Part shown: one piece after another, positions 1 through 41,648 of the stretch
Layout: the number at the start of each line of letters is the position of its first letter
Numbering within the stretch: position 1 is the first letter of the stretch
Position numbers and translations under genes: made by a program
Notes under the pieces: generated by a model
The model's input: the letters and a program-made list of their open reading frames with translations, nothing else
Database searches by the model: none
What the model was told of the DNA's origin: nothing
NCBI GenBank assembly: GCA_035559815.1
Contig: DATMAT010000070.1
Span: 1 to 41,648 of the forward strand
DNA: 41,648 nucleotides
Origin: Thermodesulfobacteriota bacterium
GTDB lineage: Bacteria > Desulfobacterota_D > UBA1144 > Nemesobacterales > CSP1-2
Direction: 5' to 3'

Positions 1-1
1 T

Positions 2-109
2 GCACTCCGGGGATACTGGTTGTTACCGGAAGTTTATGCAGGGAAGAGATTTGTTAATGGGATAATGGTAGAAGAAGTAAAAGTAAAGCAAAAAAGGAAG
101 GCCGTCTGA
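2..109 (+). CDS. Possible 3' end of an upstream gene (partial)
   Basis: The frame that begins at base 2 is open to a TGA at 107-109, about 35 codons, rich in Lys and Val near its end. The TGA abuts the ATG of the next gene directly, the kind of junction seen in translationally coupled genes, and the ribosome binding site of that next gene (GGAAGG near 96-101) lies inside it. The fragment is too short to recognise. It could equally be chance open sequence. Confidence 0.3.
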   Translation, partial: ALRGYWLLPEVYAGKRFVNGIMVEEVKVKQKRKAV

Positions 110-1165
110 ATGATTTTTACACACCTATTGAAAAAACCCCAAGCCACTTTTCAAAATGCCTTGATTGCTGGTACAGCCTATTTTAATTCCGCTAATTTCG
201 AAGGGAATGCTGACTTTGCAACTTCTCGGATTAGAGATGACGCGGTCTTTATAGAAACAGTTTTCGATAAAAAGGCCACTTTTGAAAGGTTACAAATAGG
301 AGAGGCTGGTTTTTTTAGAAATGCTATTTTCAAAGATGAGGTTAGTTTTGTAGTGGCGAAGATTGGTAGCAACGCTGAGTTTAACGAGGCTAAATTTTAT
401 TCTAAGGCTAATTTTCAAGGTTGTACAATTGGAAAAGGTGCAATTTTTACTCCTATTACGTTTGAGCAGGAAGTCAACTTTGGCGGTGCTCAAATAGAGG
501 GGAATGTCTCATTTTCTAAATGTGTTTTTAAAGGAAAGGGGATATTCGATAATTACCATGTTAAGCAGCATGTACTTTTTGATTCGGTAATTTTTGAGAA
601 AGAAGCTAGTTTTAATGGCGCGCAGTTTGATGGAAATGCTAATTTTAGGTATGCAATATTTAGAGACAATGCAGTTTTTCTGGGTAGTCAATTCAAGAAT
701 TTTTGCTTTTATGAAGGAACTATCTTTTCGAAAGATGTCGGTTTTCAAAACGCAACTTATAAAATTATTTATTTTCACGAAGCTGGTGAGCGTCGAAGTC
801 AATTCAACGGCACAATTGATTTGAGTGGTTGCACCTATGATCGTGTTGAACCTATCACATTTGTGAATGAAATAATCGAACGTATGAAGAGGTATGACCG
901 TAACTCATATATTCAGATGGAGGAAACACTTCAAAAAGCAGGTGAATCAAGACTAGCGAATAGAATTTATTATAAACGAAAACTCAAAGAATCATCGCAA
1001 ATGAGTATCTCTAGGCAACCTCTTGATTGGCTTTATGATAGATTATTGTACTTATTTACAGGATATGGTGTAAAACTCGGACGTCTTCTTCTGCTTATGT
1101 TGATTATTATTGTTGTTGGCACTTTTATATTTCAATCAGAGGGGGGCCGTACAACAAATTTCTAA
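110..1165 (+). CDS. Pentapeptide-repeat protein, N-terminal part of a frameshifted membrane protein
   Basis: Residues about 10-235 are a run of degenerate pentapeptide-type repeats, with F or A every five residues and pieces such as ANFEGNADF, ANFQGCTIG and NFGGAQIEG. Proteins of this kind fold as a right-handed quadrilateral beta-helix. A charged linker (about 250-320) leads to one hydrophobic segment at about 323-341 (LLLLMLIIIVVGTFIF). The reading frame then runs through six Gs at 1141-1146 and stops 7 codons later, whereas the overlapping frame continues with the expected remaining membrane half to 1415. In related proteins this C-terminal part is a two-helix, pore-loop domain resembling Ion_trans_2 channels. 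A GGAAGG ribosome binding site about 8 bases upstream supports the ATG start. The biological role is unknown; a stress or ion-related function is only a guess. Confidence 0.75.
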   Translation: MIFTHLLKKPQATFQNALIAGTAYFNSANFEGNADFATSRIRDDAVFIETVFDKKATFERLQIGEAGFFRNAIFKDEVSFVVAKIGSNAEFNEAKFYSKANFQGCTIGKGAIFTPITFEQEVNFGGAQIEGNVSFSKCVFKGKGIFDNYHVKQHVLFDSVIFEKEASFNGAQFDGNANFRYAIFRDNAVFLGSQFKNFCFYEGTIFSKDVGFQNATYKIIYFHEAGERRSQFNGTIDLSGCTYDRVEPITFVNEIIERMKRYDRNSYIQMEETLQKAGESRLANRIYYKRKLKESSQMSISRQPLDWLYDRLLYLFTGYGVKLGRLLLLMLIIIVVGTFIFQSEGGRTTNF

Positions 1166-1415
1166 TAATCAAATTCTGAGCAATAGTGCTCAGACCAAGA
1201 TTTCTTGGTATGATTCATTTTGGGTAAGTGTTAGAACATTTCTTCCCGTTGATATCCCGGCTGGTGCAATGTGGCAGCCTTCATCAAATGTAATGTGGGG
1301 AATAAGTAGGTTTACGTCTATAGCAACCGTATTAAGACTTTTAGGTTGGATACTTGTGCCAATATGGTTGGCCGGCATAGCTGGTCTTTTGAGTTTTAAA
1401 GTATCAAGAGATTAA
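1140..1415 (+). pseudogene. C-terminal membrane half of the pentapeptide-repeat protein, out of frame
   Basis: This frame continues the preceding gene after the G6 run at 1141-1146. It encodes a polar loop, a pore-loop-like stretch (YDSFWVSVRTFLPVDIPAG) and a second hydrophobic helix (TVLRLLGWILVPIWLAGIAG), ending at 1415. Removing one G from the run would give an uninterrupted protein of about 434 residues reading FQSEG-AVQQIS across the junction. The break may be a sequencing or assembly error in a homopolymer, a true pseudogene, or a phase-variable tract. No independent start codon with a ribosome binding site is apparent for this half. Confidence 0.7.
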
Positions 1416-1446
1416 AATTTCTTAAAGAGCTAAGCAAGAAGTTAGG

Positions 1447-1524
1447 TGGGTCAAGTCTTGAATCGTGCACATAAACAGGAAAAAGGAATAAAAAAAGAAA
1501 GCCTCCTAAATCAAGGTTTGACCT
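1447..1524. repeat. Short inverted-repeat element
   Basis: TGGGTCAAGTCTTGAAT (1447-1463) and AAATCAAGGTTTGACCT (1508-1524) are imperfect inverted copies separated by about 44 A-rich bases. The element sits between the pentapeptide gene and the convergent HNH gene. It may act as a bidirectional terminator or be a small non-autonomous mobile element. Confidence 0.5.
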
Positions 1525-1538
1525 GGGGGTTTGTCGAG

Positions 1539-2465
1539 TTACGGCACATAAATATTTTGGTTATGCCATTCAATATAGTCTCGTGAAGGATAATCTGCTA
1601 ACTTCGAAGGGACCTTCAATTCTTTGCCATGGAAAGCATAGTACTCTCGTCCGTTTTCGTATTCCTCTTTAATACGTTTACTAACTTCTACATGGAAATC
1701 GTTAGTAATGGTTAAATATCCCAGATCGAATAACCTATGTATATCCGACCTAAGCAAAAGTCCGTTATTAGTGGTATTTGGCCCTGTGTTGGAATATGGT
1801 TTGATGTGAGCTGCCTCTAATGCAGGAAGCGTACGTTCACCAGTAATCCCACATCGTCTATTATATGCTTCTGTTACAAGAACACGAAAAGCGCCTTGAC
1901 CTAGTCGAGCACGTATCAAATATTCAGATCCATAAGGTGTAGTTTCTCTCATGGCTATTAAATTGTGCTCGGTTCCCGTTTTGTTTGTGATGCGTTCTTG
2001 AACGGCTGACCATAAAGAGGCTCCCTCTGGTTCACTAGAATCATATGTTTTGCCTTGCACTATATTCGGTCTCCAGTCTTTGGGTGCGGGAATCCAATCA
2101 TGTTCCGTAAAAAAGAAGGGGCTTGTCAGAACAATACAACCAATCATTGGGTCAAGTTCATGTCTTCCACTGCTTTCTCTATACTTAAGGATTCTTGCTC
2201 TCAACATCTCATAGCTAGGAGCCCCATTCTTCTCTCCAAAGGCTTCCCAAGCTATTGAAATTGGTAATTGGGAATAACTTACAAAGAAGCCGCCGCCAGT
2301 TATATAATTCAAAGGACTGTGTAACTTGAACAAAAATAATCCACCTGTTTGAATAGCTCGAAATTTGAGGTTCCCACTAGGTTGCCAAAAATTTACCTCT
2401 TCCGGCGAAAGTCTTGATAAGTAATCAAACCATTCGTTATCAGTTATTCCTACCCAGAATTTCAT
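1539..2465 (-). CDS. HNH endonuclease with N-terminal PUA/EVE-like domain
   Basis: The 308-residue protein ends in an HNH_2-type nuclease module. C205 precedes the motif AAHIKPYS with H220, followed by N233-N234 and the closing LLRSDIHRLFD with H243, the ββα-metal arrangement of HNH enzymes. The N-terminal about 180 residues (starting MKFWVGITDNEWFDYL, with NFWQPSG and GGGFFV) are rich in conserved aromatics and resemble PUA/EVE-like readers that bind modified bases. Such fusions are known as modification-dependent (type IV-like) restriction enzymes, so defence against modified phage DNA is the likely role; that is inference from architecture. The gene stands alone: no methyltransferase is adjacent. 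The ribosome binding site before the ATG is weak. Confidence 0.8.
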   Translation of the reverse strand: MKFWVGITDNEWFDYLSRLSPEEVNFWQPSGNLKFRAIQTGGLFLFKLHSPLNYITGGGFFVSYSQLPISIAWEAFGEKNGAPSYEMLRARILKYRESSGRHELDPMIGCIVLTSPFFFTEHDWIPAPKDWRPNIVQGKTYDSSEPEGASLWSAVQERITNKTGTEHNLIAMRETTPYGSEYLIRARLGQGAFRVLVTEAYNRRCGITGERTLPALEAAHIKPYSNTGPNTTNNGLLLRSDIHRLFDLGYLTITNDFHVEVSKRIKEEYENGREYYAFHGKELKVPSKLADYPSRDYIEWHNQNIYVP

Positions 2466-2787
2466 CTTTAAACAACCGTACCCGTAGCTTAGGTTAAGAA
2501 TAAGTTTATGATTCTTTTATTTTTCCATCTCTAGTTGAGCTAATCTTTTAAACCATTATGTCAAAAAGGATAATTCTTTTCAACACGTGAACATCAGTAA
2601 AGCCCGCATTCTTCGGTCAACCCATTATTATCAGGAGAAATGAAGCATCTTAAAATTAGATTCTTCACCGGAGCTTGTCTTGAGCCGAGCCGAAGGGGTT
2701 TAGAGTGACAATCGAGATCCTTCGCTTTGCTTCAGGATGACAACAAGATAAGGTGTATTCTTGAAAAGGGGGCGTGCAACCTTTTTT

Positions 2788-2847
2788 CTAGAAGGCTAAG
2801 ATTTCTCACGATGGTTCGAAATGACATGAGGTGTGGTCAGAATGACA
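2788..2847 (+). repeat. GAAATGACA dispersed repeat, left flank of the toxin-antitoxin pair
   Basis: This 60-bp stretch matches 3671-3730 at about 50 of 60 positions by eye, including ATTTCTCACG and AAATGACATGAGG. An inverted partial relative lies at about 14701-14745. Together with the 3671 copy it brackets the toxin-antitoxin genes. Confidence 0.7.
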
Positions 2848-2922
2848 TCAGAGAAATCAATATGAAATGGAGCAAGGTTTAAAAGTCAGGAGGAATGGAC
2901 ACTTGAACTAGCGAAAATTAAT

Positions 2923-2942
2923 TGTACAATTGTACATATAAT
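2923..2942 (+). promoter_or_regulatory. Palindromic operator overlapping a TATAAT promoter of the toxin-antitoxin pair
   Basis: TGTACAATTGTACA (2923-2936) is a perfect 14-bp palindrome that directly abuts a consensus -10 box TATAAT (2937-2942). No good -35 box is seen. Transcription from this -10 would start near 2949-2950, only about 4 bases before the toxin ATG at 2954, which also lacks a ribosome binding site. Binding of the toxin-antitoxin complex to the palindrome would block RNA polymerase, the usual autoregulation in such modules. Confidence 0.6.
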
Positions 2943-2953
2943 CTGGGTTTATT

Positions 2954-3352
2954 ATGAACCTGGTAATTGACGCCTCCATAATTATTGCTGTAGTAATGAA
3001 CGAGCCAAGGAAACCGGCACTCGTCAACTTGGCAAAGGGAGTAAACCTTCTTGCTCCCTTCTCTGTTCACTGGGAAATTGGTAATGCCTTCTCTGCCATG
3101 TTCAAACGGAAACGCATTTCCCTGGTCGAAGCACGGAAAGCAATTGAGGCGTATTATCAGATACCGATACGGTTCGTTGAGGTGGATTTGCTAGAGGCCA
3201 TCCAGATAGCCTATCAATGTGGAATTTACGCGTATGATGCCTACATAATTGCGTCTGCTCATAATCAAAAGTGTCCATTGGCAACACTTGATACGGGGCT
3301 GGTCAATATTGCAAGGCAGGTCGGTATCACGGTTTTAGAGGTGGGAACATGA
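2954..3352 (+). CDS. PIN-domain toxin ribonuclease (VapC-like)
   Basis: The 132-residue protein is a complete PIN domain. The four acidic metal ligands are visible: D6 in VIDASIIIA, E41 in HWEIGNAF, D95 in AYDAYIIASA and D113 in LATLDTGL. Family members are Mg2+-dependent endoribonucleases, often cutting tRNA or rRNA and arresting growth. The gene overlaps the downstream antitoxin by 4 bases (ATGA) and is first in the operon, the reverse of the more common antitoxin-first order. It has no Shine-Dalgarno sequence and its promoter predicts an almost leaderless message, so toxin translation may be kept lower than that of the antitoxin. All catalytic residues are present, so it is probably active. 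Confidence 0.88.
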   Translation: MNLVIDASIIIAVVMNEPRKPALVNLAKGVNLLAPFSVHWEIGNAFSAMFKRKRISLVEARKAIEAYYQIPIRFVEVDLLEAIQIAYQCGIYAYDAYIIASAHNQKCPLATLDTGLVNIARQVGITVLEVGT

Positions 3353-3585
3353 AAATATATACCTATTCTGAAGCACGGCAGAAGCTGGCGTTATTGCTGG
3401 AAGAAGCGCAAAAGGAAGGCTCGGTCGGAATCAGGCGGCGTGATGGGAGTACCTTTATCTTAAAACCCTCTTCGGCTATGGAATCGCCACTCGACGTCGA
3501 GGGGGTGGATACCGGAATCACCGCTCGTGAGATCGTAGGGTTTATACATGAAGGTCGTAAAAGGTATGATAACTTGGACGACTAA
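3349..3585 (+). CDS. Phd/YefM-type antitoxin
   Basis: The 78-residue protein begins with a Phd/YefM-like dimerisation and DNA-binding fold (TYSEARQKLALLLEEAQKEG followed by VGIRRRDGSTFIL). It ends in an acidic, probably flexible tail (about residues 46-78) that would wrap the toxin. It starts inside the end of the toxin gene (ATGA overlap) and has a good ribosome binding site, GAGGTGGG, at about 3337-3344. It would neutralise the PIN toxin, and with it bind the palindrome at 2923-2936. Antitoxins paired with PIN toxins come from several fold families; a Phd-like partner is known but not the most frequent. Confidence 0.8.
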   Translation: MKIYTYSEARQKLALLLEEAQKEGSVGIRRRDGSTFILKPSSAMESPLDVEGVDTGITAREIVGFIHEGRKRYDNLDD

Positions 3586-3670
3586 ATTAGACGCTTCGCC
3601 AAGGCTATTCTTACAACCCCTTTTTCTTATTACTGGTCAATGTGATTTAAGAGCCGAGAAAATGTGTGTT

Positions 3671-3730
3671 TTAGAAAGCTAATATTTCTCACGTTCGTTC
3701 TAAATGACATGAGGGCTGCTCGGAATGACA
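3671..3730 (+). repeat. GAAATGACA dispersed repeat, right flank of the toxin-antitoxin pair
   Basis: This is the second copy of the 60-bp repeat found at 2788-2847, same orientation, about 880 bp away. The rest of the stretch 3586-3876 shows no gene. Confidence 0.7.
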
Positions 3731-3876
3731 GTAACGGAAATTCATCGGGAGAAGGTATCCTGTCCCGCGCTGACCGATAAACTAAGCCTTGCATTACTGT
3801 CCTTTCCAAAATTGACAAACAATTTTTAAAGACTTAGAATAAGTTGGGCGTGTTAAGAAAGGGAGGAATGAAGTAG

Positions 3877-5421
3877 ATGAGCGGTAATTACATCAAGATA
3901 TTTGATACTACTTTGAGAGACGGGGAGCAGGCGCCCGGATGCGGCATGACTGCGGAAGAGAAGCTAAGGGTTGCCCATCAGCTCGAGAGATTGGGAGTTG
4001 ATATCATCGAGGCTGGTTTTCCGATCTCATCGGAGGGGGATTTTCGGTCGGTAAAACTCATTGCCGAAAAAATAAGGGGCTGTGAGATAGCCGGCCTATG
4101 CCGGGCTAATTTCGTGGATATAGATAGAGGCTGGGAGGCGATAAAGGGGGCCGAAAACCCCAGAATCCACACCTTCATCGCTACATCCGATATCCACCTA
4201 CAGCACAAACTAAAGAAAACGAGAGACGAAGTACTGGAAATCATAAGCGCCTCGGTGAAACACGCTAAGCACTATGTCGATAACGTCGAGTTTTCCTGTG
4301 AGGATGCCACTCGAACGGACATTGATTACCTTTGCCGGGCGGTGGATATAGCGATCAGGGCAGGCGCCACTACCATCAACATCCCGGATACGGTTGGATA
4401 CACGGTGCCGGAGGAGTTTGCCTACATAATCAGCACCTTGAAGGAAAGGGTCCCCGGCCTTGACAATGTCACCCTGAGCGTTCACTGCCACAACGATTTA
4501 GGATTGGCAGTGGCTAACTCGATTGCCGCCATCAGGGAAGGTGCCAGGCAGGTCGAGTGCACCATCAACGGCCTTGGAGAGAGGGCCGGAAATGCTTCTC
4601 TTGAAGAGATAGTCATGGCCCTAAAGGTAAGAAACGACCGCAATCCTTATAAAACCAGGATAGTGACGGAGCAGATATATCCTACCAGCAGGCTAGTATC
4701 TCAGGTAACCGGGGTAAATGTCCAGCCGAACAAGGCCATAGTGGGGGCGAATGCATTTGCACACGAAGCAGGGATTCATCAGGATGGGGTGCTGAAGGAG
4801 AGAATCACTTATGAGATTATGACTCCAGAAGAGGTGGGCATCCCCTCAAACAAAATAATCCTTGGAAAGCATTCCGGCCGTCACGCGTTCAGGAAAAGGC
4901 TCGAGGAGTTTGGCTATTTCTTGAACGATAAGGATTTCGAGACCGCTTTCAAGAAGTTCAAGGACCTCTCCGACAAGAAGAAATACGTATTCGACGAGGA
5001 CATAGAGGCTTTGATAAGCGATGAGTTTCTTCGCTCTTCAGACTTTTACAAGATCATTTCCGTAAACTTTTCCAGCGGCACGGATATGCGCCCTGTAGCC
5101 ACGGTAAAGATCTCCATCGACGGGCATGAAGTGACCGTATCCGAGTATGGCAGCGGCCCGGTGGACGCCGTTTATAAAGCTATATCTAAGGCAACCGGAA
5201 TGACCCCCAACCTTCAAAGCTACGTCGTGGCGGCGATTACCGGAGGTACGGATGCTCAGGGTGAGGTTACGGTAAGGGTAGAAGAGGACGGAATATTTTC
5301 TCAAGGGCAGGGTGCTAATACGGATGTGGTTGTAGCAAGCGCCAAGGCCTATGTGAATGCGCTTAATAAACTTCGCTGGCGAAAGGAACACCCAAGAAGG
5401 GCCACGACAACTGGAGTTTAG
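3877..5421 (+). CDS. leuA: 2-isopropylmalate synthase
   Basis: This enzyme condenses acetyl-CoA with 2-oxoisovalerate, the first committed step of leucine synthesis. The 514 residues match the usual bacterial length. The HMGL-type TIM barrel carries [12 protein letters not shown] (10-21), HCHND (203-207, metal ligands), GLGERAGNA (232-240), and HEAGIHQDG (296-304). The C-terminal LeuA dimer domain (about 385-500, [12 protein letters not shown] onward) is the allosteric leucine site. Related citramalate and homocitrate synthases share the fold, but length and the regulatory domain favour LeuA. The start is ATG 3877 with GGGAGG ten bases upstream; a three-codon ORF (ATG AAG TAG, 3868-3876) lies exactly between. 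No other leu gene is nearby. Confidence 0.92.
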
Positions 5422-5423
5422 AG

Positions 5424-5497
5424 TTAGGAGTTAAGAGTTTAGAGTGAAGAATTAAGTTCCTCATAAATTCTTAACTCTTCATTCATTATTCTTCACT
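5424..5497. repeat. A/T-rich imperfect inverted repeat
   Basis: The sequence after leuA contains repeated GAGTTAAGAG/GAGTGAAGAATTAAG units facing CTTAACTCTTCATTCATT and ATTCTTCACT, so the RNA could fold into a long imperfect hairpin. It may end leuA transcription. The units resemble the GAGTTAAGAATTAAG-type intergenic repeats found in many uncultivated bacteria. Confidence 0.4.
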
Positions 5498-5506
5498 ATT
5501 TAAAAC

Positions 5507-6988
5507 ATGGCATTTCCAACCGAAGCAATCGAGAGACTTATCACTGCCGGTTATCCACTTCTCTATCTTATCTCCTGGGAAGAAGAGCGCGTCGAGAATA
5601 ATTTAAGGCTTATCGGAAACAGGCTTTTTAGGGATACCCCGAAGTTTTACACCTGGTCCTGTACCGATGGAATGAGAGACGGGACAGGCGAGATCGACGG
5701 TTCAAGGGACGTTATCCAGGCGCTGGAGAAGGTCATCGATAACCGGGAAAGCGGGTTTTATCTCTTCAAAGACCTCCATTTTTTTCTGAATGACCCCAGA
5801 CTGATTAGAAGGCTTAAGGACGCTTACCATGCGCTTAAAAAAATGCACAAAACCCTTTTTATCCTCTCTCCGTTGTTAACCCTTCCCAACGAGCTGGAGA
5901 GAGAGGTAACCGTGGTCGACGTGGGACTTCCGGACGTAGACGAGGCCACCGTGATTTTTGACTCGGCGATGAGCTCCATGTTTGACAGTCCCCCGGACGC
6001 GCTCGACCAGGAGCTTAGAGAAAAATGTATTCGGGCCGTACTGGGCCTTGGAGCTACGGAGATGGAGCTGGCGCTTAGAAGGACCTTTCTGGGTAGAGAG
6101 AAAGTGGATGAGGGGGTAGTTGAGGCTTTACTAGAAGAGAAGGCACAACTTATAAGAAAATCCGGGACACTTGAGTTCGTCAGAACCCGTATCGGCCTTG
6201 ATGAAATTGGCGGTCTTGAAAACTTGAAGGAATGGCTTGAGACAAGGTCCCTGGCTTTTTCCTCCAGGGCTAGGGAGTTTGGGCTTGACACCCCGAAGGG
6301 TGTCCTGATCATGGGGATAAGCGGGTGTGGAAAGAGCCTTTGCGCCAAGGCCGTGGCCACCGCCTGGGGGCTTCCGCTCTTGAGACTGGAGCTCAATCAG
6401 GTTTACAGCGGCGCTTTAGGAAGCCCGGAGGAGGTTTTTCGAAGGGCCATAAAGACAGTCGAGGCGGCCGCACCTTGCGTGCTTTGGATAGACGAGATTG
6501 AGGCGGGAATCACTAGGAGCGGGGAAAAAACCAGCGACACACCGGCATCAAGAATATTCGGGTACTTTCTTACATGGATGCAGGAAAAGGAGAATCCGGT
6601 CTTTATAGCCGCCACCGCAAATCAGATAGACCTGCTCCCTCCGGAGATTTTGAGGAAGGGACGTTTTGACGAGATCTTTTTTGTCTCGCTTCCCTCGCAG
6701 AAAGAGCGGAAGGAGATATTTCGGATTCACCTTTCCAGTCGCGGCAGGAACCCTGATTCATTTGACCTGGACTCGATTGCCAAAAACACCGAGGGGCTTT
6801 CCGGTGCAGAGATAGAACAGGCTGTCGTATCCGCCCTATTTGAATCCTTTTCGAAGAAAAAAGAACTGGATAACAAGGAATTGATAATTGCGGCATCATC
6901 CATCGTCCCGCTTTCTACGACTATGAGGGAGGAGATCTCCAAGCTGGAACGCTGGGCAACCAACCGGGCGGTAAAGGCGTCTAAATAA
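5507..6988 (+). CDS. Ycf46-like AAA+ ATPase
   Basis: The 493-residue protein has the Ycf46 layout: an N-terminal ATPase-like but motif-poor domain (about 1-215) followed by one AAA+ module. Walker A is GISGCGKS (270-277), Walker B is VLWIDE (325-330), sensor 1 lies in AATANQ (368-373) and the arginine finger region reads RKGRFDE (383-389). Plant-chloroplast and cyanobacterial homologues have been linked to the regulation of photosynthetic carbon use, but outside those groups the substrate is unknown. No clear ribosome binding site precedes ATG 5507. A DUF971 gene follows 31 bases later on the same strand. Confidence 0.88.
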   Translation: MAFPTEAIERLITAGYPLLYLISWEEERVENNLRLIGNRLFRDTPKFYTWSCTDGMRDGTGEIDGSRDVIQALEKVIDNRESGFYLFKDLHFFLNDPRLIRRLKDAYHALKKMHKTLFILSPLLTLPNELEREVTVVDVGLPDVDEATVIFDSAMSSMFDSPPDALDQELREKCIRAVLGLGATEMELALRRTFLGREKVDEGVVEALLEEKAQLIRKSGTLEFVRTRIGLDEIGGLENLKEWLETRSLAFSSRAREFGLDTPKGVLIMGISGCGKSLCAKAVATAWGLPLLRLELNQVYSGALGSPEEVFRRAIKTVEAAAPCVLWIDEIEAGITRSGEKTSDTPASRIFGYFLTWMQEKENPVFIAATANQIDLLPPEILRKGRFDEIFFVSLPSQKERKEIFRIHLSSRGRNPDSFDLDSIAKNTEGLSGAEIEQAVVSALFESFSKKKELDNKELIIAASSIVPLSTTMREEISKLERWATNRAVKASK

Positions 6989-7008
6989 TTGTTCAGTCTT
7001 AAGTTTAG

Positions 7009-7028
7009 GGAATGCATATATGCATTCC
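7009..7028. repeat. Palindromic element covering the DUF971 start codon
   Basis: GGAATGCATATATGCATTCC is a perfect 20-bp palindrome, flanked by TAG on the left and TAC-like bases on the right. It belongs with the palindromes at 18954, 19002, 30696, 36029, 36377 and 36889. The presumed ATG of the next gene (7020) lies within it. Confidence 0.85.
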
Positions 7029-7391
7029 TACGATTTGAATCCACCATTGCAATCAAAGCCAAGAGAGATAACTGAATTCAGCGATAGCGCCTTGATGGTC
7101 GTCTGGGACGACGGCCATGAGAGCTTGTATCTGTATGAGGACCTGAGAAAGGCATGTCCCTGTGCCAGATGTAACGAACTCAGAAAGTCCGCCAAGAAGG
7201 GCGGGTCGCCTTTTAAGCGCACCATTCCTCTTGAAACCGGGTCGGCACATATAAGACCGCGTCACATAGAACCGGTGGGTCTATACGCAATCCGGTTTGC
7301 CTGGAATGACGGGCACGATACCGGAATATATACTTTTGATTTCCTGAGAGAACTCTGTACCTGCGAGAAGTGCCAGCCGGGCCGTGAGTAA
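7020..7391 (+). CDS. DUF971 (gamma-butyrobetaine hydroxylase-like N-terminal domain) protein
   Basis: The 123-residue protein is a stand-alone DUF971 domain. It shows the family core: VVWDDGHESLYLYEDLR, then a cysteine cluster CPCARC (46-51), and a second half repeating the theme (FAWNDGHDTGIYTFDFLR) before a closing CTCEKC. The Cys clusters probably bind zinc or help in Fe-S protein maturation, as suggested for related small proteins; no enzymatic role is established. The ATG at 7020 lies inside a palindromic repeat, with AGGG at 7007-7010 as the only ribosome binding site candidate. It may be cotranscribed with the AAA+ ATPase upstream. Confidence 0.82.
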   Translation: MHSYDLNPPLQSKPREITEFSDSALMVVWDDGHESLYLYEDLRKACPCARCNELRKSAKKGGSPFKRTIPLETGSAHIRPRHIEPVGLYAIRFAWNDGHDTGIYTFDFLRELCTCEKCQPGRE

Positions 7392-7447
7392 TGCGGATTT
7401 GGTATTGCGGATTACGGATTTGAAACACTCTATTCCGCAATCCGCAT
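7392..7447. terminator. Hairpin between convergent genes
   Basis: ATGCGGATT at 7392-7400 can pair with AATCCGCAT at 7439-7447, and the intervening GCGGATTACGG/CCGCAATCCG units reinforce the stem. The position between the convergent DUF971 and SIMPL genes suggests a bidirectional terminator, although there is no clear T run. Confidence 0.45.
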
Positions 7448-7466
7448 TCTACAATCCGAGGTCAAG

Positions 7467-8177
7467 TTACTCTATCTCAAATATTATGCTCACATTGGCG
7501 CTTACGGTTAGTTCACCTGGCTCGATTGGGGTAGGAGCGGCCTCCGGGGTTACTTTTGCCTGGACGAAGTCTCTATACACCGGTATAGGTGCTTCATAGG
7601 AAGGGGAGATTCTTAAAATCTTCAAAATCTTTACCCCCGCGGCTTTAGATACGGTCTCTGCCGTTGCTCTGGCATCCTCTACCGCCTGGACCAGAGCCTC
7701 TCTTCTATATTCCTCCCTTTTATCCGTGCCGAAGCTTAAGCTGTCTATACGGTTTGCACCGAGCTCCGTTGTCGAGTCTATCAGCTTTCCGAGGTCGCCT
7801 AGGTTTTTAATTTCCACTACAACCTGGTTTGAAGCCCTGTACCCGGTCAATACCGACCTTCTGGTCTTCTCGTCGTACTCATAGGTCGGAGACAACTGAT
7901 ACCCGGTTGTGGAGATTTTATCGTCCTTGCCGATGATGGATCTTAGCTTATTTATGACGCCGTTCATTTTCTCCGAGTTGCTTTTAACCGCTTCCGAGGC
8001 GGTTTTAGAGGTTGTCTCCACGGCCAGGGTGAGATAGGCTACGTCCGGTTTTATCTTTACCTCGCCCCTTCCGCTCACTTCCAGTATGCTTTTCTCATAC
8101 TTGTCTGTTTGCGCAATGGCTGTACTCCCGGCCAAAACGGCGAAAACAAGGACCAGTAATAATTGCCTCTTCGACAT
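7467..8177 (-). CDS. SIMPL-domain (DUF541) periplasmic protein
   Basis: The 236-residue protein starts with a signal peptide (MSKRQLLLVLVFAVLAGSTAIAQ, likely cut after the AIA-Q region). The SIMPL/DUF541 domain follows, with the typical opening LEVSGRGEVKIKPDVAYLTL, the middle STTGYQLSPTYEY and the closing VSANVSIIFEIE. Family members such as E. coli YggE and BP26 are periplasmic or outer-membrane-associated oligomers linked to stress tolerance; the molecular function is not known. AGGAGG a few bases before the ATG supports the start. The gene is monocistronic and convergent with the DUF971 gene. Confidence 0.88.
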   Translation of the reverse strand: MSKRQLLLVLVFAVLAGSTAIAQTDKYEKSILEVSGRGEVKIKPDVAYLTLAVETTSKTASEAVKSNSEKMNGVINKLRSIIGKDDKISTTGYQLSPTYEYDEKTRRSVLTGYRASNQVVVEIKNLGDLGKLIDSTTELGANRIDSLSFGTDKREEYRREALVQAVEDARATAETVSKAAGVKILKILRISPSYEAPIPVYRDFVQAKVTPEAAPTPIEPGELTVSANVSIIFEIE

Positions 8178-8243
8178 TACCTTTTCCTCCTGGTGTTTTT
8201 AGGGATTCAGAATTTCGCACTATTTTTATCATAATAATTCACT

Positions 8244-8364
8244 ACTGTCCAAAATAATAAGAAACCAACGATTGACACTCGTAAAACAAGGCCTTTAGAT
8301 AGATAAAAAAGTCTTTCTAAAATCGGGTTCCCCCCTTTTATGTTTGCTATGCAAGTGCTGTCCT
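8244..8364 (+). repeat. 120-bp dispersed repeat, copy 1
   Basis: This stretch and 41516-41640 share, in order, CTGTCCAAAATAAT, GTAAAACAAGGC, TTTAGA(T/C)AGATAAAA, a T/C-rich stretch and TGCTGTCC. CTGTCC occurs as a direct repeat at both ends. No coding capacity is seen; it may be a non-autonomous element or IS-end remnant. Confidence 0.75.
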
Positions 8365-8412
8365 AACACTGTCCAGCGAAGCCGAAGGGATAAGGGGTGA
8401 ATGGAAATAAAC

Positions 8413-8450
8413 TCCCCCCCACCTTAATCCTCCCCCGCAATGGGGGAGGA
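8413..8450. repeat. C-rich hairpin repeat, copy 1
   Basis: CACCTTAATCCTCCCCC followed by GCAAT and GGGGGAGGA forms a strong hairpin and recurs at 19862-19896 almost unchanged. Confidence 0.7.
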
Positions 8451-8855
8451 GAACGGGGTGTTCTTCTTCGTCCATTATTGAAGTCCTTTGTACCATCAGG
8501 CCAACACCGACTATCAATCTCTTATCTTGGGCAGGTTTGATAATAATTAAGTTCCTTATTTTAACATTTCCCCATTTCTCTATGAATAAATACGAATAAT
8601 CTCGGATTAGGTTTTCATTTTTCGTCTTAATTCTTGCGTTTTGAGTTTGACCGCTTATTTGCTACAGGCAAATTTACCGGAATTCCTAGGATTCTTTTCC
8701 AGTTCTTGAAGTGACATATATTTCCCTGGCGGCAACAACGTACAAAAATCGGAATCAAATGGCAAAAAACAGCAGACCGGTGACAAGTTTTGTAATGATT
8801 TTAATAGCTTAAATCTCAACCATCGATAAACATTAGTTAAATTAGAGCGAATTTA

Positions 8856-8871
8856 TGGCATATATTTTGCT
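8856..8871 (+). promoter_or_regulatory. Sigma-54 (-24/-12) like promoter
   Basis: TGGCATATATTTTGCT has GG (8857-8858) and GC (8869-8870) exactly 12 bases apart within TGGCA and TTGCT, close to the RpoN consensus TGGCAC-N5-TTGC. Transcription would start near 8882, 23 bases before the ATG of the cyclic-di-GMP gene. No adjacent RpoN activator gene is present, so this is a pattern match only. Confidence 0.4.
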
Positions 8872-8904
8872 CTAGAATGGGTAAAAAGGGATTAAATAAC
8901 ATAC

Positions 8905-10716
8905 ATGCCCACTATAAATACCAACGTATTGGTGCTAAACGACGAGGTCGTTGATGAAACCTTTTACGACCCGCTGACCGGGTTTCCTAATAAATCTATA
9001 TTTGCCGAACACTTAGGGTGTAGCATCGAGAGGAGAAGACAGCACGAAGATTATTTATTTGCGGTGCTTTACCTGGACCTGGACCAGTTCAAATCCCTGA
9101 GCGATAGACATGGAGAAAAGATCAGCGACCAGGTACTAGCCGAGATAGCCAGCCGGATTAAGCATTGTCTTCGCTCCGAGGACAAGGTGGCACGGGTAGG
9201 TCAAGATGAGTTTACGATTTTACTAGGTGATATCAAGGATTTCAGTGATGCGGCCCGTATCGCCGAACGAATCCAAAAATCGCTGGAGAATCCACTCAAG
9301 GTGGATGGTCATGATTATATGATAAGCGTAAGTATAGGTATTGCCATCAGCGAAAAGGGCCAGGACGACCCGGAGGACCTGATACAAAAAGCGGAAATAG
9401 CCAAGAATCGAGCCAAATCCCAGGGTAAGGCGCGGCAAGAGGTGTTTAACTCCAGGGTGCAAGCCGGTTCTAACGGACTCATAAGGCTGGAGAGTGCGCT
9501 CTGGCGGGCGCTGGAGTGTGAGGACTTTCGGGTTTATTATCAGCCTATACTCTCGCTAGAAACAGGAAGGATTATCGGAGCGGAAGCCCTGGTGCGTTGG
9601 CATCATTCGGAGAGAGGCCTCCTTTCCCCGTCGGATTTTATCTCCCTGGCCGAGGAGACCGGTTTAATAGTACCCATAAACGAGTGGGTATTGCGCACTG
9701 CCTGTATTCAAAGCAAGGAGTGGCAGCTCCCCGGTCGTCCGCCAGTGCAGGTTGCGGTCAATTTTACTGCGCGCCAGTTCCAACAGCCGGACCTGCCGGA
9801 ATTAATCAGAAAGGTGCTGAGAGAGACTGATACCCATCCCCAAGCCCTCGAGCTGGAAATAACCGAGAGCACTGCCGTAAAAAACATAAATAACAGCGTC
9901 AGGTTGCTGAAAGAACTAAGGTCCATGGGCTTGCAGATCTCCATAGATGATTTTGGTACCGGCTACTCTTCTATGAGCTACCTGAAGAGTTTCCCGGTCA
10001 ACACGTTAAAGATCGACCAGTCCTTCGTCAGGGACATAGGGCGCGGTGATAATGATGTAACCCTCATCAAAACCATCATTTCTATGGCCCACACGCTGAA
10101 GTTGAATGTCATAGCGGAGGGCGTGGAAACTGAAGATCAACTGGCGTTCCTGCTTTCTCATCATTGCGACCGGATTCAGGGATTTCTATTCAGCAAACCC
10201 GTACCGGCAGAGGAATTTACAAAATTAATCAAGAAGGGGCATAAACTTTCCCCGGAGATATTGAAGAGGGCAAAGGAAAGCTGGAGGAAGAAATTCCTGG
10301 GGGAGTTGCTCCTGGAGTCGGGTTTTATCGACTCGGAAAAGCTCAGCCGTGCTTTGAAAGAGAAAAGGGCATGCAACGAAAAATTGGGTCAAATCCTGAT
10401 GAGGTTTGGATATGTAAACGAGGATGTCCTGATAGAATTCCTGGCAAAACAGCGCGGTTTTGAGGGTGTGAACCTATTCAAGAAAGGAATAGACAAAAAA
10501 GTGGTTAATTTGATCCCCAGGGACGTAGCCGAAAAATACAAGGTCCTGCCGATTGGATTTAAAACAGAGGGAGGAATCAAGAAACTGGTCGTGGCCATGG
10601 CAAATCCTTCAGACCTGGGTGCTATCGACACGCTAGTATTCATAACCGGCCATGCCATAGAACCGGTTTTTGCCAGGGAGGAGCAATTTACATGGATCAT
10701 CAGATATTTCTATTAA
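8905..10716 (+). CDS. GGDEF(degenerate)-EAL-MshEN cyclic-di-GMP protein
   Basis: The 603-residue cytoplasmic protein has three parts. The GGDEF domain (about 18-180) has GQDEF at 99-103 instead of GGDEF, so cyclase activity is doubtful, but the inhibitory-site motif RSED (90-93) is kept at the right distance. The EAL domain (about 195-440) keeps EALVRW (227-232), NFTARQF, ELEITES, DDFGTGYSS (348-356), LKIDQSFV, AEGVETEDQ and QGFLFSKP, so it looks like an active cyclic-di-GMP phosphodiesterase. Residues about 464-600 are an MshEN (T2SSE_N) domain, with two tandem motifs, LGELLLESGFIDSEKL and LGQILMRFGYVNEDVL; MshEN domains bind cyclic-di-GMP and usually sit on pilus ATPases. No membrane segment is seen. 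It is followed 87 bases later by a second cyclic-di-GMP gene. Confidence 0.9.
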   Translation: MPTINTNVLVLNDEVVDETFYDPLTGFPNKSIFAEHLGCSIERRRQHEDYLFAVLYLDLDQFKSLSDRHGEKISDQVLAEIASRIKHCLRSEDKVARVGQDEFTILLGDIKDFSDAARIAERIQKSLENPLKVDGHDYMISVSIGIAISEKGQDDPEDLIQKAEIAKNRAKSQGKARQEVFNSRVQAGSNGLIRLESALWRALECEDFRVYYQPILSLETGRIIGAEALVRWHHSERGLLSPSDFISLAEETGLIVPINEWVLRTACIQSKEWQLPGRPPVQVAVNFTARQFQQPDLPELIRKVLRETDTHPQALELEITESTAVKNINNSVRLLKELRSMGLQISIDDFGTGYSSMSYLKSFPVNTLKIDQSFVRDIGRGDNDVTLIKTIISMAHTLKLNVIAEGVETEDQLAFLLSHHCDRIQGFLFSKPVPAEEFTKLIKKGHKLSPEILKRAKESWRKKFLGELLLESGFIDSEKLSRALKEKRACNEKLGQILMRFGYVNEDVLIEFLAKQRGFEGVNLFKKGIDKKVVNLIPRDVAEKYKVLPIGFKTEGGIKKLVVAMANPSDLGAIDTLVFITGHAIEPVFAREEQFTWIIRYFY

Positions 10717-10803
10717 GAGAATTTAAGTTGAGAATTCCCCGCGGTTTGTCCCATAAGAGGGCAAATATAACGATATCATCAAGGGATTACGAGAGAAGCG
10801 GTC

Positions 10804-12459
10804 ATGAATGAAACTGTTTTAGGCAAAAGGCAAGCAACGAGGCTCGATTTCCTGAGCGATTTTGTCGAATATGCGCTAAGAAACGGCTTCGAGGAAACGG
10901 TAAGGTACTTAGGGAATAACTCTAAGCATTTATTGTCCAATCCTTCGCTCGTGGTCTCTCTCGACGTAATTAAAAACGATTGCACGGTATTCGCCCATAG
11001 AAAGGTTAAAAAGGGCTATCTCACCTTTATCCTGGATAGCATCGGTGAAAGCGCTTTGAAATTGGGGAAAGACCTTAACCTTATCCTCAAGAACATTAGA
11101 ATCCTGCCACATGAGAATCTGGTAGGGGATGAAGGCCCCGACAAGCCGGACTTTAATTTTACATTGCCGGTACTGCATAATGAGAAACCAATCTTGTTCA
11201 TCAACTTTTCGAAATACGACCCTCTCTCTAATGAGGATAGCGATTTTTCTCATGTTCGTTTGATATCCAGCCTGCTCTCGTCCCTCTGGGAGCGTGAGGA
11301 AAAAGAAAGGGCGGAGAAGGAAAATATAGAAAGGCTTTCTCTCATAGACCCGCTCACCGGCGTCTTCAATCGCCGCGCCTTCTATCAGTTCTTATCCCAA
11401 GACATATCGGAAGGGCGGAGAAAAAATTCCCCGGTCAGCCTGGCGGTGTTTGATATAGACGAATTTAAGCACATTAATGATTCCTACGGTCATGCCTTTG
11501 GAGACATGATTCTGAAGCAGGTGACGTCTAAGTTTAGGGACCTGCTCAGGGAAGAGGATAAGATGTTTCGCTTGGGCGGGGATGAATTTGCCGTCATCAT
11601 AAAGGCGGATAAGAAAGAGACCCATTCGGCAATTCAGCGAATCCTGAAGGAGGTTTCGGATAGCCGTAGTCCTCGAATAACGCTAAGCGGGGGAATTACC
11701 GGGATAGAGCCCGACGAGAATATAAGCGTCGACGAAGCGGTAAGACAGGCCGATAAGGCCTTATATCTGTCCAAGGAAAGCGGAAAAAACCAGGTTCTGC
11801 TATACGAGGGTGGCGACCGGAAAAGTGAATATGACGACCTCTTCTACCGCATGGCCGATTCCAAGGTTATCGAGGATATCAAAATCAAACTAAAAGAATT
11901 TGCAGCGGAGCAAATTACCTCCTCTCATTTAATCACAAAGGACCCGTACATTTATAAACACTCCATGGCAGTATCAAAACATGCGGTGCAATTAGGGAAA
12001 AAACTCAAGCTGTCCGACAACCGGGTTAAGAGTCTAAGATTTGGAGCGATACTTTACGATATCGGTATGATAGCCATACCGGAAGGAATACTGAATAAAA
12101 ACTCGAAGCTTACGCCGGACGAATTTGAGATAATCAAATACCACCCGCTTATAGTGGCGAGATTGATTCAGCAGTTCCCTATTCTCCGGGACGTCCTTCC
12201 CGCCGTACTATATCATCACGAGTGGATTAACGGACATGGTTATCCCTTTGGGCTAGTGGGAGACTCCATACCTTTGGAAGCGAGGATCATCGCCGTAGTA
12301 GACGCATTCCATGCCATGCACAGCGACCGTCCCTATCGTCCCGTTCTTTCATTAGAAGAGTCTATCTCGGAAATTATTAAGGGCAGCGGAACAAAGTACG
12401 ACCCACAGGTAGTGGAGGCTTTCCTGTCCTTGATGACCGAAAGGAAGCTGCTGGCTTAA
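10804..12459 (+). CDS. GGDEF-HD-GYP(degenerate) cyclic-di-GMP protein
   Basis: The 551-residue protein starts with about 165 residues of probable GAF-like sensor fold, followed by a short coiled coil (WEREEKERAEKENIERLS). The GGDEF domain (about 178-335) is intact: DPLTGVFNRRAF, FDIDEFKHIND and GGDEF at 258-262, with an RxxD inhibitory site (249-252), so it should make cyclic-di-GMP. The HD-GYP domain (about 355-550) keeps GHGYP (477-481) but has Y418-D419 where HD is expected, and Met instead of Lys in HDIGK. A related YN-GYP protein is known in Pseudomonas (PA2572), which is inactive as a phosphodiesterase. The protein is the mirror image of its upstream neighbour, with which it is probably cotranscribed. 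Confidence 0.88.
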   Translation: MNETVLGKRQATRLDFLSDFVEYALRNGFEETVRYLGNNSKHLLSNPSLVVSLDVIKNDCTVFAHRKVKKGYLTFILDSIGESALKLGKDLNLILKNIRILPHENLVGDEGPDKPDFNFTLPVLHNEKPILFINFSKYDPLSNEDSDFSHVRLISSLLSSLWEREEKERAEKENIERLSLIDPLTGVFNRRAFYQFLSQDISEGRRKNSPVSLAVFDIDEFKHINDSYGHAFGDMILKQVTSKFRDLLREEDKMFRLGGDEFAVIIKADKKETHSAIQRILKEVSDSRSPRITLSGGITGIEPDENISVDEAVRQADKALYLSKESGKNQVLLYEGGDRKSEYDDLFYRMADSKVIEDIKIKLKEFAAEQITSSHLITKDPYIYKHSMAVSKHAVQLGKKLKLSDNRVKSLRFGAILYDIGMIAIPEGILNKNSKLTPDEFEIIKYHPLIVARLIQQFPILRDVLPAVLYHHEWINGHGYPFGLVGDSIPLEARIIAVVDAFHAMHSDRPYRPVLSLEESISEIIKGSGTKYDPQVVEAFLSLMTERKLLA

Positions 12460-12480
12460 GAGAGATTTTTTTTCTACTAC

Positions 12481-12524
12481 AAATCCCCTCTTGAGAGGGG
12501 TGGCTCGAAGAGCCGGGGTGTGTC
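12481..12524. repeat. AAATCCCCTCT...GGGGTGTGT repeat, left of the DUF559 remnant
   Basis: CCCCTCTTGAGAGGGG forms a hairpin, followed by a second small hairpin GGCTCGAAGAGCC and GGGGTGTGT. The same sequence pattern recurs at 12769-12811, and its reverse begins at 12726. Confidence 0.65.
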
Positions 12525-12548
12525 TTACCTTCCGTACTTCTTCTCATA

Positions 12549-12725
12549 CTACAAAATCCAGCTTTCCATGGATTGGAGAACGCTGTTTACATCTTTTTTA
12601 ACTTCTTTATTATCAAACCACAAGAAGTGAACCCCAAGGCTTTCCAGTCTTTGCTCTCTCGCCATATCTTTTATATATACCTCCTCAAAATCATGGCTGA
12701 CTCCGTCGATCTCTATCTCTAGCAT
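12549..12725 (-). pseudogene. Truncated DUF559 endonuclease-like gene
   Basis: Read on the minus strand, 58 codons encode a protein that opens with MLEIEIDGVSHDFEE, continues with MAREQRLESLGVHFLWFDN and ends in NSVLQSMESWIL. This matches the second half of DUF559 proteins (Vsr-like PD-(D/E)XK fold: V(E)IDG.H, then RE..LE.LG..VLRF.N.EV). The first half, with the FRRQ and DFYC motifs, is missing, and the frame is closed by a stop just upstream. The break falls where the repeat at 12726 begins. DUF559 genes are commonly found beside such repeats. The catalytic core is incomplete, so it is a remnant. Confidence 0.7.
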
Positions 12726-12811
12726 GACACACCCCTAAATTCCCCTCTGGAGAGGGGACTTGAAAGAAAAATCCCCTCTACAGAGGGGTGACTCGGAGAG
12801 TCGGGGTGTGT
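12726..12811. repeat. Repeat cluster right of the DUF559 remnant
   Basis: ACACACCCCTAAATTCCCC opens the element in inverted orientation, and CCCCTCTACAGAGGGGTG with GACTCGGAGAGTCGGGGTGTGT closes it in the same orientation as 12481-12524. The remaining bases to 12891 show nothing recognisable. Confidence 0.65.
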
Positions 12812-12891
12812 TCCCTTTGGAGAGTGGGTGACTGTTTAATTCTCCCGTTGTTAGGCCATTTGAACTTATACGATTTGGGCAGAATTGAGCC

Positions 12892-14400
12892 CTATTCTAA
12901 ACCAACAAGCGGGCATAAGATTAACACGCCAGCCAGGATAACGAAGTAACCGACGATATCGACCACCAGTCCGTATTTAACCATTTTAGTCATCGGGATG
13001 AGTCCAGACCCGTAAACTATAGCATTTGGGGGCGTAGAGACCGGAAGCATGAATCCAAAGCTTGCTCCAATCCCTACCGCTATGGCCGGCGGAAGAGGGC
13101 TTATTCCCGCCGAGACGGAGACAGCGATTATGAGTGGAAGGAGCATGTTAGCGGTTGCCGTGTTTGAGGTGGTCTCGGAGAGTGTGATGGCCATAAAAAG
13201 ACCCAATGCGGTTATGGAGACCAGGGAATCTGCACCGGTAAGGTTCACCAGATATTTCCCTATAGCCTCGGCCAGCCCCGTTTTAAACATCATAGAGCCC
13301 AGAGAGAGCCCGCCGCCGAAGAGAAGAAGAGTCCCCCAGTCTATTTCAGTTGCCTTTTTAAAGGTCAGCGTGAACTCCCGCCTCTTCCAGTTTGTAGGGA
13401 GCATAAAGAGCATGGAAGCGGCGATGAGCGCTACAACGGGTTCGGGGAGGCTTTTATCGTATGTTTTATAAGTCAATGAGTCCGGGCCTGAAATAATGCT
13501 TATGATACCGGGGGCTATCCACAGGACTACGGCCAGCCCGAAGGCAATGAGAACGTTTATCTCTCCCCGTTTCCAATTTCCGAGCTGTTTCTTCTGGTTG
13601 GAGATGAAGGAATAGAATCCCTTTAACTCTTTGACTGACGAAGGGCAAACAATGGACATGTACAGCCAGACCAAAAGAAACATCACGAGGGTAATGGGAA
13701 TGCCTACCGCCATCCATTTAAGAAAATCTATTTTTATTCCCTCGATTTCTTCGAGCATTCCCAAGGTTATCAAGTTAGGGGGAGTGCCAACCGGGGTGCT
13801 GATCCCCCCTATCGAAGCGGCGTAGGCAATAATCAACATAAGGCCGGTTGCGTATCTCTGGTCTTTAATGCCCGGCTCTCCCGTCTGTGCTAGGATTGAG
13901 CTAAGGGCGCCAAGGATTCCCAGGGTTATGGGAAACATCATCGCGGTTGCGGCGGAGTTGCTTATCCACATGGAAAGGAGAACTACTACTATGCCCACTC
14001 CGAACGAAACTGTTGTGCTAGTGCGGGAGACGCCTTTTATGGATAGAATCTCAAAGGCAAGACGTCTATCCAAACCTTGGTAAGACATGGCTTTTGCAAT
14101 GATGAAACTGCCAAGGAGTAGAATCACAATCGGGTCGGCAAAAGGCGCATAGACGGCTTTTGCCGAGTCTACTTGAAAGGCGACGGCTAGAGTCGGTCCG
14201 AGCAGCGCAGCGACCGGAATGGGGATACACTCCGTTATCCAACAAATTATGGTAAAAGCCACGATACTCGAAAGAATGTGCGCCTGGGGGCTAAGCGAGG
14301 GCAGGGGAAGAAAGTATATTATTAAGAATATGGCCGGGGCAAGGAAAAGCCCGGCGGTTCTCCTTCTTCTTTCAAACCGGTCCTCCGTCTCGATTATCAC
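12892..14400 (-). CDS. DASS-family (SLC13) sodium:anion symporter
   Basis: The 502-residue integral membrane protein has about 11-12 hydrophobic helices. It carries both hallmark loops of divalent-anion:Na+ symporters: SNSAATAMMFP and TTSNTATANMLLP (the two SNT substrate and sodium sites), with GTPPN and STPPN following. Substrates in the family are C4-dicarboxylates, citrate, sulfate or phosphate; sequence alone does not decide. The start is GTG at 14400, because the nearest upstream ATG runs into a stop. The long upstream region is full of repeats and shows no clear regulator. Confidence 0.88.
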   Translation of the reverse strand: MIIETEDRFERRRRTAGLFLAPAIFLIIYFLPLPSLSPQAHILSSIVAFTIICWITECIPIPVAALLGPTLAVAFQVDSAKAVYAPFADPIVILLLGSFIIAKAMSYQGLDRRLAFEILSIKGVSRTSTTVSFGVGIVVVLLSMWISNSAATAMMFPITLGILGALSSILAQTGEPGIKDQRYATGLMLIIAYAASIGGISTPVGTPPNLITLGMLEEIEGIKIDFLKWMAVGIPITLVMFLLVWLYMSIVCPSSVKELKGFYSFISNQKKQLGNWKRGEINVLIAFGLAVVLWIAPGIISIISGPDSLTYKTYDKSLPEPVVALIAASMLFMLPTNWKRREFTLTFKKATEIDWGTLLLFGGGLSLGSMMFKTGLAEAIGKYLVNLTGADSLVSITALGLFMAITLSETTSNTATANMLLPLIIAVSVSAGISPLPPAIAVGIGASFGFMLPVSTPPNAIVYGSGLIPMTKMVKYGLVVDIVGYFVILAGVLILCPLVGLE

Positions 14401-14935
14401 AGCGATAACATTTATTCAGATTTTATAAGAGTAAGCAAGTTTGTTGAATGTCATAACTCTGACCATAGAAATCTTGCTTTCTGCTGGGTTTAAACTGTCA
14501 ATTGCCAGTGTTAAGGTTCCCTGAATTTCCCCTTCCTTTGACCCTTCGTCATGACTCAGGGCATGCTCTGCTCAGGACAGGCTTGATAGCTACCTTATAA
14601 CGCAACGAAGCAATGTGTTTAGATTCCTCACAGAGTTTACCCTGAGGAATCGAAGGGTTCGGAATGACAAGTATGATAACGCCGTTTCGTCCACTTCTCC
14701 TGTCATTTCGACCCTGAGCTTGTCTAAGGTGAGAAATCTTAGGTTTCGAGAATAATCCCTTTTTGTCAGAGTCTATGCTAGGGAGTCGAGGGACTCCTCG
14801 TAATAACACCATAGGTTGTATGATCATGCTATTCTACATTCTGGATTGTACTGTGATTCTTATTCCTCGAAGTCATTAATTTTGATAGCTTTATATTTTG
14901 GTTAAAATAGTGCACCGCGAACAGAATGGGTTTCT
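14401..14935. other. Intergenic region with dispersed repeats
   Basis: No gene is supported in these 535 bases. From about 14530 to 14760 the sequence is a patchwork of inverted dispersed repeats, including TGTCATTTCGACCCTGAGC and GTGAGAAATCTTAGG (an inverted relative of the 2788/3671 repeats). A possible promoter TTGATA (14882) with TAAAAT (14903), spacing 15, precedes cobS. No cobalamin riboswitch is recognisable. Confidence 0.5.
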
Positions 14936-15691
14936 ATGATATCTAAAAAACTAAAAGCCACAATCGAGTTCCTTACGGTTATAAAAATTGGAAAATCCAA
15001 TGAAAGATTAGAAAGAGACGATATTGCAAACTCGATTATGTTCTTCCCTTTGGTGGGGGTTTTATTGGGTGGGGTTTGCGCCCTAGTCGAGTTTCTTCTG
15101 AGGGATTTTGTTGTCTCTAGCTTGATCCGCTCGCTGTTTGCCGTCATAGTCCTGGCGGTATTTACCCGCGGGCTTCACCTGGACGGCGTCGCCGACTGCT
15201 TCGATGCTCTTCACTTTGCCGGACGGGACAGGGAAAAAGCGCTTGAGGTGATGAAAGGAAAGACGATCGGTGCATTCGGCGCATCGGCCTTGGTCATAGT
15301 GATTGTGGGAAAGATTGTGGCCTTATATGCTCTTCCCGATGAATTTAGAAGTAAAAGCCTTATACTCATTCCGGCTCTGGCCAGGTGGACTTCCTCGATC
15401 GTGGCAAGAGAACGCGCACCGGCCTCGGCCAAGGGACTTGGATATGTTTTCAGCGTTTACTCGACCGGGAAAGCGTTTTTAATAAGCGGACTGACCGCCC
15501 TGGTAATTTCTTTTCTGCTCTTCGGATTTAAGGGATTTGCTATTTTTATCGTGGTTTCGATTTTCAGCTTTCTACTCGTGCGGTATTTCATTCGTGCATT
15601 CGGCGGGGTAACCGGCGATGTCTTTGGCGCGATAATCGAACTTTCGGAGGTATTCGGGTTTGTGGTAGTAGGAGTCGTAATCGGGTCATAA
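14936..15691 (+). CDS. cobS: Adenosylcobinamide-GDP ribazoletransferase
   Basis: CobS joins adenosylcobinamide-GDP to alpha-ribazole (phosphate), the last step of cobamide assembly, in the inner membrane. The 251 residues carry six or so hydrophobic segments and the family signatures RGLHLDGVADCFDAL (about 80-94) and GGVTGDVFGAIIELSE (near the C-terminus). The usual second aspartate pattern HLDGLADTADG is varied to VADCFDAL but the Asp residues are kept. It starts the run cobS-cbiR-cobU. No ribosome binding site is obvious before ATG 14936. Confidence 0.92.
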   Translation: MISKKLKATIEFLTVIKIGKSNERLERDDIANSIMFFPLVGVLLGGVCALVEFLLRDFVVSSLIRSLFAVIVLAVFTRGLHLDGVADCFDALHFAGRDREKALEVMKGKTIGAFGASALVIVIVGKIVALYALPDEFRSKSLILIPALARWTSSIVARERAPASAKGLGYVFSVYSTGKAFLISGLTALVISFLLFGFKGFAIFIVVSIFSFLLVRYFIRAFGGVTGDVFGAIIELSEVFGFVVVGVVIGS

Positions 15692-15793
15692 TTCAGCCGC
15701 AAAATTGGGATAAATTAACATGAGCGAGATATATGATGCAGGAGGCAAGATGCAGGATGATTCAAAAAATAGATCATCTATCATGGATTATTT

Positions 15794-15829
15794 TATTCGT
15801 GTGAATCTGTGTTCATTCGTGGCTAAACA
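15794..15829 (+). repeat. ATTCGTGGCTAA repeat, copy 1
   Basis: TATTCGTGTGAATCTGTG followed by TTCATTCGTGGCTAAACA. Related copies occur at 17192-17226 and 32141-32176, each shortly before a gene boundary. Confidence 0.65.
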
Positions 15830-15835
15830 ATATTC

Positions 15836-16603
15836 ATGATGAAAATAGGCACTACTTCATACATATACCCTGATGAAATAATTCCTAATGTCAGGAAACT
15901 GGTAAATCTTGTTGACGACGTCGAGCTTGTTCTTTTTGAAGGGAAGGACTACTCTAATCTTCCAAGCGCGGAAGACATAAATACCTTGAAGAAGCTCTCT
16001 GGCCAATCGGGAATTACCTACACGGTCCATCTTCCCATAGACTTGGATATATGCTCTAAAGACGGTGATTTTAGAAACTTTTCCCTGAATCGAATGGCGG
16101 ACATAATGAAGCTGACCGCTCCTTTGAATCCGACCGGCTATATTGTTCATCTCCCCAGGAGGGAAGTGGAATCCGAGGAGATGTGGGTTTTGAGAACGGT
16201 GAGGTCTCTTTCCGAGCTCTTTATCCAGTTTGGAAATAGAGACATCTGTATAGAGAATTTGAGTTATCCAATCAAACACATACTTCCGATAGTGGAGGAA
16301 TTTGAGTTCAAGCTTTGTCTAGACATAAGCCATGCCCTCAAATGCTCGGATGATTGGGAGGAAATTCTTGATAACAACTTCAACACTATAAGGATGATTC
16401 ATTTCTATGGCCCGGAGATAGACGGGGATGGACACACCGGGATTCAGAGAGCGGAGAGGGGCTTTGTAAGGTCGGTCGTCAATAAAATCCTTTCTTCAAA
16501 TTTCGACGGCTTACTTACGCTTGAGGTTTTTGGAGTAGAGGATTTTTTTGAGTCGAAGAGAATTCTCGATGAGGAGATTTTGTCTTGGGAAAAAAGATTC
16601 TGA
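15836..16603 (+). CDS. cbiR: Cobamide-remodelling phosphodiesterase (CbiR-like TIM barrel)
   Basis: The 255-residue protein is a xylose isomerase-like/AP endonuclease 2 TIM barrel: MKIGTTSYIYPDE at strand 1, TVHLPIDLD, YIVHLPRR, ICIENLSYP, LCLDISHAL, RMIHFYGP and LLTLEVFG, with the His/Glu/Asp residues that line a metal site. Placed between cobS and cobU, it matches CbiR, described from Akkermansia muciniphila, which hydrolyses the nucleotide loop of cobamides so that a preferred lower ligand can be installed. Assignment rests on fold plus context. ATG is doubled (15836 and 15839). The gene overlaps cobU by 19 bases, supporting coupled translation. Confidence 0.78.
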   Translation: MMKIGTTSYIYPDEIIPNVRKLVNLVDDVELVLFEGKDYSNLPSAEDINTLKKLSGQSGITYTVHLPIDLDICSKDGDFRNFSLNRMADIMKLTAPLNPTGYIVHLPRREVESEEMWVLRTVRSLSELFIQFGNRDICIENLSYPIKHILPIVEEFEFKLCLDISHALKCSDDWEEILDNNFNTIRMIHFYGPEIDGDGHTGIQRAERGFVRSVVNKILSSNFDGLLTLEVFGVEDFFESKRILDEEILSWEKRF

Positions 16604-17097
16604 TCACGGGCGGGATAAAGAGCGGGAAGAGCCGGGTTGCCCTTAAACTTGCCAGAGAGACGGGAAATGGAGAGAAAATCTTCATCGCCACGGCGCGCCC
16701 GATTGATGAGGGTATGGAGAAAAAGATAGAAAAGCACAAAGAAGAACGGGGGAGTGATTTTAGGACGATAGAAGCTCCAATTCATCTCGGAAATGCCCTC
16801 AGTGAAGTAAGACATTCAACAGCGGTCATAGATTGCCTTACCCTCTGGCTCTCTAATCTCTTCTTTGAATTAAAGGAAGAGGAAAAATTACGAGAGACGG
16901 ATAGTTTTATCGAGGCATTGAATAACTTCGACGGTAAGGCAATAGTTGTAACTAACGAAGTAGGCTGGGGGATTATTCCTGCGGATGAGATCTCAAGGCG
17001 CTATCAATCAGAACTGGGAAGCCTGAATCAAGCGGTAGCGAAAATATGCGATGAAGTGTATTTGTTGATTTCGGGCCTACCACTCAGAGTCAAGTAG
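16585..17097 (+). CDS. cobU: Adenosylcobinamide kinase / cobinamide-phosphate guanylyltransferase
   Basis: CobU phosphorylates adenosylcobinamide and then transfers GMP to give adenosylcobinamide-GDP, the substrate of CobS. The 170 residues begin with a P-loop GGIKSGKS (9-16), followed by IATARPIDEGME and KHKEERG, whose His corresponds to the guanylylated histidine, and CLTLWLSNL plus VTNEVGWGI. The typical C-terminus GLPLRVK is present. The start is TTG 16585, inside the end of cbiR, preceded by GAGGAG (16571-16576) with 8-base spacing; no ATG fits the P-loop. Confidence 0.92.
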   Translation: MGKKILITGGIKSGKSRVALKLARETGNGEKIFIATARPIDEGMEKKIEKHKEERGSDFRTIEAPIHLGNALSEVRHSTAVIDCLTLWLSNLFFELKEEEKLRETDSFIEALNNFDGKAIVVTNEVGWGIIPADEISRRYQSELGSLNQAVAKICDEVYLLISGLPLRVK

Positions 17098-17132
17098 AGT
17101 TAAGCCACTAATTAAAACGAATCAACTCTACT
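17093..17132 (+). terminator. Inverted repeat after cobU
   Basis: AGTAGAGTT (17093-17101) and AACTCTACT (17124-17132) are perfect 9-bp inverted arms with a 22-base loop, beginning within the cobU stop codon. It could end the cobS-cbiR-cobU transcript, though no T run follows. The GTAGAG/CTCTAC ends recall the palindrome family at 36029. Confidence 0.4.
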
Positions 17133-17191
17133 AAAAAGCGGGATGCAAGTAAAAATTTCTCCAATCCTACATCGTGCATCTTACATCTTAT

Positions 17192-17226
17192 TATTCGTGC
17201 AAATATGTGTTTATTCGTGGCTAAAT
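17192..17226 (+). repeat. ATTCGTGGCTAA repeat, copy 2
   Basis: TATTCGTGCAAATATGTG followed by TTTATTCGTGGCTAAAT, adjacent to the cobT stop codon. It matches the copies at 15794 and 32141. Confidence 0.65.
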
Positions 17227-17227
17227 A

Positions 17228-18289
17228 TTATTTGGGTTTGTTTCTCGATACCCCTGCCTCCTCAAACGTAGCCATTTCGTTATAGGCCTTTACCCCGGCT
17301 TCGATTATGAACATTCCGAGCACGGCGCCGGTGCCTTCTCCGAGGCGCATGTTGAGGTCGAGTATGGGTTCTACCCCGAGCTTTTGTAGTATGAGGCCGT
17401 GCCCCCCCTCGGCGCTTTTATGGGAGAAGAAAATATAATTTTTTACTTCAGGGCAAAGGGTAATGGCCACGGTAGCACCTGCAGTTGCTACAAACCCGTC
17501 AACCACAACCGGGACTCTCTTTGAAGCTCCGCCGAGGATTACCCCAGCAATTCCGCCGATTTCAAACCCTCCCACCTTGGCCAAAATATCGACTGGGAAA
17601 TCAGGGTCGGAGTTGTATAATGCCAGCGCCTTTTTTACTACCTCTACTTTGTGTTTCCAGGTTTCATCGTTTATGCCCGTGCCGTATCCTACTACTTCTT
17701 CTGGGTCGAGCCCGGTTAAAGCGCAGATGACCGCCGCAGATGGGGTTGTATTTCCTATCCCCATATCTCCGGCGGCGAGAAAATTGTATTTTTTCTCGAC
17801 GGCATCAATGACCAGCCCTATTCCCAATTCAATAGACATTATTGCTTCGCCCATCGTCATTGCCGGCTCCCTGGCCAGGTTTCTTGTACCGTTGTTTATC
17901 TTCCTGGTTATCAGGCCGTCTGTTTTCTCGAAGTACCAATCCACTCCCATATCTACCACAAAGACGTCCACCCCGGCGTGCCTGGCCAGAGCGTTTATAC
18001 CGGCGCCTCCGCTAAGAAAGTTATATACCATCTCCTTTGTTACTTTTCTGGGATAGGCTGAGACTCCTTCCTCTGCCACTCCGTGGTCGCAGGCCAGGAC
18101 GAATACTGCTTTTTTATCCAAGCTCGGTTTTGTGTCCTCGGTAATAGCGACGACACGCTTTGCAAACTCCTCCAGTGCTCCCAGGCTTCCTTTTGGCTTG
18201 GTGAGGTTATCCAGGCGTGCGGAAGCATGGGCGATGTATCGGGGATCAAGCGGTTTAATCGATTCCATAACCCGGTGAAGTAAGCTCAT
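17228..18289 (-). CDS. cobT: Nicotinate-nucleotide--dimethylbenzimidazole phosphoribosyltransferase
   Basis: CobT makes alpha-ribazole phosphate from nicotinate mononucleotide and a lower-ligand base, the other substrate branch for CobS. The 353 residues match the family length. The signatures are GSLGALEEFA (about 34-43), ACDHGVAEEGVSAYP, AAGDMGIGNTTPSAA and the catalytic Glu of LGEGTGA (about E318). It lies on the opposite strand to cobS-cbiR-cobU and converges on cobU. It starts one base after the queE stop codon, with AGGAG in the end of queE as ribosome binding site, so it is cotranscribed with queE. Confidence 0.94.
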   Translation of the reverse strand: MSLLHRVMESIKPLDPRYIAHASARLDNLTKPKGSLGALEEFAKRVVAITEDTKPSLDKKAVFVLACDHGVAEEGVSAYPRKVTKEMVYNFLSGGAGINALARHAGVDVFVVDMGVDWYFEKTDGLITRKINNGTRNLAREPAMTMGEAIMSIELGIGLVIDAVEKKYNFLAAGDMGIGNTTPSAAVICALTGLDPEEVVGYGTGINDETWKHKVEVVKKALALYNSDPDFPVDILAKVGGFEIGGIAGVILGGASKRVPVVVDGFVATAGATVAITLCPEVKNYIFFSHKSAEGGHGLILQKLGVEPILDLNMRLGEGTGAVLGMFIIEAGVKAYNEMATFEEAGVSRNKPK

Positions 18290-18290
18290 C

Positions 18291-18932
18291 TTAAACTCCT
18301 CTTATTTCACCCCAGATAATCTTGTGAAGCTGGGGAAGAACCCTTACCTTTTCTAATCCGTCTTCTAGCACCCGCTCCGTCAGCCATTTAAGGTTCGTTC
18401 CATAGACCGGTTGAAAGATTATGTTTGCATTTATTTGATATCTGCCTAGAATTTCCTTTGCGTATTCATAGTCCACTTCGTCTTCAATAACGAATTTAAG
18501 TTGATCCTGGGGACGAAGTTTCTCAAAAAGGGGAAGTTCCATCTTTTTCTGCATTCCCGAGCTGGGACATTTACAGTCCATGCTTATCCGGCAGCTTTCG
18601 GTCCAGAAAACCGGAGGAGGGTCTTTATGGCCGCTGGTCTCGAGCACTATCGAGTACCCATCTCCTATTAAATCTTTGGCCAGAGCCTCCACCTCTTTTC
18701 TTTGGATAAGCGGCTCGCCGCCGGTGATACAAACCCTTTTACATTCGAATTTCTCTATCTCGCCTTTTACCTCATCTATGGTCATGTCTTTGAAATCCCT
18801 GCCCTCGACGGCATACATCGAATCGCACCATGTACACCGGAGGTCGCAGGCGAATAGGCGGACAAAGATAGTGGGTAGCCCGATCTCGACGCCTTCACCC
18901 TGTATGGAAAAGAATATCTCGCTTATTTTCAT
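18291..18932 (-). CDS. queE: 7-carboxy-7-deazaguanine synthase (radical SAM)
   Basis: QueE converts 6-carboxytetrahydropterin to 7-carboxy-7-deazaguanine in queuosine/preQ0 synthesis. The protein (213 residues from ATG 18932) opens with MKISEIFFSIQGEG, the family hallmark, followed by the radical SAM cluster motif C29-X3-C33-X2-C36 (CDLRCTWC) and TGGEPL. A longer frame begins at GTG 18959, but those nine codons derive from a palindromic repeat, so ATG 18932 is preferred. It is followed directly by cobT. The upstream queC lies on the same strand across a 139-base gap that holds two palindromes. Confidence 0.93.
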   Translation of the reverse strand: MKISEIFFSIQGEGVEIGLPTIFVRLFACDLRCTWCDSMYAVEGRDFKDMTIDEVKGEIEKFECKRVCITGGEPLIQRKEVEALAKDLIGDGYSIVLETSGHKDPPPVFWTESCRISMDCKCPSSGMQKKMELPLFEKLRPQDQLKFVIEDEVDYEYAKEILGRYQINANIIFQPVYGTNLKWLTERVLEDGLEKVRVLPQLHKIIWGEIRGV

Positions 18933-18953
18933 CTCTGTTGTTCTATCTTGGTA

Positions 18954-18973
18954 GGACACGGCATGCCGTGTCC
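18954..18973. repeat. Palindromic element between queC and queE (first)
   Basis: GGACACGGCATGCCGTGTCC is a perfect 20-bp palindrome framed by GTA on the left and CTAC on the right. It overlaps the alternative GTG start of queE. Confidence 0.85.
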
Positions 18974-19001
18974 CTACATGATAAAATTCTCCTAACTTTG
19001 C

Positions 19002-19025
19002 AGGAGTTCAACATGTTGAACTCCT
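19002..19025. repeat. Palindromic element between queC and queE (second)
   Basis: A perfect 24-bp palindrome whose left arm is AGGAGTTCAACA and right arm TGTTGAACTCCT, followed by AC. Its core differs from the neighbouring palindrome at 18954, but the AGGA...TCCTAC frame is alike. Confidence 0.85.
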
Positions 19026-19071
19026 ACTTTTGGTTATTTATGGTGATCTGCTTTTAATAAGCCTATTCAAG

Positions 19072-19746
19072 TCAACTTTCGTACTCCGTTGGGTCTAAAA
19101 CGCCTGCCCCCTGAAAAGCCCTTTTTCTCTCCCGGCAGGAACTGCAGACGCCGCAGTGTATTTCCCTTCCTTTGTAGCAAGACCAGGTATCCCCGTATGG
19201 AACGCCCAGCTCTGCCCCCAATTTGACTATTTGCGATTTATCCAGGTCCACGAAAGGAGCAGAAATAACCAAATGCGGGTTGTCGTTGCCGAGTTGTTCT
19301 GCTCTCTCAAATGCTTCTACAAATTCACCCCTGCAGTCAGGATATACTCCCCTATCCGAGTGATGCGCTCCGAAGAAAACTTGTTCTGCGTTGATACTCA
19401 CTGCATAGCCTATGGCTATGGATAGAAAGATTGAGTTTCTGTTTGGCACTATGGTTGTCTTCAAAGTTTCATAATGTTCTGCCGTCTCCGGGACTTCCGG
19501 GACCTCTATTTTAGAATCGGTCAGGGCGGAGCCGGATAGAATTTCTTTTAGTGCAGAGAGGTCTATGACCTTGTGGGGGATATCAATCCCTCTGCAAATT
19601 TTCTTGGCGGAGTCGATTTCCCTTTCATGCTTTTGTCCGTAAATAAACGTGAGTGCATACACTTCGTAGTTCTCTTTGACTGCTTTGTAAAGCAGGGTTG
19701 AACTATCTACTCCACCCGAGGCAATGACAACCGCTTTTTTTTTCAT
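19072..19746 (-). CDS. queC: 7-cyano-7-deazaguanine (preQ0) synthase
   Basis: QueC converts 7-carboxy-7-deazaguanine to preQ0 using ATP and ammonia. The protein (224 residues from ATG 19746) opens with the PP-loop SGGVDSS (10-16), has VPNRNSIFLSIA and FFGAHHSDRGVYPDCR, and near its end the zinc ligands C-X7-C-X2-C-X2-C within SCYKGREIHCGVCSSC. A TTG at 19764 would add six residues but has no ribosome binding site. queD (the 6-carboxytetrahydropterin synthase) is not in the window. It reads toward queE, so the two may share a transcript despite the palindromes between them. Confidence 0.93.
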   Translation of the reverse strand: MKKKAVVIASGGVDSSTLLYKAVKENYEVYALTFIYGQKHEREIDSAKKICRGIDIPHKVIDLSALKEILSGSALTDSKIEVPEVPETAEHYETLKTTIVPNRNSIFLSIAIGYAVSINAEQVFFGAHHSDRGVYPDCRGEFVEAFERAEQLGNDNPHLVISAPFVDLDKSQIVKLGAELGVPYGDTWSCYKGREIHCGVCSSCRERKRAFQGAGVLDPTEYES

Positions 19747-19861
19747 GTGTCTGTTATTACTCAATAGTAAATAATATCTACTTGGATCTTTTGATAACGG
19801 CAGTTCGAATATATGAACACTGTAATTCCCACCCCCCCTATGCGGGGGAAGCCTGTCCTGA

Positions 19862-19896
19862 CCCCCACCTTAATCCTCCCCCACAAGGGGGGAGGA
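19862..19896. repeat. C-rich hairpin repeat, copy 2
   Basis: CCCCCACCTTAATCCTCCCC, then CACAA and GGGGGGAGGA. Second copy of the hairpin at 8413-8450. It lies in the gap between queC and the FTR1 gene and could terminate transcription of either. Confidence 0.65.
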
Positions 19897-19991
19897 ATCT
19901 CTTGCTCTGTAAAACTCAAATTGAGATTTAGATTATTAATAATAAATGTTTAAGGGTGGCTAAACAAGGTGAGAAAGGCATTAACCTTCTC

Positions 19992-22256
19992 TCAATTAAT
20001 AAGGGGTTTCTTGTCCATTACCGGGGGCTTATCTTCTTTCTCGCTGTTTTTGGAGACCGTATCGTAAAAGTCTCCCAGCTTGTTTTCCAACTCGTCTACG
20101 TATCTGATTACGTCCTGAATCTGCCGGTCTAACTCCTCGGCCTCGAGGTTTATCTCCTCGCATCTTTTCCACTCTATAATATGTCCTTTTATGTGCTCGA
20201 AAGCCTCATGCATGGATTTCATATCGTCCGCTATGCGGGACACACTGACAGCAATTTCCTTTTTCTCTCTCTCCTGCTTTATTAAGCTCGTCCACAGAAT
20301 AGCCGCGATAAACGCCAGAAGCAGTATCCCCTGGGGTATGGTTGTCTCTAGCGTGGGGTAAATTCCAAGAAGGTCTATCTGTGGGATAAAATCAAGCGGG
20401 GTTATCCCCACCAGGCCTGCCTCCTGAAATTCCCTTATGCCCTTGCCCATTAGCACGAAAGAAAGAAAATAAAGGAAAAAGCTGGTTATGCTGAAAAAGT
20501 ATTTTAGGGGGATGCGGAGACCGAGTTTAAAGATCACCACCACCAGACCCAGGAGCAAAACCAGACCGGCAATAAACCCCCATATTACTGCACCTTGGGA
20601 GTTCTCGGCCTGCAGCCATAGCGCTTGATAAAACAGCACTGTCTCGAAAGCCTCTCTATACACGGCGAAAAAGGAGACGCTGGCCAGTGCAAAAACGTTC
20701 TTCTTGGTGAGAGCCTTCTTTACCTTGCCCTGGATATACTCCTTCCATTTTTTGACCTCGATCTTGGTGATGAGCCAGTAACTAACGTAAAAAAGCACCA
20801 CTGCGGCAATTAGGGATGTTACACCCTCGATGATCTCCCTTTGTGCCCCGCTTATGGATATGACCGTCTGGGCCAGGACCCAGGTGATGAGGCCGGCGAC
20901 GATTGCCAGTATCCACCCGAGGTGAACGTATTTGATGGCACTTCCGGCGCCGGTTGCGGTAAGGAAGGCTATCACCGCAGCTACTATCAAGACCGCCTCC
21001 AAACCCTCGCGCACGATGATGGAGAATGAATTTACGAACGAAAAGGCCTTACCGATGGGCTTTCCGTTTTCGAGAATAAGAGCGGCCCGGTTAAGGTTGT
21101 TATTTATTTCTCCATAAATCGCTTTTACTTCTTCGGATTCGCTTTCAGCCTTAATTGCTCCCCTTAGTTCGGTAAATTTTGCTTCGATTTCGCTGGTGAG
21201 CTTGCTATCCTTAAGCGCCAGCTTTGATTCCACTCTCTCGAACCCTTCTAGGTAAGCGTCGAGCGCTTTTGTGTATGCATCTTTGCTTTTTCCTTCATCG
21301 TAGAGCGCCTCTGACTCTCTTAGTAAATTGGTAGTTACTGCTAATGGATTCTCTCTTTCGATTTCGGTTTCAATCGTTCCTCGTCTCAGGAAAGCTACGA
21401 CCTTTGATATATCGTTATCTTCTAAATAAGGGCTTATTTGGTTCATTATTTCCTGATTGGATAGTGTAGCAAGGTCTTTTAAGTTATTTATATCCCCTGG
21501 CACATCAGTTGCCCTTAGTATTTTTTTTCCTTCCTCGCTTGCGTTCTGGTCGAAGCTGAGCGAAAGCACGTAGAAAGCTATGTTCCACTTTTCGTCCTCT
21601 GATAATTTCGGGAATGAGGGCATAGCCGTTCCCTCTATGCCAAAGCTCATGGTGTTATACACCTTGAATGGAGAAAGCCCTCCGGTAGTACCGCCGTCGG
21701 TAAAGTTTGTGGGAGGAGGGGTAAGGTTAGAGGCCATAGGTCCATTTCCTGCGCCTAAAACTCCATGGCACTGGGCACAGTTCCCCTCGTATAAATCCTT
21801 TCCTACCTGGAATGACGGATGACTCTTGGGATAGGTTATTATCCCGTAGGCGGATATAAGGCTAGCTTTTATTTCTTTGGAGATAGATTCAACCTCGTTG
21901 ACCGAGGACTTGTTCTCAATCTTTCGCCTAAGCTCGACCAGGTTCGATTCAATCCCCGCTTTATCCCCGCCAGAGGACTTTAGGTCTCCGAAAAGATTGA
22001 GGGCCTCGGAGGAGAAATCGAGCATCTCGGCGTATTCTTCCTCACTGGTGGTGATTCCGTCCCGGACAGCGTTCTTGTAGTCTCCGCCAATGTAGTCCAC
22101 AAGAGAGAGTATTCTTTTTGCTTCTTCCGATGCGTGAGAAGGGATGCCAGGGAGAATAAGGAGAAGAATCGTCGTCAGTATACTCAGGAGGACAAGGGAG
22201 CGAGTACTGTCGTGTCGGCGAGGCCTGGTTAATAAGCTATTAAAACATACATGCAT
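19992..22256 (-). CDS. Cytochrome c-FTR1 family iron permease
   Basis: From ATG 22256 the protein has 754 residues. After a signal peptide (LLSILTTILLLILPGIPSHA) comes a helical region, then a cytochrome c domain with CAQCH (160-164) and the axial-Met segment GTAMPSFPKLSEDE. A second helical stretch follows, then a seven-helix FTR1/EfeU permease with two iron motifs, REGLE (416-420) and REAFE (534-538), and a C-terminal coiled coil. FTR1 permeases take up ferric iron after ferrous oxidation; a fused periplasmic cytochrome c is a plausible electron acceptor, which is inference. The frame is open to 22382, but those codons lack the look of a signal peptide start; ATG 22337 is an alternative. 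No EfeO or EfeB gene is adjacent. Confidence 0.85.
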   Translation of the reverse strand: MHVCFNSLLTRPRRHDSTRSLVLLSILTTILLLILPGIPSHASEEAKRILSLVDYIGGDYKNAVRDGITTSEEEYAEMLDFSSEALNLFGDLKSSGGDKAGIESNLVELRRKIENKSSVNEVESISKEIKASLISAYGIITYPKSHPSFQVGKDLYEGNCAQCHGVLGAGNGPMASNLTPPPTNFTDGGTTGGLSPFKVYNTMSFGIEGTAMPSFPKLSEDEKWNIAFYVLSLSFDQNASEEGKKILRATDVPGDINNLKDLATLSNQEIMNQISPYLEDNDISKVVAFLRRGTIETEIERENPLAVTTNLLRESEALYDEGKSKDAYTKALDAYLEGFERVESKLALKDSKLTSEIEAKFTELRGAIKAESESEEVKAIYGEINNNLNRAALILENGKPIGKAFSFVNSFSIIVREGLEAVLIVAAVIAFLTATGAGSAIKYVHLGWILAIVAGLITWVLAQTVISISGAQREIIEGVTSLIAAVVLFYVSYWLITKIEVKKWKEYIQGKVKKALTKKNVFALASVSFFAVYREAFETVLFYQALWLQAENSQGAVIWGFIAGLVLLLGLVVVIFKLGLRIPLKYFFSITSFFLYFLSFVLMGKGIREFQEAGLVGITPLDFIPQIDLLGIYPTLETTIPQGILLLAFIAAILWTSLIKQEREKKEIAVSVSRIADDMKSMHEAFEHIKGHIIEWKRCEEINLEAEELDRQIQDVIRYVDELENKLGDFYDTVSKNSEKEDKPPVMDKKPLIN

Positions 22257-22423
22257 CTTATTTCGGCAGTGTTCCTGAAAGCAAAAGGGAAATTGAAATT
22301 TATTTTCAATAATGAATAGTTTTTTGAAGGTTACCATGAGTATACGGGGTGTCAAGGAATGTTGCCTATGCTGGTAAATCAATTTGCCATGATTTCGGTG
22401 GCGCTGTAAAATCTTTCCAAATT

Positions 22424-22876
22424 ATGAGACTTCCAAAGCCAATGCTGCATGATATGAGACCAGAAGACCTCGATGAGGTTATGGCAATAGAGCAATTATG
22501 CTTTCCCACACCGTGGCCCCGGCAGATATTTGAGATGGAGCTAAAATCCAAGCGTTCTTTTAAGTGCGTTTCCAGGATTGGCGGTGTGGTTGCTGGGTAT
22601 ATAATTGGATGGATGATACATGATGAGGGACACATACTTAACGTCGCCGTTCATCCAGATTTTAGGAGGATGGGCATAGGCGACAGCCTGATGAGGGAGT
22701 GCCTTGACCATTTTTCAGAGAAGGGGGCAAAGTACGCCATATTGGAGGTCAGGCACACTAACACCGGGGCGCAAAAACTATACGAAAAATTGGGTTTTAA
22801 ACCCATAGGTATAAGACGAGGATACTACAGTGATACCGGAGAAGACGCTATAGTGATGATGCTTAGCATGAAATAA
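22424..22876 (+). CDS. rimI: RimI-like ribosomal protein S18 alanine N-acetyltransferase
   Basis: The protein is a single GNAT domain of 150 residues from ATG 22424 (the frame opens at 22349, but the extra codons look non-coding). It shows CFPTPWPRQIFEMEL, typical of RimI, the acetyl-CoA loop FRRMGIGDSLM, the catalytic-Glu strand AILEVRHTNTGAQKLYEKLGF and GIRRGYYSDTGEDAIVM. RimI acetylates the N-terminus of ribosomal protein S18. The usual neighbour tsaB is absent. It is divergent from the FTR1 gene and convergent with the mutase gene. Confidence 0.87.
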   Translation: MRLPKPMLHDMRPEDLDEVMAIEQLCFPTPWPRQIFEMELKSKRSFKCVSRIGGVVAGYIIGWMIHDEGHILNVAVHPDFRRMGIGDSLMRECLDHFSEKGAKYAILEVRHTNTGAQKLYEKLGFKPIGIRRGYYSDTGEDAIVMMLSMK

Positions 22877-22887
22877 TATGGACGAAC

Positions 22888-22922
22888 GGCCGGGTCACCC
22901 CTGTGATTATCCGACCGCGGCC
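22888..22922 (+). terminator. Hairpin between rimI and the mutase gene
   Basis: GGCCGGGTC (22888-22896) can pair with GACCGCGGCC (22913-22922), leaving a 16-base loop and followed by TTGTTTCTT. It would act as a rimI terminator and overlaps the 3' end of the convergent mutase gene. Confidence 0.45.
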
Positions 22923-24556
22923 TTGTTTCTTCTTCCAAACCTTTCGTATACCCTCTCCAATGCCCTGGCCATCTCGCCTATGGTAGCATAATCCCTTACC
23001 GCCTCCACTATGAAGGGCATTAGGTTCTCACCGGCTCTTGCCGCTTCTTCCAGCCTCTTCAGGTCCGAGTTCACTCTATGGTTGTCTCTCTTATTTCTAA
23101 GCTCTTTGAGCCTTTCTCTTTTGATGGTTTCGATCTCCGGGTTAATTTTGAGAATTTCGACAGGCTCTCCATCGTTGTTCGTGAATTCATTCACCCCGAC
23201 GATAATGCGTTCTTTGTTTTCAACTTCAAGCTGATAGCGGTAGGAAGCATCCTCGATTTCCTGGTTGATGTAGCCGTCCTCGATACACTTTATCATCCCC
23301 CCCCTTCTATCTATGTCTTCTATATATTTAACCGCTTCCTCCTCTATCTTGTTGGTTAGGGCTTCGACGGCATAGGAACCGCCCAGCGGGTCTATCGTGT
23401 CTCCTGCACCGCTTTCGTATGCGATCACCTGTTGTGTGCGGAGGGCGATGGTAGCGGCCTCTTCAGACGGCAGTGCCAGGGCCTCGTCAAAAGAGTTGGT
23501 GTGAAGTGACTGCGTCCCGCCCAGTACCGCAGCGAGTGCTTGTATAGTTACCCTCATGATGTTGTTTCTTGGCTGTTGTGCGGTTAGGGTAACACCGGAG
23601 GTCTGAGAATGGAACCGGAGCATACAGGCCCGGTCATCTTTGGCCCCGAACCTTTCCTTCATAATTCTCGCCCATAGCCTTCTGGCTGCACGGAACTTTG
23701 CCACCTCTTCCAGAAAGTTATTATGAACGGCAAAGAAGAAGGAGACCCTCTCCGCTATTTTCTCGACGTCTAGTCCTCTTGCCCTTGCATTCTGTAAATA
23801 CACTATTGCGTCGGCTAGGGTAAATGCAACCTCCTGGACGGCGGTGGAGCCTGCTTCCCTCATATGGTAGCCGCTTACGCTGATTGGATTCCACTTGGGA
23901 ATGGAATTGCGGCAGTATTCCATGATATCAACGGTGATCTTTACCGACGGCTCGGGGGGAAATATGTATGTCCCCCGGGCGATAAATTCTTTGAGCAGGT
24001 CGTTCTGGACGGTTCCCTGGATTCTATCCGAGCTCACCCCCTGTTTTTCCGCTGCTACCATGTACATAGCCAGGAGCATAGAAGCCGTGGCGTTTATGGT
24101 CATGGAAGTGCTTACCTCTCCTAGCGGGATTCCGTCGAACAGAATCTCCATATCCTCGAGGGAATCTATAGCTACGCCAACCCTTCCTACCTCACCCTTG
24201 CTCATCGGCTGGTCTGAGTCGTATCCCATCTGGGTTGGAAGGTCAAAAGCGACGCTAAGCCCGGTTTGCCCTTGTTCCAGTAGATATTTGAATCTCTTGT
24301 TGGTCTCCTCCGCAGTGCCGAACCCAGCGTATTGACGCATGGTCCAGAATCTCCCGCGGTACATGGTGGGCTGGACGCCGCGGGTAAAGGGATATTCGCC
24401 GGGGTAGCCGATATCATTTTCATAGCTTACTTTCTCAACATCCTCGGGTGTGTAGAGTCTTTCAAGGGTTAAACCGGACGGGGTGGTGAATTTGTTTTTT
24501 CTCTCCCTCAGGTTTTTATTCATCCTTTTTTCCCAATCACTCTTTTTTATGGACAT
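22907..24556 (-). CDS. Methylmalonyl-CoA mutase, large (catalytic) subunit
   Basis: The 549-residue protein is the TIM-barrel catalytic subunit of an acyl-CoA mutase, interconverting methylmalonyl-CoA and succinyl-CoA with adenosylcobalamin. Signatures are [52 protein letters not shown] and [15 protein letters not shown]. The cobalamin-binding domain (DXHXXG) is absent, as in archaeal-type split mutases, so a separate small subunit must be encoded elsewhere. The length fits the split form. Related isobutyryl- or ethylmalonyl-CoA mutases cannot be excluded fully. Start ATG 24556 has GAGGAAAAGCGAG upstream. The cob genes 5-10 kb away would supply its cofactor. Confidence 0.9.
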
Positions 24557-24600
24557 CTCGCTTTTCCTCTAGGTCGAAGAATGCCGGTCTGAAAGCGAAT

Positions 24601-25581
24601 TTACTTTTTTCTTTCTGCTACATAATCGGCCAGTGAACCGAGGGATTCTTTGCATTTGTTGTCCGGAAGGGAGGAGATGGCATACTTAGCCTTGTCTGCA
24701 AATTCCTTTGCCAATTTTTTTGTCTGCTGAACCCCGTTGTATTTTTCTACTACACCCATGATGAATTCGAACTCCTCTTTCCTGAATCCATCATTCCTTA
24801 GGATATCGATAATCCTAGACTTCTCTCTAGTGGAGGCTCGACGAAGGGCGTACACCAGGGGTAGAGTCATTTTTCCTTCGTTCAAGTCCTGGCCGATCTC
24901 TTTTCCGAACTCCTCCGCGGTGGCCGAATAGTCGAGTGCATCATCGGTAAGCTGGAAGGCTATCCCTAGATTGAATCCATAGTTTCCGAGGGCCTCCCTT
25001 GTCTCTCCGTTTGAACCGGCCAGAATCGCTCCTACTTTTCCGCAGCTCTCTATGAGCGAGGCGGTCTTGTTCTTTATTATGTCGAAGCAAACATCCTCGG
25101 ACACCTCGACCATATTCTTGGCGACCATAACCTCGAATACCTGTCCTTCAGCCAGCTTTGCCGCGGCGTCGGTTATTGTTTTTATTATCTCTAAACTACC
25201 GCAGGATGCCATGAGTCCGAGGGCGCGGGCGAGCATGAAATCCCCGACTAGTACGGAGGGCTTGCTGCCCCAGACGATGTTTGAGGCCTCTTTGCCCCGC
25301 CTTATGTGCGCATCGTCCACCACGTCATCGTGAAGAAGAGTGGCAGTGTGAATGAGTTCAATGGCTACAGCCGATGCGATTCTTTCTTTTCCGTAGAGAA
25401 GGCCGCAGGCGCCGCTGGAGAGTAGCAGAACCGAGGGACGAAGCCTCTTCCCTCCGCTTCCCAGTATGTATTTGGACATTTCATTGACCAGGGAAGCCAG
25501 AGAGCCTATGTTCTCCTCGAGCTCTCTTTCCACCTGTTCTAAATCTGGGGCAATAACTTCTATGATTTCAGATAGTTTCAT
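24601..25581 (-). CDS. Trans-polyprenyl diphosphate synthase (IspB/HepT-like)
   Basis: The 326-residue all-helical enzyme chain-elongates farnesyl or geranylgeranyl diphosphate with isopentenyl diphosphate to the long prenyl tail of quinones. It shows GGKRLRP (43-49), the first Asp-rich motif HDDVVDD (84-90) with RRG after it, KTASLIESCGKVGA and the second Asp-rich motif QLTDDALDY (210-218). Small residues just before the first motif favour a long product (C35-C50), but the exact length is not readable. It lies upstream of the mutase gene on the same strand with a 44-base gap. Confidence 0.88.
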   Translation of the reverse strand: MKLSEIIEVIAPDLEQVERELEENIGSLASLVNEMSKYILGSGGKRLRPSVLLLSSGACGLLYGKERIASAVAIELIHTATLLHDDVVDDAHIRRGKEASNIVWGSKPSVLVGDFMLARALGLMASCGSLEIIKTITDAAAKLAEGQVFEVMVAKNMVEVSEDVCFDIIKNKTASLIESCGKVGAILAGSNGETREALGNYGFNLGIAFQLTDDALDYSATAEEFGKEIGQDLNEGKMTLPLVYALRRASTREKSRIIDILRNDGFRKEEFEFIMGVVEKYNGVQQTKKLAKEFADKAKYAISSLPDNKCKESLGSLADYVAERKK

Positions 25582-25699
25582 CTGATTTTAAGTTATCTGA
25601 ACCAGCCGTATAAGTCAAAGTAGTGGCGTTATCAGAGGGTCTCCGCTTTAATTCCCAACTGGCTTTATGTATCATTAGATTTCGTAAAGTATTCAAACT

Positions 25700-28600
25700 A
25701 TGGTTCCGGTTAGACTATCCTTGAAGAATTTCCTGAGTTATGGCGATTCCGTCCCCCCTCTCGATTTTAAGGAATTCAACATAGCTTGCCTCTCCGGAAA
25801 GAATGGACACGGGAAATCCGCACTTATCGACGCTATGACCTGGGCGCTTTGGGGAAAGTGCCGGGTAAAAAATAAGGATGAGGTTATAAAAAGGGGCGCC
25901 AGTGAGTCCGGAGTGGAATTCGAGTTTGAGGTTGAAGGAAATCTTTACCGTATTCTCCGGTCGATAAAAAGAGGGAGAGGGTCGCAGTCCACCGGTTCTC
26001 TTCAACTCCAGATATTCGACCGCGGTTTGGGGGGTTTTAAGCCCCTTGCCCAGGATAATAAAGCGAGGACCGAGGTGGAGAAGGTACTAAAAATGGACTA
26101 TGACTCTTTTATTTGTTCTTCGTTCATTCTCCAAGGTAGGGCGGATGAGTTCACAAAGAGAACCCCGGCGGAAAGAAAGGAAATCCTGGGAAGTATCCTG
26201 GAACTGGATAAATATGAAAGGCTTGCCCGGAAGGCCAGAGAGCTGGCCCTGAAATCAGGGGTAGAAGAGGAGTCTCTTCGGAGGGAGGAAAACCAGATTG
26301 GGTATGAAATTGGGCGTAAAGAGGAATTACTAAAAAAACTGGAAGAGGTCAAAACCAAAGAGGAGGAACTCACCGGAGAGCTACTGGCGGCCGAGAAGTC
26401 CTATGAAGCGCTCATAAGGGAATTGGAAGCAATAAACGCAAAGATGGAAATCTACGATGGGCTAATTCGAGACAGGAAGGAAACCGAGGAGAATAGCATT
26501 AGTCTTGACCAGGAGCTAAATAAGATAACGGCGGCGATTGAAAGGGACAAAGAGGTTATTGCTAAAGAGGGTGATATCCTCGAGGGTTATGAACAGTTGG
26601 AAAAAGCGAGAGAAAAGGAGAAGGTTTATTCTGAGAAGCTGATGGTTTATACGAAACTTCTAAGGGAAGGCGAGAAATTGGAGCGGGCCATCACCGAGGA
26701 GAGATACAAAATAGAGAAGAGGGTAAGCTCTTTAAAGGGAAAGGAGCGGGAGCTTCAAAGAAGGCTCGACCAGGTCGGAGAGCTTATAAAGAGGGAGAAA
26801 GAGATTGTAGACGGATTCAAAAAATTCCTGGAGGTAGAGAGCCGGCAGGTGGAGTTAGAACGAAAGAAGCAAGTATTTGATGAACTCAAAACCAGGTCAA
26901 ACCAATTAGAGAACGAAATTCAAAGAGTCCGGTTCCAGGTCGAGGCGCAAATAAAAGAGGTCGAATCAAGGATCAAGGATCTTCGTCAAAGAGCGGGGGA
27001 TGTGGAAAGGCTAACTATAGAGTGTGAGGGGTTGAGGGCTAAAATTAGAGACAACGAGGGAATACGAGTCCAGGCAGAAGCCTTGAAGGAGACGCTCAAG
27101 AAAATAGGTGAATCCAAGAAGGAATCGAGCTGGAAAGAATCCGAATTAAAGAGAAAGCTGGAAGAGGAAAGACAGAAGCTGGCAATCGTCAGGTCTGAGG
27201 CGGAAAAAGCGCAATGCCCTCTTTGCCAGTCTCCTCTAGAGGAGGAGGCTAGAAAGGCGCTTATGGAAAAGTTTGAGAGATCTATCAACGAGCTTCAAAA
27301 TGCTCTCAGGGAAGAGCTGGAGAAGTTTTCCAGTCTTGGGGAAGAGGAAAATGGGGTCATTTCTCGGATAAAACAGATTGAATCGGGGCTAATGGACATA
27401 TCCATTCTCAGCAAGGAGCTAGGGGAAAAGGAAAAAACCCTGGCTGATTCGAAATCTGCCCTTGGAGAATTGGAGACCGCAGGGAAGGAACTTGAGTATT
27501 TAAAGGACACTCTCGGAAAAGAAAATTTTGCTCTTGAACTTCGAGAAGAGTATAAAAAGTTAAAGCTTCAGATGGAAGGCTTAGACTACAAAGAATCGGA
27601 GCATGAGGAGCTTAGGAGAAGGCTGGAAGCACTCAGAAGTTTTCAGGTGGAGCACCGGCTGCTGGAGGAGGCGCAAAGGAGTAAGGGGGATATAGAGAAA
27701 GAGCTTGCCCATACCCAAAAAGATATTGCCTATCAATCGAGACTGATCGACCAGGGTCTTTATGCGCTTGAGCACAAAGATAAGCTCGCCAAGATTAAGA
27801 TAGAAATCGACCAGGTCGGGTATGATGAGGAAAAACACAAAGAGATAAAGAGCACCCTGCACAAACTGGAGAGATTCTCCAGGGAAAAAGAGAACCTTAA
27901 CAAAGCTAAGGTGAGCTTAACTCACCGGGAAAGGGAGAGGGATAGCATTCAAAAAAGGATAAACGAGGATAGAGAGAGGATTCAGAGGATCGAGAAAGAA
28001 ATAAAAGACCTGGAGGAAGTGGTGAGCCAAAGCCGGGATCTTGAGGATAAGAGAAACGCTTTTCAGGAGAAGATTTTCAGATATAAAAGAGACAAGGATA
28101 CCGTGCTGGAAGAGAAGAGCAGGGTTTTCAGTGAGCTTGAGAGAATCATAAAATTAGAGGACAGAAGGGGACAAGTATTAAAACAGATAGAGAAATTCGG
28201 TTATGATTTGACCGTTTATCAGGAGCTTGAAAAGGCCTTTGGCAAAAACGGCATACAGGCGCTTATAATAGAAAACGCGGTACCGGAGATTGAGGTCGAG
28301 GCCAATAATCTCCTGTCGAAACTGACCGAGGGAACTATGACTCTTAGCCTAGAGATGCTGAGGCCGACCCAGAAGGGCGGGGAGAAGGAGACACTTGATA
28401 TCAAAATAGCCGATTCATCGGGTACTAGAAGCTACGAGACTTATTCCGGGGGAGAAGCTTTCCGGATAGACTTTGCCTTGAGGGTAGCAATCTCCAAATT
28501 CATCGCCAACCGTTCTGGTGCTCAGCTTAGAACCCTGGTGATAGACGAGGGCTTTGGCACTCAGGATAAGGACGGGCTCGGCCAGTTTATCCAGGTGATA

Positions 28601-28735
28601 AATGCGATAAAGGACGATTTTGATAAGATTCTGGTGATTACTCACGTCGACGACTTGAAGGACAAATTCCCGGTGAGAATTGAAGTTACCAAAGAACCGG
28701 GGAGGGGGTCTAGCTTCGAAGTTCTTCATTCATAG
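25700..28735 (+). CDS. sbcC: SbcC/Rad50-like DNA double-strand-break repair ATPase
   Basis: The 1011-residue SMC-type protein has an ABC-ATPase head split by a long antiparallel coiled coil. Walker A is GKNGHGKS (33-40); the zinc hook CPLC is at 506-509, at the coiled-coil tip; the signature YSGGEAFRIDFALRVAISKF is at about 914-933, and Walker B LVIDEGFGTQD follows at about 946. With SbcD/Mre11 it processes DNA ends and hairpins (palindromes and cruciforms). No sbcD gene is adjacent: the upstream gene is divergent. A cvpA-like gene follows 3 bases after the stop. Confidence 0.92.
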   Translation: MVPVRLSLKNFLSYGDSVPPLDFKEFNIACLSGKNGHGKSALIDAMTWALWGKCRVKNKDEVIKRGASESGVEFEFEVEGNLYRILRSIKRGRGSQSTGSLQLQIFDRGLGGFKPLAQDNKARTEVEKVLKMDYDSFICSSFILQGRADEFTKRTPAERKEILGSILELDKYERLARKARELALKSGVEEESLRREENQIGYEIGRKEELLKKLEEVKTKEEELTGELLAAEKSYEALIRELEAINAKMEIYDGLIRDRKETEENSISLDQELNKITAAIERDKEVIAKEGDILEGYEQLEKAREKEKVYSEKLMVYTKLLREGEKLERAITEERYKIEKRVSSLKGKERELQRRLDQVGELIKREKEIVDGFKKFLEVESRQVELERKKQVFDELKTRSNQLENEIQRVRFQVEAQIKEVESRIKDLRQRAGDVERLTIECEGLRAKIRDNEGIRVQAEALKETLKKIGESKKESSWKESELKRKLEEERQKLAIVRSEAEKAQCPLCQSPLEEEARKALMEKFERSINELQNALREELEKFSSLGEEENGVISRIKQIESGLMDISILSKELGEKEKTLADSKSALGELETAGKELEYLKDTLGKENFALELREEYKKLKLQMEGLDYKESEHEELRRRLEALRSFQVEHRLLEEAQRSKGDIEKELAHTQKDIAYQSRLIDQGLYALEHKDKLAKIKIEIDQVGYDEEKHKEIKSTLHKLERFSREKENLNKAKVSLTHRERERDSIQKRINEDRERIQRIEKEIKDLEEVVSQSRDLEDKRNAFQEKIFRYKRDKDTVLEEKSRVFSELERIIKLEDRRGQVLKQIEKFGYDLTVYQELEKAFGKNGIQALIIENAVPEIEVEANNLLSKLTEGTMTLSLEMLRPTQKGGEKETLDIKIADSSGTRSYETYSGGEAFRIDFALRVAISKFIANRSGAQLRTLVIDEGFGTQDKDGLGQFIQVINAIKDDFDKILVITHVDDLKDKFPVRIEVTKEPGRGSSFEVLHS

Positions 28736-28738
28736 GAT

Positions 28739-29344
28739 ATGAACTGGTTAGACATTGCCATATTGATAATAATTGGATTGTTTACACTCCTTGGTTTCAT
28801 GCGGGGATTGATCAGGGAGGTAATTTCCGTAGTTGCACTGATCGGTGGAATAATAGCCGGTGTGATGTTTTACGACTTAGCCGGGGATATATTCATTAGT
28901 TACGGCCTCCTGAAAAACAAGCCTATGGCCAGCATAGCCGGGTTCATAGCCACAAGCCTGGTCGTCTATATATTATTCCAGATACTGGGCTGGATGCTGA
29001 CCAGGATAATAGGGACGTTGAGTCTGAGCTGGCTTAACCGAGCATGCGGGGGTATGGTAGGGGCAATAAAAGGAATCGTCATTGCTTTTTCACTCGTTTC
29101 AGCAGTAGGTTTTTTCTTCTCTCCAAAAGAGCCTCCCTTCAGAGATTCGACCATGGTTCCCTATATCGAAGAATCGTTCACTGCCCTTAAGGAAACCGTC
29201 CCTGAGGATTTTAGTGACGGGATAATTCGAGTAAAGAAACTAATCCAGGAAAAAGGGCTAACAACGGCATTCAAAGAAGCGGAGAGGATTAGAGAGACTT
29301 TCAAAGATGAAACCACGGAGAAGAAGGAAACAAAGAAGAAATAA
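28739..29344 (+). CDS. CvpA-family membrane protein
   Basis: The 201-residue protein has four hydrophobic helices (about residues 4-24, 28-46, 63-88, 103-126) in the CvpA layout: NWLDIAILIIIGLFTLLGFMRGLIREV at the start, then the conserved glycine-rich MVGAIKGIV. A charged Lys/Glu tail closes it. E. coli CvpA is needed for colicin V production and for envelope homeostasis; function here is unknown. It starts three bases after the sbcC stop codon, so the two are a translational unit. Confidence 0.8.
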   Translation: MNWLDIAILIIIGLFTLLGFMRGLIREVISVVALIGGIIAGVMFYDLAGDIFISYGLLKNKPMASIAGFIATSLVVYILFQILGWMLTRIIGTLSLSWLNRACGGMVGAIKGIVIAFSLVSAVGFFFSPKEPPFRDSTMVPYIEESFTALKETVPEDFSDGIIRVKKLIQEKGLTTAFKEAERIRETFKDETTEKKETKKK

Positions 29345-29579
29345 ACTGACTATAAGCCGTAGAAACGGCGTCCTTTCACCTTAAACCGGGGACCAACACA
29401 GGAGGGAGCCCTGGCTACGTAAACGAAGCTAGAAACCGCTCAAATGCAGGGTGTGGCTACATAACCGGTGGGAATGTCATCCCTGGGTTTAGCCCACCAA
29501 ACTGGTGTTAGAAGCTATTCCAGTTTTACCTTTTGCCAGGAAGTTCCCTTGCCTTGAAACTTTGGGTAATATTAGGGTT
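29345..29579 (+). other. Intergenic region with possible RNA structure
   Basis: No gene is supported in this stretch upstream of fbp. From about 29468 GGTGGG can pair with CCCACC (29493-29498 region), with a nested TGGGTTTAGCCCA hairpin, and the preceding stretch has the CTGGCTACGTAAACGAAG and GTGGCTACATAACC half-repeats. It does not match a riboswitch class known to me. It could be a leader of fbp or a repeat remnant. The frame of fbp is open back to 29505, but those codons look non-coding. Confidence 0.3.
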
Positions 29580-30590
29580 ATGATCGGTATTTTGACCCTC
29601 GATGAATTCATTATTCAAAGACAGACGGAGTTTCCTTACGCCACCGGTGAACTGTCCCGACTTTTGAGGGATATCGGACTCGCGGCTAAAATCGTCAATA
29701 GAGAGGTGAATAAAGCGGGATTGGTGGATATATTGGGTACGGCAGGTACCATGAACATACAGGGGGAGGAGGTTAAAAAACTAGACGTTTTTGCCAATAA
29801 GAGGTTTATAGCCGCTCTACAATTAGGCGGGGAGTGTTGTGGCATCGCCTCTGAAGAAAACAAAGATATCATAGCAGTGGATAATGAAATATCTAAGGAC
29901 GCAAGATATGTAGTGGCTATAGACCCGTTAGATGGTTCCTCGAATATCGATGTCAACGTATCGGTTGGCACTATCTTTTCAATTTATCGGCGCATTTCTC
30001 CTCCGTCCAGTTCTTGTACTATAGAAGATTTCCTGCAAAAGGGCTCGGAGCAGGTTGCGGCCGGCTACGTTGTATATGGCTCGTCCACTATGTTGGTATA
30101 TACGACTGGACATGGAGTTAATGGATTTACACTGGATCCATCAATCGGTGAGTTTTGTCTTTCTCACCCCAATATGCAAATACCGAAAACCGGAAAGATA
30201 TATTCGATCAATCAGGGGAACTTTGTTAGCTTTCCAGAAGGGGTTAAGGAATACGTCAGGTACTGCAAGCATGAAGATAAGTCTACTAACCGTCCCTACT
30301 CCTTGAGGTACATAGGCTCGATGGTGGCGGATATTCATCGGAACCTGATAAGCGGGGGCATCTTTATTTATCCGGCCACGAAGGATTCGCCCCGCGGAAA
30401 ATTAAGACTCTTATACGAATGTAATCCCATGTCATTCATCGTCGAGCAAGCCGGAGGCAGGGCCACTGATGGATTCAGGCGTATTCTGGATATCGAGCCT
30501 AAGGAGTTACACCAAAGGACACCTATCTTTATTGGCTCTGAGGAAATGGTTCTGAAAGCAGAGGAATTTATGAGAAAGTACTCCGCATAG
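29580..30590 (+). CDS. fbp: Class I fructose-1,6-bisphosphatase
   Basis: The 336-residue enzyme hydrolyses fructose-1,6-bisphosphate to fructose-6-phosphate in gluconeogenesis or CO2 fixation. The metal-site motif [10 protein letters not shown] is at 115-124, SEENKDII at 91-98, and the substrate site [18 protein letters not shown] with [15 protein letters not shown] near the end. The start is taken as ATG 29580 ([10 protein letters not shown]) because family members begin near here; an ATG 25 codons earlier exists. AGGG lies just upstream. Aldolase, phosphoglycerate kinase and GAPDH follow on the other strand. Confidence 0.93.
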
Positions 30591-30600
30591 TGGTTAGACG

Positions 30601-30622
30601 TGCATAGGGTAATGGCTATGCA
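30601..30622 (+). terminator. Hairpin after fbp
   Basis: TGCATAG (30601-30607) and CTATGCA (30616-30622) form a 7-bp stem with an 8-base loop, 10 bases after the fbp stop codon. There is no T run, so termination is uncertain. Confidence 0.3.
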
Positions 30623-30695
30623 ACCTAAATCAACTGTTAATTCAAGCCAGACTTAACCAGTTAAGACAATAGCACAGCTCAGGTAATAGGAACTA

Positions 30696-30721
30696 TAGGG
30701 AACGCATATATGCGTTCCCTA
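30696..30721. repeat. Palindromic element between fbp and aldolase
   Basis: A perfect 26-bp palindrome with left arm TAGGGAACGCATA and right arm TATGCGTTCCCTA. Its core GCATATATGC is shared with the palindrome at 7009, with T/C differences that are compensated on the opposite arm, so both strands changed together. Confidence 0.88.
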
Positions 30722-30846
30722 AGAACGATTAGGTAGAGGCGGAATGGGTTTTCTAACCTTTTGCATCAATTAATGTGGGTATTCCACAGCGTATGGTCAA
30801 TAGAAAGTGCCGGCTATCTATCCATAGTTGCTAAAAACTTAAATTT

Positions 30847-31932
30847 TCACGCCACGGTAATGTCTTTATTGAGATAGACATCCTGGACGGCGTGAAGCAA
30901 CTCAATCCCCTCTTTCATCGGTTTCTGGAAGGATTTCCTACCTGTAATCAAGCCCATTCCACCGGCTCTTTTGTTTATCACCGCCGTTCGCACCGCTTCG
31001 GCAAGGTCGCTCTGGCCTGTAGATTCGCCGCCTGAATTTATCAACCCGGCCCGGCCCATGTAGCAATTTATCACCTGGTAGCGGGTCAAATCTATTGGGT
31101 GGTCTGAGGTGAGTTCGGTATAAACCCTTTCATCCGTTTTCCCGAATTTTAACGCCTTGAAGCCTCCGTTATTTACGGCCTGTTTCTGTTTGATTATATC
31201 CGCCTCGATCGTTGCGCTTAGATGATTCGCCTGTCCGGTCAAATCCGCAGAGAGATGGTAATCCGCTTTATCTGTCTTGAAGGCTGGGTTTCTCAGGTAA
31301 GCCCAAAGTATGGTGACCAATCCTAGGCTATGAGCATAGTGGAAGGCCTCCGTTATCTCCTGAATCTGGCGGGTGCTCTCCTCCGAGCCGAAGTATATGG
31401 TAGCACCGACTGAAACTGCTCCCATCTGGAAGGCCTGGTCGACGTTGGCGAAAAGAATCTGGTCGTACTTGTTGGGATAGGTGAGTAATTCGTTGTGGTT
31501 GATCTTCACGATGAAAGGAATTTTGTGAGCGTACTTTCTAGATACCGAGCCTAAAACTCCAAGTGTTGAGGCCACCGCATTGCATCCGCCCTCGATTGCC
31601 AGTCTAACGATGTTTTCCGGGTCGAAGTAAATCGGGTTTGGAGCAAAAGAAGCACCGGCAGAGTGTTCTATTCCCTGGTCCACCGGTAAGATCGACAGAT
31701 AGCCGGTACCGGCTAAACGGCCGGTGTTGAAGAGCAGTTGCATATTCCTTAAAACGGCAGTAGGACGGTCAGAGGGAATTAGTATGTCATCTATAAAGGA
31801 GGGTCCGGGAAGATGTAGTTGTTCTTTAGAAATGGTCTTGCACTCGTGACTCAAGAGATAATCGGCTTCGTCTCTTAATAATTCGACTATCGAGGCGGTA
31901 TCGGATTTGAAAGAAGTTCTAACTCGTGCCAT
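30847..31932 (-). CDS. fbaB: Class I fructose-bisphosphate aldolase (FbaB/DhnA type)
   Basis: The 361-residue enzyme cleaves or forms fructose-1,6-bisphosphate from triose phosphates through a Schiff base, no metal needed. It has [15 protein letters not shown] (about 82-96), [39 protein letters not shown] and the Lys-containing [13 protein letters not shown]. These match the archaeal-type class I aldolases (E. coli FbaB) rather than class II FbaA. GGGGGT precedes ATG 31932. It faces fbp and lies downstream of gap-pgk on the same strand. Confidence 0.9.
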
Positions 31933-31994
31933 TTTTTTCTACCCCCTTATTTTTTATTTTTGCCGACTGCTGATTAACCAAAGTTTAATGTGAT

Positions 31995-32140
31995 AGAAGC
32001 GTCACTGACCAAATTTCAAACTACAAACAAACTCTAATTTCCAAATACTGAATTTACTGTCATTACTCTATTAAAAGATTTTGAATTTATTACTTCGAGA
32101 TCGTTTGAGATTTGTGATTTATTATTTGGAATTTTGGTTT
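31995..32140. repeat. A/T-rich inverted repeat region
   Basis: CCAAATTTCAAACTACAAAC (from about 32011) and TTATTATTTGGAATTTTGG (to about 32138) form imperfect inverted arms. Such CCAAATTCCAAATAACAAAT-like units are common in intergenic gaps of repeat-rich bacteria. The stretch 31933-32180 has no gene. Confidence 0.4.
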
Positions 32141-32176
32141 CATTCGTGCTCATATGTGTTAATTCGTGGCTTGTTA
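32141..32176 (+). repeat. ATTCGTGGCT repeat, copy 3
   Basis: CATTCGTGCTCATATGTG followed by TTAATTCGTGGCTTGTTAA, adjacent to the pgk stop codon. It matches the copies at 15794 and 17192. Confidence 0.65.
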
Positions 32177-32180
32177 ATTA

Positions 32181-33380
32181 TTATTCTCTCTTATCATTTA
32201 ATATCGAGATTCCGGGGAGTTCTTCGCCGCCCAGAAATTCTAGTAAAGCCCCGCCGCCGGTAGAGATGTGCACTATCTCTGAATCCAGAACTTCGGATTT
32301 TCTGAGTGCGGATATAGTTTCGCCACCGCCCGCCACCGTGGTAGCTCCCCTCCAGGTGGCCAGGGCGACCGCGCGGGCAACGTGGGTCGTGCCTGCGGAG
32401 AAATCGGCTACTTCAAAAACCCCCATGGGGCCATTCCAGAAAATTAATCCGTTCCCCTGAATCTGCGATATATACCGGCCCACAGTCTTGGGCCCGATAT
32501 CAAACCCCTTAAACTCTTCGGGAATCTCCTGGTCCACGACCATGAGGGTTTTCCGCTTTTCGATGCTTTCCGCAACCACATGGTCTATAGGGAGATAGAT
32601 CTTCTCCTGGTAGTTTTGTAGCGCATCTTTGGCCCAATCTATCATCTCGTCTTCTGTAAGGGAGCTTCCTACGTTTACCCCCTTTGCTTTGAGAAAGGTG
32701 TAGGCTACTCCACCCCCAATGAGTACCTTGTCTGCTTTTTCGATAAGATTTTTAAGGGCGCTTATCTTGTCCTTAATCTTTGCCCCTCCCACGATTACTA
32801 TAAAAGGGTGCTCTGGGTTTTCTTTGAGTTTAGTCAGGAATTTCAACTCCTTGTTGACCAAGAATCCGGCCAACCTTAAATCAAAGTGAGAAGTCATACC
32901 ATAAGTAGAGGCATGTTTCCGGTGGGATGTCCCAAACGCATCGTTTACGTATATATCGGCTAAAGACGCAAGCTGCTTGGAGAATTCAGATTCATTCTCG
33001 GTTTCTTCGATATGAAATCTCAAATTCTCTAGGAGCATCACCTCTCCTTCTTCCAGGTCGTCAACCTCGCTTTTTACTTCCCTTCCTATCACCTTTCCGA
33101 TGAATTTCACCGGTTTGCCCAGAAGCTCGGAGATTCGTGAGGAGACTGCCCTTAAAGAAAGGTCCTGTATCGCTCTTCCCTTGGGTCTTCCCAGATGAGA
33201 GCCCAGCACGACCTTTGCCCCTTTTTCTACGAGGTAATCGATGGTGGGGATTGCCCTTCTTATTCTGTAATCTTCGCTTATTATTCCGTCTCTGATCGGC
33301 ACATTAAAGTCGACCCTTACAAACACCCTTCTTCCTTCAAATTCGGAGTCGGGCAGGTCTGAGATAACCATTTTGGACAT
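32181..33380 (-). CDS. pgk: Phosphoglycerate kinase
   Basis: Pgk interconverts 1,3-bisphosphoglycerate and 3-phosphoglycerate with ADP/ATP. The 399 residues fit. The N-domain shows VRVDFNVPI and LGSHLGRPKG; the hinge and nucleotide domain show VIVGGAKIKDKI, FWNGPMGVFE and the closing STGGGALLEFLGGEELPGI. It begins 6 bases after the gap stop codon, so gap-pgk are a transcriptional unit. The start is ATG 33380. Confidence 0.95.
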   Translation of the reverse strand: MSKMVISDLPDSEFEGRRVFVRVDFNVPIRDGIISEDYRIRRAIPTIDYLVEKGAKVVLGSHLGRPKGRAIQDLSLRAVSSRISELLGKPVKFIGKVIGREVKSEVDDLEEGEVMLLENLRFHIEETENESEFSKQLASLADIYVNDAFGTSHRKHASTYGMTSHFDLRLAGFLVNKELKFLTKLKENPEHPFIVIVGGAKIKDKISALKNLIEKADKVLIGGGVAYTFLKAKGVNVGSSLTEDEMIDWAKDALQNYQEKIYLPIDHVVAESIEKRKTLMVVDQEIPEEFKGFDIGPKTVGRYISQIQGNGLIFWNGPMGVFEVADFSAGTTHVARAVALATWRGATTVAGGGETISALRKSEVLDSEIVHISTGGGALLEFLGGEELPGISILNDKRE

Positions 33381-33386
33381 GAACTC

Positions 33387-34388
33387 TTATCTCCCTATGA
33401 GTTCGATTAGGTCGACTACCCTGGAGGAATATCCGTACTCGTTGTCGTACCAGCCTATGACCTTGACCAGGTTGCCGCCTACGACCGAGGTAAGGGATGA
33501 ATCAAAGACCGCTGAGTGGGAGTCGCCCACGAAATCGGATGAGACCAGTTCCTCGTCGGTATATCTCAAGTAACCCTTGAGTTCTCCCTCGGCAGCCTGT
33601 TTAAACTTCTCGTTGATTTCCTCTACGCTTGTATTCTTTTCGACCTCGCAGCTAAAATCCACTACCGACACATCGGCGGTCGGCACCCTTAAAGCCACGG
33701 AGCTCAATTTGCCCTTCAACTCCGGGAATATCAATTCAATTGCCTTAGCCGCTCCGGTGCTGGTCGGGATTATAGATAAAGCGGCTGCGCGTGCCCTTCT
33801 CAGGTCTTTATGCGGGGCGTCCAGAATTCTCTGGTCGTTGGTGTAGGAATGAATCGTGGACATTTCACCCCTCTTGATCTTGAAGTTCTCATGAAGTACC
33901 TTGACCAACATGGCGAAGCAGTTGGTGGTGCAAGAGGCATTGGAAACGACGTGGTGTTTTGCCGGGTCGTACCGGTCGTGGTTAACGCCTATCACTGCGG
34001 TGAGGTCAACTTCTCCTTTCGCAGGTGCGGTAATTAGCACTTTCTTAACACTGCCTCTCAGGTGGGATGAAGCGGCCTCTTTCGAGGTGAAAAGCCCGCT
34101 TGCCTCCACAACCACGTTTGCACCGACATCTTCCCAGGGGATTTTTTTCGGGTCCCTCTCGGAAAATACCCGGATGGTTCGCCCGTCCACCAGGATATGA
34201 CCGTTTTCTGATTTAACATCGCCTTTGTATGGACCGAAAATCGAGTCGTATTTAAAGAGATGAGCTAACGTTTTTGCATCGGTAATATCGTTAATGCCTA
34301 CAAAATCTATATTTTTTCTGCCAAGACCGATTCTAAGAACGTGTCTTCCTATTCTCCCAAAACCGTTAATACCTACCTTTATTGACAT
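33387..34388 (-). CDS. gap: Glyceraldehyde-3-phosphate dehydrogenase, type I
   Basis: The 333-residue enzyme has the Rossmann motif GINGFGRIGR (7-16), the catalytic Cys153 in SNASCTTNC, the region TIHSYTNDQRILDAPHKDLRRARAA, and WYDNEYGYSSRVVDL at the C-terminus. It oxidises glyceraldehyde-3-phosphate with NAD(P)+; the residues after the second strand (INDITD) favour NAD, although that is not decisive. GGAGGAAAAA precedes the ATG. It is the first gene of gap-pgk. Confidence 0.95.
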   Translation of the reverse strand: MSIKVGINGFGRIGRHVLRIGLGRKNIDFVGINDITDAKTLAHLFKYDSIFGPYKGDVKSENGHILVDGRTIRVFSERDPKKIPWEDVGANVVVEASGLFTSKEAASSHLRGSVKKVLITAPAKGEVDLTAVIGVNHDRYDPAKHHVVSNASCTTNCFAMLVKVLHENFKIKRGEMSTIHSYTNDQRILDAPHKDLRRARAAALSIIPTSTGAAKAIELIFPELKGKLSSVALRVPTADVSVVDFSCEVEKNTSVEEINEKFKQAAEGELKGYLRYTDEELVSSDFVGDSHSAVFDSSLTSVVGGNLVKVIGWYDNEYGYSSRVVDLIELIGR

Positions 34389-34532
34389 TTTTTCCTCCGG
34401 AAGATTGTCTTTAGTGGGATAAGTCTAATTACAAATTACCCCTTTTGAACTTTGGAGTCAAGGTTTTAGGGTCTATTACATATCAATCTAAAACTTGAAT
34501 TTAGCCTAATTACCAGATATTTTTGAGGTCTC

Positions 34533-35573
34533 ATGTCAAAGAAAAGGGTTGCGGTTTTAGGGGCAAGCGGCTATACCGGGAGTGACCTGCTAAGGTTTCT
34601 TCTTCTTCATCCTAAAGTTGAGGTAGTATACGCAACTGCGGAAAAACATGCCGGAAAAAAGATCTGGGAAGTGCTCCCCCACCTTCGGGGTTTTTATGAC
34701 CTAGAGCTTCAACCTCTTGATACAAGGTTAATTCCTGACGAGGTCGAAGCCGTGTTTGCCGCCCTTCCTCACGGAGCCTCGGCAAAAGTGGTTCAGGAAC
34801 TGGTGGAGAGAGGAAAGAAGGTTGTAGACCTGGGAGCGGATTTCCGGCTCAGTTACCCGGTTTATAAGGAATGGTACGGGGAACACCATTGCCCGGAGCT
34901 TATAAATGAAGCGGTCTACGGGATCACCGAGCTTTTTGAATCCAGGATTGCTAAAGCCAGGCTCGTGGCCAATCCGGGATGCTATCCGGAATCGGCCATC
35001 CTTGGGCTGGCCCCTCTTCTAAAAAATAAATTGATAGAGGCGGACTCAATTATTGTAGACTCAAAATCAGGCGTCTCTGGAGCGGGGAGGTCGCCAGAAC
35101 TCGGCCTTCATTTCTGCGAGGTGAACGAGGGTGTTAAGGCATATAAGGTGGGAGAACATCGCCATACGCCGGAGATCGAGGAGGTGCTTTCGAGCTATTC
35201 CGGGCTGGATGTAAAAGTTTCATTCACCCCTCATCTAATTCCTATGGACAGGGGAATACTCTCGACAATTTACGTGAGGCTGAAAGAGGAAATAAAAACC
35301 GGAGAGCTTCTTCATTTGTATGGCCGCTTCTATGAAGACAAAAAATTCGTTAGAATCACACCGGAAAAAACCTATCCATCCACGAATGATGTCAGAGGCT
35401 CAAACTTCTGCGATATCGGAATGAGGGCAAATCCAAGGAACAAGACTGCGGTCGTAATCTCCGTCCTCGACAACCTGGTAAAGGGCGCCTCCGGCCAGGC
35501 TATTCAGAATATGAACGTCATGATGGGGTTTGACGAGTCTCTCGGCCTGGACATGCCTCCGGTGTTTCCTTAG
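34533..35573 (+). CDS. argC: N-acetyl-gamma-glutamyl-phosphate reductase
   Basis: ArgC reduces N-acetylglutamyl phosphate to the semialdehyde with NADPH, third step of arginine synthesis. The 346 residues include GASGYTGSDLLRFL (10-23), FAALPHGAS, LGADFRL and the catalytic Cys150 in NPGCYPESA, with FTPHLIPMDRGILSTIY later. GAGGT lies four to five bases before ATG 34533. No other arg gene is nearby. The 3' end overlaps the edge of a GST gene remnant on the other strand. Confidence 0.94.
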   Translation: MSKKRVAVLGASGYTGSDLLRFLLLHPKVEVVYATAEKHAGKKIWEVLPHLRGFYDLELQPLDTRLIPDEVEAVFAALPHGASAKVVQELVERGKKVVDLGADFRLSYPVYKEWYGEHHCPELINEAVYGITELFESRIAKARLVANPGCYPESAILGLAPLLKNKLIEADSIIVDSKSGVSGAGRSPELGLHFCEVNEGVKAYKVGEHRHTPEIEEVLSSYSGLDVKVSFTPHLIPMDRGILSTIYVRLKEEIKTGELLHLYGRFYEDKKFVRITPEKTYPSTNDVRGSNFCDIGMRANPRNKTAVVISVLDNLVKGASGQAIQNMNVMMGFDESLGLDMPPVFP

Positions 35574-35642
35574 TGTTATCCAGGCGCGAAGCGACCAGGA
35601 TGAGTAATTCTTATTTCCTATTACCAGTGTAAATTGGTTCAT
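35571..35642 (-). pseudogene. Remnant of a glutathione S-transferase N-terminus
   Basis: Read on the minus strand from ATG 35642, the first 24 codons give MNQFTLVIGNKNYSSWSLRA followed by WITL, the hallmark start of a GST family (LxIGNKNYSSWSLRPWL). AAAGGAA lies directly before the ATG. Beyond 35571 the frame runs into antisense argC and no longer resembles GST. The gene therefore appears cut off at the argC end by a rearrangement. Confidence 0.65.
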
Positions 35643-35773
35643 TTCCTTTTCCCCCATTCATTCATACTCCCACACCTCCATACGCCCATACCCCCACACT
35701 CCCATACTCCCTTATTTCATCTTTTCACAACACGGCCGTCGATTGCAGCTAGCTTACCCCCCCCTATTTTGTT
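35643..35773. other. C-rich CCCATAC repeat tract
   Basis: From about 35651 to 35715 the sequence is a tract of CCCATAC/CTCCCATA-type units. No gene is seen here; it separates the GST remnant from the RAYT remnant. Confidence 0.5.
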
Positions 35774-36366
35774 CTAGGTATCGTGATGATTCTTTTTCTT
35801 CTTTAGAAAAACAGTGGGGTTATCTTCATCAAAATCCCATTTAAGAGGATTATTACGTATATATTCCCTGATTTTTCGTAGCGATTCTTCATCTCGGATT
35901 ACATGGTCATGAAATCTTGATTGCCAGGAAAAACGGATTTTTAGCATCCTATTATTTCATAGGTGCATCTTCCTTTAAACCAGCGAATTATCTTGAATAA
36001 CGAGCGTTCTGACAGCATTGGATTCTGTCTAATTGTAGAGACGGGATTAATCCCGTCTCTACAATTAGTTGCATCTTTATCATTTCGTTTTTCAATTGTT
36101 ACAATCCCATGAACATGATTTGGCATAATCACAAATTCATCTAATTTAACATTATGAAATTGCCGAGGGATTTCTAGCCAATATTGCATGACCATTTCTC
36201 CAATTTTAGATAATTCCATTTTCCCAACTGCGATCTCACCAAATACACATTCCCGATTTTTCGTACAAATCGTCACGAAATAATGACCAAAAGAGGAATA
36301 ATCCCATTCCTTTAATCGGGTGGATTCGGTACGGTATTTGCCTTTGTATAAACCTGTGTCAGACAT
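35774..36366 (-). pseudogene. REP-associated tyrosine transposase (RAYT), frameshifted
   Basis: The first 141 codons (36366 down to 35941) encode a Y1/HUH transposase start: GLYKGKYRTESTRLKEWDY, VTICTKNRECVFGEI and MPNHVHGIV with the HUH pair H84/H86. The frame then stops at TAA (35941-35943), but another frame continues the family's C-terminus from about 35950 to the TAG at 35774-35776: RFSWQSRFHDHVIRDEES, then REYIRNNPLKWDFDE and a Lys-rich tail. A one- or two-base indel near 35944-35955 must separate them. A 40-bp perfect palindrome lies inside the gene at 36029-36068. RAYTs process palindromic REP elements. It is six bases downstream of the cysteine desulfurase gene. Confidence 0.8.
36029..36068. 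repeat. 40-bp perfect palindrome inside the RAYT gene
   Basis: The arms meet at 36048/36049; the inner part is GAGACGGGATTAATCCCGTC and the ends are CTAATTGTA and TACAATTAG. It covers codons for about residues 100-113 of the transposase, a region that varies in length in the family. Confidence 0.9.
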
Positions 36367-36372
36367 TGTTTC

Positions 36373-37566
36373 TCAGGAGACGCCATGAATGGCGTCTCTA
36401 CGAATCGTTCTTATTCTTTGCACAATGTTGGGCAAAACATTTATTACCCGATCTACATCCTCCTTCTTCGTAAATCTTCCCAGGCTGAACCGGAGGGATG
36501 AAACAGCTTCTTCCCTGGTCAGTCCCATAGCCAGGAGCACATGCGAGGGCTCGACGTTTCCCTCGGAACAGGCGGAACCGGTCGACACTGCAATTCCTTC
36601 GAGGTCGAGATTCATTACCAGCGAGTCACCCTCTGCTCCATCAAAACTCAAGTTGAGTGTATTGGAGAGCCTTTTTTCCGGATGGCCGTTCAGTTTAACC
36701 CCATCTATCCTCTCCATGATTCCTCTGCAGAGTTCATCTCTCAAGCTTTTTATTCGGTATTCCGACTCCTGACTCCTGACTTCTTCTTTTGCAATCTCGC
36801 AAGCTTTTCCCAGTCCTACAATCCCGGCCACGTTCTCTGTTCCAGAACGTCTTCCTCTCTCCTGCCCGCCTCCGTGGATTATTGGCTTTAGGAACAGGCC
36901 ATGGCGTGTTCCTACATTGGTTCCTATGTAAGTAGCACCCACGCCTTTCGGCCCGTATAGCTTGTGGCCGGAAATGGAAAGAAGGTCAACAGGGATATTC
37001 TTCAAATCTATCTCCATCTTTCCTGCTGCCTGAACGGCGTCGGTGTGGAGGATAACTCCTTTCTCTTTAACTATCTCGGCAATCTCTTTAATCGGCATGA
37101 TTACCCCGGTTTCGTTGTTGGCAGACATGACGGAGACCAGAATGGTTTGGTCGGTTATGGCGTCTCTAAGCTCATCTAAATTTATAAGTCCATCTTTATC
37201 GACGCTCAGGTATGTGACTTTAAACCCTTGGTCTTCGAGGAATCGGAAGGTTTCGATCACCGAGGCGTGTTCTACCTGGGTGGTGATTAAATGATTTCCT
37301 TTCTCCCTTAAACCAATTGCCACGCCCTTTATGGCGAAATTGTTGCTTTCACTTCCGCAGGAGGTGAAAACGATCTCCTTGGGTCGAGCTCCGAGGAGTT
37401 CTGCAACCTGTTCTCTGGAGTTGTCGAGTGCGGCTTTACCTCGACTTCCGAAGGAATGAATGCTCGAAGGATTGCCATATTCCTCTTTGAGGTAAGGAAT
37501 CATTGCCTCAAAAACCCGAGGGTCGACAGGAGTTGTTGCATTGTAGTCTAGATATATTTTTTTCAT
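36373..37566 (-). CDS. Cysteine desulfurase (NifS/IscS type)
   Basis: The 397-residue PLP enzyme takes sulfur from cysteine for Fe-S clusters and tRNA thiolation. It has YLDYNATTPVD (5-15), the PLP Lys202 in SISGHKLYGPKG and the catalytic Cys333 in STGSACSEGNVEPSHVL. The short, well-placed SACSEG loop fits class I NifS/IscS. Three regions look like repeat-derived insertions: residues 217-225 (NVGTRHGLF) come from a palindrome, about 263-274 (VRSQESEYRIKS) from a GAGTCAGGAGTCAG-like repeat, and the last residues (DAIHGVS) from another palindrome. All lie outside the catalytic motifs, so activity may persist. The partner scaffold gene iscU is absent; cysE lies upstream on the same strand. Confidence 0.9.
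   Translation of the reverse strand: MKKIYLDYNATTPVDPRVFEAMIPYLKEEYGNPSSIHSFGSRGKAALDNSREQVAELLGARPKEIVFTSCGSESNNFAIKGVAIGLREKGNHLITTQVEHASVIETFRFLEDQGFKVTYLSVDKDGLINLDELRDAITDQTILVSVMSANNETGVIMPIKEIAEIVKEKGVILHTDAVQAAGKMEIDLKNIPVDLLSISGHKLYGPKGVGATYIGTNVGTRHGLFLKPIIHGGGQERGRRSGTENVAGIVGLGKACEIAKEEVRSQESEYRIKSLRDELCRGIMERIDGVKLNGHPEKRLSNTLNLSFDGAEGDSLVMNLDLEGIAVSTGSACSEGNVEPSHVLLAMGLTREEAVSSLRFSLGRFTKKEDVDRVINVLPNIVQRIRTIRRDAIHGVS
36377..36398. repeat. Palindrome at the desulfurase 3' end
   Basis: GAGACGCCAT and ATGGCGTCTC are perfect 10-bp inverted arms with a 2-base centre, followed by TAC. They encode the last residues of the desulfurase. Confidence 0.8.
36889..36914. repeat. Palindrome inside the desulfurase gene
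   Basis: TAGGAACAGGCC and GGCGTGTTCCTA flank a CCATGG core (overlapping), one mismatched pair in 26 bp. It coincides with codons 218-226 of the desulfurase, an in-frame extra loop. Confidence 0.85.
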
Positions 37567-37963
37567 GGTTTTTTAGATTTTCGAGCGAAGCCAGGTATGT
37601 AATATAGTCTAAATAAGAGATTTCATTTTGGTTAATGTTATAACCTAGTTAGCAGGTTTCTAATATAGTCCTAAATTGCAGGTCCTACTGAATATCTATT
37701 CAGTCCCAACGATGTTCCAGTTACGTCGTATTTAGTATTTAGCGGATAACTACATCCGCTCATCCTGAGTTTATCGAAGGATGAAGTATTCTTATTCTCC
37801 ATGAGAGACGTTCTTCGACAGGCTCAGAACGAGCGGGTTCTTTTAACAGATTGAAAGAGTTTTGTAGCCTCTTCATGGATAAGCTTGTAACTAATTGAGT
37901 TTTACCATACTTCAAAGAGAATCATGACCCGTGATACTGGATCTTTTTACGATTTTCGTATTA
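37567..37963. other. Intergenic region with inverted dispersed repeat
   Basis: No gene is seen between cysE and the desulfurase. CCGCTCATCCTGAG (37756-37769) and CTCAGAACGAGCGG (37823-37836) are inverted arms of an about 80-bp element containing TTATCGAAGGATGA and TTCTTCGACAGGC. TAATATAGTC occurs twice (near 37592 and 37661). Confidence 0.5.
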
Positions 37964-38650
37964 TTACTTTGTCTTTACCACTTTGAGGACTTTATTCTCT
38001 TGTTTGGTTTTTTCCAACTCGGACTCCAAAGAATTAATCCGCTTCTCTAGTTCCTTCATCTGGTCGGCCAGGGATTGGATAGCGCGTTCTTCGGGGTCGG
38101 GAAGCTTGTTGTGCTCAAGGCCGGGGTAAACTTCCCTCAAGGCAGTCTTTCCTGGGACACCTACCACGGTTGAGTTAGGCGGGACATCAGTAATTACCAC
38201 AGAATTAGCTCCTACTTTGCTGTTGGCCCCAACAGTTAACGGGCCCAGAATCTTCGCCCCCGCTCCGATCGTAACGTTGTTTTCAATGGTCGGATGCCTC
38301 TTTCCCCTGGTAAAACTGGTTCCGCCCAGAGTAACCCCGTGATAGATGGTTACGTTATCTCCTATTTCGGAAGTCTCTCCAATCACCACGCCCATGCCGT
38401 GGTCGATGAAAAAGCTCTTTCCGATCTTGGCCCCGGGATGAATCTCGATTCCGGTAAGGGCGCGAGAAATATGAGACAGCACCCTTGCTAGAAATTCCAA
38501 ATGGTTATTCCATAGCCAGTGGGACATACGGTGAAGGACTATGGCGTGGAAACCGGGGTAGGCAAATATGACTTCGAGGGAGCTTCTTGCGGCTGGGTCT
38601 CTCTCGAATACAGCATTAAAGTCTGATTTGACTTCATCCAGAATTCCCAT
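37964..38650 (-). CDS. cysE: Serine O-acetyltransferase
   Basis: CysE acetylates serine with acetyl-CoA, first step of cysteine synthesis. The 228-residue protein has a helical N-terminus ([21 protein letters not shown]), then the left-handed beta-helix hexapeptide domain with [30 protein letters not shown] and [16 protein letters not shown], whose His residues are catalytic. Residues about 183-222 add a Glu/Lys coiled coil, longer than in short EpsC-type enzymes. It lies upstream of the cysteine desulfurase on the same strand, although a 397-base repeat-rich gap separates them. Confidence 0.93.
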
Positions 38651-38712
38651 GCTTTTTATTCTAACTCCGAATAACTAAAAAACAAAGAAACCGGTCAAAA
38701 GGTCTATTTAAA

Positions 38713-39396
38713 CTATTTTATATCGGGTTTATTGGTTACAATTCCATCTACCCCGATCTCCTTTAACCTTTCCGCCCTTTTTTGATTGTCAACGACCCAG
38801 GTAAAAAGGAACATGCCGTTCCGGTGAACCCTTTCCACAAGGCCCTTGGTGACCAGATAATGAAACGGGGCGATAATATTCACCAGGGATTCTTTTCCGT
38901 TTCCCACGGCATTAAAAGGGAGAAGAGAGATAAGTCCGGTGGATACCCTAGGTTCAAGCGCCTTTACGTTTTTAACCAATTTGCTATGATAAGAGACTAT
39001 AACCACGTCTTGAAACAAGTCATTTTCTCTTATTAGATTAACAATCTTTTCCTCGGTTCCTCCTTCTTTTAGCTCAACTACAAACCTTGTTTTCCCTTTA
39101 CCGAAATCAATTACTTCCTCGAAGGTGGGAATCTTCTCTCCCTTTCCAGCGTCCAGTTTCTTCAGTTGACCGAGCGTCATTTCTCTTACCAGGCCGGTTC
39201 CATCGGTTGTCCTGTCCACCTTTTTATCATGTATGACTATCAAATGTCCATCCGAAGACAGCCTTATATCAAACTCGATTAAATCGGCTCCCATATCCAG
39301 TGCCCGCCGGAAAGAACGAAGGGTGTTTTCAGGCTCGTATGCACTCGCACCGCGATGGGCAATTTTATAGAAATGGCGTTTTTGGCTATTTTGCAT
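38713..39396 (-). CDS. Glycerophosphodiester phosphodiesterase
   Basis: The 227-residue GDPD-family TIM barrel releases glycerol-3-phosphate from glycerophosphodiesters. It has IAHRGASAYEPENT (12-25), the metal-binding FDIRLSSDGHLIVIHD (42-57) and FTWVVDNQ plus GVDGIVTNKPD at the end. There is no signal peptide, so it is UgpQ-like and cytoplasmic. It lies 62 bases upstream of cysE on the same strand and is divergent from the UbiA-type gene. Confidence 0.9.
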   Translation of the reverse strand: MQNSQKRHFYKIAHRGASAYEPENTLRSFRRALDMGADLIEFDIRLSSDGHLIVIHDKKVDRTTDGTGLVREMTLGQLKKLDAGKGEKIPTFEEVIDFGKGKTRFVVELKEGGTEEKIVNLIRENDLFQDVVIVSYHSKLVKNVKALEPRVSTGLISLLPFNAVGNGKESLVNIIAPFHYLVTKGLVERVHRNGMFLFTWVVDNQKRAERLKEIGVDGIVTNKPDIK

Positions 39397-39454
39397 AAGG
39401 TTAATATACCTGAGCTACACGAGTCTCGTTGCAATATACTTGGGAAACTGTAGA

Positions 39455-40348
39455 ATGATAACCCAAATGAATATTCCGTTAAAGGATTTCTTTTATCTCA
39501 TTAGACCTGCTCAATGGGTTAAAAACCTGTTGATTTTTGCCCCTCCTCTATTTGGCGGCGTGCTCTTCACCCATCATGAGGTATTCTTAAAGATGATCCA
39601 TGCTTTTTTTGCCTTTTCTTTTGCCTCCTCTGCTGGGTATATAATTAACGACTTGTTCGACAAGGAGGCTGACAGCCTCCATCCGCAGAAGAAAAATCGC
39701 CCCATAGCATCGGGAAGGGTAACCGAGTCTCAGGCATATCTCCTGATTTTTATAACCCTGGCCATATCTATCGGGCTTTCCTTGAAGTTCGGCCAATATT
39801 TCATTCTGATAATAGCTCTTTACCTGATACTCGACGTTGCCTACTCCTATTTTCTCCAACATATCCTCATCGTCGATGCATTTTGTATAGCTCTCGGGTT
39901 TGTATTCAGGATTGAAGCGGGGGGTGTGGCCTCCAAGGTGCAGATTTCCATCTGGCTTCTTTTGGTAACCTTTCTTCTTTCTCTGCTACTGGCATTCGGC
40001 AAGAGGCGTTTTGAGCTGGCGTCATTTGACAACTCAACCTCCCATCGGAAGGTGCTGGCGAAATATACGGTGAACTTTCTTGACACTACCCTGGCCATAT
40101 TTTCCACTACGGCCATCGTGGCGTATTCGATATATGTGGTGGATAGAGGCCTGAGAGGAATAATAGTGACGGTGCCCTTTGTTATCTACGGGGTTCTCCG
40201 CTATATGTATCTGGTGCAAACGAACGCAAACGGCGACCCGACCGATGCCCTGCTCAAAGATAAAGGGCTCTTCATATGTGTATTTCTCTGGGTTGTGGTA
40301 ACGGCCATTATTATCCACCTTAACGATATCATGCGGTTTCTAAAATAA
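39455..40348 (+). CDS. UbiA-family prenyltransferase (decaprenyl-phosphate phosphoribosyltransferase-like)
   Basis: The protein (298 residues from ATG 39455; TTG 39440 and ATG 39467 are alternatives) has about nine hydrophobic helices. It opens with FFYLIRPAQWVKNLLIFAPP, then the first Asp-rich motif NDLFDKEADSLHPQKKNRPI, a variant typical of the DPPR-synthase branch (Rv3806c) that attaches phosphoribose to polyprenyl phosphate, rather than of quinone-ring prenyltransferases. The second Asp-rich region is DVAYSYFLQHILIVD. In mycobacteria this feeds arabinan synthesis; the epimerase partners DprE1/2 are not here. Branch assignment is by motif resemblance. Confidence 0.75.
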   Translation: MITQMNIPLKDFFYLIRPAQWVKNLLIFAPPLFGGVLFTHHEVFLKMIHAFFAFSFASSAGYIINDLFDKEADSLHPQKKNRPIASGRVTESQAYLLIFITLAISIGLSLKFGQYFILIIALYLILDVAYSYFLQHILIVDAFCIALGFVFRIEAGGVASKVQISIWLLLVTFLLSLLLAFGKRRFELASFDNSTSHRKVLAKYTVNFLDTTLAIFSTTAIVAYSIYVVDRGLRGIIVTVPFVIYGVLRYMYLVQTNANGDPTDALLKDKGLFICVFLWVVVTAIIIHLNDIMRFLK

Positions 40349-40659
40349 ATTAGGTCTTGACGGTATCAATACATCTGAAGATTCATTTATTCCAGGTTCA
40401 TCCTCTCGAAAACTGAGAACCGAAACACCTACCAGTTAACATTCCAGCGAAGCCTATCCCCGCGTGCGCAGGGAAGGGCAATATCACATGTCGTCATTTT
40501 CGTGGAAGCGGGAATCCAGTTTTAAAAAATGGATCCCCGATTAATATGTTCGGGGATGACAAAAAATATGGATACCCGATATAGTTTGTTCCCGCATGTC
40601 ATAAGCGGTGAGTATTCGGCTATAGCAGTTGGGAGAGTTGCCCAATTATACACTGTTAC
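40349..40659. other. Intergenic region with dispersed repeats
   Basis: No gene is seen. The stretch contains TATCCCCGCGTGCGCAGGGA at about 40455 and the cruciform repeat at 40493-40560. Confidence 0.5.
40493..40560. repeat. Cruciform repeat of the GTCAT...ATGAC type
   Basis: GTCAT (40493-40497) pairs with ATGAC (40556-40560) and GGGAATCCA (40510-40518) with TGGATCCCC (40530-40538). This is like the GCGGGAATCCAG repeats widespread in proteobacterial intergenic regions. Confidence 0.7.
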
Positions 40660-41424
40660 CTACCGGAACAGGTCGTCATCGGGTTTTCTGATGAGCTCCC
40701 CTGCCCCTTTGCCCCCTCTCTCGAATGCGTAGCCTCTTACTACGACCACCGGGACGGAATCGTTTTTACCCATGACCAACCCGGCGGCCCCGGCGATTTC
40801 GTCGGCAACGGCAATGAGAGTGGCTTTGAGTTCGTAGCCCTTTAAATCGAGCTTCGTTCGGTAGTCTTTTAACGGTTTCATTCCCCAGCATCCGATAGCA
40901 ATCTCTGTAAGCCCGTCGCGCCAGGGTCTTCCTACTGTGTCTGTGATTATAACCGCTACTTCTACACCCAGTTTCTCTTTGAACCCTTCCGCCAGTTTTT
41001 TTGCCGATTGGTCCGGGTCAATTGGTAGAATGGTAACTGTATCTCCACCCGATACATTCGACGCATCGACGCCGGCGTTTGCGCATATTATGCCGTGTTT
41101 CGTCTCGGCTATTAATCTCCCCTTATCCATCTTGACGATCCTTTTCGATTCGGAGAGCACTACTTCTACCATGCGCGCGTCTTTATTCCATTCTTTAGCA
41201 AATTTAATGGCAAATGTAGAAGGTGTTATCTCGCTAAGTTTAACAATTCTGCCCTCTGCCTTTGAGATTATCTTCTGGGCAAAAACTATTATGTCTCCGT
41301 TTACTATGGAAATATCTTGTTTGAAAAAAGCATCGGTCACTATATTAATAAGGTCATCTCCCGGATTTATCTCCGGAATGCCAGGGATGGGAATGATGGA
41401 GATAGTTTGTGGGCGGGAACTCAT
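40660..41424 (-). CDS. cofE: Coenzyme F420-0:L-glutamate ligase
   Basis: CofE adds gamma-linked glutamates to coenzyme F420-0 using GTP. The 254-residue single-domain protein shows IPIPGIPEINPGDDL, VFAQKIISKAEGR, the central TKHGIICANAGVDASN, ITDTVGRPWRDGLTEIAIGC and DEIAGAAGLVMGK, all family signatures. The length fits the archaeal-type short form; the actinobacterial FbiB carries an extra nitroreductase domain that is absent here. No cofC, cofD or cofGH gene is in the window. The start is ATG 41424. It converges with the UbiA-type gene across 311 bases of repeats. Confidence 0.93.
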   Translation of the reverse strand: MSSRPQTISIIPIPGIPEINPGDDLINIVTDAFFKQDISIVNGDIIVFAQKIISKAEGRIVKLSEITPSTFAIKFAKEWNKDARMVEVVLSESKRIVKMDKGRLIAETKHGIICANAGVDASNVSGGDTVTILPIDPDQSAKKLAEGFKEKLGVEVAVIITDTVGRPWRDGLTEIAIGCWGMKPLKDYRTKLDLKGYELKATLIAVADEIAGAAGLVMGKNDSVPVVVVRGYAFERGGKGAGELIRKPDDDLFR

Positions 41425-41515
41425 TGTGATTTTCCGATGTTCATTATAACGGAAGTTTAGGTGTGGGGGAAGAAAACTTTCATTTAGCTAGTCTAAATTA
41501 ATAGAATAAAACACT

Positions 41516-41640
41516 GCTGTCCAAAATAATCAGGTATCAAGAAATCCATCCCCGTAAAACAAGGCTTTTAGACAGATAAAACCTCCTTTTCAAAACCAGG
41601 TTACCCCTCTTTTGTCTGTTTACTCTGCATATGCTGTCCA
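41516..41640 (+). repeat. 120-bp dispersed repeat, copy 2
   Basis: Second copy of the element at 8244-8364, starting GCTGTCCAAAATAAT and ending TGCTGTCCA; the end is again CTGTCCAAA, so the unit is bounded by direct CTGTCC repeats. It runs almost to the window edge, and a further unit may begin there. Confidence 0.75.
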
Positions 41641-41648
41641 AATCACAT

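Follow-up and report, generated by a model that had tools for sequence, protein, structure and literature searches.

Two adjacent genes in the window (the whole 41,648-nucleotide stretch that was analysed) encode P1 and P2, which we propose to be an opposing cyclic-di-GMP (c-di-GMP) phosphodiesterase and cyclase made as one transcription unit, with their non-catalytic domains acting as regulatory modules. We put the probability of this reading at roughly 0.6. The Pfam matches of the domains, with E values from 1e-74 to 1e-15, exclude chance similarity, and the catalytic assignments drawn from residue comparison are well supported (Table 1). The preliminary description had put forward a phosphodiesterase and a cyclase that both contain a second, degenerate domain, and our residue-by-residue comparison fits that proposal. 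The same description had assigned one degenerate motif to each protein; the degeneration itself holds, but its extent was understated, as P1 has three further changes in its GTP site and P2 also lacks K225 and D308. The domain content, the catalytic residues kept or lost, the losses conserved in the P2 family and the lack of a conserved gene pair can be read directly from the sequences compared.

Table 1. Features of the P1 and P2 genes, in window positions.
Feature	Position	Strand	Details
P1 gene	8905..10716	+	603 aa; pseudo-GGDEF, EAL, MshEN
P1 GGDEF domain	8962..9432	+	GQDEF 9199-9213; RSED inhibitory-type site 9172-9183
P1 EAL domain	9496..10200	+	checked catalytic residues all kept
P1 MshEN domain	10294..10713	+	overlooked in the preliminary description
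P1 MshEN motif I	10294-10365	+	residues 464-487; R to F, Q to K
P1 MshEN motif II	10381-10452	+	residues 493-516; K and Q present
P1 MshEN_C	10468-10713	+	
P1-P2 intergenic gap	10717..10803	+	87 bases
P2 gene	10804..12459	+	551 aa; N-terminal domain, GGDEF, pseudo-HD-GYP
P2 N-terminal domain	10804..11313	+	~170 aa; GAF-like features only
P2 GGDEF domain	11341..11793	+	intact; GGDEF 11575-11589, REED 11548-11559
P2 pseudo-HD-GYP domain	11932..12411	+	YD 12055-12060; M for catalytic K 12067-12069; HHE from 12214
P2 pseudo-HD-GYP, further motifs	12238-12246; 12328-12339	+	GYP; RPYR

P1 has no N-terminal sensor domain. Its GGDEF (E = 8.5e-42) and EAL (E = 1.2e-74) domains were compared with PA0575 (5m3c, solved with GTP) and with the C25 protein, a GGDEF-EAL protein that carries the only other EAL domain in the genome. 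All ten active-site residues checked in the EAL domain are kept, including the Glu of the EAL motif, an Asn, a Glu, the Asp-Asp pair, a Lys, a Glu and a Gln. The GGDEF domain, by comparison, is substituted at four positions around the GTP site that both reference proteins keep: N to S, GH to GE and GD to SD, which fall in the FKxxND/GHxxGD stretch, and GG to GQ in the signature itself (GQDEF, residues 99–103, with RSED five residues upstream). It therefore departs from the residues of a diguanylate cyclase, and the prediction that this domain makes no c-di-GMP is well supported. Because the EAL residues are kept and the GTP site is changed, P1 is expected to hydrolyse rather than to make c-di-GMP and is probably a phosphodiesterase acting through its EAL domain. 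The preliminary description had likewise read P1 as a GQDEF protein, probably no cyclase, with a fully conserved EAL site, and the open reading frame and motifs lie where it had placed them; the inhibitory RxxD sites that it had noted in both proteins are also present (RSED in P1, REED in P2). The four GTP-site changes make GTP sensing by the P1 GGDEF domain less sure than that description implied. A pseudo-GGDEF domain next to an EAL domain also occurs in FimX, and PdeA-type GGDEF-EAL enzymes with a degenerate GGDEF domain are activated by GTP. Compared with these proteins, P1 has a full EAL site, an additional C-terminal MshEN domain and a GTP site changed at four positions.

The C-terminal tail of P1 matches two MshEN models above their cut-offs, PF05157 (E = 1.2e-15, residues 522–603) and NF053729 (E = 4.1e-16, residues 465–516), and aligns over its full length with the N-terminal domains of PilB and PilF; two independent models and these structures support its identity. 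MshEN is a type of c-di-GMP receptor; in MshE it consists of a pair of 24-residue motifs separated by 5 residues, as described in the MshEN survey (PMC5013675). The P1 tail has the same 24+5+24 layout followed by MshEN_C, as do the MshEN/GSPII domains of MshE, PilB and PilF, and retains all key Leu and Gly residues. It differs from those domains in standing at the C terminus of a phosphodiesterase and in having lost both ligand residues of half-site I. The corresponding R and Q positions are among those that the survey describes as mattering in MshE (PMC5013675), and changes at their equivalents contributed to loss of binding in PilF GSPII-A (PMC12002112). Because these residues are replaced in P1, the tail may not bind c-di-GMP, and we regard such binding as doubtful. 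The MshEN fusions named in the survey's main text involve REC, HD-GYP, CheA, CheX, cyclase and kinase domains (PMC5013675); a fusion to a phosphodiesterase would add a combination absent from that main text.

The closest relatives of the P1 tail are stand-alone proteins of ~150–200 aa with 46–55% identity (three in this genome, one in G005 and two in G001). In the alignment, motif I of these relatives has Q in all six and R in four of six, and two of them carry a two-residue insert just before the Q. The three proteins of this genome (L131:7323-7928, L131:9906-10370 and L132:5664-6137) are likely to be free-standing c-di-GMP receptors. The L131 genes lie ~2 kb apart, and the L132 gene adjoins a PilZ gene (5112-5459).

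P2 keeps an intact GGDEF domain (E = 1.1e-39; GGDEF at residues 258–262), with the REED site upstream and with the metal Asp and the GTP-site Asn and Asp in place; it is probably a diguanylate cyclase acting through this domain. The N-terminal ~170 aa have no Pfam match; GAF is matched weakly in the P2 paralog, and strands and helices follow a GAF-like order in an AlphaFold model of low confidence. The model as a whole has a mean pLDDT of 68 and a pTM of 0.38, good for the GGDEF domain, moderate for the HD-GYP domain and poor for the N-terminal domain. As previously described, the HD-GYP domain (HD_5, E = 4.2e-39) reads YD in place of HD (Y418-D419) and keeps GYP (residues 479–481) beside an intact GGDEF domain. 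The HD pair, the catalytic Lys (HDxGK) and Asp308 that characterize HD-GYP phosphodiesterases are replaced in P2 by Y-D, M and H; in PmGH numbering, the losses comprise H221 to Y, K225 to M, D308 to H, R192 to A and E185 to Y, and the domain keeps H189, D222, H250, H276, H277 and D305 together with GYP. Its loop, HHEWINGHGYP, agrees with HHExxDGxGYP except for the change of D to N. Any one of the changes H221A, K225A and D308A renders PmGH inactive (PMC4159591), and it is well supported by these comparisons that the P2 domain would hydrolyse no c-di-GMP.

H221, D222, K225, D308 and R192 are all present in four further HD-GYP proteins of this genome, which rules out a lineage-wide oddity and indicates that the loss of HD and K is specific to the P2 family. 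Among 58 phylum genomes, this family is represented four times: by the window copy, by C23 in the same genome (53% identity), by a protein in G005 (57%), a genome deposited as a groundwater Deltaproteobacteria MAG, and by one in G007 (42%). The HD and K positions read Y-D and M in three of them and Q-D and V in the fourth, so that H221 and K225 are missing throughout; this rules out an error of sequencing as well as a single, recent mutation in the HD motif, and the loss is ancient. Metal ligands decay within the family, the G007 member having further lost D305, Y285 and R314, while HHE is intact and the GYP loop is kept in all four members (as GFP in G007).

A close counterpart to the P2 pseudo-HD-GYP domain is DvhD of Desulfovibrio vulgaris (9RBZ, 9RC0), a demonstrated non-catalytic HD-GYP receptor of c-di-GMP with no metal in its crystal (PMC13090378). 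It too has lost the HD motif, and its c-di-GMP contacts are largely common to both proteins: P2 has seven of the eight residues named at the two c-di-GMP sites of DvhD (K520, Y523, P567, M646, R650, Y652 and R653, with R569 replaced by G). The Y523 equivalent is present in P2 and not in the active-type HD-GYP proteins of the genome, whereas some of the other DvhD-type contacts are also kept in active HD-GYP domains. A structure search with the P2 model returned DvhD among many GGDEF matches. The proteins differ in that DvhD, a dCache-PAS receptor of the membrane, has no cyclase and has lost the double His, whereas P2 has an intact GGDEF domain, keeps HH and has no dCache-PAS. PA2572 of Pseudomonas aeruginosa (YN-GYP), reported to be enzymatically inactive (PMC3749722), resembles P2 in having Tyr for the His of HD, but its YNIGK has the Lys without the Asp, whereas P2 has YDIGM. 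A Gastranaerophilales GGDEF/HD-GYP protein (L022:4302-6203) also has YDIG for HDIG and is without the first His, which may reflect a similar loss that arose independently.

Several DvhD-type contacts are lost in the P2 relatives near mutL, including the Tyr kept in the window copy, and for this reason c-di-GMP binding may not be the function of the whole family. In all three relatives the gene immediately upstream encodes an exported repeat protein, and the window copy has neither this neighbour nor mutL. The exported proteins (L128:7266-8864, L129:4989-6623 and L130:4348-5706) have ~450–545 aa with repeats around ‘ITLxN’ and no significant Pfam match; they and the mutL-side cyclase relatives always form a conserved pair.

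The P1 and P2 genes lie on the same strand, and no terminator-like or promoter-like site is predicted on the + strand of the 87-base gap between them, so they probably form one transcription unit. A comparable arrangement is dosC-dosP (dgcO-pdeO) of E. coli, adjacent co-transcribed genes for a cyclase and a GGDEF-EAL phosphodiesterase with opposed activities (PMC8846402). Oxygen sensing by the Dos proteins relies on haem domains, whereas P1 and P2 have none and carry MshEN and pseudo-HD-GYP domains instead. The synteny of the pair, which the preliminary description had proposed to check, is not conserved: the 58 phylum genomes hold no second instance of the pair and no ortholog of the fused P1 architecture. 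This architecture is also absent from 50 mixed bacterial genomes, in which none of ~150 EAL matches continues into an MshEN tail in open frame; the lone match covering the tail is interrupted by six stops and was assembled from separate pieces. A search of 17 genomes from another phylum returned no match and carries no weight either way. With the P2 relatives at mutL beside the exported protein and no fused P1 in the other genomes compared, a conserved operon is ruled out, and the adjacency is peculiar to one genome among those compared.

From sequence, we infer the activities, co-transcription, ligand binding and feedback of the two proteins as follows. P1 would hydrolyse c-di-GMP through its EAL domain and P2 would make it through its GGDEF domain, both being produced from one transcript with opposed activities. 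The pseudo-HD-GYP domain of P2 would most probably bind c-di-GMP much as DvhD does and, along with the REED inhibitory site, exert feedback on c-di-GMP synthesis; a long helix that joins it to the GGDEF domain in the model (residues 337–370, where confidence is low) could carry the signal. The half-degenerate MshEN and pseudo-GGDEF domains of P1 would modulate or locate the phosphodiesterase. We also infer that the pseudo-domains act as nucleotide sensors, a role that is more plausible for the P2 HD-GYP domain, in which the DvhD contact residues are kept, than for the P1 GGDEF domain with its four GTP-site changes.

The genomic isolation of the pair raises the possibility, which we consider unlikely though worth serious weight, that P1 and P2 are neighbours by chance and belong to separate pathways, P2 being a relocated mutL-side paralog and P1 a lineage-specific fusion. 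The settings of the mutL-side relatives (this genome, G005 and G007), none with an EAL gene beside it, favour such a history, as do the lack of a P1 ortholog and the dispersed repeats just downstream of P2; the common strand, the short gap without signals and the matched opposite activities argue against it. The repeat is a 28-base element, GAGGGGTGxCTCGxAGAGxCGGGGTGTG, with a hairpin core, and two copies follow P2 at 12495-12522 and 12783-12810; the genome holds 11 copies at ≤2 mismatches, and a reversed control gave 0. It is improbable that the degenerate domains of both proteins are decaying remnants without function. The continuing losses in G007 and the broken half-site of the P1 MshEN domain would suit decay, but the HD-GYP domains of the P2 family (42–73% identical) are about as conserved as the active GGDEF domains (53–67%), and their HHE and G-Y/F-P loop are intact.

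Other readings accept that the degenerate domains are functional and assign them different roles. That the P2 pseudo-HD-GYP domain is a protein-interaction module, whose GYP loop docks a GGDEF domain, as has been reported of Xanthomonas RpfG, and which would bind no nucleotide, seems to us rather unlikely. GYP-dependent HD-GYP/GGDEF interaction has been reported (PMC3749722), and retention of the loop across the family despite decay of the metal ligands is consistent with docking, but the window copy keeps the canonical-site residues of DvhD, among them the Tyr missing from the mutL-side copies. We also doubt strongly that P1 is mainly a localised regulator whose MshEN domain docks on a type IV pilus or secretion machinery, so that the EAL domain acts only locally. 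The full-length match of its tail to PilB/GspE-type N-terminal domains, and several MshEN-bearing ATPase-like proteins in the genome, point in that direction; against it, the stand-alone proteins are closer to the tail than are the MshEN-bearing ATPases of this genome and the family (34–37% identity), and the window shows no pilus gene close to P1. A bolder form of the phosphodiesterase–cyclase reading, in which P2 is a self-monitoring cyclase with a metal-free, DvhD-like HD-GYP product receptor and P1 is gated by MshEN, is quite unlikely. If true, synthesis and breakdown in one c-di-GMP circuit would each respond to the same signal, but by way of a different type of receptor domain.

Each element has precedents: opposing gene pairs are known from dosCP, catalytically dead GGDEF domains as sensors, dead HD-GYP domains as receptors, and MshEN as a receptor domain. 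Their combination is new. Networks of c-di-GMP signalling are rich in enzymes with a dead partner domain, the role of which is rarely known, and the P2 family, in which HD-GYP catalysis is lost and the binding loop is kept in a protein with an active-type cyclase, offers a testable case of an enzyme turned receptor. Elsewhere in the window, positions 14936-18289 hold the cobamide salvage genes cobS, cbiR and a DBI phosphoribosyltransferase, and positions 19992-22382 encode a single protein with FTR1 iron permease and cytochrome c domains.
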